Shown: positions 1-64,000 of the stretch, piece by piece
How positions within the stretch are numbered: position 1 is the first letter of the stretch
Layout: the number at the start of each line of letters is the position of its first letter
DNA from: Leptolyngbyaceae cyanobacterium T60_A2020_046
GTDB lineage: Bacteria > Cyanobacteriota > Cyanobacteriia > Phormidesmidales > Phormidesmidaceae
Reading direction: 5' to 3'
Length of the DNA stretch: 64,000 nt
Assembly (NCBI GenBank): GCA_015272155.1
Contig: JACYME010000214.1
Span: 1 to 64,000 of the forward strand
Made by a program: the position numbers and the translations under genes
The notes under the pieces: generated by a model
What the model was told of the DNA's origin: nothing
Seen by the model: the letters and a program-made list of their open reading frames with translations, nothing else
Databases searched by the model: none

Positions 1-61
1 CTGAATGCCCTTGCTCTACTCGGGCGACTACTCGCTCACGCAGATCTAAGCTGTAGGCCAT
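1..61 (-). CDS. IS630-family transposase, N-terminal fragment cut by the window edge
   Basis: Twenty codons are visible from an ATG at 61-59, beginning MAYSLDLRERVVARVEQG. This is the characteristic opening of IS630-type transposases, where the segment YSLDLRxRVV begins an N-terminal helix-turn-helix that binds the element ends. The DDE catalytic part would lie left of the window. The family call rests on these 20 residues only. Whether the transposase is intact cannot be told. Confidence 0.65.
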   Translation of the reverse strand, partial: MAYSLDLRERVVARVEQGHS

Positions 62-91
62 TGTTTCTCATTCTTATCTAGAACTACTATA
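1..91 (-). mobile_element. End of an IS630-family insertion sequence (partial)
   Basis: The minus strand shows the start of an IS630-type transposase at 61-1, preceded by about 30 bp of short AT-rich DNA that abuts a broken host gene at about 90. Members of the IS630/Tc1-mariner superfamily insert at TA dinucleotides, and TA steps lie exactly at the junction (88-91). The host reading frame runs normally down to about 92 and then stops within the presumed element end. Only one end is inside the window, so neither the other inverted repeat nor the target duplication can be seen. Confidence 0.7.
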
Positions 92-1673
92 GCGATCTTG
101 CCCCCGAATCGCTTCGAGCAATGCCTCAAACTGCTGATCTGAGGAAAAGAGCGCCTCCGCCGATCGCGCGATTGCCTTCACCTCACTCAACGCTGCCTGC
201 TGAGACTGCACCACGGCAGTAATGCCCAAGCCAATGGCCCCAGCGCTCACGATCGCCATGCCCGCCAAGAGAAATCCGCGAATTTCGAGGTTGCGCCGTT
301 GTTCTTCATTGCGGCGCTATTCCAGCGCAAGCTGCACCTCGACGGCATGGAGCCGCTGAACCTCCATCTGGGCAACAACGGCCTGGCGATCGGCCTCCTG
401 GCTGGCGGCCAAAAAGCGATGCCACATCGCTTAGCCGTTGCTGCTGTGCCCACACCAAGGCGGCTTCTAGCTCTGTCCCCCACAGCAGACACGATCGCTC
501 AGTGTAATTGGAAGCCACCCAGGTGTTGAGGGCTGCGGCATGGGGGCGAATTGCGTCGAGTTGGGCACGGATCCAAACTGTGTCAAAAACGGTTTGATAA
601 ATCAAATTTTTGATGCGCAGGTATCCCGACCGTTTTTCGACCAAGCCGACTAAGAGCAGCTCTGTTTGAGCGCTAGATTCGGCGATCGCGATCGGTTCGC
701 CAACCCCAATTTCAGCCTGCAAAACCTCGTAATAGAGCCCCAAGATCTGGCCGAGGCGCTGGGGCTGAAACCACAGGCGATCGCGAATCGTTTTCAGGTG
801 TTCGGGCTCGTCTTGTAGTTCCCAATGATCCACAAGGTGGGTTTTGACCAAGCGATCGATCCAAGCGTCGGGGGTGTCTTGTCTCGCATGGTCACGGGCT
901 GTTACTGCAATCTGACACAGCTTTTGAGTCAAAAAAGGCTGGCCCCCCGTCCAATGCAAAATGCGCCGCAGCACGCGCTCGGGCTGGTCAACTTGGCCCT
1001 CCAACCCCATCAGCAGCGGGGCGGCTTCGGCTTCGGTAAAGCCCGTCAGCGCGATCGCGCGGCCAATGTTGAAGGGGGTGCGATTCTTTTCGGTAATCAG
1101 GGCGCTGGGGGTTGTGACGCCAAAGAGGGCAAAGGTGAGGCGATCGTAGGCGGCATTGTCGGCCCGGCGATTGAAGCAGGTGCGAATCAGGGCAAAAAAA
1201 TCATCCGTCGGAAATTGCAGCCCCAAAATCGAGTCAATCTCATCAATGAAAATCACAATCGGGGCTTGAATTTCGACCAGCAGCACGGTGTCAATCCACT
1301 CCGCCAACCGCACCACGGGGGGCAAGTGGCTCTGGCTGTGCCACCACTGGCCAATGGGCACCGTGAGGCCAAACCATTTCGTCAAATAGCCCGTGATCGC
1401 AGCATACCACTGCTCCGCCGTCACCTGTTGGCTACCAATGCCCGTCAGGTCAATGGCTTGGCTGCGCACCCCCACCGCTTGCAGCCGCGCCATCGTCCGC
1501 ACCCGCAGGCTCGACTTGCCCATCTGGCGCGCGTTGAAGACATAGCAAAACTCACCTGCTAACAGCGCCGTGAATAGATCTTCGTCGGCCTGGCGCTGCA
1601 CATAGGTCACCGCCGTGGGCGGCAGACTGCCCCCCACATGGTAGGGGGATGAGCCAGAGCGTGGGATGATCAC
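92..1673 (-). pseudogene. AAA-like (AAA_35) ATPase, probably once with C-terminal WD40 repeats; frameshifted and truncated by the IS
   Basis: The N-terminal half is a complete AAA-like NTPase: a Walker A-type segment [13 protein letters not shown], a Walker B-like [10 protein letters not shown] and the family segment [13 protein letters not shown]. The best start is a GTG at 1673-1671, which forms a GTGA overlap with the stop of the upstream gene and has GGAGGGG five bases upstream. An extra G near 425 shifts the frame: removing it restores [19 protein letters not shown], the usual linker after the ATPase domain. The restored frame then meets a TAG at about 314-316, continues through a membrane segment (LLAGMAIVSAGAIGLGITAV) and breaks at the IS junction after EALLEAIRG. 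In relatives, this point leads into WD40 repeats, so the repeats are inferred lost or displaced. An ATPase-only product could still be made. Confidence 0.75.
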
Positions 1674-3001
1674 GTCCCCTCCAGTGCCGTTGAAAAAAAG
1701 CGATGATACAGCTCGCACCGGGCGATTACGCGCTGCGCCTCAAAGCGTACCAGGCCCAATCCTTGGAGCCGAAAGGCTTCCCTGGGGGCCAGGCGTGCCC
1801 CCTCTGGGCGCGTCACCACCTGGGTCATGGCTTCCACCAAGGGCGGCTCAGCTTCGAGCAGGGCCAGTTGTCGCCGCAGGTGGCTGCTGTAGATGCTGGT
1901 ATAAGCGATCGCCGTTTCATCGAGGGTATCCATATCCAGCTCACGACTCAGGTGAAACAAACTGAGCTGAGTGAGATAAGGATGCCCACCCAAAAGCCCA
2001 TGCAGGCGATCGGCGTCAATGCCGGTTAAAGACAAGCCATAGCGGGCAGCTAGGTCTTGAATCTGGGCCGGGATAAACCCCGGCAGCTCAATCGAAAGCC
2101 CCACATTAAAAGGCGACTGGTGCAGGCTCAGCGGCAGCCACACCTCCATCGAATGCGCAATCACCAGGCGCAGGCGCTGCCAAATCTCTTGGTTGGCTCC
2201 GTAGCGCCCTTGCTCGTACCAGGCCCGCAGCAGGCCAAAAAAATCTGTCGCCAGAGCTGGATGGGAAAACAGCTCATCCAACCCATCGATGACCAGCAGT
2301 AAGGGGCGATCGCAGCGCAGCAAAATATAGGACTCAAAATAATCGGTGCAGCTATAGCCACTGCCAAACAGACTGTCCCAGCGGGTTTCTAGCTCGTTGG
2401 GCAAGTTCAGGGCGCGCGTCACCACCGCACAAAACCACTTCAAAAATGGGTCAGGGCCGGTCAAACACTCACGATCGATCAGTTGGAGATTAGCCACCGC
2501 CGTGTGAAATCTTTGCTCTTGCCCATGCCCCAACATCACTGTAATCAGGGAAGTCTTACCAAACTGGCGAGGAGCCTTGACCCGCACCAGCGAACCGGGG
2601 CTGAGAATTTCCTGGGTGCAGAACTGCTCCACGGGCGGACGGTAAACATAAAAGGGCGAGCCCAGGAACAGCGGCCCCTTGAGGGGGTTGTTTTGAGGGA
2701 TGACCTGAGCAGCGCGCAGACTCCCCTCGGGCAACACGTAATCCGTTGGCTCCAGCGCCAGGTCAAAGGCTTTGAAGTAGGTGTCTAGGGTCATGAAATC
2801 TACGGGCTTTTGCCGCCGCCGCACCTTCGTCAGCGTATTGGGGCTGAGGCCAGTCATTTGGCTTAGTTGCTCCAGGGTGTAGGTGCCGCCTGCATTATGC
2901 TGCATGGCCGCAAGCTGCTCCGCCGACTGTAGCCGCTGCCATCCTTGGAAACTCAAGATCGCGCCACGTCGCCGCCGATCTGAGGAAGCTTTGTCAGTCA
3001 T
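1670..3001 (-). CDS. AAA-like (AAA_35) ATPase with N-terminal helix-turn-helix
   Basis: This 443-residue protein starts with a helix-turn-helix-like region (about 20-80; [19 protein letters not shown]), followed by an AAA-like NTPase domain. The Walker A-type segment is [13 protein letters not shown] and the Walker B-type segment is [12 protein letters not shown]. Such proteins are common in filamentous cyanobacteria, often next to WD40 or TIR-type partners, but their substrates are not known. The stop overlaps the GTG start of the next AAA-like gene by 4 bp, so the two were probably translated together. The pairing suggests a two-subunit NTPase or a regulator-effector unit; this is inference. 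The partner is now broken. Confidence 0.85.
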
Positions 3002-4292
3002 TACTATCGAAACGGAAAAAAGTTACCGGGAATTCACACACAGGCTGATCGGAGAAACGGGAGATTTAGGATTGGAACATAGGGGGCGTCGGGCCTGATT
3101 CAGGGCGAGGACAGAGGGGATACCCTGCAACCCACACCGGGCAAAGGCCTACGCGATCGCGCCCCTGGGAGATTAACAATTCTCCAGTCATGGGCGTTAA
3201 AGTAAAAGCCCTGCCTTAATGAATGTCCTCCTTTCGGCGATAAAATGCTCGACAGCCTTGGGTTTGTCCAGCAAAGAGCACTCACCTAAATTTGAGAGAA
3301 GCCGTTAGATAGATTAGCGCCTCCTTCCCCATCACGCATAAAGATGTGGAGGCCAGCCTAAGTTGCGAGATTAAGTTGTGATCTTGAGTAGACGAATCTG
3401 GAAGACCGGGTTTACCCTGAAAGAATGTAAACCGTTTCGTTTCATAATGCTTAAAGTTGCTGTGATGATAACACCGACTTAGATGCACGTTGCAAAGTTT
3501 GCACGCTTACTGGATCCGAATCGCGATCGCATCTGTAATTTCCCGGATGTTTCCCCAAGGACGAATGCTCCCGTATTTCCCCCTTTGATGCAGCCCTGAT
3601 GACGCTTCAACGCTCGACAGGATTGAGTCACTTGTTCACAGCGTTTTTGGCGACGCCTAGAAAACAAAGTCTTCTCCACGACCCCGAACTTAGCGGAGAG
3701 GCAATATTTTCTTCATGAAACCAACGCCAACCTGAAGCCCTTGTCGTCCAAGAAAACTCCCGAATAAATTTAATGTGTGTCAAGGAATGATTCCCTGAGT
3801 CTTAGTTAATGAAAGCTCTTGCCGGACTGTTCATCATTGATGTCATTGTCAGCGTCCATTCTGTAGTAGAAGGTGCTGGCCTTTCGTCATGATTCCTCAA
3901 AGATTTGGCTGTCATCCGTCCAAAGTAAAGGGGTTTACTGAGAAACTCCACCATCCTTGGAAGTATCACGGTGACGATTTCAGGCAAATTCACTCTTTTT
4001 CTAGGGCCCTTGGATGCGGGATGGCCAATGGTCATCAGGGCAATTTTCTGCCCTTAGGAAATCCTTGAATAGCAGTAAGGCACGGTCAAGGTGTGAAATC
4101 CGAAATCAGCCTGTTTAAGCTTCTGACTCTCACAGCAATGTCAAAACACGGTGAAGCACGCAGTGTAGCCATTGCCTTTCTTTCGGCTAGCACACACACT
4201 GGGGAGAAGTCAGACATCAAAAGTCTATGACTTCTATCCCCACCTTTGTTTGAACTTTCTTAACCTTAGATCGCGCCTAGGCCGCTCTCCTT

Positions 4293-4328
4293 TCGTAGGG
4301 TGACCTCACCTCGTAGGGTGACCTCACC
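4293..4328. repeat. Perfect 18-bp tandem duplication
   Basis: The unit TCGTAGGGTGACCTCACC occurs at 4293-4310 and again at 4311-4328 with no mismatch. It lies about 200 bp upstream of the sensor kinase gene and could be a duplicated regulatory site or a slippage product. Confidence 0.95.
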
Positions 4329-4346
4329 GCTGCACGCCACTGAAGT

Positions 4347-4392
4347 GAAGCCAGGTTTCTGAAGACACAGAAGCCAGGTTTCTGAAGACACA
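4347..4392. repeat. Perfect 23-bp tandem duplication
   Basis: A 23-bp unit beginning GAAGCCAGGTTTCTG lies at 4347-4369 and repeats exactly at 4370-4392. It is only 18 bp from the 18-bp duplication, so two independent duplications are clustered in front of the kinase operon. Confidence 0.95.
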
Positions 4393-4526
4393 TGGGATAC
4401 TGAGATGTTCATGACAGACACAATTGACGATACCCCAAGAAGCCCCCCAGGGGAATGACATTTCTAAACCTACGATCGCCGATGATTTGCCTCCATTTCT
4501 TAAAGAAAGTTAATTTATAGGGTTTT

Positions 4527-7500
4527 ATGATGGGTCAGTGGTTTCAATGGGTTGACTGGGCGGGGAGATCTTATATCCCCCACGGGCACTGTTATTTGTG
4601 GCAAAAGCCATTGGTGGCGCTGCATCTCACGAGCGATCTGCTCATTGCGATCGCGTACTTTTCCATCCCCACCATGCTGATCTACTTTGTCCGCAAACGG
4701 CAGGACACCCCGTTTACCACGGTTTTCCTGATGTTTGGGGCATTTATTAGCGCCTGCGGACTGGGCCATCTCCTCGATATTTGGACCCTGTGGTTTCCCC
4801 ACTATTGGCTCTCTGGGGTGGAACGTGCACTTACCGCATTTATTTCTTGCTTAACGGCGCTCAAACTCGTGGAATGGATGCCTCAGTTTTTGGCCCTGCG
4901 ATCGCCCAAAGAACTGGAAGTTCTTAACCAGCAGTTGCAGAGCGAAATTGAAGGCCGCCAACGGGCGCAACAGGTGCTTCAAAACTTACTCGAAGGGACC
5001 GCTTCTGCCACAGGCGAAGCATTTTTTCCGGCCTTGGTCGAACACCTCGCCAAGAGCCTCAATGTGCGCCATGCCTTTGTCTCTGAAAGTTTTGGCGCAC
5101 CCGTCACCATTCGCTCCATCGCCGTGTGGAGTGATGGCGCGATCGCCGATGGCTTTGAAGTCTCGATCCCAAACAGCCCTTGTGTCACCGTCGTCGAAAC
5201 CTGTCAAGCCCAATATTTCCCCAGCCAAGTGCAGAGCCTCTTCCCGGAGGTTGACCTGCTCACCGCTGCGGAGGCCACCAGCTACCTGGGCGTTCCTATC
5301 CTCGATAGCCAAGGTCAGGCGCTGGGACTGCTCTGCATCGCCCACGATCGCCCCCTGCCCCACCCCGACGAAGCCCGGGCCGTGATGACCATCTTTGCCG
5401 CTAAGGCCGGGGCTGAGATCCAGCGCCAGCGCGCCGAGTCGGCCCTGCGCAAAGCCTATGCCGAAATGGAACAGCGCGTGGCTGATCGCACATCAGAGCT
5501 TCAGATCGCCAATCATCAACTGTTGCAAGTGGCCCAGCGCGAACAGGCCACCACGCGCGTGATTCAACGGATGCGCCAGAGCCTTGATCTCGAAACGATC
5601 TTTCGCGCCACCACCGAAGAACTGCGGCAGGCCATTCAGTGCGATCGCGTCATTACCTACCGCTTTAACCCCGACTGGAGCGGCAACATCATCGCCGAAT
5701 CCGTCAAAGGGGGGTGGAAATCCCTCCTGACCCCAGAACACGGGCAAGCCCCCTGGGAAGCCGACGCCCTCAGCGAAGACTACTGCACCGTTCGCGTCCT
5801 CTCCATTGACACCAGCAACCTAATTCAAGACACCTATCTGCAAGACACCCGTGGCAGCTATTGCCAAGACGTGGATTACATCACCGTCGAAGACATCTAC
5901 ACCCGCGACTTTAGCGCCTGCTACCTCGAACTCCTGGAAAGCATGGACGCCCGCGCCTACATCATTGTCCCGATCTATTCAGGTCGTCGGCTGTGGGGAC
6001 TCTTGGCCTGCTACCAAAACGATAGACCCAGGGACTGGCAAGATGGCGAAAGCCAAATGCTCGTGCGCGTGGGCGCACAGCTTGGGGTCGCGATTCAACA
6101 TGCCGAACTGTTTCAGCGCGTCCAACAACAGGCCCTTGAGCTGCGAGAGGCCAAGGACGCCGCCGATCGCGCCAACCGCGCCAAAAGCGAGTTTCTCGCC
6201 AGCATGAGCCACGAGCTGCGCACCCCGCTGAACGCCATTCTTGGCTTTACGCAAATCATGCACCAAGATTCGGCATTACCCGCCCGCCACCAGCGCTATG
6301 TCGAAATTGTCAACACCAGTGGCGAACACCTCCTCGGGTTAATCAACAACGTCCTCGATATGTCGAAAATTGAGGCGGGGCAACTCACCCTCCAGCCCGA
6401 GCCCTTTGAACTCACGCAACTGTTGCAAGAATTGCAGGATTTGATGGGGCTCAAGGCTCAGAAAAAGGGGCTGACCTTTACCGTCACCCAAGGCCCCAAC
6501 GTACCCACAGGAATTTGTGCTGATCAGGGCAAGCTGCGGCAGGTTTTGCTGAATCTGGTGGGCAATAGCCTGAAATTTACAGAGCGGGGCGGCATTTCGA
6601 TTACAGTGGCTCGGGCAGATGAAGATTGTGCCGAAGATTTAGAGGACACTGCTGCGATCGCCCTTCAATTTACCGTTGAAGATACCGGGGCTGGCATGGC
6701 TCTCGAAGAGCTTCAGGCCCTGTTCCAGCCCTTTCAACAAACCCAGTCGGGCCTCAAGTCTGGTCAAGGCACCGGGCTGGGTGTTCCCCTCAGCCAGCAG
6801 TACGTTCGCATGATGGGCGGTGATCTCACCGTGGACAGCCAGGTTGGGCATGGTACTCGGTTTACCTTCACTATCCAAGCAGAGCATACGCCGCGCTTTA
6901 CCCGGTCTTCTGCACAGCCCGCAGCCCTCGGAACCGTGGTTGGGTTAGCAGAGGATCAGCCCCCCTGTCGGATTTTGGTAGCCGAAGATAACCCCGTGAA
7001 TCAACTCCTGTTGCAAAACCTGCTGGAGCCCATTGGGCTCGAAATTCGCCAGGTGGATAACGGCGAAGATGCGATCGCCCAGTGGGAAAGCTGGCACCCC
7101 CATCTCATCTGGATGGATATGCGGATGCCGCGCCTCGATGGCTACGAAACCACCCGCCGCATCCGAGATGCCGAGCGCGATCGCAACCTCGCCCCCACGG
7201 TCATCATCGCCCTGACTGCCACCGCCTTTGCCGAAAGCAAGGCCGCCATTCTGTCCGCTGGCTGCAACGACATGATCTGCAAGCCTTTTAAAACCTCCGA
7301 GCTTTTCGACAAAATGGCGCTCTATCTGGATCTGCACTATCGCTACGAAACCAACACCAGCGATGTAGAGCCCGTGCTTCCTGGCGGTCAGATTTCCATC
7401 GAACGCCTCAGCAAGATGCCGCTCACGTGGCTCCAGGCCATGCAGCAAGCCGCCGCCCAGTGCAGCGATATCGAAATGCTCAGCCTCTTAGATAGGGTGC

Positions 7501-7649
7501 CTCCCGCCCAAGCCGCCCTTGCCGAAGGGTTAAGGGAACTGGTCAATGTGTACCAGTTTGAGAAGATTCTAGACCTCCTTGAATCGGCGATCGCCGCTGC
7601 CCCGCCCCAATCTGCCGCCAGCGTCCCCACAGGAGCCAACCATGAATGA
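4527..7649 (+). CDS. Ethylene-receptor-like hybrid sensor histidine kinase with cyanobacteriochrome-type GAF
   Basis: This 1040-residue protein begins with a membrane domain (about 30-125) like that of plant ETR1 and Synechocystis Slr1212. Residues D37, Y44, I47, P48, C77 and H81 match ETR1 D25, Y32, I35, P36, C65 and H69 at a constant offset of 12; these are the residues needed for copper and ethylene binding. A GAF domain follows (about 145-300), then a phytochrome-like GAF (about 340-530) with C465 at the usual bilin position in the context DFSACYLELL, where the next residue is Tyr rather than the common His. C420 and C446 are possible second cysteines. The kinase part has H562 (SMSHELRTP), an N box, G boxes (DTGAGM, GTGLG) and a C-terminal receiver with D864. 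ATG 4530 is an alternative start. It likely phosphorylates its own receiver or those of the next two genes. Ligand and light response are inferred. Confidence 0.93.
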   Translation: MMGQWFQWVDWAGRSYIPHGHCYLWQKPLVALHLTSDLLIAIAYFSIPTMLIYFVRKRQDTPFTTVFLMFGAFISACGLGHLLDIWTLWFPHYWLSGVERALTAFISCLTALKLVEWMPQFLALRSPKELEVLNQQLQSEIEGRQRAQQVLQNLLEGTASATGEAFFPALVEHLAKSLNVRHAFVSESFGAPVTIRSIAVWSDGAIADGFEVSIPNSPCVTVVETCQAQYFPSQVQSLFPEVDLLTAAEATSYLGVPILDSQGQALGLLCIAHDRPLPHPDEARAVMTIFAAKAGAEIQRQRAESALRKAYAEMEQRVADRTSELQIANHQLLQVAQREQATTRVIQRMRQSLDLETIFRATTEELRQAIQCDRVITYRFNPDWSGNIIAESVKGGWKSLLTPEHGQAPWEADALSEDYCTVRVLSIDTSNLIQDTYLQDTRGSYCQDVDYITVEDIYTRDFSACYLELLESMDARAYIIVPIYSGRRLWGLLACYQNDRPRDWQDGESQMLVRVGAQLGVAIQHAELFQRVQQQALELREAKDAADRANRAKSEFLASMSHELRTPLNAILGFTQIMHQDSALPARHQRYVEIVNTSGEHLLGLINNVLDMSKIEAGQLTLQPEPFELTQLLQELQDLMGLKAQKKGLTFTVTQGPNVPTGICADQGKLRQVLLNLVGNSLKFTERGGISITVARADEDCAEDLEDTAAIALQFTVEDTGAGMALEELQALFQPFQQTQSGLKSGQGTGLGVPLSQQYVRMMGGDLTVDSQVGHGTRFTFTIQAEHTPRFTRSSAQPAALGTVVGLAEDQPPCRILVAEDNPVNQLLLQNLLEPIGLEIRQVDNGEDAIAQWESWHPHLIWMDMRMPRLDGYETTRRIRDAERDRNLAPTVIIALTATAFAESKAAILSAGCNDMICKPFKTSELFDKMALYLDLHYRYETNTSDVEPVLPGGQISIERLSKMPLTWLQAMQQAAAQCSDIEMLSLLDRVPPAQAALAEGLRELVNVYQFEKILDLLESAIAAAPPQSAASVPTGANHE

Positions 7650-9465
7650 GGGGTTAAAAGTGGAGCTTCGGGATTACTTGGGGGCTCCTCATCAAGCCGA
7701 TATTCTCATCGTTGATGACACCATCGAAAACCTCTGGCTCTTGACCAATATTCTGGAAGAACAGGGGTATGAGGTACGCAAGGCCATCAGCGGCAGCTCA
7801 GCGTTGATGGCGGTTCAGGCTGCGATTCCGGATTTGATTTTGCTCGACATTTGTATGCCAGACATGGATGGTTATACCCTCTGTCAGCAGATCAAGTCGA
7901 TTCCCGAATCCGCTGATGTCCCGGTTATTTTTCTCAGCGCGCTGCACGAGGCACTTGATAAGGTTAAAGCCTTTAGCATCGGGGGCGCAGATTACATTAC
8001 CAAACCCTTTCAAGCGGCAGAGGTGTTGGTGCGCACCCGCAATCAACTGATGATACGCCAGGCCATGAAGGCAGTACAGCATATGAATCTCAGGCTTGAA
8101 AGCCAGATTCAAGAACGCACCCGTGCCCTAGAGATTGCCAATCAACGGCTGATGGAAATTGCCTACTATGACAACCTCACGGGACTGCCGAATCGGGCCC
8201 TGTTTACCGAGTGTCTGGCGCGATCGCTCGAAGCCGTTCAAGCTGACCCAGACTATCGATTTGCGGTGCTTTTTGTAGACTGCGACCGCTTCAAATTGAT
8301 CAATGATTCCTTTGGTCACTTAGTCGGTGATGAGGTCTTAGCCAAAATTGCCCAGCGGCTCGCCACCGTCCTCAACTCCGATGATGTATTGGCTCGATTT
8401 GGCGGGGATGAGTTCGTCATTCTCCTGCGCCAAGTTGACAATACCAAAGCTGCGATCGCGGTGGCCGATCGCCTTATTGAGGCCATGAAGCCCAGCATTC
8501 CTTTGCCCCATTTGGAAGTCTTTATCACAACCAGCATTGGCATTGTCATCAGCAATCCGATTGAGCATCAAAAGTCAGAACATATCCTGCGCGATGCCGA
8601 TATTGCCATGTATTCTGCCAAAGCCAACGGCAAGGATCGTTACTGCGTCTTTACCCCCATGATGCAGCGAGCCAGCCTCGAACGTTTCCAGGTTGAAACT
8701 GACCTCCACCGCGCCCTAGATCACGGTGAGTTTGTGCCCTTTTATCAACCCATTGTGAATCTCAAAACCAGTGCGGTAGTGGGCCTAGAAGTCTTGATTC
8801 GGTGGCAACATCCTGAGCAGGGCTTGATCTTGCCCCATGCGTTTATCTCCGTTGCTGAAGAAACGGGGCTCATCATTCCCATCGGCAAAGCGTTGTTAGA
8901 TCAAGCGTGTCGGCACTTTGCTGAGTGGCGATCGCACCAGGTGGTTGATGACCAATTCTTCATTAGCTTTAATCTCTCGGCCTGCCAAATTGCCCAAGCC
9001 AGCCTCCCACAGTGCTTGCAACATACGCTGGCACAGCATCAGCTCAGCCCCCACCATCTTCGTTTGGAAATTACTGAAACGACGCTGCTCAATAATTCCC
9101 TCGCGATCGCGGTCATCACCCAGCTTGCCCAGCAGGGAATGCATCTTTGTATTGACGACTTTGGCATCGGTTATTCATCCTTGAGTTATCTTCACCAGTT
9201 TCCGGTAAAAACGGTGAAAATCGATCGATCTTTCATCCAGCTAATCGCCTCCGAGCCCCATAAGCTTCAAATTGTCAAAGCAATTCTCGGTATTGTTGAT
9301 GCGCTCAATATGACCGCAGTCGCCGAAGGAATTGAGACCCGCGAACAGCTCATGAGCCTAGAAAAAATGAACTGTGAACTTGGTCAGGGGTATCTATTTT
9401 CTAAGCCCGTTTCTGCTGATATAACAACTCATCTTTTAAAGACTCAAATCCAATGCTTGCAGTAA
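7642..9465 (+). CDS. Response regulator with GGDEF and EAL domains (cyclic di-GMP turnover)
   Basis: The chosen ATG at 7642 overlaps the upstream stop by 8 bp and has AGGAG six bases before it. The 607-residue protein has a receiver (about 18-135, phosphoacceptor D69 in LILLDICMPDMDGY), a short coiled linker, a GGDEF domain with the intact motif ARFGGDEF, and an EAL domain. In the EAL domain the signature reads EVLIRW. NLSACQI, EITETTLL, IDDFGIGYSS, KIDRSFI, AEGIET and QGYLFSKP are all present, so phosphodiesterase activity is plausible. It could make or degrade cyclic di-GMP, with direction set by phosphorylation. The coupled position makes it the likely output of the upstream kinase. Confidence 0.95.
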   Translation: MNEGLKVELRDYLGAPHQADILIVDDTIENLWLLTNILEEQGYEVRKAISGSSALMAVQAAIPDLILLDICMPDMDGYTLCQQIKSIPESADVPVIFLSALHEALDKVKAFSIGGADYITKPFQAAEVLVRTRNQLMIRQAMKAVQHMNLRLESQIQERTRALEIANQRLMEIAYYDNLTGLPNRALFTECLARSLEAVQADPDYRFAVLFVDCDRFKLINDSFGHLVGDEVLAKIAQRLATVLNSDDVLARFGGDEFVILLRQVDNTKAAIAVADRLIEAMKPSIPLPHLEVFITTSIGIVISNPIEHQKSEHILRDADIAMYSAKANGKDRYCVFTPMMQRASLERFQVETDLHRALDHGEFVPFYQPIVNLKTSAVVGLEVLIRWQHPEQGLILPHAFISVAEETGLIIPIGKALLDQACRHFAEWRSHQVVDDQFFISFNLSACQIAQASLPQCLQHTLAQHQLSPHHLRLEITETTLLNNSLAIAVITQLAQQGMHLCIDDFGIGYSSLSYLHQFPVKTVKIDRSFIQLIASEPHKLQIVKAILGIVDALNMTAVAEGIETREQLMSLEKMNCELGQGYLFSKPVSADITTHLLKTQIQCLQ

Positions 9466-10802
9466 TGAATCCACCGAGTTCTTCTACCCTTAGCCATGAC
9501 ATCCTAATTGTGGATGACACGGTTAATAACGTAAAGCTTCTGTCAGAGATGCTGACCCAGTCAGGGTTTTCAGTGCGCAAGGCAATTAGTGGACAGATGG
9601 CCATTGTGGCGATTAATGCAACCCCTCCAGACTTGATTTTGCTAGACATCAACATGCCCGAGATGGATGGCTATGCCGTGTGTCAGCATCTCAAAAGTCG
9701 TGCGGAAACTCGTGAGATTCCCGTCATTTTTCTAAGCGCTTCAGATATGACCGCAGATAAGGTCAAGGCGTTTCAAATGGGGGGAGCAGACTACATTACC
9801 AAGCCCTTTCATGCAGAGGAAGTGATTGCCCGAATTCAGCATCAACTGCTCTTGAGTCAACTTAAAACAGATCTGCGATCTAAAAACTTAGCTCTAGAGT
9901 CTGCCCTGTCTGACCTCAAGGCTGCCCAAGTAGAGCTGATTCAAAAGCAGAAAATGCTGAGCCTGAGTCAACTCATTGCTGGCATTGCCCACGAAATTAA
10001 TAATCCGGTGAATTTCATCATGGGTAATCTGAGGCCAGCTCAGCAATACTTCTTAAATGTGCTCAACATTTTGAATCTCTATCGTCAACGCTATCCCCAA
10101 GCAGATCAGGAAATTGATGCCGCGATCGCGGATGCTGAGCTGGATTTTATTGCTGAAGATTTTGCCAATGTTGTTAAGTCCATGGAGACGGGCACCGCAC
10201 GCATTTGCGAGATTGTCCAAGCGCTCCAAACCTTCTCGCATCAGGGTGAGTCTAACATCAAGAGTGTGAACCTCAAAACCGCGATCGATAGCGTTTTGGT
10301 CTTGCTTCAGCCGCGCCTCCGGGAACAGAGCAATCGTCCCAGTATTCGAGTGTGCTGCAACGCTGATGATCTACCGATGGTTACCTGCGATGCCCGGTCG
10401 ATTAACCAGGCAATTCTGCATATTCTGGATAATGCCATCGACGCAATTGATGCGCTGTGGGATGGCAGTAGCCCTGAGCTAGCTAATCGCTCCATTGGTC
10501 GGCGGAACCCAGAAATTACCATCACAACTTATCAGCCCACTCCCCATTCTATTGCGATCGCAATTCAAGATAATGGTATTGGCATTCTTGATGCCATTAA
10601 GCCCAGAGTTTACGACCCATTTTTTACGACAAAATCTGTCAGCCAAGGCAAAGGCTTAGGGCTTTCCGTGGCCTACCAAATTATTGTCAATAAGCACCAG
10701 GGTGACCTCTCGTTTACGTCTAACTTTGGTCAGGGAAGTGAATTTGTTCTAGAAATCCCAGTACAGATGCCCGCTGCCGCCTGCACAATGCAATCCCACT
10801 AA
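9465..10802 (+). CDS. Receiver-histidine kinase hybrid
   Basis: This protein of about 445 residues has an N-terminal receiver (phosphoacceptor D61 in LILLDINMPEMDGY), a coiled-coil linker, a dimerisation helix with H176 (LIAGIAHEINNPVNF) and a C-terminal ATPase domain with DNGIGI and GKGLGLSVAY. The receiver closely resembles that of the preceding gene (shared VRKAISG, GGADYITKPF), which suggests tandem duplication. The ATG at 9465 forms a TAATG junction with the upstream stop; an in-frame ATG at 9453 is also possible. Receiver-first kinases take signals from an upstream kinase, so this is probably a branch or relay step of the same pathway. No DNA-binding output domain is present. Confidence 0.92.
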   Translation: MNPPSSSTLSHDILIVDDTVNNVKLLSEMLTQSGFSVRKAISGQMAIVAINATPPDLILLDINMPEMDGYAVCQHLKSRAETREIPVIFLSASDMTADKVKAFQMGGADYITKPFHAEEVIARIQHQLLLSQLKTDLRSKNLALESALSDLKAAQVELIQKQKMLSLSQLIAGIAHEINNPVNFIMGNLRPAQQYFLNVLNILNLYRQRYPQADQEIDAAIADAELDFIAEDFANVVKSMETGTARICEIVQALQTFSHQGESNIKSVNLKTAIDSVLVLLQPRLREQSNRPSIRVCCNADDLPMVTCDARSINQAILHILDNAIDAIDALWDGSSPELANRSIGRRNPEITITTYQPTPHSIAIAIQDNGIGILDAIKPRVYDPFFTTKSVSQGKGLGLSVAYQIIVNKHQGDLSFTSNFGQGSEFVLEIPVQMPAAACTMQSH

Positions 10803-10838
10803 AGATCTGTGAAGGGATGGAGATCTGTGAAGGGATGG
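10803..10838. repeat. Perfect 18-bp tandem duplication
   Basis: The unit AGATCTGTGAAGGGATGG occurs at 10803-10820 and 10821-10838, immediately after the stop codon of the signalling operon. It resembles the other spacer duplications in the window in length but not in sequence. Confidence 0.95.
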
Positions 10839-10912
10839 CAGGAAACGGGGTGAGTAGCCCGCGTTTTTCTAGGGGTACTGTCCAACATTGGACAAAGCTG
10901 AGGCGAAACCGG

Positions 10913-10942
10913 GCCCAGGGCGCATGATGTCGCGCCCTGGGC
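10913..10942. terminator. Strong hairpin between convergent genes
   Basis: Arms GCCCAGGGCGC (10913-10923) and GCGCCCTGGGC (10932-10942) form a perfect 11-bp stem with an 8-base loop. It lies between the operon (plus) and the DoxX-like gene (minus), so it could stop transcription from both sides. There is no T-tract, which makes it weaker as an intrinsic terminator. Confidence 0.5.
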
Positions 10943-11027
10943 AGTGACGCACGGGTCGCCACTGCCCGGATCAACGGCAGATGCCGGGGGCATCGCAGGG
11001 ATGAGTGAGCAATCGACCTAATATGAA

Positions 11028-11597
11028 CTACCGCAGGCGCAAGGAAGCCCCATGTTTACGCGCGCGGCCTGGTCGAGAAAAGCGGTGGCGGGTGGCCTGT
11101 AACAGATTTGCCATGGGGCGATCGCGCGATGCCTCCGGTTCTCCCTCAGTTTCGGGTTTGCGACCCCAAATCCAGTAATCGAGGGAATAGCGGTTATAGG
11201 CCAGACCCGCCAGCAGAATAAACAGCACGATGTTGTAAATCAACTGGCTGCTTGCTGTATCCCAGTTTTGGACAATGGTGACGCCGTACATCAGAATCGC
11301 CATCAAAATCAGCGTCGCGATCAGGGCCCCTCGGGTAAACAACCCCACAATCAACAGCGCCCCTGCAATCAGCTCAACTGGGGGCACCAAGGCGGCATTG
11401 ATGGGCACGAGAAATTCTGGCATCCATGCCCCATCCATTGCGCCCACCATCGCATCCATAAAGCCGGGGATATTCCCAATGCGGACGAAGCCGTGATTGA
11501 AGTAGTTGATGCCCATAATCAGCCGGAGCAGGCCATAGGCGATCGCAATATCGGACGATCGCAGGGCAATCGTCGGCATTGAACGGTTGCTCGACAT
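11028..11597 (-). CDS. DoxX-family membrane protein
   Basis: The start at 11597 (MSSNRSM) was chosen because TAGGAGG lies upstream at good spacing. The protein of 189 residues has four probable membrane helices: about 18-35, 65-85, 90-110 and 120-140. The DoxX-like pattern is visible in LRLIMGINYFNHGFVR and PPVELIAGALLIVGLFTR. DoxX-type proteins are small inner-membrane proteins, some linked to quinone or thiol redox chemistry; the exact role here is unknown. The C-terminal tail is basic and poorly conserved in appearance. Confidence 0.85.
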   Translation of the reverse strand: MSSNRSMPTIALRSSDIAIAYGLLRLIMGINYFNHGFVRIGNIPGFMDAMVGAMDGAWMPEFLVPINAALVPPVELIAGALLIVGLFTRGALIATLILMAILMYGVTIVQNWDTASSQLIYNIVLFILLAGLAYNRYSLDYWIWGRKPETEGEPEASRDRPMANLLQATRHRFSRPGRARKHGASLRLR

Positions 11598-11950
11598 CGT
11601 AGAACCTCCTAAATTTCGGCGGACAGAACCAAAACACTGCATCTTGGGAGGTGAACCGCGCGTGGACAGCGGGTTCCATGCTTCTGGTGTCGTTCGGTAA
11701 TGTCATTCGTCAGGCGGGGGGCGGATCTGGCCGTCGGCCCAACCCCCCTGCCCCAAAATCCCCAGTCATCGGACGCGCAGCCCGACCCAACTGAGACGAA
11801 GCCCTGCGATCGATGGTGGAGTGAATGGACAAAATCGGATGACGCAGGAAGCGTGTTCAACCATCCTGTCCATCAGGCTAACGATTTCTGGGCGATCGCG
11901 GGGCGAATGGGCCGGGTGAGTCGAGGGTTGCGGGAATGCTGGAGCGGACG
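11598..11950. other. Spacer with no recognised feature
   Basis: This 353-bp stretch lies upstream of the DoxX-like gene and downstream of the glyoxalase-like gene, both on the minus strand. Short frames read through it on both strands but none resembles a protein. It should hold the promoter of the DoxX-like gene. Confidence 0.4.
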
Positions 11951-12613
11951 TTACCAGACAAAGCGTAGGGGTAAATCGGACTGAAAGTCGTGACTGCGCC
12001 CCTGGGTTTCTCCGTCAAACCCGAGTTCTAGACAGTAGGGGCCGGATTGGCAGTGCAGAAAACCAGCCTCTACCAGGGCACGCCGGGCTGCTGAGGGCGG
12101 CGACGGGTTGGGGTGAGTGAGGGTGAGGCGGGTGACTTCCCGCAGCCTGGCGGGATGATCCAGAGGTTCAGCGCGATCGCGGGGATACTGATCCTGCCGT
12201 TGGGCAAAGGCCAGGGAAAACACCATCGGCTCACTCATCTGGGCGGCATTTGTGCCCACAGCAATGCTGAGGTGCGGCGGCAGGTACGGCGGTTGGTAAA
12301 GCCAATGGGGAAAGGGCGGCGGAGCGGGCGGCTGACTGGCCGGACGCAAGCACACCCCAAAGGGGCAGGCATCGGGATGGCCTGACCCACGTTCCCACAG
12401 ATGGGTGGGCTGGGTGCGGGAAGATTGGGCCTCGGCGCGATCGCAGACCCACAGCAGTTCCAGCATGAAGTTGTGAAAAAAGAAGCGCCGATTGGCGGTG
12501 CCTTGGCCGGGATGACGATTGCGGCTCCCTTCTCGCAGGCCAAACTCACGCAAGCGATCGCCCGCTGGCGCATCCACTGCCGTGCAGATAAACCCGTGAT
12601 CCAGCTCCCACAT
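11951..12613 (-). CDS. Glyoxalase-like (VOC superfamily) protein
   Basis: The 220-residue sequence opens with ELDHGFICTAVDAPAGDRL, followed by GLREGSRNRHPGQG and NRRFFFHNFMLELLWV. This is the pattern of a cyanobacterial and proteobacterial glyoxalase-like family in which the His of LDH and the Glu of LELLW occupy metal-ligand positions. The substrate is not known. The C-terminal half is less typical. It stands alone, divergent from the oxoprolinase gene. Confidence 0.75.
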   Translation of the reverse strand: MWELDHGFICTAVDAPAGDRLREFGLREGSRNRHPGQGTANRRFFFHNFMLELLWVCDRAEAQSSRTQPTHLWERGSGHPDACPFGVCLRPASQPPAPPPFPHWLYQPPYLPPHLSIAVGTNAAQMSEPMVFSLAFAQRQDQYPRDRAEPLDHPARLREVTRLTLTHPNPSPPSAARRALVEAGFLHCQSGPYCLELGFDGETQGRSHDFQSDLPLRFVW

Positions 12614-12806
12614 GCTGCGCCCTTTTCCTGGTCATATGGTCATGAATGACAGAACGCCGCCCTGGCCATGCCACCGGAGCCCCAGTAACCTCATGCCCAA
12701 TCCTCCACACTCCTGAGGCGAGCGATCGTCAAGCGTCATCCCCGGAGGATAATCCAGCCTTCCTTAGAATGGGAGGGTCTGGCATCAACAGGAAATAGGG
12801 ATAGGC

Positions 12807-15800
12807 ATGGGACGCTGGCAGTTTTGGGTTGATCGGGGCGGCACGTTTACGGACATTGTGGCGCGGCGACCCGATGGCGCATTGGTGGTTCACAAGCTGC
12901 TGTCTGAAAACCCCGATCGATACACCGACGCCCCCATCCAGGGCATCCGCGACCTCCTGGACCTCAGCCCCGAGGAGCCCATCCCCGCCGATCGCATCGA
13001 CGCGATCAAAATGGGCACCACGGTGGCGACCAATGCCCTACTCGAACGCAAGGGCGATCGCACCGTACTCGTCATCACCCAAGGTTTTCGCGACGCCCTG
13101 CGCATTGGCTACCAAAACCGCCCCGATATTTTTGCGCGCCACATCGTCTTACCCGAAATGCTGTACGAGCGGGTAGTCGAAGTCGCCGCCCGCCACGACG
13201 CCCACGGCACCGTGCTGCATCCCTTTGATGAAACGGTCGAAACAGTGTTGCGCGATGGCTTGCAAGCCGCCTACGACGCCGGGATTCGGGCCTGCGCGAT
13301 CGCCCTCATGCATGGCTATCGCTACCCCGACCATGAGAGCCGCGCCGCCGCGATCGCACGGGCGATCGGCTTCTCCCAAGTCTCGGTGTCCCACCGCGTC
13401 AGCCCGTTGATGAAGTTAGTGAGCCGGGGCGACACCACCGTCGTCGATGCCTACCTGTCGCCCATTCTGCGTCGCTACGTCGATCGCATCGCCGCCGCCT
13501 TGCAGCCCTCCGATTCCCCCACCCAGGACACCCCGGCCTCAGCCCCGCGCCTCATGTTTATGCAATCCAATGGCGGGCTCACCGATGCCGCCCTCTTTCA
13601 GGGCAAAGACAGCATTCTCTCGGGGCCAGCGGGGGGCATTGTGGGAGCAGTGCAAACCAGTCTGCGGGCGGGCTTCCAGCGCATCATCGGGTTTGACATG
13701 GGCGGCACCTCCACGGACGTGTCGCACTATCGCGGCGAGTATGAGCGCACCTTTGAAACCGAGGTGGCGGGGGTGCGGCTGCGGGCTCCGATGATGGCGA
13801 TTCATACCGTGGCGGCGGGGGGCGGCTCGGTCTTGGGGTTTGACGGGGCACGCTATCGGGTGGGGCCAGAGTCGGCGGGGGCGCATCCGGGGCCAGCCTG
13901 CTATCGCAAGGGGGGGCCGCTGGCGGTGACGGACTGCAACGTCATGGTCGGCAAGCTGCAACCCGCCTTCTTTCCGCCAGTGTTTGGGCCGGGGGGCGAC
14001 GAACCGCTGGATGCCGAGACGGTGCGATCGCAGTTCACGGCCCTGGCCGATCGCATCGCGACAGAAACCGGCAACCGCCGATCGCCGGAACAGGTCGCCG
14101 CTGGATTCCTCGCGATCGCGGTCGAAAAAATGGCGAATGCCATCAAAAAAATTTCCGTCCAGCGCGGCTACGATGTCTCAGACTATGCCCTGTGCTGCTT
14201 TGGCGGCGCGGGCGGGCAGCACGCCTGCTTGATTGCCGAAGCCCTGGGCATGGGGGAGATCTTTATCCATCCCTATGCGGGGGTGTTGTCGGCCTACGGC
14301 ATGGGCCTGGCGGATGTACGATCGCTGCGAGAACAGGCGGTGGAACTGCCCCTGACCGCAGCCACCCAAGCTGAAATCGAGCCCCAGGTGCGATCGCTCG
14401 CCCAGGCGGCCCTCGCAGAACTGGCGCAACAGGGCATTCCCCTGCCCGATGCCGAAGATCCGCTGGTGGGCAGCGATCGCGTGCAGGTGTTGCCCCGCGC
14501 CCATCTGAAATATGCGGGCACCGATTCCACGCTGATCGTCCCCTGGGCCGCCGTGCCGGAAATGCGCGACACCTTTGAAGCCCTCCATCGCCAGCGCTAT
14601 GGCTTTGCTCTCCGCGATCGCCCCCTGATCCTCGAAGCCCTGTCTGTGGAGGTCGTGGGCAAAACCGACGCCCCCACCCTGCCGACGAATTTTTCGCCCC
14701 GCCCAGAACCCCTGACCCCCAAGGCAATGGTGCCGGTGTTTACCCGCGATCGCTGGCATGACACGCCTGTCTATCACCGCGACGATCTGCGCCCCGCAGA
14801 CACCGTGGACGGCCCCGCCTTGATTATCGAAGCCACGGGCACCAACGTCGTGGAACCCGGTTGGCAAGCCACCTTCACTGCCCAGGGCAATCTCGTGCTG
14901 CGGCGAAGGGGCGATCGCGCTGTGGATCTGCCGGTGCCCACCGCCACCCCAGAATCCATCGCCAACACCGCCCCCGATCCCGTTTTGCTGGAAATCTACA
15001 ACAACCTATTTCGCGCGATCGCCGAGGAAATGGGCGTCACCCTGCAAAACACCAGCTACTCCGTCAACATCAAAGAACGACTCGACTTCTCCTGCGCCCT
15101 GTTTGACCACACCGGAGCCCTGGTCGCCAACGCCCCCCACATCCCCGTGCATTTGGGCTCCATGGGCGAAAGCGTCAAAAGTCTGCTGCGTGAACAGGGC
15201 GATCGCCTCCAACCCGGCGACGTGTATATGCTCAACAATCCCTACAACGGCGGCACCCATCTGCCCGATGTCACCGTCATCACCCCCGTCTTTTTAGCCG
15301 AAGCGTCAGAGAAAGGCCGCAAATCCGAGGGCATCCCGGTAGGGACAAAACCCACCTTTTTCGTCGCCTCGCGGGGACACCACGCCGACATTGGCGGCAT
15401 CACCCCTGGTTCCATGCCGCCCCACAGCCGCACTATCGCAGAAGAGGGCATCTTGCTCGACAATGTGCTGCTGGTGCGCGACGGCGAATTTCAAGAGTCG
15501 GCGGTGCGCGCCCTCCTCAGCGCTGGCCCCTACCCCGCCCGCAACCCCGATCAAAATATCGCCGACCTCCAGGCCCAAATCGCCGCTAATGAAAAGGGCG
15601 TGCAGGAGCTTCAAAAGCTGGTCGCTCAGGCCGGGCTCGATACCGTGCTGGCCTACATGGGGCACGTGCAAGACAACGCCGAAGCCTGTGTACGCCGCGT
15701 CATCGATCGCCTCCAGGATGGCCGCGCCGTCTATCCTCTGGATGACGGCAGCCAGATCTGCGTGCGCATTGACGTGGTGCGATCGCAGCGTCGCGCCATC

Positions 15801-16547
15801 ATCGACTTCAGCGGCACCTCGCCCCAACAAAATAGCAACTTCAACGCCCCCGCCGCCGTGGGCAAAGCAGCGGTGCTCTACGTGTTTCGCACCCTCGTTG
15901 AAGATGACATTCCTCTCAATGCGGGCTGTCTCAAGCCGCTGGAGATTCGCATTCCCCCCGGCTCTATGCTGAACCCGGAACCTCCCGCAGCGGTGGTGGC
16001 GGGCAATGTGGAAGTGTCTCAAGCGATCGCCAATGCTCTGTACACCGCCCTTGGCGCACTGGCAGGCTCCCAGGGCACCATGAATAACCTCACCTTTGGC
16101 AGCGATCGCCACCAATATTACGAAACCATCTGCGGCGGTTCCGGCGCAGGGCCAGACTTCCCCGGCACCGACGCCGTCCACACCCACATGACCAACTCCC
16201 GCCTCACCGACCCTGAAGTGCTGGAATGGCGCTTTCCGGTGCTAGTAGATCAATTTTCGATTCGGCCCCACAGTGGTGGAGCGGGGGCACAACCGGGCGG
16301 CAACGGCATTTGCCGCGCTCTGCGATTTCGCGAAGCCATGACCGCCTCGATTGTGTCAAGTCACCGGGTGGTGCCGCCCCCCGGCCTCGCGGGTGGCCAC
16401 CCTGGCGCGATCGGCCAAAACCGCGTGGAGCGCGCCGATGGCACTGTGGAAACCCTGGGGCCACGGGCGACGGTTGAGATGCATCCTGGCGATCGCCTCG
16501 TGATTGAAACCCCCGGCGGCGGCGGCTATGGCCCCCCCGAGGCATAA
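12807..16547 (+). CDS. oplaH: ATP-hydrolysing 5-oxoprolinase (hydantoinase A and B fusion)
   Basis: This 1246-residue protein contains both subunits of the hydantoinase/oxoprolinase family in one chain. The N-terminal A part (about 1-690) has the nucleotide-binding segments [16 protein letters not shown] and [16 protein letters not shown]. The B part (about 710-1240) has [33 protein letters not shown] and a GNVEVSQ segment. The length and arrangement match eukaryotic-type OPLAH, which opens 5-oxo-L-proline to L-glutamate using ATP in glutathione breakdown. It is a single gene. An N-methylhydantoinase-like substrate cannot be excluded. Confidence 0.9.
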
Positions 16548-16662
16548 CTCCGGCGGCAGGTGCTTCATTCCCTGGGCAGAGGCAAAGTCCGAGACGGTTT
16601 GGTACCGTTGGGGGTATTAGCGGGCCTTTTGCCCGTACTCCAAGCTTGCCGCCCCATCCAAA

Positions 16663-17766
16663 ATGCTTGACGCCTACCTTGCCCTCGCGGTTGAAAATCC
16701 AGCCCTGTTTTGGCTTGTTTTGGCTGGTCTAGCCGGAGGAGTCGCCTTTGTGTTTGGGCAGGTGGTGCCCCTGGTGATTCGCATCGTCCTACATCGGGTG
16801 TTGGCGGACAATGCCGCCAATTTCTATGCGCGAGTGCTGCAACCCCAGCGATCGCTAATTGCCATTACCGGAGCCCTAGCTGCCCTCGATATTGCCGCCT
16901 ATGTGCTGCTGCAATTTATTTGGTACGTTCCCTGGTATCGCTATTTTGAATTCGGCGTCACCCTGGCCTTTACGCTATCCCTCGGTGGGCTATTGGCGAA
17001 GTGCTTCAAAGCCTACTTTGACATTTATGTGTTAGATTCCGCCCTGAAAAATGGGCGAAAAACCAATAGCGAAATCCTCCTGCTCGCGCGATTTTTTGCC
17101 AACTTTGGCATCATTGTTGTGCTCACCATCGCCTTTGGGCAAACCCATGAGGTGAATGTGTTTGGTGTGGTGGCGAGCTTAGGCATCGGCGGGATTGCCG
17201 TCGCCTTTGCAGCCCAAAAGGTTTTGGAGCAGCTTTTGGGCGGTGTGGTGATTTACGTTGATCGCCCCTTTGCGGTGGATGACTATGTGGGGCTACCCGA
17301 TGGCACCTTTGGCCGTGTTGAAGCGATCGGGCTGCGATCGACCAAAATTCGCACCTCTGGCAAGGGCACCCTCGCGATCGTGCCGAACAGCGCCATCATT
17401 CAAGCCACGGTTGAAAACTTCAGCGGGGCCAGCAAAGTGATGGCGATCGTCCACCTCAACCTCTATCGCACCGTCACACCTGAAGAACAAGCCCTGATTC
17501 GCCAAGTCATTCTAGAAAGTACAAAAGACATCTTTGGCATTGATGCTCGCAGCACAGATATTGCCTTTCGAGCACTAGATCACGGAAATTTAACCCAGGT
17601 TCAGCTCACCCTTTTCATTCTGGGTGCAAGCGGAGGCTCGATGGAAATTCGTCGCCAACTTTTAGATATCGCCAATCAAAAAATGACCCAGCGCCTCAAA
17701 ACCTATGGCATTGCCTTTGATATTGAAGAACCGACGGTATATGTGGATTCTCCGATCACGGTTTAG
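16663..17766 (+). CDS. MscS-family mechanosensitive ion channel (first of two)
   Basis: This 367-residue membrane protein has several N-terminal helices and the MscS pore signature ASLGIGGIAVAFAAQKVLEQ. A beta domain follows with IYVDRPFAVDDYV and GLRSTKIRT. MscS channels open on membrane tension and release solutes during hypo-osmotic shock. The neighbouring gene downstream is a paralogue sharing the same signature segments and the C-terminal EPTVYVDSP. A 231-bp gap separates them, so they may not share a transcript. Confidence 0.93.
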   Translation: MLDAYLALAVENPALFWLVLAGLAGGVAFVFGQVVPLVIRIVLHRVLADNAANFYARVLQPQRSLIAITGALAALDIAAYVLLQFIWYVPWYRYFEFGVTLAFTLSLGGLLAKCFKAYFDIYVLDSALKNGRKTNSEILLLARFFANFGIIVVLTIAFGQTHEVNVFGVVASLGIGGIAVAFAAQKVLEQLLGGVVIYVDRPFAVDDYVGLPDGTFGRVEAIGLRSTKIRTSGKGTLAIVPNSAIIQATVENFSGASKVMAIVHLNLYRTVTPEEQALIRQVILESTKDIFGIDARSTDIAFRALDHGNLTQVQLTLFILGASGGSMEIRRQLLDIANQKMTQRLKTYGIAFDIEEPTVYVDSPITV

Positions 17767-17997
17767 AGGGTCGAAGTGCTCGTAAGAACGCGATCGCACC
17801 CCTTCATTATTCAACCGTCCTGGTGGTGCAGAAAACTTCTTTGAGTCTCATGCTAGACGGCTCAGGCGGTCAAAATAGCGTCTGAAACCCATTGCCTTCG
17901 TTCGATCTTTGGAGAAATTTCAAATCTGCCGTCTCGGCAAGAATTGTTTATTCACAAGGGTTCCAGGAATTTTCTGCACCACTAAGATTCAACCGCT

Positions 17998-19113
17998 ATG
18001 AATTGGTCAAGCCTGCTAGAAAGTCTCAGCATTCAGATTTCTGAAACGCCCCGACTCATCATTTTTGCGCTGTTGTTGATTGCAGCGCTGCTGGTTGGTC
18101 AGCTCACGCCGCTGATCGTCCGCCTTGGGATTCGACGCTTTTCTCCCGAACAGGTTTCGCACCTGTATGAGAATCTGATCGAACCCCTCCGCAGCACCTT
18201 GCAACTGGCCGGAACGCTGTTGCTGATCTCCTTTTCTCTGGTGTGGATCGAGGCGGACTATGCCAGCCTGCACAGCTTTCTCAAGCCTTTTGTAGACTTT
18301 GCGGTCATTCTCAGCGTGGCGTGGCTGGTGTCGCGCCTTTTTCGGCAAACGGTGCGCATTTATGGCGTTGATTTGTTTCGGCGACTGGGGCGTGAGGTGG
18401 ATGAATTGTTGCTTGTGATTGAAACGATCGCAAATGTGATCATCGGCTTTGTGGCGGTGCTGATTTTTGCCCAGAGCCAGCAGTTCAATCTAGTCGGGCT
18501 CTTTGCCAGTTTGGGGATTGGGGGGTTAGCGATCGCCTTTGCGGCCCAGAAAATTCTTGAACAATTGCTGAGCACCGTCGTGCTTTATCTTGATCGGCCC
18601 TTCACCCCCGGCGAATACATTCGGCTAGGAAATGGGCAACTGGGGCGCGTGGAATCCATCGGGCTGCGATCGACCAAAATTCGCACGGCGGCCAAAAGCA
18701 CGCTGATTATCATGCCCAACTCCACATTGATCAGCATGGATATTGAAAATGTGAGCCGCGCCAAGAAGGTGATGGTGATGCTATATCTGGATTTCGCGCG
18801 ATCGCTCAGCGATGAAGATGCGGCCTTGGTGAAACAAATCATCACCCAAAGTACCGATTCGGTGTTTGGCGTTGACCCCGGCAGCACCAGTATTGTGTTT
18901 AGTCCCTCTGGTGAAAATGGGGCGCGCAGCGATCAGCGCCGGCGGGCTCGGGTCACTTTCTTCATTCTGGGCTCCAATGACGATTCCCTCGCGCTGCGCA
19001 AGCGTCTGCTAGAGCACGCCAACGAAACCCTGGCAAAACGCCTCGACGCCTGCGGTCTGGAGTTCACCATGCAAGAACCCACGGTCTACATCGAGTCGCC
19101 TGTGACCCTCTAG
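17998..19113 (+). CDS. MscS-family mechanosensitive ion channel (second of two)
   Basis: This 371-residue paralogue of the upstream channel has predicted N-terminal helices, the pore segment ASLGIGGLAIAFAAQKILEQ, LYLDRPFTPGEYI and GLRSTKIRT, and ends EPTVYIESPVTL. The two copies differ enough to be an old duplication. Different tension thresholds or solute preferences are possible but cannot be read from sequence. Confidence 0.93.
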   Translation: MNWSSLLESLSIQISETPRLIIFALLLIAALLVGQLTPLIVRLGIRRFSPEQVSHLYENLIEPLRSTLQLAGTLLLISFSLVWIEADYASLHSFLKPFVDFAVILSVAWLVSRLFRQTVRIYGVDLFRRLGREVDELLLVIETIANVIIGFVAVLIFAQSQQFNLVGLFASLGIGGLAIAFAAQKILEQLLSTVVLYLDRPFTPGEYIRLGNGQLGRVESIGLRSTKIRTAAKSTLIIMPNSTLISMDIENVSRAKKVMVMLYLDFARSLSDEDAALVKQIITQSTDSVFGVDPGSTSIVFSPSGENGARSDQRRRARVTFFILGSNDDSLALRKRLLEHANETLAKRLDACGLEFTMQEPTVYIESPVTL

Positions 19114-19207
19114 GACGCGACGTGACCGCGATCGCCATTCCCAAAATCCCGCCGTTGGGCAACCAAAATCGGTAGGATAGCAGACAGACCTCTGATGACA
19201 TCGTGGT

Positions 19208-20212
19208 ATGGATCTCGTAACCCTTCAAGGCTGGCTCGATAACCTTTCCTTTGCAGTGCTGTTTTTGACGATGCTGGTCTACTGGGCTGGCGTTGCTTTT
19301 CGGCAGACGACGGTGCTGCCTGCACTGGGGACGGGGGGCATGGCGATCGCGAACCTAACCATTGCCGCTCTGCTCGTCGCCCGCTGGATCGAGGGGGGGT
19401 ATTTTCCGCTTAGCAATTTGTACGAGTCGCTGTTTTTTGTCGCCTGGGGGCTCACCGCCGTTCACCTCGTGGCCGAGCGCATGAGCTGTAGCCCGCTGGT
19501 CGGGGCCGCTACGTCGCCCCTGGCGATGGGGATTACGGCCTTTGCGGCACTGTCTTTGCCGGATACGATGCAGGTTTCAGAGCCGCTGGTGCCTGCGTTG
19601 AAATCCAACTGGCTGATGATGCATGTCAGCGTCATGCTGATCAGCTATGCTGCGTTGATGGTGGGGTCGCTGCTGGCGATCGCGTTTCTGGTAGTTACGC
19701 GCGGTCAGGTCGTAGAGTTGCGCGGCAGTTCCGTCGGCACGGGCGGGTTTCGGGATGGCAAGCTGCGCCGCGCAGAGGCCGTTGCCCCAACCCTCGCGAC
19801 CGCCACTGCTGAGGTGGGCGATGGTGGCACGGCGGTATTGCAGGCGATCGCCGCTGATGCCCAAACGCCCACAAAGCTTTCCCCCCAACGCCTGACCCTG
19901 GCCGACACCCTAGACAACATCAGCTACCGCATCATTGGCCTCGGCTTTCCGCTGCTGACCATTGGCATCATTTCTGGGGCAGTATGGGCTAACGAAGCCT
20001 GGGGCTCCTACTGGAGCTGGGATCCCAAGGAAACCTGGGCGTTGATTACCTGGCTCGTGTTTGCCGCCTACCTCCACGCCCGCATCACCAAGGGCTGGCA
20101 GGGTCGCCGCCCGGCCCTATTGGCCGCCTCAGGCTTCATTGTCGTGTGGGTGTGCTACCTCGGCGTCAACATCCTTGGCAAAGGACTCCACAGCTACGGC
20201 TGGTTCTTCTAA
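19208..20212 (+). CDS. ccsA: Cytochrome c biogenesis protein CcsA (Ycf5 type)
   Basis: This 334-residue membrane protein carries the tryptophan-rich haem-handling motif [18 protein letters not shown] near the C-terminus. A conserved membrane His lies in [15 protein letters not shown]. With Ccs1 (ResB) it forms the system II complex that moves haem across the thylakoid membrane and attaches it to c-type cytochromes such as cytochrome f. Several membrane helices span the chain, with a more variable stretch at about 165-225. Some databases call this family CcsB. Its partner is not in the window. Confidence 0.93.
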
Positions 20213-21064
20213 GCCTATCGCACAGTTTTATCCGTTACCCCACCCTTTCCGGGTCGCCTTATCCCACCCGTTAGTTCAATGCGTCAAACCGCGATCCGAG
20301 GTGAGGATATCGCGCTGGGGATTGTGCAGGCTTTTTGTACATCAACACCAGGTGACCTTGGGGAGCGGCATGGGCGATCGCGACCAGCTTGATCGTGAAA
20401 CTTTCCCTGTTGTCGCGCGTTAGCGTAAATTTACCCCGAATCACGCCCACCTCCGGTAGCGTATCCCAAGCTTTCTGAATCGCATCCGCAGGCCCTAAAA
20501 GACCCGTGAGGGGAGATCGCGGCGTTTCAGTGCTGAAGACCGACCCCCTAAAAAAAGAGCAAAATGGCACTCGATCAGGAGGTGATCAGTGATTAGATTA
20601 GGACTAAGAGCATCGGCAATATCCACAACCTAAGGGGTTGGCCTCTCACTCGCGATCGCGGGGCTGCGTTTTCAAAGATTCTGTACGTCTTGCCCTCATC
20701 TCCCCGTAATAAATCGGCAATATCGTGGTGAGATTTCCGGTTTGATTGCGGTAATCCCATCCTCCTAGACCCAAGAAACATAGCGCGATCACCGATCGCA
20801 TCAGGATCTACCCCCTGGTAGATGTGGCTCAATCCCCCGATTCGATAGGGTTAGACTGCCTGATATTGGCCAATGCTTTACCGTTTGCGATCGCCAAGAG
20901 TAAGTTCAATACAGCCCGTGACTCACCGATTTTTTATCCGGTTCTCCGTGTGCTCCTAAATCTTTTGGGCAGAGTGTATCGAAGTTGCATTTTTCTCTCG
21001 CATTGCCAAAGCAATTCGCTTCATCAATGCATCCGCTAAAAATATTATCTCCGCCCTTTAAAAC
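20213..21064. other. Sparse spacer with possible gene remnants
   Basis: The only coding-like material is on the minus strand: a possible small protein at 20271-20570 and, upstream of it, a frame at 20593-20832 whose first 50 residues look protein-like (GLPQSNRKSHHDIADLLRGD) but whose tail does not. They are in different frames 22 bp apart. Either these are two small genes or one decayed gene. Nothing else was recognised. Confidence 0.4.
20271..20570 (-). CDS. Hypothetical small protein, possibly a fragment
   Basis: The 99-residue frame has a plausible globular middle: LTGLLGPADAIQKAWDTLPE, then VGVIRGKFTLTRDN and FTIKLVAIAHAAP. Composition is normal, unlike shadow frames nearby. No family was recognised. 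The first 15 residues look unlike the rest, so the true start may be internal or the gene may be a 3' remnant. It converges on ccsA. Confidence 0.35.
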   Translation of the reverse strand: MPFCSFFRGSVFSTETPRSPLTGLLGPADAIQKAWDTLPEVGVIRGKFTLTRDNRESFTIKLVAIAHAAPQGHLVLMYKKPAQSPARYPHLGSRFDALN

Positions 21065-21469
21065 ATGAAAACTGTTGTAGTCATTGATGACGATTTAACC
21101 CTCCTCCAGGACATTTCTGCGTGGCTCTGTCAGGAAGGATTTCAAGCCTTCACTGCAACCCAAGGTAAGCAGGGACTTAAGCTCATTCAACATCAGCCAC
21201 CGGACTTGATTTTATGTGACGTAAGAATGCCGATCATGGATGGAGTAGAAACGCTAAAGGTGCTTCGCAACCAGCCCTTAACCGCAGAAATCCCCTTTAT
21301 TTTTCTGACCTCAGAGGTTGATATCGATCACTTCTTCACTGTCTTGAGGCTTGGGGTCACCGGATTTCTCAAAAAACCTGTGAACTTTACGGAGCTTCAC
21401 CAGGTGCTACATCGTATCGACTTCACAAAACCCCAGCAGGCAGCCTTTGTGGAAGGGGCTCTTTCGTAA
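21065..21469 (+). CDS. Single-domain response regulator (CheY-like)
   Basis: This 134-residue protein is a lone receiver. The acidic pocket is D8-D10, the phosphoacceptor is D52 (LILCDVRMPIMDG), the conserved Thr lies in FIFLTSEVD, and the Lys is in FLKKPVNF. No output domain follows. Such proteins act in phosphorelays or on partner proteins. No kinase gene is adjacent, so the partner is unknown. A rather AT-rich upstream region probably holds its promoter. Confidence 0.93.
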   Translation: MKTVVVIDDDLTLLQDISAWLCQEGFQAFTATQGKQGLKLIQHQPPDLILCDVRMPIMDGVETLKVLRNQPLTAEIPFIFLTSEVDIDHFFTVLRLGVTGFLKKPVNFTELHQVLHRIDFTKPQQAAFVEGALS

Positions 21470-21639
21470 TTGATTTGACCCGCTACGCATCCATATAACA
21501 ATTCCGTTGCACACCGACCGAATCAAGTTGGTTGATGAATACGAGAAGTGACTAACAGCGGGTGAACGGGGTCGATAGGCGATTGCTGAGCAAATTGGCC
21601 TGCGATAGGGTTCAGGTTGATGTTTTCCCAAGTGATGGG

Positions 21640-22191
21640 TTATGGAGTTTCAGCAACGTCGGGGGAAGTCGCGCGATCGCGACCTAACTTCGCGCGATTT
21701 TCCTTAACCGATACTGTTTTTACAACCAGTACATTGCAGGAGGTGTGGTGTAGAACATAGTTACTCACACTTCCGAGTAGTAGTTCACTCAGTCCCGATC
21801 GCCCTCGGTTGCCCATCACAATCAAATGGGCTCCCCATTCTTCGGCAACTTGGCAAATGCAGCGCCCAGGGCTACCATTGACCTGTCGAAATTCAGCGGA
21901 AATATTCTGGGCAGCAGCCTGATTTGCTAGGGCTTTTAGGGCTTCGAGGCAATCCGCTTCATAGGCTTTCCATTGTTGCTGCCAAGCCACAAGATCCAAC
22001 TCACTGCCAGCGGCCCAGTACATGCTTTCAATCCCTCGGGGAATTGGCAATGGACTGCCCTCTTCCTCTGAAGAAAGGACATGAAGTAACAAAAGCTGAG
22101 CATGTTGAGCAGTCGCAAACTCTAGAGCAGCCTGAAAAATCATCTGGCTATTTTCCGAGTGATCAACGGAGACTAGAATCTTGCTAAACAT
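21640..22191 (-). CDS. Universal stress protein (UspA family)
   Basis: This 183-residue protein opens FSKILVSVDHSENS and ends with the ATP-binding pattern MGNRGRSGLSELLLGSVS, followed by HTSCNVLVVK. The G-2x-G-9x-G-S spacing needed for nucleotide binding is present, so it belongs to the ATP-binding Usp group. A C-terminal tail of about 25 residues is extra to the usual fold. Its role in stress survival is inferred from the family. Confidence 0.92.
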   Translation of the reverse strand: MFSKILVSVDHSENSQMIFQAALEFATAQHAQLLLLHVLSSEEEGSPLPIPRGIESMYWAAGSELDLVAWQQQWKAYEADCLEALKALANQAAAQNISAEFRQVNGSPGRCICQVAEEWGAHLIVMGNRGRSGLSELLLGSVSNYVLHHTSCNVLVVKTVSVKENRAKLGRDRATSPDVAETP

Positions 22192-22436
22192 AAGTCCTCG
22201 GGTTCTTGAATAGTGAGAAACAATAGCAGTCGCTAGCTTGATTCAGGTAAGACTACAAGCCAGTTTGCTCCGGTGCTATGCATCTGTGAAATATGCGATG
22301 TTCCAAGCAAACGAGCCCAAGTGAGATGTCTGGTGAAGGTGAGCTTTTGGATTGGATGATTTGGGTTCAAGGGGGAAGGACGGGGCAACCTCGCGAAAAC
22401 TGGAATACGAAACCTGTCCAACAGGGCTGAGAAAGT

Positions 22437-22466
22437 CCTTTGCCCAGATTGAACCCTGGGCAAAGG
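22437..22466 (-). terminator. Hairpin after the FAD oxidoreductase gene
   Basis: Arms CCTTTGCCCAG (22437-22447) and CTGGGCAAAGG (22456-22466) pair perfectly over 11 bp around an 8-base loop, 10 bp beyond the stop of the minus-strand gene. On that strand a short pyrimidine-rich run (ACTTTCT) follows. Confidence 0.55.
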
Positions 22467-22476
22467 ATGGTATCGA

Positions 22477-24048
22477 CTATCGGGCATAGGCGATCGCACG
22501 CGAAACTGAATCGGCTGTATGAGCTGTGCGAATTGATTGCCCGGTCATCAGCTCAACAACATTCATGCCATTGCTAATCACGCCAGGCACACTGGGATAG
22601 CCCGCTGTCGCCCCAACAAGATACAAATTCCGCAGCTCCGTACGATAGCCCAAACGATTTAAGCCAACCTGCTGAGGAATAAGTTTTGCCCCATAAATAT
22701 TGCCCTGGGGCTGCCCCAAATAAAACTCACTGGTGGTTGGGGTGCCATAAACTTTCATGCGGGCATAGGCGTCAACATCGGGAATTAAATCTCGCACGCT
22801 GCCCATCACCGCCTGATAGACTTCTCGCTTCTTGGCCTTGTAGGCTTTTAGGTCAGTTTCATGGAGGATTTTGAACGGTTCGTAGGGACAAACTGTGGCA
22901 ATTTCTAGCACATGGTGTCCTGTCGGGGCCATCCCAGACTCCTTGGATTTCATCGTCGGGCAAGACAAGAAAATCCAAGGATGTGTGAGATCTCCTTCAA
23001 GCTGTTGTTGATATTCTCGGTTGAGATCACCAGTGGGGTAATACCAGATATTCCAGTTGCCAATGCCGTAGCGTTCTGGGCAAAATCGCTCATCCAATCC
23101 AAGGTAAATGTTGAAGGCACTCGCGGAGTATTCATAATCTGTCAAACGGTGATACTCTTGCTGGCTGAGGGCCTCTGGTTGATGCATGAGCTGTACGGTC
23201 AGTTTTGGATCAAGGTCACTAATGTAGGTCTGCTGAGCCGTATAATTCACGCCATTGGCGGTGACGAATTGAACCTTGCGATCGCGCACTTCAATATGCT
23301 CTACCGGGCAGCGATAGTTCACCACACCACCGCCCTCTATGATCGCGTCCACAATCGTATCGACGAAGTGCTTAAAGTGATAGGTTGGGTAATAGGCACC
23401 CTCGGCATAATCGCTCACTAAAGAGGTATGGGTGATCAGGGCAATTTCTGCGGGGGGGAGGGCATAGTCGCCACTTTGGCCGGCCAAAACAGCCTGTAAT
23501 TTGGGGGATAGACCTGCGCGATCGTATAGGTCTTGCAACGTCCAGTTACGCTTTTGGAACAGGTTCCAATACTTTGGCAACTTGAGCCAATCTGACCAGT
23601 GCTGGTCATACCAGCGAACCTCTTGTCCCAATGCCCGAATTTCCTGGTGAATTTGCTTGATTTCATCGCAATAGTGATGAATCGCCTCAGATTCTTCTGG
23701 GAAGGTTGCGAGTAAGCGATCGCGTAACCTCTCCCATCCCAGAGGAATCGAGAAATCTGCTTCAGGTGTAATCACCCGATCGATACAGTCTGGGTCAAGG
23801 GAATTAAACGCGACATCGCGCTCTAGATAATTGAAAAATTGTTGAATGGTTTGTCCTGGCCCGCATTGGGAAATGTAGTGAACATCTGCACAGAAGCGAT
23901 AGTTGCCAAAGTCAAAGGTATGGCAACATCCGCCAGGTAAGTCGTGTTTTTCAAGGACAGCGACTCGATATCCCTGGCGCGTCAAACATGCAGCTGCAGA
24001 GAGTCCACCTAATCCGGCTCCGAGAATAATGAAGTCAAAGTTTTCCAT
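22477..24048 (-). CDS. FAD-dependent oxidoreductase of the carotenoid isomerase / retinol saturase type
   Basis: This 523-residue protein has an N-terminal dinucleotide-binding motif FIILGAGLGGLSAAACL and the family C-terminal segment LYLVGATAGYPSVPGVISNG. Internal segments such as LEKHDLPGGCCHTF fit the phytoene desaturase, CrtISO and RetSat superfamily. Start ATG 24048 has GAGG upstream. Members isomerise, desaturate or saturate polyenes. No carotenoid gene is adjacent, so the substrate is unknown. The upstream spacer has an AAAATGAC motif twice. Confidence 0.88.
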   Translation of the reverse strand: MENFDFIILGAGLGGLSAAACLTRQGYRVAVLEKHDLPGGCCHTFDFGNYRFCADVHYISQCGPGQTIQQFFNYLERDVAFNSLDPDCIDRVITPEADFSIPLGWERLRDRLLATFPEESEAIHHYCDEIKQIHQEIRALGQEVRWYDQHWSDWLKLPKYWNLFQKRNWTLQDLYDRAGLSPKLQAVLAGQSGDYALPPAEIALITHTSLVSDYAEGAYYPTYHFKHFVDTIVDAIIEGGGVVNYRCPVEHIEVRDRKVQFVTANGVNYTAQQTYISDLDPKLTVQLMHQPEALSQQEYHRLTDYEYSASAFNIYLGLDERFCPERYGIGNWNIWYYPTGDLNREYQQQLEGDLTHPWIFLSCPTMKSKESGMAPTGHHVLEIATVCPYEPFKILHETDLKAYKAKKREVYQAVMGSVRDLIPDVDAYARMKVYGTPTTSEFYLGQPQGNIYGAKLIPQQVGLNRLGYRTELRNLYLVGATAGYPSVPGVISNGMNVVELMTGQSIRTAHTADSVSRAIAYAR

Positions 24049-25239
24049 TTTAAAACCTCACGGATAACGAAGATTTTGTGCTGAAACTGGGACTAAAAAA
24101 CCTCAATCAGGACACAAAAAACGCCGAAATTGCATCGAAAATGACCTAAAAAATCAACGAAAATGACACAAAATGGAATCAGTGTGAGCCCTACATTAGA
24201 TATCGTGATCGCGTTTTCTGTTGTGTTTCCTTGCAATCCTTGACCGACGATAGTGTGGATTCACGAGTCATGGGAATCGCCATTTCAAAAAAGTAGAGAT
24301 CCTGACTTCTCAACTCATGCGCCTAGTTCGATGAACCCAGGGCATTGAAGATTGCACTACATCTCTGGTCGGATTCAGTTTCAGTGATTGGATGAAGAGA
24401 AGCGGTCTCGGATTTTTTCAAAAGCTGGTCAAATGACGACAACAACGAGGCCACGTTTCAACCCTTGGGCGAGTCCAATCGATCGGTTGAAACCGGTCGA
24501 GCGTAGGAAAATAGACTACACCCTATCACTTCAACAAACAGCGCTGACAAGCGAATGATGCTGGCTATCAACCCTTGTCATTTTCGGCATTTCCGAAATA
24601 TGGCGAGACTTCGTGCGCTTTTAGTTTTATCGTCTCGCAGTTTATTGAAAATGCTTGGAAAACGATAAAAAAAGATGCGATCAGTAACGAAATTAAACTT
24701 TCGCCAGAGCCCTTCAGCAATCGATATTTCTATTGCGAGAATATGCCGCCTATTCCAAGCGCAGTGCAGCCTAGCGGTTAATACCCGCTAGGGAAAATGA
24801 TCGTCCTCGTGATCTGCTGGTTGCCTGACACATCTCTGGAAATCCTTGATTTTCGTTGAGAGTCTATACGCAAAAGGGACTCAAACCCAAGGCTTTCAGC
24901 CCTAGAGTTCGAGATTCCAGCTCCAGATGTGAAACAACTGAATATCAATGCTTTGGGGCACTTGTGTCAGGCAGTCAGCGTGATCGGTGTGATCTGTGGC
25001 GGGACTGAAAATCGCACCGCCAGATCTTGGGGGCTCGGGCGCGTGATTTGCCAATTGATTCAAGCCCTGGATCCCCAGCACTGTGGAGGGACAGGCGACC
25101 TTTAAAGCCCTTTGCTGAAGGGTTTGGAAAGGGTTCGACAATGGTGAAATTGCTGGATAGCCGATGATCCCCGTATAATCATGCGGGTGTAATCCTAATG
25201 AAAACCTTAAGAGACCCAGGTTGATCGCTGAGAACAACA
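24049..25239. other. 1.2-kb AT-richer spacer
   Basis: The spacer lies between two divergent genes. AAAATGAC occurs twice within about 30 bp near 24139-24172, upstream of the FAD oxidoreductase. A small hairpin (TTTCGG / CCGAAA) lies at 24582-24598. Short frames at 24575-24781 and 24902-25240 lack protein character and ribosome-binding sites. A tRNA-like T-loop pattern near 24868-24925 failed to give a cloverleaf. Confidence 0.45.
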
Positions 25240-26121
25240 ATGCGGATACGACTCCCGAAGCACTATACGGTGCTGATTACTCGAACCGGGCAGACGCCCC
25301 TATCAATCACCTTCCAACCCTTGCCTGTGATCATCGTTGGGCTGGTTTGTCTGGGGACGCCTTTGGCTTGGATGAGCGCACTTCTGCATCAAAATATGCG
25401 CCTGAACGAGCGCAATGAGTCGTTGACTCAGACCGCTAGTGAAGTGATGTCAGATCTGGAGTCCCTTGGGGCTGAAATTGAGGATCTGCGTCAGCGGGCG
25501 GGGATGGAGACTGGCGAGGAATCGTCGTCACTACCTGCGGCGTCTCCGCAGTCTTCCCAAGGTGGGGTGGCGGGTTCTGTGCCGCCCGAGCAGTTGTTTG
25601 AAATTGCGAAGGCGAAGGTGCCTCAATTGACAGCACGCCTTGAGCGCCAAGTGCGCCCGGCCTTGGAGGAAACGCTGGCAGCAGAAGCGGCGCGGGAGGC
25701 TGCATTTCCCGATGGCAAGCCGCTTTATGGCGAGCTTGATGTGTCGTCTGAGTTTGGCTTGCGCCGCAATCCCTTTGGGGGGCGCGGCTATGAGATGCAC
25801 AACGGCATTGATTTTCGGGGGCCGATTGGCCTGGCGGTTTATGCCACGGCTGAGGGGGTGGTGGTGCGCGCAGAGCACTCTGGCGGCTTTGGCAAGCATG
25901 TCGTGATTGATCACGGCTATGGTTATGAAACGCTCTATGCGCACCTTTTTGAGATGGATGTTGAGGTGGGCGATCGCATTCAACGGGGGCAGCGCCTCGG
26001 CGCATTGGGCAATACTGGGCGATCGTCGGGGCCACATTTGCACTACACCATCTATCGCGATGGTCAGGCGGTGAATCCTCGCTATTACATCCGCTATCTG
26101 CGGGAGAATCTGGCCTCTTAG
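25240..26121 (+). CDS. M23-family metallopeptidase (LytM-type), membrane-anchored
   Basis: The 293 residues comprise a short cytoplasmic start, a membrane anchor (about 28-48), a coiled linker (about 55-90), a low-complexity stretch and a C-terminal LytM domain. Zinc and catalytic residues are seen in MHNGIDF (HxxxD), TLYAHL and PHLHYTIY (HxH). The domain would face the periplasm and cut peptidoglycan cross-links or activate amidases during growth or division. It is followed 47 bp later by aroC in the same direction. Confidence 0.92.
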   Translation: MRIRLPKHYTVLITRTGQTPLSITFQPLPVIIVGLVCLGTPLAWMSALLHQNMRLNERNESLTQTASEVMSDLESLGAEIEDLRQRAGMETGEESSSLPAASPQSSQGGVAGSVPPEQLFEIAKAKVPQLTARLERQVRPALEETLAAEAAREAAFPDGKPLYGELDVSSEFGLRRNPFGGRGYEMHNGIDFRGPIGLAVYATAEGVVVRAEHSGGFGKHVVIDHGYGYETLYAHLFEMDVEVGDRIQRGQRLGALGNTGRSSGPHLHYTIYRDGQAVNPRYYIRYLRENLAS

Positions 26122-26168
26122 GCTGCGATCGCAGGCTAGGATGAAAAAGCACTTCAACTGACGGGGAT

Positions 26169-27263
26169 ATGGGCAACACGTTCGGCCATTTGTTTCGCAT
26201 TACGACCTTTGGGGAATCCCACGGTGGCGGGGTCGGCGTAATTATTGATGGCTGCCCCCCCCAGATCGACATTTCTGAAGCAGACATTCAGTACGAGCTC
26301 GATCGCCGCCGCCCCGGCCAAAGCAAAATCACCACCCCCCGCAGGGAAAGCGATCGCTGCGAGATTTTGTCGGGTGTGTTTCAGGGAAAAACACTGGGCA
26401 CGCCCATTTCCATCCTGGTGCGCAACCAAGACACCCGACCCCAGGACTACAGCGAAATGGCGACCACCTATCGCCCTTCCCACGCGGATGCCACCTACGA
26501 CGCCAAGTACGGCATTCGTAACTACCAGGGCGGCGGGCGCTCTTCGGCGCGGGAAACCATTGGCCGAGTCGCAGCAGGGGCGATCGCAAAAAAAATTCTG
26601 CACCAATACGCGGGCGTCGACATCATTAGCTACGTCAAACGCATTCAAGACCTGGAAGCGATGATCGACCCCAGTACCGTCACCCTAGAACAGGTTGAAA
26701 GCAACATCGTGCGCTGCCCTGATGCCGACGCTGCCCAGCGCATGATTGATCGCATCGAAGTGATTCGTGACCAGGGCGACTCCATTGGTGGCGTGGTGGA
26801 ATGCGTGGCGCGCCGGGTGCCCAAGGGCTTGGGTTCCCCCGTCTTTGACAAGCTCGAAGCTGACCTCGCGAAGGGCATGATGTCTTTGCCCGCGAGTAAG
26901 GGATTTGAACTGGGTTCTGGCTTTGCGGGCACGTTGCTGACGGGCAGCGAGCACAACGACGAGTTTTACACCGATGAGGCAGGCAACTGGCGCACCCGCA
27001 CCAATCGCTCTGGGGGCACGCAGGGAGGGATTTCTAACGGCGAAGACATTGTGTTTCGGGTGGCGTTTAAGCCTACGGCGACCATTCGCAAAGCTCAAAA
27101 CACCGTCACCAACAGCGGCGAAGAAACGGTACTGTCGGCGCGGGGTCGCCATGACCCCTGTGTGTTGCCCCGGGCCGTGCCAATGGTGGAGGCCATGACG
27201 GCGCTGGTCTTGTGTGATCATCTGTTGCGCCATCACGGCCAGTGCCGATTGTTCGAGGGATGA
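26169..27263 (+). CDS. aroC: Chorismate synthase
   Basis: The 364-residue chain has the family signatures [20 protein letters not shown] near the N-terminus, [21 protein letters not shown] and the C-terminal [17 protein letters not shown]. It converts 5-enolpyruvylshikimate 3-phosphate to chorismate, using reduced FMN, as the last step of the shikimate pathway. Length is normal for the family. It stands apart from other aromatic genes, although trpD is at the far right of the window. Confidence 0.97.
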
Positions 27264-27281
27264 TTCTCGCGAAGAATCATC
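27259..27281 (+). terminator. Hairpin overlapping the aroC stop codon
   Basis: GATGATTCT (27259-27267) pairs with AGAATCATC (27273-27281) across a 5-base loop. The left arm includes the TGA stop. There is no T-tract, so termination is plausible but not certain. Confidence 0.45.
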
Positions 27282-27468
27282 GGAACGCTAGAGCATCGGT
27301 AGTGTGGGGTAAGAATTCCGGTTTATCCAAGGACTGATTCACGCGATGAGGTGAATTGCTGGGGCGAAACCGGGGGAGATACCGACGTTCTAGAGAAGTT
27401 CGGGGTTCGTCTGAGCAGGGTTAATGGGCGGGGCAGGGGTGAGCCCGGAGGTCGGGCGATCGCGGTTG

Positions 27469-30282
27469 CTAGTCTAAAGATTGCTTTTTGAGCAGGCGTT
27501 TCACAAACTTTTCGCCCTCGACCCAAACAAACATGAGGGTGCTGAAGCCAAAGCAGATTAGAAGCTCCGGTAGGCTAATCACCTGAGTGCCAAAGAAATT
27601 TCGTAACGGCTCCACATAGATCAGCATCAGTTGCAGCACTGTCGTGATCACCACCGCAACTAAGACGAAGGGATTTGAAAGGGGCGACATTTCGTAGGTC
27701 ATTTGGGTGTTTGATCGCACGGCGATCGCGTGCCCCATTTGCGCCAAGCACAGCGTCGTGAACACCATCGTTTTCCAGCGTTCGGGATCACCCGGATAGG
27801 TCGGGTCTTGGGCATGGGTGTAGGCACAGTACATCAGCGATACAGAAATCACCGTAAACACAAGGCCAATGCGCACCATATATGCGCCCAGCCCCCGAGC
27901 AAAGATGCTTTCTTTGGGATCATGGGGAGGCCGATCCATCACATTGGGCTCCGCAGGCTCCACCGCCAGCGCCAGGGCTGGAAAGCCATCCGTCACCAAG
28001 TTCATCCACAGAATTTGCAGCGGGGTGAGGGGCACATCCAAAATCGGCAGCAATATTGGCGATGCGGCAATGGTGAGCACCTCACCAATATTGGAGCCGA
28101 GGATGTATTTCACAAAGCGGCGAATGTTGGTATAGACCACGCGCCCTTCTTCAGTGGCGGCAACGATGGTGGCAAAGTTGTCGTCCAGGAGCACCATATC
28201 GCTCGCTTCTTTACTCACATCTGTGCCAGTGATGCCCATCGCGATGCCAATATCGGCCTGTTTGAGGGCGGGGGCATCGTTGACGCCATCTCCCGTCATG
28301 GCAACAATGTGGTGCTGGGCTTGCAGCGCTTGCACAATGCGCAGCTTATGTTCAGGAGAAACCCGTGCATAAACGCAGACATCTTGCACGGTGGTTTGCA
28401 GATCGGCGGGGCTGAGTTTTTCTAGCTCGACGCCGGTGATGGCGCGATCGCCCGGTTGAGCAATGCCCATCTCCTCCGCAATCGCCTGGGCCGTGAGCTG
28501 GTGATCGCCCGTAATCATCAGAGGTCGAATCCCCGCCCGCAGACACCGCTCCACCGCTTCTCGGGCTTCGGGGCGGGGCGCGTCTAACATCCCCACCAAC
28601 CCCAGCCACACCAGGTTTTGCTCCGCTTCGTGCTCAGCCGTTTCCGGGGGAGGGGTGTCGAGCTTGGCGTAGGCAAAGCCCAGCACCCGCAACCCACGCG
28701 CAGCAAGGGCTTCATTGGTGGCGAGAATCTGCGATCGCGTCGTCTCAGTCAGCGGATCCACCGCATGGTGGGACTGCACCCGTTCACACCGTTCCAACAA
28801 CAGCTCGGGCGATCCCTTAGAAAACAGCACAAACGGAGCCTGGGCCAGATCCGTCGTCAGCCCAAGGGGCGCATTCGCCGTTGCATCGGGCTGCACCACC
28901 ACACTCATACGCTTGCGCTCTGAGGAAAATGGGAACTCCACCACGCGCCGAAATGCCTGGATCATCTGGGTTTGGACAAGCCCAGACTTGCCCGCCAGCA
29001 CCACCAGCGCGCCCTCTGTGGGGTCGCCCAAAATCGCCCAGTCGCCCTGTTCCTTTTGCAAAATCGAGTCATTGCACAGCAGCCCACAGAGCAACAGGTT
29101 CGTTAACTCGGGTTGCTGGAGCGGATTGAACGGGCCGTGGGCATTTTCAAAACTGCCCTCAGGACGATATCCTTCGCCGCCAACTTGGCAGGTGAGGCTT
29201 TGGGTCTGTACCGTTTGCACCACCATTTTGTTTTGGGTGAGGGTGCCCGTTTTGTCAGAACAGATAGTGGTGACGGAGCCTAGGGTTTCCACTGCAGGCA
29301 GGCGACGAATCAAGGCATTGCGGCGCACCATGCGCTGGGTGCCGATCGCGAGGGTGACCGTAATGACGGCGGGCAATCCCTCAGGCACCACCGCCACCGC
29401 CATACTGAGCGATACTTCCAACAGGTTTTCAAAGGCACCCCACCCGGCTTGCCAGACGCCGCCAATCACCACGATCGCGACCAAAATCAGCGACCCCGTC
29501 ACCAGGGTATTGCCAAGCTGATCCATCCGCCCTTGGAGGGGCGTGGGCTCATTTTCAACAGCCTGGAGCATTGCGGCAATGCGGCCCAGCTCCGTCTTCA
29601 TGCCCGTTTGAGTGATGAGCGCCAACCCGCGACCGTGGACGATTTCAGTGCCTTGGAACACGAGGTTGAGGCGATCGCCCAAGGACGCTTCAGGATCCAG
29701 GGCAGCGCCCGCCTGCTTGCTCACGGCATTGGATTCGCCCGTCAGCGCCGACTCGCGCACTTGCAGGTTTTGGGCTTCCAGCAAAATGCCATCGGCGGCC
29801 ACCTGCATCCCGGCTTCGAGCAACACCACATCGCCGGGGACAAGATCCTGAGCGGGGACTTCGAGCACAGTGCCGTCGCGGATCAGGCGCACGTTGGGCG
29901 ACGAGAGCTGCTTCAGCGCTGCAAGAGCCTTCTCAGCGCGGCTCTCTTGGAAGTAGCCGAGGACGCCGTTCAAAATCACGATCGCAAAAATGGCGATCGC
30001 ATCCTTGGGCACCTCCTGATCCCGCAGAGAGAGCACCCCCGACACCACCGCAACGGCGATCAGCATCAGCAACATGATGTTCGTGAACTGATCGAACAGG
30101 ATGCGCCACGCGCTGCGCCCCCGACTTTCCTCTAAAACATTGGCTCCGACCTGCGATCGCCGATCTAGCACGTTGGCGGTTGTGAGTCCGGTTTGGCGAT
30201 CGCTCTCGAGTAGGGCAAGGGCTGTTTCCGGTTCGACGGTGTGCCAACCACCCGTTGGCGGGGTCTGCCAGGAATAGGTCAT
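27469..30282 (-). CDS. Cation-transporting P-type ATPase, calcium type (PacL-like)
   Basis: This 937-residue membrane ATPase has the actuator motif LTGES, the phosphorylation site D343 in [13 protein letters not shown], and the hinge [17 protein letters not shown]. Helix M4 carries [15 protein letters not shown]. The PEGLP version is typical of P2A pumps such as PMR1 and PacL, which export Ca2+ or Mn2+. Four helices precede the catalytic loop region and six follow, as usual. It is a single gene; metal preference cannot be fixed by eye. Confidence 0.95.
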
Positions 30283-30377
30283 AGCGTCGAATCCAGATGC
30301 CCGATGAGTAACGGTTCCATGTTATAGCCCGCGACTGACGACGCCACGGCCCTCCGGAGGATTTTATTTGTTACAGA

Positions 30378-31034
30378 CTATACAAATTGACAGGGCTGTT
30401 GCAGGGCGCGCTGGAGCAGTTTGCGATAGTCGCGATCGCGCACCGTATGCGCCCCAAAGCGTTCTAGGTGGGGGTTCATCATTTGGGCGTCAAACAGCAC
30501 AAACTGGCGCGATCGCAGCCGTTCCACCAGTTTCACCATCGCCACCTTCGACCCATCGGGAATGCGATAGAACATCGATTCGCCGATAAAGGCTCCGCCG
30601 ATGACAATGCCCAAAATGCCCCCGGCTAACTCGTTCCCCTGCCAGGTTTCAAAGCTGTGGGCCCAGCCCGCCTGGTGCAACTCCCAGTAAATTTCCTTCA
30701 GTTCTTCAGAAATCCACGTCACCTCACGATGGGCACAGCCTTCAACCACGCCCATAAAGTCCGCGTTGATTTTGACCGTGAAGCGCTCTTGGTTGAGGAC
30801 GCGCCGCAGCGAAGTGGGATACCGAAAGCGATCGTCTAGCGGAATGAGGGTGCGATCGCGGCTGGAATACCACCCCAAATTGCGGCCATCATCATCGGCC
30901 ATCAAAAAGTAGCCCTTGGCATACCCCTCAATGATGGCGGTCGTATCGTATTGAAAGCGGTTCACAGCGTGAAGCAGTCCTTCCGGCAGGCAAATGATTG
31001 GGGGCTCGACCCAGCCCCAGCCTTCATTATCCAA
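30378..31034 (-). CDS. aat: Leucyl/phenylalanyl-tRNA-protein transferase
   Basis: The 218-residue chain shows the family segments [43 protein letters not shown] and [19 protein letters not shown]. The enzyme adds Leu or Phe from aminoacyl-tRNA to proteins with N-terminal Lys or Arg, marking them for Clp degradation by the N-degron route. It lies downstream of the glycosyltransferase gene on the same strand with a 53-bp gap. Confidence 0.95.
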
Positions 31035-31087
31035 GGATGATAGCCCCTCGGGCGAGAACAGGACGACATGAGCCTACCCGCGATCGC

Positions 31088-32032
31088 TCAGGCTCCCTGG
31101 CGCTGATGCTCGGCATAGGCCGCATAAACGCCCTGCACGTTGTACCAATTTAAGAAGACCCGCGCCACTTCCAGCGCCAGTTGAGGACGCCCTTGGTCAA
31201 TGAGCCATTGCAGTAGCGGTGCCAGGGTCTTCTCATTCAGCCGTCCCCCCAGGGAAAGCAACCCCCACAGAATGCGGTGGAGCCACGTCATTTGAATCAT
31301 CATCCGCACATCCCAGGTGGGGTGTTTCTGATAAAACAAGACCCCCATGCGACCCCGCTCAATCTCCTTCGCGATCAGGCTCGGCACCTGATCTAGAGAG
31401 AAGGGCGGATGCCAATGGTAGCCCACGGCTTCAGGCACTTTCACGAGGGACAGGCCCAGGTTTTTGAGGCGTACCCCCAGCTCTAGGTCTTCCCAGCCGT
31501 AGAGCTGAAACTGGGTATCAAACAGTCCTGCGGCCTCAAGCCAGTGGCGGGCGATCGCGACATTTCCCGTCGCAAAAAACGCCTGGGAATAATCCGTCAC
31601 CTTGAAGGGTTCAGCGGTCGGATTTTCAAAGTTGCAGGTGTTGACGACCCGACCGTAGGTAAACACGCGATCGCTGCCCTTCTGCTGATAGGCGCGGGTG
31701 AGGGCGCGGGCATGGTGGGCCAAAAAATCCTCTAGCACTACGAGATCACTGTCGATAAACACAATGGTGTCACCCTTAGCTCGCTCAACACCGAGGTTGC
31801 GCGCGATCGCCGGGCCTTTGTGGTCTTGCTCAAACAAGCGCACATGGGGAAACGCTGCCGCATTTGCCTGCAACCAGGCCACTGTGCCATCGGTCGAGCC
31901 ATCATCCACAATCACAATTTCGTACCCTGTGATGGGGCTGTCTGCTGGGATGCGCTGGTGCTCCATCGCCTGCAAACATTTCTCCAAAATCGGCTTGCGA
32001 TTATAGGTCGGAATGACAACGCTGAAAAACAC
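31088..32032 (-). CDS. Glycosyltransferase family 2
   Basis: The GTG at 32032 was preferred to an upstream ATG because GGAGG sits six bases before it and the GT-A fold then starts at once (FFSVVIPTYNRKPILE). The DxD-like motif region is TIVFIDSDLVVLE and the acceptor-side segment is YGWEDLELGVRL. The C-terminal part (about 220-310) is helical without clear membrane spans. It probably adds sugars to an envelope polysaccharide or lipid. The substrate is unknown. Confidence 0.9.
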   Translation of the reverse strand: MFFSVVIPTYNRKPILEKCLQAMEHQRIPADSPITGYEIVIVDDGSTDGTVAWLQANAAAFPHVRLFEQDHKGPAIARNLGVERAKGDTIVFIDSDLVVLEDFLAHHARALTRAYQQKGSDRVFTYGRVVNTCNFENPTAEPFKVTDYSQAFFATGNVAIARHWLEAAGLFDTQFQLYGWEDLELGVRLKNLGLSLVKVPEAVGYHWHPPFSLDQVPSLIAKEIERGRMGVLFYQKHPTWDVRMMIQMTWLHRILWGLLSLGGRLNEKTLAPLLQWLIDQGRPQLALEVARVFLNWYNVQGVYAAYAEHQRQGA

Positions 32033-32260
32033 AACACACCTCCACATTGCACTCCAATCCTACTCTATGGCGCAGGGCGGGCAGCGAGGGCAGCCCCCCA
32101 GCCACTTTCGTGGAGTATGCGGGCTGGGCGCTAGGCGATCGCGCCCAACTGCCCATCTGCCTTCCCAGCCCAGCACGGCGTGTGATCGAGATCGGTTAAA
32201 GTTCCACAACTCCGCCACAATAGAGATCCGCATTCTGCGGTATAACCATTACGGCTCTTC

Positions 32261-32935
32261 ATGCGATCGCCGCCCATGCCTGATCAAACTCGGTTCCGCG
32301 TTGTCATCTTTGGTTCCGCTCGCCTCAAGCCCGGCGACACCGTATACGAACAGGTGCGGCGGCTGGCCCGCCTGCTCGGTCGCGAGGGCATGGATGTGGT
32401 GACCGGCGGTGGCCCTGGCCTGATGGAGGCGGCCAACCTGGGCCACCGCGAAGGCCGCGAAGACCCCAGCAGCCGCGATGGCAACAGCAAATCCTACGGA
32501 CTCAACATCAAGCTGCCCTTTGAAGAAGCGCCCAACCCCCATGTGGACATCAAGCGCGAATTCGATCGCTTTTCCGATCGCTTAGATCACTTCATGCACC
32601 TTGCCAATGCAGTGGTGGTGGCCCCCGGCGGCGTCGGCACCCTGCTGGAGTTGCTCTATACCTGGCAGCTCATGCAGGTCCAACACATCTGCAACATTCC
32701 GATTGTGCTGCTGGGCGAAATGTGGGCCGACTTTTTGCACTGGGTGCATCACTGGCCGCTGCAAAAACGCCTGCTCGACCAAAAGGATTATGAGTTGCTG
32801 TATTGGGTGCGCACCTGCGACGAAGCCTTTGAAATTGTGCGCGAAGCCCATCGGGAATTTTCCCAAAATCATGGGGATTTTTGCCTGAATTACCACCAAT
32901 ATCGCCTCAACGAACGGACGGAACCCCGACCCTGA
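32261..32935 (+). CDS. LOG-family protein (TIGR00730-like Rossmann fold)
   Basis: This 224-residue protein carries VTGGGPGLMEAANLG and the signature VVAPGGVGTLLELLYTW. LOG enzymes cleave the ribose 5'-phosphate from cytokinin nucleotides or related nucleoside monophosphates; older annotation as lysine decarboxylase is generally wrong. An ATG at 32276 is an equally good start because neither has a strong ribosome-binding site. A guanine deaminase gene follows after an MITE-like element, so a link to purine salvage is possible. Confidence 0.88.
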   Translation: MRSPPMPDQTRFRVVIFGSARLKPGDTVYEQVRRLARLLGREGMDVVTGGGPGLMEAANLGHREGREDPSSRDGNSKSYGLNIKLPFEEAPNPHVDIKREFDRFSDRLDHFMHLANAVVVAPGGVGTLLELLYTWQLMQVQHICNIPIVLLGEMWADFLHWVHHWPLQKRLLDQKDYELLYWVRTCDEAFEIVREAHREFSQNHGDFCLNYHQYRLNERTEPRP

Positions 32936-32968
32936 CCGTCTCTATTGAATACTGAGTGTTGAATGTCT

Positions 32969-33063
32969 TATAGCGTTTCCTTGCTTGGTGAGGTGCGCTT
33001 CATCCCCGGATGTCAATGGTTACGGGGCTGTTTTTGCACCTCACTGGCTTCAAAAACGCTGTA
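32969..33063. mobile_element. Small palindromic MITE-like element
   Basis: Outer arms TATAGCGTTT (32969-32978) and AAACGCTGTA (33054-33063) pair at 9 of 10 positions. Inner arms GTGAGGTGC (32988-32996) and GCACCTCAC (33036-33044) pair perfectly. The element is about 95 bp, has no coding capacity and is flanked by near-identical 17-bp direct repeats (32954-32970 and 33067-33083, two differences). This is the form of a non-autonomous inverted-repeat element. The parent transposase is not evident here. Confidence 0.65.
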
Positions 33064-33095
33064 AGTGAGTGTTGAGTATCTTAAGGATGTAGAGA

Positions 33096-33566
33096 ATGAC
33101 GCCTGACCCTGCTTTCATGGAAGCCGCGATCGCCCTCTCTTTTGAGGCAATGAACAGCAATCGCGGTGGGCCTTACGGGGCTGTGGTGGTCAAAGATGGC
33201 GTCATCATCGGGCGCGGCATGAACGAAGTCACGTCCCTTAATGACCCCACCGCCCACGCCGAACTGACCGCCATTCGCCAAGCCTGCGCCACCCTCAACA
33301 GTTGGCGACTCGACGGTTGCGAACTCTACACCAGTTGCGAGCCGTGCCCCATGTGCATGGCCGCGGTCTACTGGGCGCAGCTCGATCGCGTGTATTACAG
33401 CAACACCCGCGAAGACGCCGCCCGCTATGGCTTCAACAGCCAAGCCATTTATGACGACCTGGCACGCGATCGCGACTCCCGCAAAATTGCCATGCATCCC
33501 CCTCTGCCTAGCAAAGCCATCACCGCCTTTGACGCCTGGGCCAACAAGCACGATCGCGAGGTGTAG
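33096..33566 (+). CDS. guaD: Guanine deaminase, cytidine-deaminase fold
   Basis: This 156-residue zinc enzyme has the HAE motif in PTAHAELTAIRQAC and the two-cysteine motif CEPCPMCMAAVYWA. The C-terminal region, including YGFNSQAIYDDL, PLPSKAITAFDAW and NKHDREV, resembles Bacillus GuaD rather than the tRNA adenosine deaminase TadA. It would convert guanine to xanthine. A general nucleoside deaminase role is the alternative. An MITE-like palindrome lies just upstream and may separate it from the LOG gene. Confidence 0.85.
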   Translation: MTPDPAFMEAAIALSFEAMNSNRGGPYGAVVVKDGVIIGRGMNEVTSLNDPTAHAELTAIRQACATLNSWRLDGCELYTSCEPCPMCMAAVYWAQLDRVYYSNTREDAARYGFNSQAIYDDLARDRDSRKIAMHPPLPSKAITAFDAWANKHDREV

Positions 33567-33599
33567 TGGCCCCCGGGCAACTCTACCCTCATCGGTTTC

Positions 33600-34832
33600 T
33601 CACCCTCCCATTTCCAAGAGGCGATCGCTCAGCGCCGCCGCGATCGCCGCTGCCGCCCCCGGTTCCCCCAGACGGCGCTGCCCATTCTCGCGGATGTGCG
33701 CAAGCCGTTGGGCATCGGCCAGGGTCGCTTGAATTGCGGCACCCACCTCCGCTGGATGGTTGAGGAGTTGCACCGACGGGCCAAGCAACCGGGTTTGTAG
33801 CCGGGCAAAGGCGGGCACAAACTGCGGCCCATCGCCGGGAAGGGTAAAGGCGGGTTTGCCCAAACCCACCACCTGCTCGGTGGCAGTACCCGCCATCGCG
33901 ATTGCGGCGTCGGCCAAGTGCAGACAATCCGCATAGGCGGTTTGGGTCAGCCGCAGGGTGCCATTGGCGTGGATAAAGATCGAGTTGGTGGCGGGAACAT
34001 CCGTCCAGCCGTGGCGGCGGAGGGCGTCGCAGAGGGGCGCGAGATCCAGCGATGGCGCGATCGCCCCCAGCAGATGCACCGATCGCGGCGCAAAGGTTGG
34101 CAGCACGCTCGCCACCGCGCGCAGGATGCGATCCCAGTTTTGGTAGGCTTCGGGCGGGCGCGACCCCGGCAAGAGCACGAGGGTCAGCGCGGCAGGGTCG
34201 GGCGATCGTAGCGTTTCCCCCAGTGGCGTGGGTGCCAGGCCATCCATCATCGGGTTGCCCACCACCAGCGATCGCACGCCACACTGCCGGAGTTCTGCCG
34301 CTGTCAACTCATCTCGCACCACCACCAGCCGACAGCGCCCCCCCATCAGCCACCGCTCCCAGGGCAGGTAAATCGAGCCCGCCCAGCCCGCATACCAAGG
34401 AATCTCGGGCAGGCGTCCGGCTTCGTTGCGCAGATAATAGGCCGACTTGGCCGTGCCCACAAAGGCATAGGGGCAGCCGCTCCACCGGGCAAACCCCGCT
34501 GGGATCAGATCGCCCACGGCCAACACCGCGCCCCCCTGTTGCGCCCAGGTGCGCATCGCTTGCAGTTGCGCGATCGTCAGTTGCACCAACCCGCCCTTGA
34601 GGTCGCGGGCCAGTTGTCGCCCATCCAAATAGACGAAACCGCCGGAGGGTAAGGTTTTGGTGGCAGCGATGGGGGCAATCCCATGCGTCCGAAAGGCAGT
34701 GCCTTCGCCCACAAGGGGCAAGGCAGCCAGGTCTAGGTTCGGATGGCGATCGCGCAGGGCCAGCAAGATTCGCAGGGCGATCGCGTCTTCCCCATGGCCG
34801 TTACTCACACACAACAATCGCGGCGCTGTCAT
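33600..34832 (-). CDS. Lipid-A-disaccharide synthase-related glycosyltransferase (first of a divergent pair)
   Basis: This 410-residue protein begins LLCVSNGHGEDAIALRIL and has a C-terminal donor-site segment AMAGTATEQVVGLGKPAFTL. The layout is a GT-B fold related to LpxB, but the family is a separate cyanobacterial and plastid-lineage group rather than true lipid A synthase. LLPGSRPPEAYQNW is seen mid-chain. A role in glycolipid or lipopolysaccharide synthesis is inferred. A paralogue lies divergently 262 bp away. Confidence 0.85.
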   Translation of the reverse strand: MTAPRLLCVSNGHGEDAIALRILLALRDRHPNLDLAALPLVGEGTAFRTHGIAPIAATKTLPSGGFVYLDGRQLARDLKGGLVQLTIAQLQAMRTWAQQGGAVLAVGDLIPAGFARWSGCPYAFVGTAKSAYYLRNEAGRLPEIPWYAGWAGSIYLPWERWLMGGRCRLVVVRDELTAAELRQCGVRSLVVGNPMMDGLAPTPLGETLRSPDPAALTLVLLPGSRPPEAYQNWDRILRAVASVLPTFAPRSVHLLGAIAPSLDLAPLCDALRRHGWTDVPATNSIFIHANGTLRLTQTAYADCLHLADAAIAMAGTATEQVVGLGKPAFTLPGDGPQFVPAFARLQTRLLGPSVQLLNHPAEVGAAIQATLADAQRLAHIRENGQRRLGEPGAAAAIAAALSDRLLEMGG

Positions 34833-35094
34833 GGTTGGTCATTCCTAAAACATGATGTCGAGGGTAGAGAACGATCGCCCGCGATCGCAGAGCTGAACAC
34901 AAGACGTTCTACCACAGGCCAAAAGTTAGGCAAGCTGGGTGGTTTCCACTATCCCATCGGGCATTCCGTCGGCAGCGATCCCCACGTTGAGGGCTGTGGA
35001 ACATCGGGGCACCGTAGTCTCCGTTTCGAGTCAAAGAGTAGGCTATTCTGATTCGTGGCTACGCATTGGTGGCGATAGGAGAGGCCAATAGGAG

Positions 35095-36339
35095 ATGACC
35101 AAGCGGGTGCTGTTTCTCAGCAACGGGCATGGCGAAGACCTCAACGCCACGCTAATTGTGCGTGCCTTGCACGCGATCGATCCCAGCGTTGACGTGGCGG
35201 CCATGCCCATTGTGGGCACGGGCGATGCCTATCGTAAGCTGGCAGTGCCCATCATTGGCCCAACCCAGCAGCTTCCCTCCGGCGGCTTTAACTATATCAA
35301 TGTGGTGCGATTGTTCAACCCGGTGAATTGGTGGCGGGACACGAACCCCGTGAGCCTAATTCGTGACCTGTTTTCGGGGTTAATTGGCCTGACGTGGCGA
35401 CAGATTCAGGCTGTACGCCGCTATGGCCGCACCTGTGATCTGCTCTTTGCCACGGGCGACATTGTGCCGATTTTGTTTGCCTATGTCACCCGTCGCCCAT
35501 TTATCGCGTTTTTGGTTTCGACCTCAAGCTATTATGAGGGTCGGGTTAAGCTGCCGTGGCTCGCGCAAATGGGCCTGCGATCCCGCCGCTGTTGCGCCGT
35601 CCTCACCCGCGATGCCTTTACGGCAAAGGATCTGCTGCGCCGGGGCTTTCCCCACGCGCGCTATGCGGGCTATCCGATTATGGATGTGCTCACCCCGACG
35701 GGGGCCAACCTCAACCTGGATTCCACCCGCCCCATGATTGCGCTGCTGCCAGGCAGTCGCCTGCCCGAGGCTCAGCAAAATCTAGGGCTGATGTTGCAAC
35801 TGTGCGAAGCCATCACGGCCCGGTGTGCGGCGCAGTTCCATGTGGCGTTGGTACCGAGCTTTGCCCCCCAGCACCTCCAAGCCCTCGCGATCGCGCAAGG
35901 TTGGCAGATGCCAACGGGCGATCGCTTGTGCCGGGGCGACACCATCGTTCACCTGCACTACAATGCCTTCGCCGATATCCTGCATCAATGCACCGCCGTG
36001 GTGGGTATGGCGGGCACTGCCGTTGAGCAAGCGGTTGGCCTGGGCAAGCCCGTCGTTCAAATTCCGGGGCCGGGGCCACAGTTTACCTACCTGTTTGCTG
36101 AGGCCCAAATGCGGTTGCTGGGGCCATCGGTGACCACCATTGGTTGCCGCCCGGCTACGCCCGCAATTTTGCAAAAAGCGGCCCAGCATCTCTGTCAGAT
36201 TTTGGGCGATCGCGACTATCAGGCCCAGTGCGTCCTCAACGGGCAAGAACGGGTGGGATTGCCAGGGGGATCAACGACGATCGCCCAAACCCTGATCGAC
36301 ACCCTGAAACATCTATCCAGCGACGATTCCCGGTCTTAA
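35095..36339 (+). CDS. Lipid-A-disaccharide synthase-related glycosyltransferase (second of a divergent pair)
   Basis: This 414-residue paralogue starts VLFLSNGHGEDLNATLIV and carries LLPGSRLPEAQQNL and GMAGTAVEQAVGLGKPVVQI, the same landmarks as the minus-strand neighbour. Both also share LPSGGF near residue 65. Their head-to-head layout suggests an inverted duplication or regulation from one control region. The acceptor is not known; having both genes may mean a heteromeric or stepwise glycosylation. Confidence 0.85.
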   Translation: MTKRVLFLSNGHGEDLNATLIVRALHAIDPSVDVAAMPIVGTGDAYRKLAVPIIGPTQQLPSGGFNYINVVRLFNPVNWWRDTNPVSLIRDLFSGLIGLTWRQIQAVRRYGRTCDLLFATGDIVPILFAYVTRRPFIAFLVSTSSYYEGRVKLPWLAQMGLRSRRCCAVLTRDAFTAKDLLRRGFPHARYAGYPIMDVLTPTGANLNLDSTRPMIALLPGSRLPEAQQNLGLMLQLCEAITARCAAQFHVALVPSFAPQHLQALAIAQGWQMPTGDRLCRGDTIVHLHYNAFADILHQCTAVVGMAGTAVEQAVGLGKPVVQIPGPGPQFTYLFAEAQMRLLGPSVTTIGCRPATPAILQKAAQHLCQILGDRDYQAQCVLNGQERVGLPGGSTTIAQTLIDTLKHLSSDDSRS

Positions 36340-36380
36340 CCAAACTTCGTTAGCATCAATCCAGTGCTGTCGGAGGTTTC

Positions 36381-38024
36381 ATGCTTGCCCCCTCTCGGAT
36401 GTCTCGCCAGGGTGAAATTGTTGAAGTCGTGCTCCGCAATGGGTGGGACTACATGCGGCGGCTCCTCAGCGGTGGCAAAGCCGACGAGCCCGAACTGCCG
36501 CCCCCCGAAGTGTTGCGCAATATTCTCACCGAGCTCGGCCCGGTCTACGTCAAGTTTGGACAACTCCTGAGCACCCGCCCCGATCTGCTGCCTGCGTCAT
36601 ACATCAAAGCCCTTAGCAGTTTGCAGTCCACTGTGCCGCCGGTGCCCGCCAGCCAGATGGAAACGCTGATTCGTCAGGCGTTACCTGCTCCGCCAGAGGA
36701 CATCTTTGCCGAAATTAACTACTCCGCGATCGCGGCAGGCTCCATTGGCCAAACCCACAGGGCCAAGCTTAAGGACGGTCGCGACGTGGCGCTCAAGGTG
36801 CAGCGTCCCGGCATCGACAAACTCGTGGAACAAGATATGTCCCTGATTCGCGATGTGGCGCGGCTTGTCTCCGCCACCCAGTTTGGGACACGGTACAACG
36901 TCGTTGAGCTGGCCTACGAGTTTAGCGAAGCCATTCGCGCCGAGCTAGATTTCACCACCGAAGCAGAATACACGGATCTGCTGCGCCGCAACCTACAAAA
37001 CAGCCCTTGGTATGACGCCAGTCAAATCGTCATTCCCGAAATTGTGTGGGAGTTGACCAGCCCCAAATTGTTGGTGATGGAATGGCTCGACGGTGCGCCG
37101 ATTTTGACCACTGACCTAGTTCATACCGACACAGAAGCCGCCGCCAAGGCGCGACAGGCGGTGACGACGCTGCTATTTCGCGTGTTTTTTAAGCAATTTT
37201 TCATCGACGGCTTTTTTCACGCTGACCCACACCCCGGCAACATCTTTTATCTGAAGGATGGCCGGGTTGCTCTGCTCGACTGTGGCATGATGGGGCGGCT
37301 CGATCCGCGCACCCGTGCCACCATGACCGAAATGGTGCTCGCGATCGCCAGTTCCGACGCCCAGCGCTGCACCCAGCTCACCCTCAAACTGGCCGAGCCC
37401 CTAGAGCCCCCCAACCTGTCGAAGCTCGAAAGTGACTTCACACGCTTGATGGGCCGCTATTACGGCCTCAGTTTGGAAAACCTCAACACCGCCGAGGTGT
37501 TTGGCGAAATTCTGGAAGCAGGCACAGATAACCACTTGCGCTGGCCCGCCAACATTGGTCTGTTTACCAAATCCCTCGCCAACCTCGAAGGCGCGGCCCG
37601 CCAGTTCAATCCCAAAGTCAACCTGCTGTCTGAAATCCGTCCCCTCATGGCCGATCTCTTCCGCCAGCAGCTTGTTGGCGAAGATCCCGTGCAAACGCTG
37701 CTGCGCACCGGGCTGGAATTTCGCAACCTTTCTCTCGAATCACCGCGACAGTTTGCCTTTTTGCTTGATCGCCTCAGCACCGAAACCCTCACCTGGAACC
37801 TCAGCCTACGGGAAGTCGATGGTCTGCGCCGCAGCTTGGATGATGCGGCCAATCGGCGATCGTTCAGCACGGTGGTGGGGGCACTCATCATTGGCGCTGC
37901 GATCGTCTCCACGGGGCAACGCACCTCCCAAGGGGTGGTGCTGAGCTATGTCTTTTTTGCCGCTGCGAGCTTTTTGGGGCTGTGGCTGTTGGTAAGTATT
38001 TTGCGATCGGGCCGGCTGCGATAG
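36381..38024 (+). CDS. ABC1/UbiB-family atypical protein kinase
   Basis: This 547-residue protein has the family KxGQ motif in VKFGQLLSTRPDLLP, the alanine-rich loop AAGSIGQTHRA, VALKVQRPGI, a catalytic-loop-like HADPHPGNIFYL and a DCGMMG segment in the DFG position. C-terminal hydrophobic helices (about 495-540) should anchor it to membrane. ABC1 kinases support quinone and prenyl-lipid synthesis; cyanobacterial members are linked to plastoquinone and tocopherol homeostasis. It follows the LpxB-like gene by 41 bp. Confidence 0.92.
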   Translation: MLAPSRMSRQGEIVEVVLRNGWDYMRRLLSGGKADEPELPPPEVLRNILTELGPVYVKFGQLLSTRPDLLPASYIKALSSLQSTVPPVPASQMETLIRQALPAPPEDIFAEINYSAIAAGSIGQTHRAKLKDGRDVALKVQRPGIDKLVEQDMSLIRDVARLVSATQFGTRYNVVELAYEFSEAIRAELDFTTEAEYTDLLRRNLQNSPWYDASQIVIPEIVWELTSPKLLVMEWLDGAPILTTDLVHTDTEAAAKARQAVTTLLFRVFFKQFFIDGFFHADPHPGNIFYLKDGRVALLDCGMMGRLDPRTRATMTEMVLAIASSDAQRCTQLTLKLAEPLEPPNLSKLESDFTRLMGRYYGLSLENLNTAEVFGEILEAGTDNHLRWPANIGLFTKSLANLEGAARQFNPKVNLLSEIRPLMADLFRQQLVGEDPVQTLLRTGLEFRNLSLESPRQFAFLLDRLSTETLTWNLSLREVDGLRRSLDDAANRRSFSTVVGALIIGAAIVSTGQRTSQGVVLSYVFFAAASFLGLWLLVSILRSGRLR

Positions 38025-38064
38025 TTCAATCATTTACGCCACAATTCGACGCGTTGTTTTGGGC

Positions 38065-38101
38065 GATCGCCCCTTTATTGGAATAAAGGGGCGATCTTGT
38101 T
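38065..38101 (+). terminator. Terminator after the ABC1 kinase gene
   Basis: GATCGCCCCTTTATT (38065-38079) pairs with AATAAAGGGGCGATC (38082-38096), giving a stem of about 14 bp with a tight loop, followed by TTGTT. The outer part of the left arm is a HIP1-type GCGATCGC. Confidence 0.75.
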
Positions 38102-38220
38102 GCATCAGGTTTGAACTTTGGGCCGCGATCGCTCCCGCTATCATCCGGGGCATCTTATAAAAAGCTTTGCCCTATCGAACCGCACAGGGTACTCCACCAA
38201 CTCATCGAGGATCTAAACCC

Positions 38221-40176
38221 ATGCCAACCTTCAGAGTTAGCACCCTTGAGCAGCTCAAAAACGCCATTAACCAAGCCAATCGCAATAAAAAAGCTGACAA
38301 AATCATTATTCAAGGCAACATCGAATGGGCAGACAGCGATGTCTTGCCAGATATTCAAGAAAAGAAACGCGTCACGATTGTTGGTCAAGTTGGCCCCGAC
38401 AACGAAGCCGCCACCCTAGACGCCAATAGCTTTGGTCGCCACTTCTTTATCCGTAGCGGCAACGTCATCCTCCAAAACCTGAACTTAGTGGAAGGCAGTG
38501 CCAACGGCACCAGCGGGGCTGACGGTGGTGGCGGCGGTGGCGGCGCGGGTCTGGGTGGCTCCCTCTTCGTCTACGGCGGTAACGTCACGGTTCGCAGCTC
38601 CACCTTCAACGGAAACTCCGCCTTGGGTGGTAATGGCGCAGCCAGTGGCGAATCTGGTGGCCCCGGTGGCGGCATGGGAGACAACTACACCCCCGGAGCC
38701 AACGGCGGCCCCGACCAAGTTGGGCAGCCAGGAACCTTTGGCAGCGGCGGCGGCGGCGGTGGATACAGCACCAATCCCGCTAATGTTTATGGTGCGTCGG
38801 GTGGCTATGGCGGCTTTGGCGGCGGTGGTGGTGGCGGCGGCTATACCTTCTCGGCTAGTGGCGATCGCAAGGGTGGCTATGGCGGCTATGGCGGCTTTGG
38901 CGGCGGCGGCGGCGGCGGCGGCGGCAGTAACTATGCCGAAATGGGCTACGCCAATGGCAAAGGCGGCTACGCTGGCAACTATGGCGGTTATGGCAACTAC
39001 AATGGCGGCGGCGGCGGTGCTGGATTAGGCGGCGCAATTTTCGTGCGTTCTGGTTCGCTCACCATTGATCGCAGTACGTTTGGTAACAACAGCGCTTCCG
39101 GTGGCGAAGGCGCGAATGGCGGCGGCGATGGTTCTGGGCATGGCGGCGCAATTTTTGCCCTGAGCAACCTCAACAACGGCACAGGCGAGTCGGAAAAGCA
39201 GAACGGAATGCCGGAACAGCTTCCCCGTGTGACCTTTTCCCAGGCAAAATTTGTCAGCAACGACTCAACCAGTGGAGAGGGCGCAGCGGAATTTGGGTTC
39301 CTATCCCCCGGCACTGTATACGAAAACCGGGACTTTTTTGGCCGTGTGTACAGCGGCCTTGTGGTGGAAGGCGACTTTCTTAACCCCATTAATGGGAATA
39401 AGAAAGGAAATCGCCTCAATGGCACCAATGGCAACGACTTAATTGATGGCAAAGGCGGGAACGACCGCCTGAATGGCCGCGATGGCGATGATGTCCTGAT
39501 TGGAGGTAACGGCAACGACATCCTCAACGGCGATACTGGGGCTGACATCATGGCAGGCGGTAAGGGGAACGATCGCTATTTTGTGGATGACCCAGGCGAT
39601 GTCGTCCTTGAGTTCGCCAATGAAGGCCAAGACACGGTTATCTCTTCTCTCTCGACCTATGCCTTGCCAGAACATGTTGAGAATTTGACCCTCTCCGTCG
39701 GTGGACAAGGCACTGGTAATGACCTCAACAACGTTATCAAAGGCAGCGTATCTCAGGATGAACTCATCGGCGGCCTGGGCAATGACAAGCTAAATGGCGG
39801 TGATGGGAATGACATCCTGTTTGGTGGAGAGGCAGTCAGCGGCACAGAAGCCGGAGAAATCGACATTCTGACCGGGGGAAGCGGCAACGACACCTTCAGG
39901 CTCTTTTCCGATGCTGGGGTTGCATACGAAGAGACGGGTTCCTACGCGCACATCACAGACTTCAAAGTCAATCAAGACCGCGTCGCTTTACTCGGAGCGC
40001 CGGATGATTATGAAATCGCAGAGGTCAGACTCGGCAAAAAGGTTTCTGGTGTAGGCATCTATCACGTGGATGGCGACGATCGCGATCTCATCGGAGTCCT
40101 GCAAGGACTCAAGGTCAACCAGGTGAGTTTGGCACCCAGCGGAGGAGTGTTTAATTACTTTCTGCCAAGTCCCTAG
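38221..40176 (+). CDS. Glycine-rich RTX (calcium-binding repeat) protein, probably secreted
   Basis: The start at 38221 (MPTFRVSTLEQL) was chosen because it begins the folded part; an upstream in-frame start at 38167 is possible. Residues 1-100 and 290-390 resemble a right-handed beta-helix (FIRSGNVILQNLNL, IFVRSGSLTIDRSTFGNNSA). Between them lies a very glycine-rich stretch with tracts of up to nine glycines and GGYGG repeats. RTX nonapeptides follow at about 396-455 (NGNDLIDGKGGNDRLNG) and 515-540 (GGLGNDKLNGGDGNDILFGG). There is no signal peptide, so type I secretion with calcium-driven folding outside the cell is inferred. The transporter is not adjacent. It may be an adhesin or sheath component. 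Confidence 0.88.
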   Translation: MPTFRVSTLEQLKNAINQANRNKKADKIIIQGNIEWADSDVLPDIQEKKRVTIVGQVGPDNEAATLDANSFGRHFFIRSGNVILQNLNLVEGSANGTSGADGGGGGGGAGLGGSLFVYGGNVTVRSSTFNGNSALGGNGAASGESGGPGGGMGDNYTPGANGGPDQVGQPGTFGSGGGGGGYSTNPANVYGASGGYGGFGGGGGGGGYTFSASGDRKGGYGGYGGFGGGGGGGGGSNYAEMGYANGKGGYAGNYGGYGNYNGGGGGAGLGGAIFVRSGSLTIDRSTFGNNSASGGEGANGGGDGSGHGGAIFALSNLNNGTGESEKQNGMPEQLPRVTFSQAKFVSNDSTSGEGAAEFGFLSPGTVYENRDFFGRVYSGLVVEGDFLNPINGNKKGNRLNGTNGNDLIDGKGGNDRLNGRDGDDVLIGGNGNDILNGDTGADIMAGGKGNDRYFVDDPGDVVLEFANEGQDTVISSLSTYALPEHVENLTLSVGGQGTGNDLNNVIKGSVSQDELIGGLGNDKLNGGDGNDILFGGEAVSGTEAGEIDILTGGSGNDTFRLFSDAGVAYEETGSYAHITDFKVNQDRVALLGAPDDYEIAEVRLGKKVSGVGIYHVDGDDRDLIGVLQGLKVNQVSLAPSGGVFNYFLPSP

Positions 40177-40212
40177 CCAAGCGCGATCGCAACGCTGTCA
40201 TTCAGTAATACG

Positions 40213-40267
40213 AGCCTTTCGCTCTGGTGGGTATCGCCCGGCGCGATCGCCCCCAAGGCGAAAGGCT
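40213..40267 (+). terminator. Likely terminator after the RTX gene
   Basis: AGCCTTTCGC (40213-40222) pairs with GCGAAAGGCT (40258-40267) and is followed by TTT. The 35-base loop contains a HIP1 octamer. The spacing is long for a classical terminator but the stem and U-run fit. Confidence 0.5.
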
Positions 40268-40331
40268 TTTGCCGTTATACGCACAGGGTGATGGGCAAGT
40301 GCATCTAGTCATGGGCTTCACGGCTTGTTGT

Positions 40332-40361
40332 AAACCTAAAGCCGTGAAACCTAAAGCCGTG
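40332..40361. repeat. Perfect 15-bp tandem duplication
   Basis: AAACCTAAAGCCGTG occurs at 40332-40346 and 40347-40361. It is unrelated in sequence to the duplication 107 bp downstream. Confidence 0.95.
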
Positions 40362-40467
40362 AATCGTGTCCCCCACGGCAATCCTGTCTGGGCAAGCATT
40401 TCAACTAATCACGCGCCCTAGGGCGAAACGCTGGACTGTGCCCGAAGTTTCGGCAACCCATGTCCAC

Positions 40468-40497
40468 AACAAAACGCGCGAAAACAAAACGCGCGAA
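40468..40497. repeat. Perfect 15-bp tandem duplication
   Basis: AACAAAACGCGCGAA occurs at 40468-40482 and 40483-40497 without mismatch. Confidence 0.95.
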
Positions 40498-40612
40498 CCG
40501 AATGGCCGCGCGCTTAATCCGCAATTCTAGTTAACGTAAGGATGCGATCGCATCGCATCAAAAAAAGAACTTGCCCTGCCCCCTGTTGCGAAGCAAGCGA
40601 TGGGGGGTATGG

Positions 40613-40813
40613 CTAGATACCTTGACGTTGTTGCTGAAGGGCTTGCAACTCAACCAAAAGGGCATCTAGCTCAGCCTGAAGATGAAGCAGTTCGACCTGT
40701 TGCCCAGGGGTGTAAGGCAACGATGCTTTTGCTGCCGACGCATCAAGCACTTGAGAAGACTGATGTTTAGGAGACAAGGCATTCGTTTCGGGGGCTACGG
40801 TTGTTAAAGCCAT
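40613..40813 (-). CDS. Small hypothetical protein with a leucine-rich helix
   Basis: The 66-residue frame has a disordered start and a strongly amphipathic C-terminal helix, QVELLHLQAELDALLVELQ, with a glutamine-rich end. Similar short proteins ending in a coiled-coil helix are frequent in cyanobacteria, but no named family was recognised. AAAGG lies upstream of the ATG. A perfect inverted repeat at 40847-40863 sits about 35 bp before the start. Confidence 0.55.
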   Translation of the reverse strand: MALTTVAPETNALSPKHQSSQVLDASAAKASLPYTPGQQVELLHLQAELDALLVELQALQQQRQGI

Positions 40814-41195
40814 GAGTCAACCTTTGAGCATTATTGCTTATCAAAACGATACACATCGTATCGCAATTTTGCCTTTCGCATCGTAATCAGTGCAGCAGAC
40901 AGGGGAAGTAAATGGGTGTGGCACTTTTAGGACTGGTGGCTGGAGCGTTGGCGTGCCTGAATCTGCTGCGGGCTTAACCGTTGCATTCAGAAAGCTTGAA
41001 CCGACAGGGTAGACTTAGAGGGCGAAGGATGGCTAAGCCTATCGAGCCCTAGTCTAGGGCATTCCCAGCTCAAGTGTGAGACTCGGTGGGCGCAATTCTT
41101 CATCACCCTGCGTTCAAAGTTGACCAGGGGTACTTGCCCCGCCTCGACCAAGAATGCTGTAACCTTAGCGCTGCGTTGACAATTTGTAGGCCACT
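40814..41195. other. Divergent promoter region of the small protein gene and thrC
   Basis: Apart from the inverted repeat at 40847-40863 nothing specific is seen. No ribosome-binding site or protein-like frame supports another gene. Confidence 0.45.
40847..40863. promoter_or_regulatory. Inverted repeat, possible operator
   Basis: CGATACACATCGTATCG is a perfect 6-bp inverted repeat around a 5-base centre, with a further GCATCGTAAT half-site about 16 bp to the right. It lies just upstream of the 66-residue protein gene (minus strand). Protein binding is a guess. Confidence 0.35.
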
Positions 41196-42317
41196 GTGAC
41201 CCTGAGTTTAGATCCCACCGCCGCCTCTCGACCGTCCACCTTGACACCCCTTCAACCCCCACATCAGGGGTGGAGTGGGTTGATTTATGCCTATCAGTCC
41301 TTTTTGCCCGTGAGCGATCGCACCCCTGTGGTCACGCTCCATGAGGGCAATACCCCCTTGATTCCGGCACCAGCGGTCAGCGATCGCATCGGTCGCCAAG
41401 TGCAGGTTTACCTAAAGTATGACGGCCTCAACCCCACCGGCAGTTTCAAAGACCGGGGCATGACGATGGCGGTGTCTAAGGCCAAGGAATCGGGGGCTGA
41501 AGCTGTGATTTGTGCCAGCACGGGGAACACCTCCGCTGCGGCTGCCGCCTACGCTCGGCGGGGCGGGATGCGGGCCTATGTGGTGGTGCCCGATGGTTAT
41601 ATTGCCCTAGGCAAACTGGCCCAAGCCTTGCTCTATGGGGCAGAGGTTCTTGCGATTCAGGGCAATTTTGATGTTGCCCTAGAGATGGTGCGCAAAATTG
41701 CCGATCGCTACCCGGTGACTCTGGTAAATTCCGTCAATCCCTATCGACTGGAAGGGCAGAAAACCGCTGCCTTTGAGGTGGTCGATGCCCTGGGAGACGC
41801 GCCGGATTGGCTCTGTGTTCCGGTGGGTAATGCCGGGAATATCACGGCCTATTGGATGGGGTTTTGTGAATATCACCGCGAAAATCGCTGCCGCCTGCCG
41901 CGCATGATGGGCTTTCAGGCGGCGGGCTCGGCTCCGTTGGTGGAGGGCAAGGTAGTGGAGAATCCCGACACGCTCGCGACTGCCATTCGGATTGGGAATC
42001 CAGCCAGTTGGGATAAGGCGATCGCGGTGCGCGAAGCCAGCCAAGGGGCGTTCAATGCTGTAACGGATGAAGAAATTCTGGATGCCTACCGCCTCCTTGC
42101 CAAGGATGAGGGCGTTTTTTGTGAGCCAGCGAGTGCTGCGTCTGTAGCGGGGCTGATCAAACTGCGAGAGCACGTCCCAACGGGTGCGCGCATTGTGTGC
42201 GTCCTGACGGGGAATGGCTTGAAGGATCCCAGTACAGCCATCGACCATGGCCATAATGCTGTAAAAACTGGGCTTCCTGCGGATCTCGACGTGCTGGCTA
42301 AGGCCATGGGCTTCTAG
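41196..42317 (+). CDS. thrC: Threonine synthase
   Basis: This 373-residue PLP enzyme starts at a GTG. The PLP lysine is K85 in [15 protein letters not shown], and the phosphate-binding loop is PVGNAGNI. Segments [15 protein letters not shown] and HEGNTPLI match the family. It converts O-phospho-L-homoserine to L-threonine. Length fits the short, S-adenosylmethionine-independent class. It stands as a single gene that ends in a strong hairpin. Confidence 0.95.
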
Positions 42318-42336
42318 CGCGGAACGGGTGTGACTC

Positions 42337-42360
42337 AGGATGATCACTAGGATGATCACT
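42337..42360. repeat. Perfect 12-bp tandem duplication
   Basis: AGGATGATCACT occurs at 42337-42348 and 42349-42360, 20 bp after the thrC stop. Confidence 0.95.
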
Positions 42361-42514
42361 AAGGGTATGGATTCAGGGCGTTCTCATCGGCGAGACGAAT
42401 CCCCTTATCCCACCCCTTTTTCCCAAACAGAAGGGCTTGAAATACCTGATTTCCTCTACCGCTGGGAGCGGGCTTTCGGCACAGTCATCCTCGAATTCAG
42501 CACTGCTGGGTTCA

Positions 42515-42559
42515 GAAACGGGCGATCGCGCCAATTTACAAAGCGCGATCGCCCGTTTC
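42515..42559. terminator. Bidirectional HIP1-containing hairpin
   Basis: GAAACGGGCGATCGCGC (42515-42531) and GCGCGATCGCCCGTTTC (42543-42559) form a perfect 17-bp stem with an 11-base loop. Each arm contains a HIP1-type octamer. It lies between thrC (plus) and the coiled-coil gene (minus), so it can end both transcripts. Confidence 0.65.
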
Positions 42560-42647
42560 GATCGTTCTTCCCCCCTGCCGAGGGTTAGAGCCAGTCGCAG
42601 TCCATTTCTCTGGGCACTGGGCGCGCTTCCATCGGTGCGCGACACCC

Positions 42648-43145
42648 TTAGGCTCGATTGTCACGCTGGAGGGCGCGGTGTTCCGTAGGTTGATGAACCA
42701 ACGCCGTATGGTTCTCGGCTTTGAGGGCGTCAATGGTTTCGCCCAGCGCAGTGGTCAAGGTCTTGCGAGTTTCTGCATGGCTAGCGCGTTCTTGGTCGAG
42801 GGCTTGTTGCAGGCGATCGCACTGTTCTAAAGATGCGATCAGTTGTGCCCGTACCCCTTCCATCGTGTTCAAGTCTGCGGCGACATCCAGCGATATTTTG
42901 GTTCGGTAACCGTCTGAGTTTGAGGATGTCGCCTGCGATCTCAGGGCATCTAGCTCAGCCCTTAGGGTCGCGACGGTCACCGTGAGCTGTTCCACATCCG
43001 TGCGGCGCTGCTGGGCTTCTGCCTCATACAGTTGTCGCCAGTTCGCAGAACTGGCGTAGGCTTGGTCGCGTTCTTGCCGCAATGCCGCAATTTGATGCTG
43101 CAAGGTACGAATTTCAGTCAGCCAGCGTGTAATTTCTTGAGACAT
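42648..43145 (-). CDS. Coiled-coil protein of unknown function
   Basis: The 165 residues are almost all predicted helix with heptad patterning, from EIRTLQHQIAALRQERDQAY at the N-terminus to LEQCDRLQQALDQERASH. A short break (about 75-90; SSNSDGYRTK) separates two coils. There is no membrane segment or enzymatic motif. It lies 53 bp downstream of the site-2 protease gene on the same strand and may be cotranscribed. No function is claimed. Confidence 0.8.
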   Translation of the reverse strand: MSQEITRWLTEIRTLQHQIAALRQERDQAYASSANWRQLYEAEAQQRRTDVEQLTVTVATLRAELDALRSQATSSNSDGYRTKISLDVAADLNTMEGVRAQLIASLEQCDRLQQALDQERASHAETRKTLTTALGETIDALKAENHTALVHQPTEHRALQRDNRA

Positions 43146-43198
43146 CGCACGTCTAACCAGGGGAACGTTTGAGACCTGCTTGCGGGACGATCGCCCGT

Positions 43199-44674
43199 TT
43201 AAAACAGGATAGCCTTTAGCATTGGGGGCGCAGGTAGGACAATCAACACCAAAATGGTGAGTGCAACCAAGCCCCAGATGTCTCTGCAGTTGTCAAGCTC
43301 ACTCACATCATTCAGGGCAGGTTCATCAACTGCCGGAATAAAAAACAGCAGAATTGCCCAAATCAGCAGTTCTGGATGCACGACGACTAAGCCTAACACC
43401 AAAAACCGAGAAACCTGCCCGATAATTGCTCCGGTGCGCTGACCATACATGGCGTGGACAATATGGCCGCCATCCAGTTGGCCCACGGGCATCAGGTTGA
43501 GGGCGGTGACGACGAGCCCCAGACATCCCGACACTGCGACCGGATGCAGGGCGATCGCACTGTCTGCCATGAGGGATGCCCCAAGGGCTAGCTTGCTCAG
43601 CAAGGCGACAGCGATCGACGCCCCCGGATCGAGGGCCTGAAAATTTAGCAGGCTAGCGCTTTCGGACAGGGGGACGATCTCTGAGTGGGCCAGCCCCCAC
43701 AGCACCAGCGGCAGCGTCATCACCAGCCCAGCTAAGGGGCCAGCAATGCCGACATCAAACAACGCGCGTCGATTCGGAACCGGCGATCGCAGTTGAATAA
43801 ACGCCCCAAAAGTGCCCAAAAAGAAGGGAATTGGAATGAAATAGGGCAGCGTCGCCTGCATTCGATAGCGCCGGGCAGTGAAGTAATGCCCCAGTTCATG
43901 GGTTCCCAAAATGAGCATCAGCGCCACCGCGTAGGGCAACCCTTGGAAGAAAAGAGACGGGTCGTTTTGCAAGGCCTCCTCAGATACGCCAGCGATGTAA
44001 GTGCCGACCGCTGTGGTCGTAAACAGAGTGGTTAGGAACAGCCCCAACGCCAGCGTCGGTCGTGCGGTCTTAGCCGTCACCGGAGGAGCAGACTTTTTCT
44101 GGGTTTGAGGATTGGGAACCAGCGCAAAGAAAGGCTTCCCATTCAACCCTTCCTGGAACACTACGAGGAAGCGATCGCCAAAATTAGACTCCACATTTTC
44201 TCGCACCGTTTCATAGGCAACGGTCGGCGAGGAGCGCAACTGCCCTCGGCAAATCAACGCTTGGGGGCGATATTCAATGTTTTGCAAGTAAAAGACCGAC
44301 CACGGGAAACAATGTTGAAGCGTGTTTTCCTCTTCTTTATCAATGGGGCGGAGCGTTCCTTTTTTCTGGGCGACGCTCGTCGCCTTTGCCTTCATCTCGG
44401 CCTCTATCTTTTCGGCGGGGGTGGGCATTCCCGGCTTTCGGCCCCACTGTACCAAGACCCAATAGGCGATGGAGCAACCTCCCACCAGTGCAATCAACCA
44501 CGACAGGGGAAACTGAGCCTCTGGCCCTTGGGTTGCCACCCAGTACACCATGACAAGCGCGGGCGTCATCATCACCAGCCATAGCAGCCAGACTGGGGTA
44601 TTGGTAATGCCCGCGACGCTACGCTTGACGACGTAATAGGTGATGAGGCCGAATAAAACGAGGAGAAAAATCAT
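43199..44674 (-). CDS. Site-2 protease family metallopeptidase (M50, EGY1-like)
   Basis: The 491-residue membrane protein has the zinc motif H259-E-L-G-H263 in GTHELGHYFTARRY and the second metal motif LMPVGQLDGGHIVHAMYG. N-terminal helices and a soluble segment (about 90-190) precede the catalytic membrane core. This layout matches the EGY1/EGY2 chloroplast proteases and their cyanobacterial relatives, which cleave proteins in the membrane plane. Targets such as anti-sigma factors are possible but not shown. Confidence 0.93.
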   Translation of the reverse strand: MIFLLVLFGLITYYVVKRSVAGITNTPVWLLWLVMMTPALVMVYWVATQGPEAQFPLSWLIALVGGCSIAYWVLVQWGRKPGMPTPAEKIEAEMKAKATSVAQKKGTLRPIDKEEENTLQHCFPWSVFYLQNIEYRPQALICRGQLRSSPTVAYETVRENVESNFGDRFLVVFQEGLNGKPFFALVPNPQTQKKSAPPVTAKTARPTLALGLFLTTLFTTTAVGTYIAGVSEEALQNDPSLFFQGLPYAVALMLILGTHELGHYFTARRYRMQATLPYFIPIPFFLGTFGAFIQLRSPVPNRRALFDVGIAGPLAGLVMTLPLVLWGLAHSEIVPLSESASLLNFQALDPGASIAVALLSKLALGASLMADSAIALHPVAVSGCLGLVVTALNLMPVGQLDGGHIVHAMYGQRTGAIIGQVSRFLVLGLVVVHPELLIWAILLFFIPAVDEPALNDVSELDNCRDIWGLVALTILVLIVLPAPPMLKAILF

Positions 44675-44882
44675 GAACAGTTTGGCTCCCTAGCGGCGCA
44701 TTTCCCAGGACATCGGCTGAGGGAGTAGGATTTCAAAGGGGATACCTCGGTAGCCTAGCAAGACTGGCTTTAAAATCGCCAGCGTTAACCCTCTTTTCAG
44801 GCTTGAGAGGCCATCTTGAAGCATTACCCTATCCACTCTGTTGATGACGTGCGAGACATTCTGGTCTGAGCAAAAGCGCCCT

Positions 44883-45584
44883 ATGACTTCTGTAACGCCG
44901 ACCGCCGAAATGCAGCGGCCCCCTCGTCTTGTCCTAGACGGCATCTATGCATTCTCACCGAATCGAGCCACTTTGGGGGCAATTGCTTATTTCATTGTAG
45001 AGAAGGATGCCGATGGCAACCCAGCGAATCTATTAATTGACACGCCACCGTGGAATGAGGAGATCGCGGCATTTTTGGCCTCCCAGGGTGGGGTGCAGGG
45101 GTGGACGATGACCCATCGCGGCGGTATTGGGAAAGTGCAGCCGATTCAAGCGGCGTTGGGGTGTCCCATTGTGATGCAAGAGCAAGAGGCGTATCTGTTG
45201 CCCAGTGTGGAGAATCGGGTGACCTATCGCGATCGCTTTGTCTTCTCAGCCCAAACGGATGTGCGATGGACACCTGGTCATTCCCCAGGGTCGGCCTGCG
45301 TCTATCACCGGGCTCACGGGGGGGTGTTGTTCACCGGGCGGCATCTGTTGCCCCAGCGCGGTGGTGCGATCGCACCCCTTCGGTTTGCCAAAACCTTTCA
45401 CTGGCCACGCCAACTGCAACAGGTTGAGGCGCTACGGGCCGAGTTTTCCTCCGCAACGCTGGCGTATCTGTGTCCAGCGGCAAATGTTGGCTTTTTGCGG
45501 GGCGATCGCGCCGTTGCCAATGCCTACGAGGCACTGAACGCAATTGATCTTGATGCTCTGCGGCACAGCACGCCGCTGCCATAA
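44883..45584 (+). CDS. Metallo-beta-lactamase-fold protein with degenerate metal site
   Basis: Start ATG 44883 (MTSVTPTAEM) is preferred over an upstream in-frame ATG at 44841. The fold is seen in LLIDTPPWNEE and the retained WTPGHSPGSACVY. The normal HxHxDH motif is reduced to THRGGIGKV, and the usual Asp after FTG is replaced in LFTGRHLL. At most two of the metal ligands therefore remain, so hydrolase activity is doubtful. Its role is unknown. It is divergent from the site-2 protease gene. Confidence 0.8.
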   Translation: MTSVTPTAEMQRPPRLVLDGIYAFSPNRATLGAIAYFIVEKDADGNPANLLIDTPPWNEEIAAFLASQGGVQGWTMTHRGGIGKVQPIQAALGCPIVMQEQEAYLLPSVENRVTYRDRFVFSAQTDVRWTPGHSPGSACVYHRAHGGVLFTGRHLLPQRGGAIAPLRFAKTFHWPRQLQQVEALRAEFSSATLAYLCPAANVGFLRGDRAVANAYEALNAIDLDALRHSTPLP

Positions 45585-45602
45585 CGGGCTGGCCATCAAG
45601 TT

Positions 45603-46862
45603 TCAACGGGTCGCGAGGCGATCGCTCAACCACTCGCTCAACGGTGCCGGATAAATTAGCCAAGTGCGCTGATAGGCGCGAGTCAGGGGCTCAACCAAGG
45701 GCGACACCGCGTTGATGTCGCGGCTCGCAGACTCTACGCGCACCTGAATGCCGCGCTGGTAAAGGGTATAGCCACGACTGTGGCTCTGGCGCAGCCCGCT
45801 GTAAATCGCAGGGTCTGTACCCTGATGCACCAGAATTTGGCGCAAGTCGTCAAGAAGCTGCTGTTGCTCCGAGGGAGACAGGTGAGAAATGTCCCGAGCT
45901 TTGAACAGATCGCGATCTAGAAAGCGCCGACACAGATCCGCCAGGATGGGATCAGTATGGTGTTGCCAGCGATGCAGGTGATAGGTGAAGACGATGTCAT
46001 CTGCTGCCAGGTAGGTGGCCAGCGACCAAGTCGTGCTGGGTTGCCTGAGCCAGGTCGTTACCGTTTCATCAGCTTCGAGGTTGTTGGCCTGGAGGTGATG
46101 GCGGGCGCGTTCAAAGGCCCGCTGCAAGACCCAGGTTGCGGCGAGGTTTTTGGGATGGTTGTAAACCTGGGCGTACATCAAATAGCGCACTAGCAGGTAG
46201 TGTTCGACAGCGGCCTGCCCCTTTTGGGCGATGACGAGGCCACCCGTCGTCGGATCCCAATCCAGGGCGTTAAGGATACGCTCTAGGTCGAGATGGCCGT
46301 AGGACGCGCCGGTGAAGTAGCTGTCGCGCAGGAGATAGTCGAGGCGATCGCAGTCTAACTGACTAGACACCAATTGCCAGATCAACGGCACCGAATGGTC
46401 GTGGGTATAAATTGCCGCGATCGCATCCACAAGCCCTGGGTCGTGCCCCCGTAGTAAGGGGGCGATCGCGTCCGATTCGCGGATGATGCGCTGCGTCCAA
46501 TGCTCGTGGTGAGTGTGAAACACCTCCTCCGCCGTATGGCTGAAGGGGCCATGCCCAATATCGTGAAGCAGCGCTGCACAGAGCAATGCCGCGCGGTGTT
46601 CCGCCAAGCTAGGATGCCGACGCACAAGTCGTTCAAAGGCTCGCCGCGCTAACGCCATAACCCCCAGAGCATGGGTGAAGCGAGAACTCTCAGCTCCATG
46701 AAACGTTAGGCTAGCTGGCCCCAACTGACGAATGCGGCGCAACCGCTGAAAGGGTGGCGTGTCAATCAACCGCACCAGCAGCGCCTCCACCGGATCGCGA
46801 AGATGCAGGGTGATCGCGCCATGGAGCGGATCATGATAGGTGCGCGTAGATTTAGGCGGCAC
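45603..46862 (-). CDS. HD-domain phosphohydrolase (dGTPase-like)
   Basis: The 419 residues open with DPLHGAITLHLRDPVEALL, then FQRLRRIRQLG, FTHALGVMALARRAFE and ALLHDIGHGPFSHTAEE. The H...HD...D metal set of the HD superfamily is complete. The closest known relatives are dGTP triphosphohydrolases and SAMHD1-type proteins. The exact nucleotide substrate is not certain. The start codon overlaps the end of the CtpA gene by 11 bp, so the two are probably cotranscribed. Confidence 0.92.
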   Translation of the reverse strand: MPPKSTRTYHDPLHGAITLHLRDPVEALLVRLIDTPPFQRLRRIRQLGPASLTFHGAESSRFTHALGVMALARRAFERLVRRHPSLAEHRAALLCAALLHDIGHGPFSHTAEEVFHTHHEHWTQRIIRESDAIAPLLRGHDPGLVDAIAAIYTHDHSVPLIWQLVSSQLDCDRLDYLLRDSYFTGASYGHLDLERILNALDWDPTTGGLVIAQKGQAAVEHYLLVRYLMYAQVYNHPKNLAATWVLQRAFERARHHLQANNLEADETVTTWLRQPSTTWSLATYLAADDIVFTYHLHRWQHHTDPILADLCRRFLDRDLFKARDISHLSPSEQQQLLDDLRQILVHQGTDPAIYSGLRQSHSRGYTLYQRGIQVRVESASRDINAVSPLVEPLTRAYQRTWLIYPAPLSEWLSDRLATR

Positions 46863-48087
46863 GAGCGACGACCACCGCTTGGCTCAGGAGATCAACGGCG
46901 GCCTGATACTGGGGATCGTCGGGGGTGCCCAGTTGCTCACGGGTGATTGATCCTAGTGGCACTTTATAGTCGGGCCGAATCCCAGAGCGGTTGATGTCAT
47001 GGTGTGCAGGGGTTTCGTACTTAGCGACGGTGACAGCCAACCCTGACCCGTCAAATAAATCGAAGAGCGACTGAATCAGCCCTTTGCCAAAGGTGACCGT
47101 ACCCACCAGTTGAGCACGATGATTGTCTTGCAGGGCTCCGGCCAAGATTTCGCTGGCGCTTGCGGTTCCCTCATTGACCAACACAATGAGCGGATCATCC
47201 GTGAGGGCACCCCCGTTCGCCTCAAAGCTATCCAGCACGCCCTGGCGATCAACGGTGTAGACAATGGTGCCTTCATCAAGCCATAGGCGAGCAATCTCAA
47301 TCCCGGCGGACAGCAGCCCACCTGGGTTGCCGCGCAAATCTAGAACATAGGCTTCTGCCCCCTTGGCCTCGTAGTCCTTTATGGTGGCAGCAACCTCAGC
47401 CGCTGCGTTGGCGTTGAACTGGCTCAGGCGAATGTAGCCAATTTGGGTGCCATCGGGGGTGACGTTGAGCTTGGTCACAACGGGGTTCAGATTCACCACA
47501 TCCCGGGTCAGCGTAATTTCTATTGGAAGGTCGCGATCGCGCTCCACCTTCAACACAACGGAACTGCCAATCGGACCGCGCATTCGTTGGGCGGCTTCGT
47601 CAAGGGTCAGAGTGGGCGTGGCAACCCCGTCAATTTCTAAGATGCAATCGCGGGGACGTAAGTCCGCCATGGCCGCAGGCGATCCTTCCACTGGGGCAAT
47701 GATTTGCAGCACCCCATCAGATTCCCGCTTGGTGATCTGCAGGCCAACCCCGGTTAGTTCGCCCGCTGTGCTGGTTTGCAGGCTGCGATATTGCTCAGGC
47801 CGCAGCAGGCGCGTGTAGGGGTCATCTAGCAGCGCCAGCATTTCTTGAATGGCGGCGTAGGTTTCTTCTCGGCTTTCGAGGGGGCGCTTCAGCAGCCGTT
47901 GTCGCACAAACCACCAGTTTTGTTGGTTGAAGGATTCGTCGATATAGGCCCGATTCACAATCCGCCAGACATCCGAGAGCAACTGATGCTCCTCCGTAAG
48001 GGCGATCGCTGCGGGGCTACTTCCCCCCAGCCAAACCACAATACCTAAGGCAATTGCCACAAACCAACGCACCATCTGTTTTGTCAT
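46852..48087 (-). CDS. ctpA: Carboxyl-terminal processing protease (S41, CtpA type)
   Basis: Start ATG 48087 gives a proper signal peptide (MTKQMVRWFVAIALGIVVWL, cut after an AxA-type site), unlike the upstream in-frame start at 48153. A PDZ domain (about 105-190; GVGLQITKRESDG) and an S41 domain follow, with catalytic Ser in EGTASASEILAG and Lys in VTFGKGLIQSL. Such enzymes act in the lumen or periplasm; CtpA trims the D1 precursor of photosystem II. Whether this copy is the D1 protease or a paralogue (CtpB/C) is not settled. Confidence 0.9.
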   Translation of the reverse strand: MTKQMVRWFVAIALGIVVWLGGSSPAAIALTEEHQLLSDVWRIVNRAYIDESFNQQNWWFVRQRLLKRPLESREETYAAIQEMLALLDDPYTRLLRPEQYRSLQTSTAGELTGVGLQITKRESDGVLQIIAPVEGSPAAMADLRPRDCILEIDGVATPTLTLDEAAQRMRGPIGSSVVLKVERDRDLPIEITLTRDVVNLNPVVTKLNVTPDGTQIGYIRLSQFNANAAAEVAATIKDYEAKGAEAYVLDLRGNPGGLLSAGIEIARLWLDEGTIVYTVDRQGVLDSFEANGGALTDDPLIVLVNEGTASASEILAGALQDNHRAQLVGTVTFGKGLIQSLFDLFDGSGLAVTVAKYETPAHHDINRSGIRPDYKVPLGSITREQLGTPDDPQYQAAVDLLSQAVVVARAA

Positions 48088-48603
48088 CACGCTTGAAACG
48101 TTAGGAACCGAGATCGGATTTTTAAAGAGGCCTAGCCTAGCCCGCGATCGCAATGCAGAACCCGGAGCCCATACCAGTCATTGCCCATCGTGGACTGTGA
48201 ACCGTGAACCCCATTGGCCTGTCATCATCACTGGGGCAGTGCCAGTTAGGCGTCACGCTTGAGGCCAGGGAACTGATCCCTATTGTGACGGTAATCGATA
48301 AATTGCATCTCTCGCAGCATTTCCAAGGGGAGAAGCAAAGGCTGCACCCTGAAGCTGACGGCAAGGGGAGCGATCGCACTGAACCGCCCACGTCTGTCCA
48401 CGCCCTTTTGTAACGCTTTGTAACCACCGCCTCATCTAGGGTTAGACATCTGCGAACCAGGCCCAATCGCCACAACCGTGTCAGTACGCGCTGGGCGCAG
48501 GATTTTCCCGAGAAGATTTCGTGAACTGAAGTCACCGCAGGAGGTTTCAGCTATGTTACATTTTCTAGAGACTGCACTGCGTAGATATATCGCTTCCCGC
48601 TTC
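48088..48603. other. Divergent spacer between ctpA and petB
   Basis: The 516 bp should contain the promoters of both genes. TGTAAC occurs twice in the segment at about 48409-48425, in a direct arrangement. No coding region or RNA gene was recognised, although longer open frames cross it. Confidence 0.5.
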
Positions 48604-49272
48604 ATGTTTACTAAGCAAGTTACGAATTCCAAAGCCTATCAGTGGTTCAACGAACGACTGGAAGTGCAGGCGATCGCCGACGACATTTCCAGCAAGTACG
48701 TTCCTCCCCATGTCAACATCTTTTACTGCTTGGGGGGCATTACCCTGACCTGTTTTATCATCCAGTTTGCTACCGGCTTCGCGATGACCTTTTACTACAA
48801 GCCGACGGTGACTGAAGCCTTTTCGTCCGTTCAGTACCTCATGACCGAGGTGAACTTTGGCTGGCTGATTCGCTCCATTCACCGCTGGTCTGCCAGCATG
48901 ATGGTGCTGATGATGATTCTCCACGTGTTCCGGGTCTACCTAACGGGTGGCTTCAAAAAGCCCCGTGAGCTGACTTGGGTGACAGGGGTTATCCTCGCGG
49001 TTATTACGGTGACCTTTGGTGTGACGGGCTACTCGTTGCCTTGGGATCAGGTCGGCTACTGGGCCGTCAAGATTGTGTCCGGCGTTCCCGGCGCAATTCC
49101 TGTGGTGGGTTCAACCGTTGTTGAGCTGATGCGCGGCGGTGAAGCTGTGGGTCAGGCCACGCTGACTCGCTTTTACAGCTTGCACACCTTTGTGCTGCCT
49201 TGGGCGATTGCAGTATTCATGCTGCTTCACTTCCTGATGATTCGGAAGCAGGGCATCTCTGGCCCGCTCTAG
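48604..49272 (+). CDS. petB: Cytochrome b6 of the cytochrome b6f complex
   Basis: Start ATG 48604 gives the usual 222 residues. The four haem ligands lie in [31 protein letters not shown] and [11 protein letters not shown]42 in NIFYCLGG is the position that binds haem ci covalently. The protein carries electrons from plastoquinol across the thylakoid membrane. petD follows 88 bp downstream, the standard cyanobacterial petBD order. Confidence 0.98.
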
Positions 49273-49360
49273 GTTACAAAGCTTGTGGCTGCGCTGGAAT
49301 TGTCTGACGCAGCCATCAAACTTTATTTACACTGTTCACAAGATTTTTGACTCAAGTACT

Positions 49361-49843
49361 ATGGCAACCATCAAGCAGCCGGATCTCAGTGATCCAAAGT
49401 TGAGAGAGAAGCTTAAGCAGGGCATGGGCCACAACTACTATGGCGAGCCTGCTTGGCCGAATGACCTGCTTTATATTTTCCCCGTTGTAATTTTGGGCAG
49501 TATTGCCTGCTGTGTTGCGTTAGCCGTTCTCGATCCCGCGATGGTCGGTGAGCCCGCAGATCCCTTTGCAACGCCCTTGGAAATTTTGCCTGAGTGGTAT
49601 CTCTACCCCACTTTCCAAATTCTACGGGTTGTGCCGAACAAGCTGCTCGGCATCGCTGGGATGACTGCCATCCCCTTGGGATTGATGTTGGTGCCCTTCA
49701 TCGAGAGCGTCAATAAGTTCCAGAATCCTTTCCGCCGTCCGGTGGCCACTACCATTTTCTTGTTTGGCACTGCGGTAACCCTGTGGCTTGGGATTGGTGC
49801 AACCTTCCCCATCGACAAGTCTCTGACCTTGGGCTTGTTCTAG
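49361..49843 (+). CDS. petD: Subunit IV of the cytochrome b6f complex
   Basis: The 160 residues start at ATG 49361 ([18 protein letters not shown]) and have three membrane helices. The PEWY quinol-site motif is seen in [13 protein letters not shown]. With cytochrome b6 it forms the plastoquinol oxidation site. A canonical terminator follows. Confidence 0.98.
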
Positions 49844-49866
49844 GTAATCTAAGTAGTTTGAATTTC

Positions 49867-49913
49867 GTCTGCGGACGATCGCGCAATGGTTCGATCTCCG
49901 CAGACATTTTTTT
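49867..49913 (+). terminator. Rho-independent terminator of petBD
   Basis: GTCTGCGGA (49867-49875) pairs with TCCGCAGAC (49897-49905), followed by A and seven T residues. This is the clearest intrinsic terminator in the window. Confidence 0.88.
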
Positions 49914-49989
49914 GGCCTGCTATCTCAGGATAGGATGAGAGGGAGACATCAACCAGCACGGTGCCAGCATTGTGGTTGGGAGGGTCATC

Positions 49990-50421
49990 ATGCTCAGGCA
50001 AGAACACTTGACCGTTGATAGTCGTCTAGAGCGACTTTTGAAAGTGCAGCGGTGGTTTAAGGATATCTGTGCGTCCTTGGAATCTGACTGTATCTGGGTT
50101 AGAGAGTATTTTGACTACTTAAATATCGCCTTGGCGGAAGGCTTTACAAACGCAGTACGCCACGCCCACGCGACATTACCCCCCGAAACGCCAATTGCGA
50201 TTGAGATCACCCTTGGGGGTGAACGTATTGATATTCATATTTGGGATCAGGGTGGGCCGTTTGACCCGAGCAAGCTTACAGAGCCAGAACCTGGCAGCCT
50301 TCTGCAAGGGGGGTATGGCTGGTTTTTACTGCGCCGTTTGACAGATCAAGTCACCTATTGCCGCAGCAATGACCAAAATTGTCTGGCGATTACCCAATAC
50401 CGCTCGTCTAGCCCTGCATAG
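49990..50421 (+). CDS. Anti-sigma-factor-type serine kinase (RsbW/SpoIIAB-like ATPase)
   Basis: The ATG at 49990 has GGGAGGG five bases upstream. The 143 residues form a single HATPase_c_2 domain: N box LNIALAEGFTNAVRHAHA, G1 box WDQGGPFDPS and G2-like GGYGWFLLRRL. Such proteins bind and inhibit sigma factors or phosphorylate anti-sigma-factor antagonists. No antagonist or sigma gene is next to it. It follows the petBD terminator, so it should have its own promoter. Confidence 0.88.
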   Translation: MLRQEHLTVDSRLERLLKVQRWFKDICASLESDCIWVREYFDYLNIALAEGFTNAVRHAHATLPPETPIAIEITLGGERIDIHIWDQGGPFDPSKLTEPEPGSLLQGGYGWFLLRRLTDQVTYCRSNDQNCLAITQYRSSSPA

Positions 50422-50834
50422 GGGGATTTGAAGCGGTTGTTATGCCACAGTTCTGATGGGCAGTGCTTAAAGCAGTCTGTCTATGGGATGAAGGGCTGAA
50501 ATCTGCGACATCAGGAAGCCTAAGCCCCCCTTGGGCTCAGGTTTTGGCTCGCTGGGGTGGCTGAATCTCGGTCAAATTACACGGAAGATTACCCTGGGAA
50601 TCGTAAACCTGAGCAGGGCTCTGGTCAGTGGATGACGAGGATAGCCTGTATGCTGAACGGCCTTTTTTTAGGGTCTTTTGGGTTGTCACGGGGCGATCGC
50701 GGGCGCGATTCCTGTACTGATTAGACCTTAAATCTGGGGGCCAAACAAAAAGTCCGCAGACTTGAACGCCAGACTGAGACACCTCGGATCAGCCCGAGGC
50801 TGGGCTAAGGTAGACGATGTGACCTGGAGGCAGT
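50422..50834. other. Spacer with one doubtful small frame
   Basis: A minus-strand frame at 50537-50782 (81 residues) contains a part that could be protein (KKGRSAYRLSSSSTDQ, YDSQGNLPCNLTEIQPP), but its N-terminus is unlike protein and no family was recognised. Otherwise nothing is seen in this 413-bp spacer. Confidence 0.4.
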
Positions 50835-51962
50835 GTGGTGAAAAAGCCCCAACAGCGGATTGCATTCATCTTTTTGGAAGTATTTTCCTGGGAAGGGGGA
50901 ATCCAGTCCTATGTCAAAGATATTTTGCGGGCCTATGAGGCGCAGCCTACTCCAGCTCCGGCAGATGTATTGATTTTGCGCGATCGCCCCACCGTCAACA
51001 ATCCGTTTGTCGGTGGGGTGCTGGACTTTCACTACTTGGCCATGGGGCAGCCAACGCTGGGCCGCCTCCGCCTTGCCCTCACCCTCGCCTGGAGCTTGCT
51101 ACGCGGGCGCTATCGCCACGTCGTTTGTGGTCACGCCCTGATGCTGCCTTTGGTGGGGCCGCTGTGTCAGCTTTTTCGAGTGCCCTATACCGTCATGATT
51201 TATGGCAAAGAGGTGTGGTCGCCGCTGCCCCCTGCGCAACGGCGGGCGCTCCAGCGGGCGACGGGGCTGTGGGTCAACAGTCGGTATAGTCGCGATCGCG
51301 CCTGCGAGGCCAACGACTTGCACCCCCGCCAAATCCACATGCTGCCCTGCATTGTAGACAGCGCTACCTTCACCCCCGGCGAGAAATCTCCCCAACTCCT
51401 GGAAAAATATGGCCTCCAAGGAAGTCGGGTGTTGATGACCGTGGCTCGATTGTGGCCCGGCGATATTTATAAAGGGGTGGATATTACGATTCGCGCGCTG
51501 CCCTACATTGCCAACGTCTTTCCCAATGTGAAGTATTTGGTGATTGGGCGGGGCGATGATCAGCCCCGGCTGGCTCAGCTGGCGCAGGATTTGGGGGTCA
51601 GCGATCGCGTTGTGTTTGCGGGGTTTGTGCCCAGTGAAGATCTCGTCGCCCATTATCGACTCGCAGACGCCTACGTGATGCCCTCCCAGGAAGGATTTGG
51701 CATTGTATACCTAGAGGCGATGGCCTGTGGGGTGCCTGTGCTATCTGGGGATGCCGATGGTTCTGCTGATCCCCTACAGGATGGGCGGGTAGGATGGCGC
51801 GTCCCCCATCGGGATGTGGACGCGGTTGCCCAAGCCTGCATCGAAATGTTGAAAGGGAAAGATCAACGCTGCGATGGGGCCTGGCTTCGGCAAGAAACCC
51901 TGGCCCATTTCAGCGCGGCAAGCCTGAAGCGGCAGATGGCAGAGATGCTGACAAAACTGTAA
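50835..51962 (+). CDS. Glycosyltransferase family 4 (GT-B fold)
   Basis: Two adjacent GTG codons (50835 and 50838) can start the gene; GGAGG at 50826-50830 favours the second. The 375-residue chain has the donor-binding C-terminal region with AYVMPSQEGFGIVYLEAMACG and GRGDDQPRLAQLAQD, the usual E-x7-E type motif. The N-terminal part includes WEGGIQSYVKDILRAY. It probably adds a sugar to an exopolysaccharide or glycolipid. It is a single gene. Confidence 0.92.
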   Translation: MVKKPQQRIAFIFLEVFSWEGGIQSYVKDILRAYEAQPTPAPADVLILRDRPTVNNPFVGGVLDFHYLAMGQPTLGRLRLALTLAWSLLRGRYRHVVCGHALMLPLVGPLCQLFRVPYTVMIYGKEVWSPLPPAQRRALQRATGLWVNSRYSRDRACEANDLHPRQIHMLPCIVDSATFTPGEKSPQLLEKYGLQGSRVLMTVARLWPGDIYKGVDITIRALPYIANVFPNVKYLVIGRGDDQPRLAQLAQDLGVSDRVVFAGFVPSEDLVAHYRLADAYVMPSQEGFGIVYLEAMACGVPVLSGDADGSADPLQDGRVGWRVPHRDVDAVAQACIEMLKGKDQRCDGAWLRQETLAHFSAASLKRQMAEMLTKL

Positions 51963-52101
51963 CGGCGCGATCGCACTACCCTTGCTGATCGACTGGCTCA
52001 CGATCCAAGATTGGGGCATTCGTTCGGAGATTACGAGCCCGAGGGTTCTGAAGCCAAGGGCGAAGTGGTCTAGCCTAGAAGGATGGCGGGCAACGGTCTG
52101 A

Positions 52102-52569
52102 GTGCAGCCTGACTATCGCAGCGAGGTTTTTAGCGTGTACCCTCAAGGTTCCAATAACATTCAATTCAACGTTTCAGGGCTGGGCTGTTGGCTCTTTGCG
52201 ATTGGGGCAGCGTGGCTCTTGGGCGCGATTGGTCTGGGCTGGTTGGTCAAATCCATCGTCGTTTTACTGGGCTTGGTGCTCATTGCTCCGGTGATTGCCT
52301 TTGTTGGGTTTCGATGGTGGCTAAGCCGTAACCTTATCGAAGGGCCGTGCCCAGTGTGCGATACCCCTTTGACGGGCTTGAAGGGGGCAAAAACCCTCTG
52401 TCCCAACTGCCAAACGCCGCTGCAAGTGCAAGGGTATGGCTTTGAGCGGTTCACACCAGAAGGCACCGTTGAAGTCAGTGCTGTTGATGTGACGAGTAAT
52501 GGCATGTCAGACGATGACACGATTGATGTTCGGGTGGAGGTATTGCCCCCGGCCCAGGATAAAGGGTGA
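52102..52569 (+). CDS. Membrane protein with a zinc-ribbon, unknown function
   Basis: The 155-residue protein starts at GTG 52102. Two closely spaced membrane helices (about 28-48 and 49-70) are followed by a CPVC...CPNC zinc ribbon (about 88-110) and an acidic C-terminal tail with SDDDTIDVRVEV. This arrangement is found in conserved cyanobacterial proteins without an assigned role. The metal-binding ribbon is inferred to face the cytoplasm. Confidence 0.75.
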   Translation: MQPDYRSEVFSVYPQGSNNIQFNVSGLGCWLFAIGAAWLLGAIGLGWLVKSIVVLLGLVLIAPVIAFVGFRWWLSRNLIEGPCPVCDTPLTGLKGAKTLCPNCQTPLQVQGYGFERFTPEGTVEVSAVDVTSNGMSDDDTIDVRVEVLPPAQDKG

Positions 52570-52699
52570 CCCACGCGAATGGGCTGAGTTGCCAAGCCGC
52601 GATCGCTCGCACGAGGACACCCTAACCATCGCGTAGGATAAAGCTATCCCCTTTTTTGCGAGCGCTGTGGATTCTGATTCCTTCCCCGGAACTACGCCC

Positions 52700-53602
52700 A
52701 TGTCCAATATCGATGGGCAACCTGACCCGCGCGACCAAGTTCGCCTCGTCTTGGTGCTGACGCTGGTTTTGAACGTGCTGGTGGTGGTGTTGAAGTCTGT
52801 GGTGGGCCTGTGGACAGGATCGCTAAGCCTTTTGGCAGATGCTCTGCATAGCGTGACCGACAGCGCCAACAACGTACTTGGGTTAGTGACCAATCACCTG
52901 GCGTCGCCTCAGCCCGATCGCGATCACCCCTATGGCCATCAAAAATATGAAGCGATCGGAGCCCTAGGAATTGCAGCGTTTTTAGGGATTGCCTGTTTTG
53001 AGATTTTGACCAGCGCTATTGAGCGAATTTGGACGGGGGGTGATCCCGTCGTAATGTCTAGCCTTGCTCTGTGGATTTTACTGCTGGTTTTGGGCATCAA
53101 CATTCTGGTGGCGTTCTATGAGCGGCGGGTGGGCCTAAAACTGGGGAGCAAAATTTTGATCGCCGATGCCCACCACACCATGAGCGATGTGTGGATTACG
53201 ATTTCGGTGATTGGTGGGTTGATTGGGGTTTGGCTGGGTATCCAATGGCTGGATGTGGCGATCGCGTTTCCCGTCGCAATTTTGGTGTTCAAAAGTGGCT
53301 GGACGGTGCTGCGTGATAACCTACCGTGGCTGGTGGATGAAATGGCGATCGCGCCGGAAGCCATCCATGCCACCGTGATGCAAATCCCCGGTGTGCTGAA
53401 CTGTCACAACATTGCCTCGCGGGGGGTGTTGGGCCGTCAGATCTTTATCGACATGCACCTAATTGTTAAACCCACCAGCGTCGAAGATGCTCACATCATC
53501 ACAGAAAATGTGGAAGCGATTCTGAATGAAAAATATGGGCCAGCCCGCATCACAATTCACGTCGAACCCCAGGGCTATCAATCCATTCAGATTAGTTGTT
53601 AG
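52700..53602 (+). CDS. Cation diffusion facilitator (CDF) family transporter
   Basis: Start ATG 52700 (MSNIDGQPDP) is chosen, with GTG 52667 as an alternative. Six membrane helices are expected. Metal-site segments SLLADALHSVTDSANN and LIADAHHTMSDVWIT show the paired D/H-xxx-D motifs, and DHPYGHQKYEAIG lies between. The C-terminal cytoplasmic domain (about 205-300) has the CDF dimer fold. It exports Zn2+, Fe2+ or Mn2+ in exchange for protons. A Fur-family gene lies convergently next to it. Confidence 0.92.
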   Translation: MSNIDGQPDPRDQVRLVLVLTLVLNVLVVVLKSVVGLWTGSLSLLADALHSVTDSANNVLGLVTNHLASPQPDRDHPYGHQKYEAIGALGIAAFLGIACFEILTSAIERIWTGGDPVVMSSLALWILLLVLGINILVAFYERRVGLKLGSKILIADAHHTMSDVWITISVIGGLIGVWLGIQWLDVAIAFPVAILVFKSGWTVLRDNLPWLVDEMAIAPEAIHATVMQIPGVLNCHNIASRGVLGRQIFIDMHLIVKPTSVEDAHIITENVEAILNEKYGPARITIHVEPQGYQSIQISC

Positions 53603-53705
53603 CTCGAATGCTTAGGATCAACTCCCCAAAGCGGGACTACGCAACCCGTCTCTTCAAAGCCCCGCTCCCAATACCTAGGGGAATAGGCGGATGGGGTTAT
53701 GGGGA

Positions 53706-54158
53706 TTAAACAGGCAGCAGCGATCGCTGGCAAGTGGGACAAACCGCATGGATCGTAAGCTGACAATCCAGCAACTGATAGCCAAACTTCTTAGCTGTGC
53801 GTGCCCCCACCTTCAGCACTGAGTCATTCTTGAACTCAATGGTTTTGTTGCAGCGCACGCAGATCAAATGATGGTGATGGTGGGGCGACGGTTGGTTGAT
53901 CTCATAGCGTTTCTGACCTTCGGCCAGCTCAAGCTCGCGCAAAATCCCCATGCGCGCCATCAGCTTTAGGTTGCGATAAATCGTGGACAGACTGACGCTG
54001 TCGCCCTCAGCCTGCAAGAGATCCCGCAGATCTTCAGCGCTCAGATGTTTGCCCCGTGGCAAGTTTTGAAAGGTTTCGAGAATAATCTCGCGCTGGGGCG
54101 TCATGCGCCAGCCACGTTCGTTTAATTCAGCCTTTAAGGCGGATGCTGTGTAAGACAC
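53706..54158 (-). CDS. Fur-family transcriptional regulator
   Basis: This 150-residue protein has an N-terminal winged helix (about 10-85; GWRMTPQREIILETFQ, VSLSTIYRNLKLM). The C-terminal metal-binding domain has five consecutive His (HHHHHLICVRC) and a second cysteine pair, CPTC, for structural zinc. It could be Fur, Zur or PerR. A convergent CDF transporter hints at metal control, but this is inference. No clear binding box was found upstream. Confidence 0.93.
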   Translation of the reverse strand: MSYTASALKAELNERGWRMTPQREIILETFQNLPRGKHLSAEDLRDLLQAEGDSVSLSTIYRNLKLMARMGILRELELAEGQKRYEINQPSPHHHHHLICVRCNKTIEFKNDSVLKVGARTAKKFGYQLLDCQLTIHAVCPTCQRSLLPV

Positions 54159-54564
54159 GGCACTGTACCTCTCAATAGGGGCCCATTGTTGACAATATTA
54201 GCGAGGGATCGTGGATATTTGCAAGAAAGTTTGCTTATTGAGAATCTTTCAGAATAGCTTGGCAGAACATGAACGCCGAATTCGCGATCGCGCCCCTGAT
54301 TTTGCTAAGCATCCAGAAAAAATCCTCTGACGGCAGGGCTAAACAGTGGAAAATCACTGGATTTTGAGGATTTTGTGAGAATGATGACTCAAACGCGGTC
54401 TTAGCGTGTTTGACAGAGCGTTAGGAAGCTTTGGGCGTGAAGTATTGCCGTTCATGACGCGATCGCGATGAATCGGTAATCCCGGCGCGATCGCGAGCGA
54501 TCGCGTATCATCCCTCCGCCGTTCTTGCGCCCCATCTGATTTAAGGGAACGATGCCACCTCACC
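54159..54564. other. Spacer upstream of the Fur-family gene
   Basis: The half next to the Fur-family gene is AT-rich and presumably its promoter. The other half has overlapping HIP1-type palindromes near 54487-54508. No gene is supported. Confidence 0.45.
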
Positions 54565-56049
54565 CTAGGGCTGATTTAGCAACGGTTCTAGATTGATGTG
54601 TTTTTCAACGGCATCTGCCAGCATATCGAGCATGGCTTCCCGCTGTTCCCGATAGTTGGGAATCCCGGTAGCAAGGGAGCCAAGCCCGCGCTGCTGGCGC
54701 AGACGATTGAGCCAGGCCCGCCGCCAGGGGCCATTGTCAAACAGGCCATGCAGGTAGGTGCCCCAAATGGATTGGCTCTTGTCCACAACGCCGAGGCCGC
54801 GATCGTCAAACAAAAACTCGAAATCGCTGCTATTGTCGGCATCGGTGACCAGTTGAGTCCGCCCCTGGTGCAGTTCATAGCCGGAGACAGGCAGCCCCGC
54901 CTGGGGAAACTGGGATGAAACGAGCCGCTGGCGGGCCACTTTTTTCTGGGTGATGACGGTGCGAATGGGGACGAGGTTTAGCCCTTTGTAACGCCCATCC
55001 TGGCCCTCAATGCCTTCGGGATCTGCGAGGAACTCACCCATGAGTTGAAAGCCGCCGCAAATACCCAACACTGTGCCCCCGGCGGCGGCATAGTTGCGAA
55101 TGGCCTCCGCCATGCCCGTGCGCTGCAACACCAGCAGATCAGAAATGGTGGTTTTGGTGCCGGGGAGGATTACCGCGTCGGGATAACCCAGGTCGTCCTT
55201 GGGACTGATGTAGCGCACGCGCACGGAGGACTCGGACTCTAGGGGGTCAAAGTCGGTGAAGTTGGAGATGTGGGGCAAACGAATGACTGCGACAGTAATG
55301 TCTGCGGATTTCTTGTGGTTCGATCGCTCCATGAGGGAGAGGGAATCTTCGGCAGGGAAGGCGGTGTCGAGCCACGGCACAACACCCACTACGGGGATGC
55401 CCGTACGCTCAACTAGCCAGTCGATGCCGGATTGCAGCAGTTCCTTTTGGCCCCGAAATTTGTTGATCAAGATGCCTTTGATCAGCGATCGCTCGTCGGG
55501 CTCTAGCAACTCTAGGGTGCCAACGATATGGGCAAACACCCCGCCGCGATCAATATCAGCCACCAGCAGCGTCGGGGCATTCAAATGTTTCGCGACCCGC
55601 ATATTCGTCAGGTCGCGATGCTTGAGGTTGATTTCTGCGGGGCTCCCCGCCCCCTCGCATACCAAAAAGTCGAAATCTTGCTCTAAACGAGCCAGGCTTT
55701 CTTGAATCGCCTGCCAGCCCGTATCAAAGAATTTTTCGTAGTAGTCTTTGGCGGTGGTGCGCCCTACGGCCCGCCCTCGCAGCACGACTTGGGAGGTCAT
55801 GTCGCCCTGGGGCTTGAGCAAAATCGGGTTCATCTCCACTTGGGGAGAAACTCGGGCGGCCCAGGCCTGCACTGCTTGGGCGTAGCCAATTTCTGCGCCG
55901 GTGTTGGTCACGTAAGCATTGAGGGCCATATTTTGCCCTTTGAAAGGGGCCACTCGCCAACCTTGGCGGCTCAGGATGCGGCAAAGCGCGGTGGTCATCA
56001 ACGACTTGCCGGCGTGAGATGTCGTACCCACAACCATAATCGCCTTCAT
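54565..56049 (-). CDS. cobQ: Cobyric acid synthase
   Basis: The ATG at 56049 (MKAIMVVGTTSHAGKSL) has GGAGG five bases upstream; a TTG twelve bases before it is less likely. The N-terminal part is a dethiobiotin-synthetase-like ATPase (P-loop GTTSHAGKS). The C-terminal part is a class I amidotransferase with catalytic Cys in LGICGGFQLMG and His in WGTYLHGLFD. It amidates four carboxylates of adenosylcobyrinic acid diamide using glutamine. Length, about 494 residues, is normal. No other cobalamin gene is near. Confidence 0.96.
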   Translation of the reverse strand: MKAIMVVGTTSHAGKSLMTTALCRILSRQGWRVAPFKGQNMALNAYVTNTGAEIGYAQAVQAWAARVSPQVEMNPILLKPQGDMTSQVVLRGRAVGRTTAKDYYEKFFDTGWQAIQESLARLEQDFDFLVCEGAGSPAEINLKHRDLTNMRVAKHLNAPTLLVADIDRGGVFAHIVGTLELLEPDERSLIKGILINKFRGQKELLQSGIDWLVERTGIPVVGVVPWLDTAFPAEDSLSLMERSNHKKSADITVAVIRLPHISNFTDFDPLESESSVRVRYISPKDDLGYPDAVILPGTKTTISDLLVLQRTGMAEAIRNYAAAGGTVLGICGGFQLMGEFLADPEGIEGQDGRYKGLNLVPIRTVITQKKVARQRLVSSQFPQAGLPVSGYELHQGRTQLVTDADNSSDFEFLFDDRGLGVVDKSQSIWGTYLHGLFDNGPWRRAWLNRLRQQRGLGSLATGIPNYREQREAMLDMLADAVEKHINLEPLLNQP

Positions 56050-56138
56050 GGGGGCCTCCAAAGGAACAGTCTTTGAGACAAGGTCTAGGTTGGGATGGGG
56101 CGATCGCTGTTCTCTTCTAAAAAGCGACCCAGCTTAGC

Positions 56139-56573
56139 TTAGGGCTGAAGCCAACCGGGCAGGCGCAACCATCGGTTCAACGCATTATACAGGTGATCCT
56201 GAAACCTCGGTGTGAGATCCGGAACTCCCTGGCGCTCCCAGTCTGCAAGGAGTCGGCGACCTAGGGGCGTAAGGCGAAAGCTATCGGTCAAGCCTTGGCC
56301 ATCCACTTCCCGGCGCAGCAGGCCCACGGCGAGCAGCCACAGCATAGCATTTTCGGCAGCCAGTTCTGACAGGGGATAGCGGGTGTAGCCGTTGTGGATG
56401 CCCTGGTTATCGGCGAGGGCTTCAATGCTGACGCTTTGATGCTGCAAAACCTGAAAGAGGCGTAGCCGAAAGGGGGAACAGCGCACGGCTCGCTCTGCCC
56501 GGAGATGGGTTTTGCGGGAATAGGCGATCGCGGCGGGCTGAGACTGGGGCGTTGAATTGACCATGCGGATCAC
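56139..56573 (-). CDS. Npun_F0494-type conserved cyanobacterial protein
   Basis: The 144 residues include AERAVRCSPFRLRLFQVLQ, NGYTRYPLSELAAENAMLW, REVDGQGLTDSFRLTPLGR. This matches my recollection of the family called Npun_F0494 in cyanobacterial annotation. The pattern suggests a winged-helix-like helical protein, but no function is established. An internal Met (56564) may be the true start. It lies 89 bp downstream of nothing on its strand and is probably transcribed alone. Confidence 0.75.
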   Translation of the reverse strand: MIRMVNSTPQSQPAAIAYSRKTHLRAERAVRCSPFRLRLFQVLQHQSVSIEALADNQGIHNGYTRYPLSELAAENAMLWLLAVGLLRREVDGQGLTDSFRLTPLGRRLLADWERQGVPDLTPRFQDHLYNALNRWLRLPGWLQP

Positions 56574-56672
56574 AAGATTGTGGGCTATTTCTCATCTTAG
56601 GGGGTGGGGTGGGGCAGCGGTAACACCCTGGGGATCGCTGAGAAATGGAGACTTGCCGAACGGTAGGGGAGA

Positions 56673-58319
56673 TCAGGGGAGAAGGCTGAGTTGCTGGATG
56701 TTGGGGTCTTGGGGCTGGCGCGATCGCGCGGTTCGTCTTGGCGGCGGAATATTGACGTGGGCGACAAACCAGGTGCGCAGGTCGCGAGCCTGTTGGGCAT
56801 CGATCTGGGTGAGGTCGAGGGGAGGCGGAAAGAGGGGCGTCTCGGGCTGGGTGGCCCAGGTGATCTCGCTGGTGTCGCGATCGCTGCCGAAGGGCGTCAG
56901 ATCCGCAGGGAGGGTGGCGAGATAGGGCACCACATTCTGGCGCTGGAGGAACCGACCGCGCTGGGCTTCGAGCTGCTGCACACGGCGCTGGCGCGCTTGG
57001 CGATAGTCCAAAATCGGCGGCGGATAGCCTTTGACGCGGGGTGGGGTGCCCAGTTGCTCGGGCGGCAGGTGAGCCAGCTCGGGCACCCAGCGCTTGATGA
57101 AGTCACCCTCTGGGTCGCAGCGATCAACAGCAACTTGGCCGGGGTTGTAAATGCGCGTCCAGGGTTTGTCGAGGCAGTGGGTAACGCCCGCCTGCATGGC
57201 CCATTGGTAATGGTCGATGGGGCAGTCGCCGTCGATCAGGTGGCGCATGAAGTGGAGCGCACCGTAGCGCCAATCCAGGCCCATTAGGTTGCTGAGAAAA
57301 CTGGCATAGATGGCGCGAGATCGAAAGTTCAAGGCTTGCCAGCCGCCTGTAGCTTGGAGGCAGCGGGCGGCGGCATCCACAATGGGAAAGCCGGTGACGC
57401 CCGCTTGCCAAGCGCGATAGTCGGCTTCGTTGAAGTCCCAGCCATCTTGATCAAAAACGGTGTAGAGCGATCGCAGCTCAAGCTGGGGCAAATAGCGGAA
57501 GCGTTGGGTAAAGCCATTGCCCCAGCGCAGGCGGGCAATCAGTTGGTTGTGGCTGCGCTTGCGGCGAAGATCGCCGTTGTGGGGGGTGCGCTGCACCGTT
57601 TGCACACACTCGCGCACGGAAATTGCGCCAAATTTGATGTGAGGGCTGAGGCCCGTCGTGGCTTCGGCGCTGGGGTAGGAGAGTTGCCAATAGTAGCGAT
57701 CGCTCTTTTCGGCGAGAAACTCCGTCAACAGACGACGCGCAGCGGCGGTTCCTGCCGGGGGCAGGGGCTTGCCATCGGCACAGTGGCCGACATCGGCCAG
57801 GGTGGGCAGGGGCTCGCTGGGCACCTCTGGCGGTACGATGACCTGGCCTGGGGTGGGCACTATCGCCGCCGCCATGTCGCGAAACCACCGCAGCCGATAT
57901 TGCGGGTAGGGAATTAGTTCGGACAGGCTGGCGGGGGGCTCAAACCAGCGAATTTTCATCTGTTGCTGGGTGAGGGCTTGGTTGAGGCGTCCGTCGCGCA
58001 CGCGGCCATAGATGCGTTCACAGTCGGTGTGGGCATAGATGCCCTCGGCCTGGGCTTCGCAAATCAACCGGGGCAGCACGTCCACGGGGTCGCCCGATCG
58101 CACAATCAAGCGCCCGCCCACACGGCGCAGGTCGCGATCAAGGGCGGCTAGACAGTCGATCATGAAGGCGACGCGGGCTGGGCCAGTTTCGGGGTGGTGG
58201 AGTAGCGCCCGGTCAAAAATGAAGACTGGGATGACTGCGCCGCGCCGTGCCGCGCGGTACAGGGGCTCATGATCCGTAATTCTAAGGTCTCGCCGAAACC
58301 AGACAATGGTGCGGTGCAT
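56673..58319 (-). CDS. Photolyase/cryptochrome-family FAD protein with atypical electron-transfer region
   Basis: The 548 residues start TIVWFRRDLRITDHEPLYRA, the antenna-domain signature. The FAD domain has TGLSPHIKFGAISVREC, RAWQAGVTGFPIVDAAARCL and FIKRWVPELAHLP. In E. coli photolyase, the flavin-proximal Trp382 lies in NNGGWQWA; here the segment reads PIDHYQWA, so Y371 seems to take that place and the Asn near flavin N5 is absent. Trp equivalents of W306 (YRAWQAG) and W359 (GLDWRYG) remain. It may repair pyrimidine dimers or act as a light sensor. A tail of about 100 residues extends past the core. Confidence 0.88.
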   Translation of the reverse strand: MHRTIVWFRRDLRITDHEPLYRAARRGAVIPVFIFDRALLHHPETGPARVAFMIDCLAALDRDLRRVGGRLIVRSGDPVDVLPRLICEAQAEGIYAHTDCERIYGRVRDGRLNQALTQQQMKIRWFEPPASLSELIPYPQYRLRWFRDMAAAIVPTPGQVIVPPEVPSEPLPTLADVGHCADGKPLPPAGTAAARRLLTEFLAEKSDRYYWQLSYPSAEATTGLSPHIKFGAISVRECVQTVQRTPHNGDLRRKRSHNQLIARLRWGNGFTQRFRYLPQLELRSLYTVFDQDGWDFNEADYRAWQAGVTGFPIVDAAARCLQATGGWQALNFRSRAIYASFLSNLMGLDWRYGALHFMRHLIDGDCPIDHYQWAMQAGVTHCLDKPWTRIYNPGQVAVDRCDPEGDFIKRWVPELAHLPPEQLGTPPRVKGYPPPILDYRQARQRRVQQLEAQRGRFLQRQNVVPYLATLPADLTPFGSDRDTSEITWATQPETPLFPPPLDLTQIDAQQARDLRTWFVAHVNIPPPRRTARSRQPQDPNIQQLSLLP

Positions 58320-58529
58320 ATCGGCCCGGAGCTAGAAAGGTCAAGGCATTGCCGCGATCGCGCCCTGGGCTCACCTTAGCAAATCTTTAAGATTGCTTTC
58401 CAGGATCACCCAAACAATACTTTTGTACTATAGTTAGTGCATACGTCCTATACATTCAGCTCTGAGGTGTCGTGGCGTGTGACGGGAGCTGATGCGGGGC
58501 ATTACTGATTGTCTTGGGGAGGGAAACCC

Positions 58530-59123
58530 ATGAGTCGCCATCACTACACCGCTGAGTACAGCCATCACTATGCCCACCCGCCCATGCCCAATGGCGCAAA
58601 TTCACCGCAAGGGCGTTCCCAGGGGCAGCCCCAGCGCCGTGTTCCCCCTTCGTCCTATGCGGCCTATCCCGACCCCTACCCCGATGTGGAAGGTGGGCGA
58701 TATGCGGTCCCCCATCCCCAAGTGGCTAGACCGCGGCGGCGATCGCGACCGCGGCGGCGGCAAATGTGGCTTGCGGGCAGTGGCGTCGGTATGTTGGCGG
58801 TGGCGGCGTTGGTGGTGAGTCCGCGTCCGGGGGTGGAGAGCCAGCGCGCCACGACGGTGTGTGAACAGCGGGTGCAGAGCACGGCGGTGCTGTCGCGCGA
58901 TCAGCTTTCGCAGTTGTTATCCATTCCAGAGCGATCGTCGCGGGAGGCGGTGCGCGAGGTGATTGACCAGCCCTACTGTTTGCTGGCAAACGTGGCGGTG
59001 CGCGAGGGGACGCCGAGTGAGCGGGAAGCCTACCCCCTGGAGTTTGATCCCCAAACCTGGCTGATTGTGCTCTACGAGGGGGAGGAGTACGTGGGCTATG
59101 ACTTTAGTTTCCGCCGCGATTAG
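58530..59123 (+). CDS. Conserved hypothetical membrane-anchored protein
   Basis: The ATG at 58530 (MSRHHYTAEYSHHYAH) has GGGGAGGG six bases upstream. The 197-residue protein has a His/Pro-rich disordered N-terminus, a basic stretch with many Arg residues (about 70-85), one membrane helix (LAGSGVGMLAVAALVV) and a C-terminal domain of about 95 residues containing LSRDQLSQLLSIPERSSREA and EFDPQTWLIVLYEGEEYVGY. No named family was recognised. The soluble domain is probably periplasmic or lumenal. Confidence 0.75.
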   Translation: MSRHHYTAEYSHHYAHPPMPNGANSPQGRSQGQPQRRVPPSSYAAYPDPYPDVEGGRYAVPHPQVARPRRRSRPRRRQMWLAGSGVGMLAVAALVVSPRPGVESQRATTVCEQRVQSTAVLSRDQLSQLLSIPERSSREAVREVIDQPYCLLANVAVREGTPSEREAYPLEFDPQTWLIVLYEGEEYVGYDFSFRRD

Positions 59124-59181
59124 GTGGGGAAAAGGGCGCAGTGGGTTGGGTTCGAGCTGTTGTCACGTTTTCGAGTCTGCA

Positions 59182-59646
59182 ATGATGGGGCGATCGCATC
59201 TGCCAATCACGGTATTCGGCATTGTCCTTTTGGGGGGTCTGGCGGCCTGCACCCCCAATGCTGCCGTTGCGCCCCGCAAAATCCCCATCCATCAGAGTTG
59301 GGCGCTGCAACCGGGCAGCACGGTCAGCGGCTATCGGGTGACGGGCGGGCTGGGGGATGTGTCGATTCAGTTGGGCGGACAGGCGGCGCGCGCCCCCTTT
59401 GATGGCAAGGTGCAGCCCACAGACTCCCAGGCAGAGTGTGTGGTGTTCACCAGTCCTGAGGTTCCGGCCTATCTGTTTCGTCTCTGTGGTCTGCGGCGAC
59501 CGCGATTGGGGGATGTGCGATCGGGGCAGGTGATCGGCAAGGGCGACATTTTGCAATTTGCGGCCATGCGTCGCCAACCGGACGGCACGTGGGCAATGGT
59601 AGAGCCCGCGATCGATATTTTGGAGCGCACAGTAGCTGCGCCGTAG
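59182..59646 (+). CDS. Putative lipoprotein
   Basis: With start ATG 59182 the 154-residue protein has a lipoprotein signal (ITVFGIVLLGGLAAC, lipobox LAAC). The mature part contains GYRVTGGLGDVSIQLGG, ARAPFDGKVQPTD and GQVIGKGDILQFAAM. The beta-rich pattern with a GK.DIL segment resembles a biotinyl/lipoyl or M23-accessory hammerhead but is too short to assign. It follows the preceding gene by 58 bp and is probably cotranscribed. Confidence 0.65.
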   Translation: MMGRSHLPITVFGIVLLGGLAACTPNAAVAPRKIPIHQSWALQPGSTVSGYRVTGGLGDVSIQLGGQAARAPFDGKVQPTDSQAECVVFTSPEVPAYLFRLCGLRRPRLGDVRSGQVIGKGDILQFAAMRRQPDGTWAMVEPAIDILERTVAAP

Positions 59647-59683
59647 CGACCGTGCGTGTGTTCAAGTTCACCTCGCTTAGGGG

Positions 59684-61291
59684 CTATGCTGGCGCATTCA
59701 GCAAGGTGCGGGCGGTGGCGAGGGTGTCGGCTTCGTGGGCGGGTTTGTCGGTGCGCCAGCGGAGAATGCGAGGAAAGCGGACGGAAATCCCGGATTTGTG
59801 GCGGCTGGATGCGGCGATGCCTTCAAAGGCGATCTCAAAAACTTGAATAGGTTCCACCGATCGCACCGGGCCAAATCGTTCAATGGTATGGCGGCGAATC
59901 CACTTATCAAGGGTTTCGATTTCGGCATTATCCAGGCCGGAGTAGGCTTTGGCGAAGGGCACTAGGTCGTCGCCGTCCCAGAGGGCAAAGGTGTAGTCGG
60001 TGAAGAGGTTGGCACGTTTGCCGCTGCCCGCCTGGGCGTAAATCAGTACGGCGTCGAGGGTCATGGGTTCAACCTTGTATTTCCACCAATAGCCGCGCTT
60101 GCGTCCAACGAGGTAGGGACTGTCGATCGCTTTCACCATGAGCCCCTCTGCGCCATGGTGGCGGGCTTGGTCGCGCAGGGCGGTGAGGTGCGCGAAGTCT
60201 TCAAAGGTGAAGGCTTCGGAGCGATCGCGGCGCGAATCGGGATATTCGTCTAGCAGGGTAGTGAGGTGCGATCGGCGATCGCATAGCGGGCGATCGCGCA
60301 GATCCTGCCCCCCGTGCTCCAGCAAATCGTAGGCAATGAAGCGTACCGGGCTTTCTGCCATCACCTTCTTGGTGACACGCTTGCGTCCGAGGCGCTTTTG
60401 CAAATGGTTGAAGCTCAGCGGGCGATCGCCCTGCCAGCACAGAATTTCCCCATCTAGCACATGACCGTTGGGGAAGGTGGCAAACGCCTCCACCAGTTCA
60501 GGGAACTGCTCGGTGATCAAATCCTCGCCCCGCGACCAGATAAACACCTCGTCGGCCCGCTTAATGATTTGAGCGCGAATGCCGTCCCACTTCCACTCAG
60601 CCTGCCACTGGCGCGGGTCTTCTTGGCAAAATTTGTCTTCCTCAAGGGCCGTTGCCAGAAAAAACGGGTAGGGCTGGCTCGGGGCCGTCTCGATCGCCGC
60701 TGTGCTCAACAGCGCCTGATAAAAGGCCGGGGTGGGGTCAAAGTCGCCCATCAGGCGATGGGCCAAGACCGCTTCTGGCAGGCCCGAGGCGGCGGACAGT
60801 CCCTTGATCACCAGCTTGTCTGAGACACCGACCCGAAACGCCCCCGTCAACACCTTATTCAGCACAAAGACCTCATCATCGGCCAGTGCCCGCCACCAGG
60901 AAATCACCAAGTCGCGCCGCTCGTCTTCGGTTCCGGCAGCCTTGATTTGGGGAATGAGCTGCTCCATCCACTGATGCAGGGGAATGTCAGCGCTGGCCTG
61001 GCCCTGGAGCGGCGTGTCGCGCAGGAGCAGCGCAATGACCTCGGCGGAGTCGCCGACGTGGGCGTAGCAGTCTTCAAACAGCCATTCTGGCAGGTGGGAA
61101 ATGCTGAGGTAGACTTCCCGCAGCACGCGCGAGGTGACGAGCCGACGTCGGGTTTTGTTGAGGAGCAGGTACAGCGCCCAGATAGCGTTTTCGGGGGCTT
61201 CTGCTGCAAAGTATTGGCGCAGGGCCTCGACCTTGGCCTTGGTCGAAGGGGTGGCGTCGATCGCGTGAAAAAGCTGGGTAAACCGTTTCAT
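59684..61291 (-). CDS. ATP-dependent DNA ligase (LigB/archaeal-like)
   Basis: The 535-residue protein has an N-terminal DNA-binding domain (about 1-200), then the adenylation domain with active-site K234 in EWKWDGIRAQI, VLDGEILCW, FIAYDLLEHGG, EGLMVKAIDSPY and WWKYKV. The C-terminal OB domain is present (RFPRILRWRTDKPAHEAD). The enzyme seals nicks using ATP, unlike the NAD-dependent LigA that bacteria use for replication. It probably serves repair. The photolyase gene lies 1.4 kb away on the same strand. Confidence 0.93.
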   Translation of the reverse strand: MKRFTQLFHAIDATPSTKAKVEALRQYFAAEAPENAIWALYLLLNKTRRRLVTSRVLREVYLSISHLPEWLFEDCYAHVGDSAEVIALLLRDTPLQGQASADIPLHQWMEQLIPQIKAAGTEDERRDLVISWWRALADDEVFVLNKVLTGAFRVGVSDKLVIKGLSAASGLPEAVLAHRLMGDFDPTPAFYQALLSTAAIETAPSQPYPFFLATALEEDKFCQEDPRQWQAEWKWDGIRAQIIKRADEVFIWSRGEDLITEQFPELVEAFATFPNGHVLDGEILCWQGDRPLSFNHLQKRLGRKRVTKKVMAESPVRFIAYDLLEHGGQDLRDRPLCDRRSHLTTLLDEYPDSRRDRSEAFTFEDFAHLTALRDQARHHGAEGLMVKAIDSPYLVGRKRGYWWKYKVEPMTLDAVLIYAQAGSGKRANLFTDYTFALWDGDDLVPFAKAYSGLDNAEIETLDKWIRRHTIERFGPVRSVEPIQVFEIAFEGIAASSRHKSGISVRFPRILRWRTDKPAHEADTLATARTLLNAPA

Positions 61292-61365
61292 GGCTTATAT
61301 TGTGCCGCGATCGCCCGAAGCTGGGATCCCAGTCCGCGACGGTTACCCGTGGGCCATGCAGGCGG

Positions 61366-62241
61366 TTACGCTTCTAGCTCGCGACCGCCCCGTGCCAGCA
61401 GGTAGGAGTTGTAGAGGTTTTGAAAGACAATGTAAAACATGGGGCCGAGGGCGATTGCGGGATTCAAAAACGTGAGGCACACCCAAATGCTGAAGAGGGT
61501 GTTTTTTTGCCCGAGGGATTGCCCCATCTCTTGGCCCCAGGTGACGCCGCCGAGCCAGCGGCCCAGCCCAAAGTTGAGGGCACACAACGCCAGTGAAACT
61601 AGGGCAATGGGCACAATCGCCGTCCATGAGGCCTGGGATTCGACCTCAATGAAGTAGGTGGCGCGGGCGGTGGAGAGGTAAATCGCCGCCATCCAGCAAT
61701 AGAATCCCAGGCCGCGCTGGGTGAGCAATGCGGCAGTGACGGGTGGGGCAAACCGCTGCAACAGTTGTGTCACCCCCAGGGGCAACAGCACCACCATCAG
61801 CGTCGAACCCAGGGCTTGGAGATTAAAGGCGGTTGCGCCGCTGGGGGCAAGGATGGGCAGCACCAAGGGCAGGGCGATCGCGGAAAAACTATTGGTCACC
61901 ACCACCGACGACATCACATAATCGACGCGGCCATTGAGAAAGCGGGTCATGACTGGCGCGGCGGCGGCGGTTGGAGCCATTGCGATGATAAAAGCCACGA
62001 TCGCCAGTTCTGGACTGAACCAGTTGCCCATCCAGGCGGTCAGACCGGCGATCGCCATCATCATCGCCACAATGGTTGCCAGCCGGGGACTGAGGGCGGT
62101 TTTGGGATGGAGCTCCAGATCCAGCAGCGAAAAGAACAGGATCAGCATGATCAGGTAGCGGATCAAAAACGTCAAGCTATGACCCTGGGGAAACAGCACC
62201 CCCGCCGCGATCGCCCCAAACAAACACAATGACTTTTTCAT
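61366..62241 (-). CDS. Bile acid:sodium symporter (BASS/SBF) family transporter
   Basis: The 291-residue membrane protein has about nine to ten helices, with MAPTAAAAPVMTRFLNG and LGQKNTLFSIWVCLTFLNP in the two crossover regions. The fold is that of Na+-coupled organic anion transporters; cyanobacterial members include SbtA-unrelated pyruvate, pantoate or bicarbonate-like carriers. The substrate is unknown. The gene is 74 bp downstream of none and is probably transcribed alone; DNA ligase follows on the same strand. Confidence 0.85.
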   Translation of the reverse strand: MKKSLCLFGAIAAGVLFPQGHSLTFLIRYLIMLILFFSLLDLELHPKTALSPRLATIVAMMMAIAGLTAWMGNWFSPELAIVAFIIAMAPTAAAAPVMTRFLNGRVDYVMSSVVVTNSFSAIALPLVLPILAPSGATAFNLQALGSTLMVVLLPLGVTQLLQRFAPPVTAALLTQRGLGFYCWMAAIYLSTARATYFIEVESQASWTAIVPIALVSLALCALNFGLGRWLGGVTWGQEMGQSLGQKNTLFSIWVCLTFLNPAIALGPMFYIVFQNLYNSYLLARGGRELEA

Positions 62242-62652
62242 GACTCACCCACGACGCGGGCCAAATGCCCAGATTCCAACGCGCTGCGCCACTCCAAATT
62301 TTCTCAACGGAGAACCCGCCTCTTCCAGAGTGCCCGTGCCTTATGCTCTTGCAAACCAGGCATCCTGTAAAACCTTAATCGATTCTTTACCTGGGGCATA
62401 GCACTTTGGTTGAGAAGGATGGCCGATGCTCCAGAACCGTGTGGCGGTATGGCCGCGATCGCGCCTATCCTTAGGCCAACCGGTATCAGCGGTCTAGGAT
62501 GCAAGAAGGAGGCGACCTGCTGCAATACCCAGACTGCCTAATTTCCAACAACTCTCTAATTTTGAATTTCTAATTTTGAACTTTGAATTCCCCACCGCCA
62601 TACTAGATACAGTTCGCGCAGCCGAACGCTGATCCTTTCACGCCCGCATCGG
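62242..62652. other. Divergent spacer between the BASS transporter and sdhB
   Basis: A 14-bp imperfect tandem repeat (62555-62582) lies about 70 bp upstream of sdhB. No gene or RNA was recognised. Confidence 0.5.
62555..62582. repeat. 14-bp tandem repeat, AT-rich
   Basis: TCTAATTTTGAATT (62555-62568) is followed by TCTAATTTTGAACT (62569-62582), with one difference, and by a further TTTGAATTC. It lies in the sdhB promoter region. Confidence 0.85.
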
Positions 62653-63399
62653 ATGAAACTTCACCTCCAGGTTTGGCGACAACCTGGCCCCACCGCGCCC
62701 GGCCACTTCGCCCGCTACACCGTGCCCAATGCCGCCCCCGAGATGTCGTTTCTAGAATTGCTCGACGTGCTGAACGAGCAACTCATCCACGCAGGCGACG
62801 ATCCGGTGGAATTTGACCATGATTGCCGCGAAGGTATCTGTGGCTCCTGCGGCATGATGATCAATGGCCAAGCCCACGGATCCCAGCTCCAAACCGCTAC
62901 CTGTCAGCTTTATTTGCGCCACTTTCAGGATGGCGACACGATTACCATCGAGCCCTGGCGAGCCAAAGCCTTTCCGGTGGTGAAGGATTTGGTGGTCGAT
63001 CGCACCGCCTTCGATCGCATCCTGGCCGCCGGGGGCTACATTTCGGTCAAAACTGGCGCAGCCCCAGAGGCCAACGCCCTGCCCATCCCCAAGGCAGACG
63101 CCGATCGCGCCTTTGACTATGCGACGTGCATCGGCTGCGGAGCCTGCGTAGCGGCCTGCCCCAATGCGTCGGCGTCGCTGTTTACGGCGGCTAAGATTGC
63201 CCACCTGTCGCTGCTGCCCCAGGGCCATCCTGAGCGAAAGGCGCGGGTGGTGGCCATGACGGAAGAAATGGCCCAAGCAGGGTTTGGGGATTGCTCAAAC
63301 CACGGTGAATGCGAGGCCGTGTGTCCCAAAGGGATTTCCATCGACGCGATCGCGCGGATGCGCCGAGAATACCTCCATGCCCTGTGGCAACTTGGTTGA
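62653..63399 (+). CDS. sdhB: Succinate dehydrogenase / fumarate reductase iron-sulfur subunit
   Basis: The 248-residue protein has the [2Fe-2S] motif [16 protein letters not shown] (with a later Cys in TATCQLYL) and two cysteine clusters for [4Fe-4S] and [3Fe-4S]: [16 protein letters not shown] and [16 protein letters not shown]. It passes electrons from SdhA to quinone in the thylakoid or plasma membrane. No sdhA or membrane anchor is adjacent, as is usual in cyanobacteria where these genes are scattered. The sequence resembles the SdhE-partnered type. Confidence 0.95.
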
Positions 63400-63459
63400 A
63401 TCTGGCTCAGATGGGCGCACCCGATGCGCCAGCGGTGTGAGCGCAAATCAGTCTTGCAA

Positions 63460-64000
63460 TTAGTCTTGCAAAAACTGCACCAAGGCTTGGAGCTTGTCCC
63501 AGGCGGCTCCGCTGTCGAGGATGATACGGGCGCGGTCAATGCCATCCGCGATCGCCGCCTCCAGGGTAGTGCCTTGGGCAATGCCCGCCACCTTCAGCGC
63601 TAGCGCCGCATTCAACAACACGGCATCCCGCTGGGCCGGAGTGCCCTTGCCCTGCAACACCGCCTGCAAAATCGCCGTATTTTCCGCCAATTCTCCGCCG
63701 CGCAGGGCCGACTTATCCGCCGGGGTGAGCCCATAGGATTGGGGATCCAGCACCACGAGATGTACCTTGCCGCCTTCCAATACGGCCAGATCGGTGATGT
63801 CGCCGAGGCCCGCCTCATCCAAGCGCTCGCGCCCGTGCAGCACGATCGCCTGGGGAAGCTCAAGCTGGTTCAGCGCCTCTGCCATCGGCGTAATCACCAG
63901 CGGATCGTAAACGCCAATCACCTGACCCGTGGGTCGCAGGGGATTCACTAACGGCCCCAGCAGGTTAAAAATGGTGCGCACTTTGAGCGCACCGCGAATC
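63460..64000 (-). CDS. trpD: Anthranilate phosphoribosyltransferase, C-terminal part (cut by window edge)
   Basis: About 180 residues are visible, from [18 protein letters not shown] to the C-terminus [24 protein letters not shown] and [20 protein letters not shown] match the family. The reading frame is open to 64000, so the N-terminal half with the PRPP site lies outside. The enzyme joins anthranilate to phosphoribosyl pyrophosphate in tryptophan synthesis. Convergent with sdhB, with a 60-bp gap. Confidence 0.93.

Follow-up and report, generated by a model that had tools for sequence, protein, structure and literature searches.

The window analysed here, a stretch of DNA of 64,000 nucleotides, carries on its minus strand an open reading frame for a protein of 548 aa. 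The first-pass annotation had described its product as photolyase-like, and this was borne out by matches to both the antenna domain (PF00875) and the FAD-binding domain (PF03441) and by the existence of cyanobacterial orthologues, which together with the window protein form a family designated B3. The gene and its flavin domain are located as follows:

56673..58319, minus strand: open reading frame of the photolyase-like protein (548 aa, family B3), with PF00875 at residues 4-124 and PF03441 at residues 261-451
56967..57539, minus strand: FAD-binding domain, from the domain search

Five NCBIfam families matched the protein, each with a score below its curated cut-off. The class I CPD photolyase models gave 241.3 vs. 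a cut-off of 884.6 (TIGR03556) and 178.1 vs. 506 (PRK10674), the plant cryptochrome model TIGR02766 gave 153.8 vs. 603.85, and the Cry-DASH model TIGR02765 gave 157.3 vs. 317.05. The Pfam search returned PF00875 and PF03441 only, and there was no match to PF04244, the FeS-BCP domain of the PhrB type. The full-length AlphaFold2 model reached a mean pLDDT of 85.9, and its nearest solved structures were the photolyases of A. nidulans (1owl: Z 33.2, rmsd 2.6 Å over 445 residues), at about 30% identity in the structural search.

An Npun_F0494 family protein (56139-56573) adjoins the photolyase-like gene. Upstream, the divergently transcribed gene at 58509-59123 showed no Pfam match, and its cluster is the commonest B3 neighbour (31/81 loci). 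A second DNA-repair gene lies about 1.4 kb from the photolyase-like gene, at 59684-61291, and encodes an ATP-dependent DNA ligase (TIGR04120, 'cisplatin damage response', 597.7 vs. a cut-off of 400). Since the comparison of neighbourhoods revealed no conserved repair operon around the B3 loci, gene context was rejected as functional evidence.

For orthologues of B3, a match above 300 bits was present in 7 of the 292 genomes sampled from the phylum, and the best 80 of 117 relatives in a scan of the genome collection all bore cyanobacterial titles. Relatives outside Cyanobacteriota were sampled through plasmid records only, so the spread of the clade described below is a lower bound. Eleven pattern matches in viral contigs included no relative, and the only photolyases in phage records were distant ones, with less than 60% identity. 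The same genome encodes three further members of the superfamily: one class I CPD photolyase, one protein of the DASH type and one of the FeS-BCP type.

The phylogeny within the photolyase family placed B3 in a little-studied clade with strong support, whose members come from bacteria and haloarchaea. In the careful tree (55 rows, 13 others being left out for speed), B3 and three other groups formed one clade of 40 rows with support 100/100, and the quick tree, which omitted one row (L010), recovered the same clade with support 99; both trees were built without class II photolyases. Besides B3, the clade takes in B1, from Nostoc plasmids and their kin, along with a haloarchaeal group and B2, the last composed of picocyanobacteria, Vibrio, Pseudoalteromonas, Rhodobacterales, Deinococcus, Persicobacter and others. 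In a Halorubrum plasmid (L117:1920-3518), the gene is annotated as two adjacent CDS, one for the antenna part and one for the FAD part, and is split or frame-broken. Four further members of the clade also scored below the cut-off of every NCBIfam family matched. The clade is marked by a substitution at the catalytic glutamate of class I enzymes:

57531..57533, minus strand: Arg263, occupying the position of the catalytic Glu274 and marking the wider clade

Arginine occupies this position in 40/40 clade rows, the other 15 rows of the tree having Glu in 14 and Ser in one; within the family it is found in all 85 rows with a residue there, in place of the Glu used by class I enzymes for CPD repair. 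The class I lesion contacts Asn341 and Met345 are likewise absent from the window family: the N341 position holds Phe in 86/86 family rows and 39/40 clade rows (Met in one B2 row), and the M345 position holds Ala in 86/86 and 40/40, respectively. The R226 position reads Leu. Across the family, E274, N341, M345 and R226 are replaced in every or almost every row, while the W277 and R342 positions are kept. The window protein accordingly shares Arg at E274, Phe at N341 and Ala at M345 with the rest of the clade in which it falls. In PhrSph98, the residues that we equate with E274 and N341 are described as stabilising CPD radicals, and the bifunctional CPD/(6-4) group, considered here by its description alone, is placed as sister to class II (PMC9649867).

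Residues 363-378 of the window protein read DGDCPIDHYQWAMQAG, with the letters D369-H-Y371-Q-W373 as first noted. On aligning this segment with the E. coli enzyme, the first-pass annotation had put Tyr371 at the position of W382, and had deduced that the flavin-proximal tryptophan is lost and the loop is two residues shorter. The residues concerned are:

57207..57209, minus strand: Tyr371, invariant (86/86), first taken as the W382 equivalent and judged here to lie at the G380 position
57201..57203, minus strand: Trp373, probable flavin-proximal Trp (W382 equivalent)
57270..57272, minus strand: Trp350, middle Trp (W359 equivalent), in 86/86 family rows
57438..57440, minus strand: Trp294, distal Trp (W306 equivalent), in 80/85 rows with a residue there

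Tyr371 and Trp373 are both invariant among the 86 family rows, so Tyr371 is not a sequencing error. Two registers are possible, a gapped one (Y371 at W382) and an ungapped one (W373 at W382, D369 at N378), and the choice hinges on a two-residue gap placed before Y371/W373. The gapped register was given by the first MAFFT run and by hhalign of the family against class I; with B3 alone, hhalign chose it against three of four target profiles (class I, the non-class-I set and the joint set), and the local BLOSUM sums were 12.1 for the gapped vs. 5.9 for the ungapped register. The preference of B3 alone for the gap against class I arises because YQWA resembles WQWA. The ungapped register was given by phmmer against the A. 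nidulans photolyase and by MAFFT with more classes. It was also returned by hhalign without any gap in 4/4 comparisons for the haloarchaeal sister group, whose sequence there is INYTQWQ or INYAQWQ, and in 3/4 comparisons for the whole clade. In this register, the loop is not shorter, contrary to what had been proposed. The D369-W373 spacing of four equals those of N378-W382 and Asp396-Trp400. The full-length model shows a helix at residues 369-376 (pLDDT about 72-74).

The aligned ranges of the first structural search span the whole fold and cannot tell the register. For this reason, an AlphaFold fragment of residues 1-378, ending in that helix, was predicted, and the last aligned pair against each solved structure was read. 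Among the 50 rows shown, 29 reach residue 375 or beyond, seven of which are class II with scattered offsets; the other 22 comprise 11 checkable rows, seven compared with background numbering and four unusable ones (2j07; 9lpg and 6lz3, which are one sequence with conflicting registers; and 6lz7). With a fragment pLDDT below 50 over residues 340-378, 10 of the 11 checkable rows matched Trp373 precisely to the proximal Trp, the exception (6k8i) being off by one, and 0 of 11 matched Tyr371 to it. The register also agrees with what we take to be the proximal Trp numbers in 2j4d, 2vtb, 3fy4, 3cvv, 2wb2, 3cvu and 6ptz. The last pair in 1qnf, 1owm and 1owl joins residue 378 to 395, which puts W373 on 390, the first Trp of NNGGWQW in A. 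nidulans, and D369 on N386, an FAD contact of that photolyase (PMC9426592). For 1u3c (AtCRY1), W373 falls on Trp400 and D369 on Asp396 (numbering from PMC8653763); for AtCRY2, 7x0y and 6x24 put them on W397 and D393 (PMC7782693), with 6k8i one residue off; and four CraCRY rows put W373 on W399 (PMC6616342) and D369 on 395.

From the fragment model and the alignments, the ungapped register, with W373 as the proximal Trp, is likely, and the triad W373-W350-W294 is probably intact. The assignment of Y371 to W382 was rejected on the structural register together with the ungapped haloarchaeal alignment, and is probably an alignment slip; correcting the reported loss spares effort that would otherwise be spent on it. 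The structural check of the proximal site does find a Trp, though in a segment of the fragment with pLDDT below 50, and the earlier statement that the outer tryptophans are kept holds. Two members of the class I triad are kept, and the third is kept if the structural register is right. Within the clade, the distal Trp is retained in most rows only in B3 (14/17). In B2, the W382 column of the ungapped register contains no Trp (Cys, Ile, Val, Phe or Met in 17/17 rows, e.g., L122, L119 and L147), and the 379 column contains Trp, Tyr or Phe. These B2 sequences may represent a genuine case in which the proximal Trp has been lost in nature.

The residue facing flavin N5 corresponds to the following position:

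57213..57215, minus strand: Asp369, aligned to the N5-facing Asn378/Asp396 position

The N5-facing Asn had been described as lost, and it is indeed replaced, by Asp in 85 of the 86 family rows (Asn in one); Asp369 falls on the N5-facing Asn in both registers as computed, and its correspondence to the N5-facing Asp of plant cryptochromes is one of alignment. Asn378 is said, in the title of a 2008 study by Xu, to be crucial for repair in E. coli, which counts against repair with Asp369. In plant cryptochromes, Asp396 is a proton donor to the flavin radical and alters the redox potential (PMC8653763). Because the Asn is replaced by Asp, redox tuning resembling that of plant cryptochromes is a fair prediction by analogy; the altered tuning foreseen in the first-pass annotation thus stands by way of Asp, but not by way of a lost Trp.

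Beyond the photolyase fold, the protein carries a C-terminal extension:

56676..56951, minus strand: C-terminal tail past the photolyase fold (residues 457-548), structural matches ending at about 457-460 in most rows
56679..56693, minus strand: QLSLL (residues 543-547), predicted beta-clamp-binding motif by motif consensus, one residue from the C-terminus

Residues 522-548 of the tail are disordered in the model (pLDDT below 50), and the protein ends in QQLSLLP. QL(S/D)LF is found close to the C-terminus of proteins that bind the beta clamp, while PCNA partners carry Qxx[I/L]xxFF (PMC9690074); the pentapeptide of the window protein is of the former type, with Leu instead of Phe in the last position. 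Within the last 15 residues, the motif was found in 71 of 84 B3 C-termini (63 QLxL[FLIMV] and 8 QLxLx[LF]), and the other 13 comprised nine near variants (QLRLL, QMNLF), three frame-broken genes and one partial. The count of 84 drops L003 (same gene as L004), L006 (same as L047), and L095 and L110, both cut by contig ends. In the motif search as a whole, L172 gave no usable ORF and L182 was read separately. The motif occurred in 0/23 class I and DASH paralogues (an earlier set of 25 'class I/others' without two B1 rows found in it), in 1/469 neighbouring ORFs (two more being PIP-like) and in 0/47 E. coli proteins (one PIP-like). Shuffled B3 tails gave a mean of 0.175 per 84 with a maximum of 3, and the script recovers QMSLL at 812 in E. 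coli MutS. When the frame-broken rows (L093, L100, L111) and the partial row (L010, with QLSLSE near its end) were also dropped, Q[LM]x[LF]x was present near the end in 80/80 rows. Among these 80 rows, pairwise identity per column was 0.08-0.27 in the linker and 1.0, 0.97 and 0.95 at the Q, L and L of the motif, and the 20 residues preceding the motif were unconserved and basic, with a mean net charge of +3.9.

The beta-clamp-type motif was also identified in 21/36 B2 rows and 1/3 B1 rows, and the haloarchaeal group had PIP-like ends in 6/7, these being partial matches with a single aromatic. The 15 B2 rows without the motif were seven Prochlorococcus-like sequences, those of Vibrio, Pseudoalteromonas and Persicobacter, two Deinococcus fusions, L120 and L179. 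A motif was also missing from two of the three B1 rows and from one of the seven haloarchaeal rows. The Prochlorococcus-like rows (L169-L171 and L173-L176; family f20, genus g34) read YELKLDF or YELKLDI, with Glu for the key Gln, and their motif appears decayed or altered. That each domain of life has the type of motif expected for its own clamp is the strongest argument that the tail binds the clamp, while the shortness of clamp motifs and their loose consensus count against this reading. Judging from these sequences, the tail of the window protein appears suited to docking on the replication machinery. Among the matches listed in a search of the open-access literature, subscription papers lying outside it, no title concerned photolyase-clamp binding. 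PMC7776575 contains both photolyase and clamp terms; the words clamp, DnaN and replisome are absent from PMC9426592, as are clamp and DnaN from PMC9178010. The novelty of a clamp-tailed photolyase is therefore provisional.

Functional information for the clade comes from Phr1 of marine Synechococcus, whose disruption lowered UV-C survival about 6-fold and gave no UV-B phenotype, and whose expression in E. coli lacking phr and lexA raised UV-C survival, an effect 5-20 times smaller without light (PMC9426592). The published phr1 reverse primer encodes DQQLQLEL-stop, and Phr1 is therefore a motif-carrying B2 member; the phr3 primer gives LYATIRS-stop, which is how a class I protein (L124) ends. 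In two Deinococcus plasmids (L118:1992-4313 and L152:1435-3756), a B2 protein is fused in frame to a C-terminal uracil-DNA glycosylase (PF03167). The UV protection by Phr1 and the glycosylase fusion favour DNA repair over signalling for the clade. Since the Phr1 group has His at N5 and no Trp in the W382 column, its function may not carry over to B3.

We consider it about an even bet (a probability of roughly 0.5) that B3, within its distinct clade of photolyases, is a light-dependent DNA-repair enzyme of non-canonical type tethered to the replication sliding clamp. In such an enzyme, blue light would excite FAD, the excited FAD would take an electron from W373, then W350 and then W294, and Asp369 could protonate flavin N5. 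Docked on the beta clamp by its tail, the enzyme would be brought to replication forks or post-replication gaps and would act there on a UV lesion through pocket chemistry unlike that of class I. We see an equal chance that the whole branch, across bacteria and haloarchaea, is clamp-coupled, through DnaN by QLxL and through PCNA by PIP-type motifs, and performs light-driven repair with a Glu-to-Arg pocket.

A different role, that of a cyanobacterial cryptochrome-like photoreceptor, would turn the Asp at N5 into the basis of a neutral semiquinone signalling state, explain the lost lesion residues and make the tail a signalling extension. The alignment of Asp369 with AtCRY1 Asp396, a proton donor that alters the redox potential, agrees with this role, as does the loss of the catalytic Glu, which is Ser in AtCRY1; yet the tail is conserved as a clamp motif rather than a signalling domain, a relative in the clade gives light-dependent UV protection in E. 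coli, and the plant cryptochrome model scores far below its cut-off, so that we regard a photoreceptor as unlikely. Still less probable is the arrangement first proposed, in which Tyr371 is the proximal donor, in a loop two residues shorter, of a Tyr-Trp-Trp photoreduction comparable to that involving Tyr391 of PhrB. YQWA aligns well with WQWA/S, as the B3 hhalign comparisons and BLOSUM sums reflect, and the natural proximal Tyr391 of PhrB is functional (PMC5887102); against this stand the structural register favouring W373, the placement of D369 and W373 at i and i+4 where the predicted helix begins, and the haloarchaeal group, which bridges the region without a gap. The reading as a conventional CPD or (6-4) photolyase whose pocket has diverged and whose C-terminal motif goes unused appears slightly more doubtful again: the class I fold, with its close match to 1owl, and the kept W277 and R342 positions would suit it, but not the near-universal replacement of E274, N341, M345 and R226, the class I photolyase, DASH protein and FeS-BCP-type gene already present in the genome, or the conservation of the C-terminal motif.

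Photolyases are usually treated as finding lesions on their own. If the clamp-tethered repair reading is true, these enzymes would carry out their light-driven repair at forks or at gaps left after replication, and the conserved tail, by docking on the clamp, would link direct repair by light to replication. Clamp docking could also help explain why cyanobacteria keep several photolyases. The Arg in place of the catalytic Glu raises the separate question of which lesion, if any, the branch repairs.

When compared to known systems, the window protein resembles class I CPD photolyases (E. coli PhrB; A. nidulans 1qnf/1owl) in its two-domain fold, FAD domain, Arg344-Asp372 pair and, probably, Trp triad positions. 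It differs from them in the changes of E274 to Arg, N341 to Phe, M345 to Ala, R226 to Leu and N378 to Asp, in the added C-terminal tail with the clamp motif, and in an overall identity of about 30%. FeS-BCP (6-4) photolyase PhrB would share a Tyr next to FAD only if the register first proposed were right; PF04244, the domain of PhrB, has no match in the window protein, and the genome has a separate FeS-BCP-type gene. Like AtCRY1 and AtCRY2, the protein has an Asp four residues before the probable proximal Trp and has not kept the catalytic Glu; in contrast to plant cryptochromes, it lies far below the NCBIfam cut-off, bears a clamp motif in its tail and is situated elsewhere in the tree. With picocyanobacterial Phr1 (PMC9426592), it shares the E274-to-Arg clade and the clamp-type C-terminal motif, while the Phr1 group, with His at N5 and no Trp in the W382 column of the ungapped register, belongs to another subgroup.
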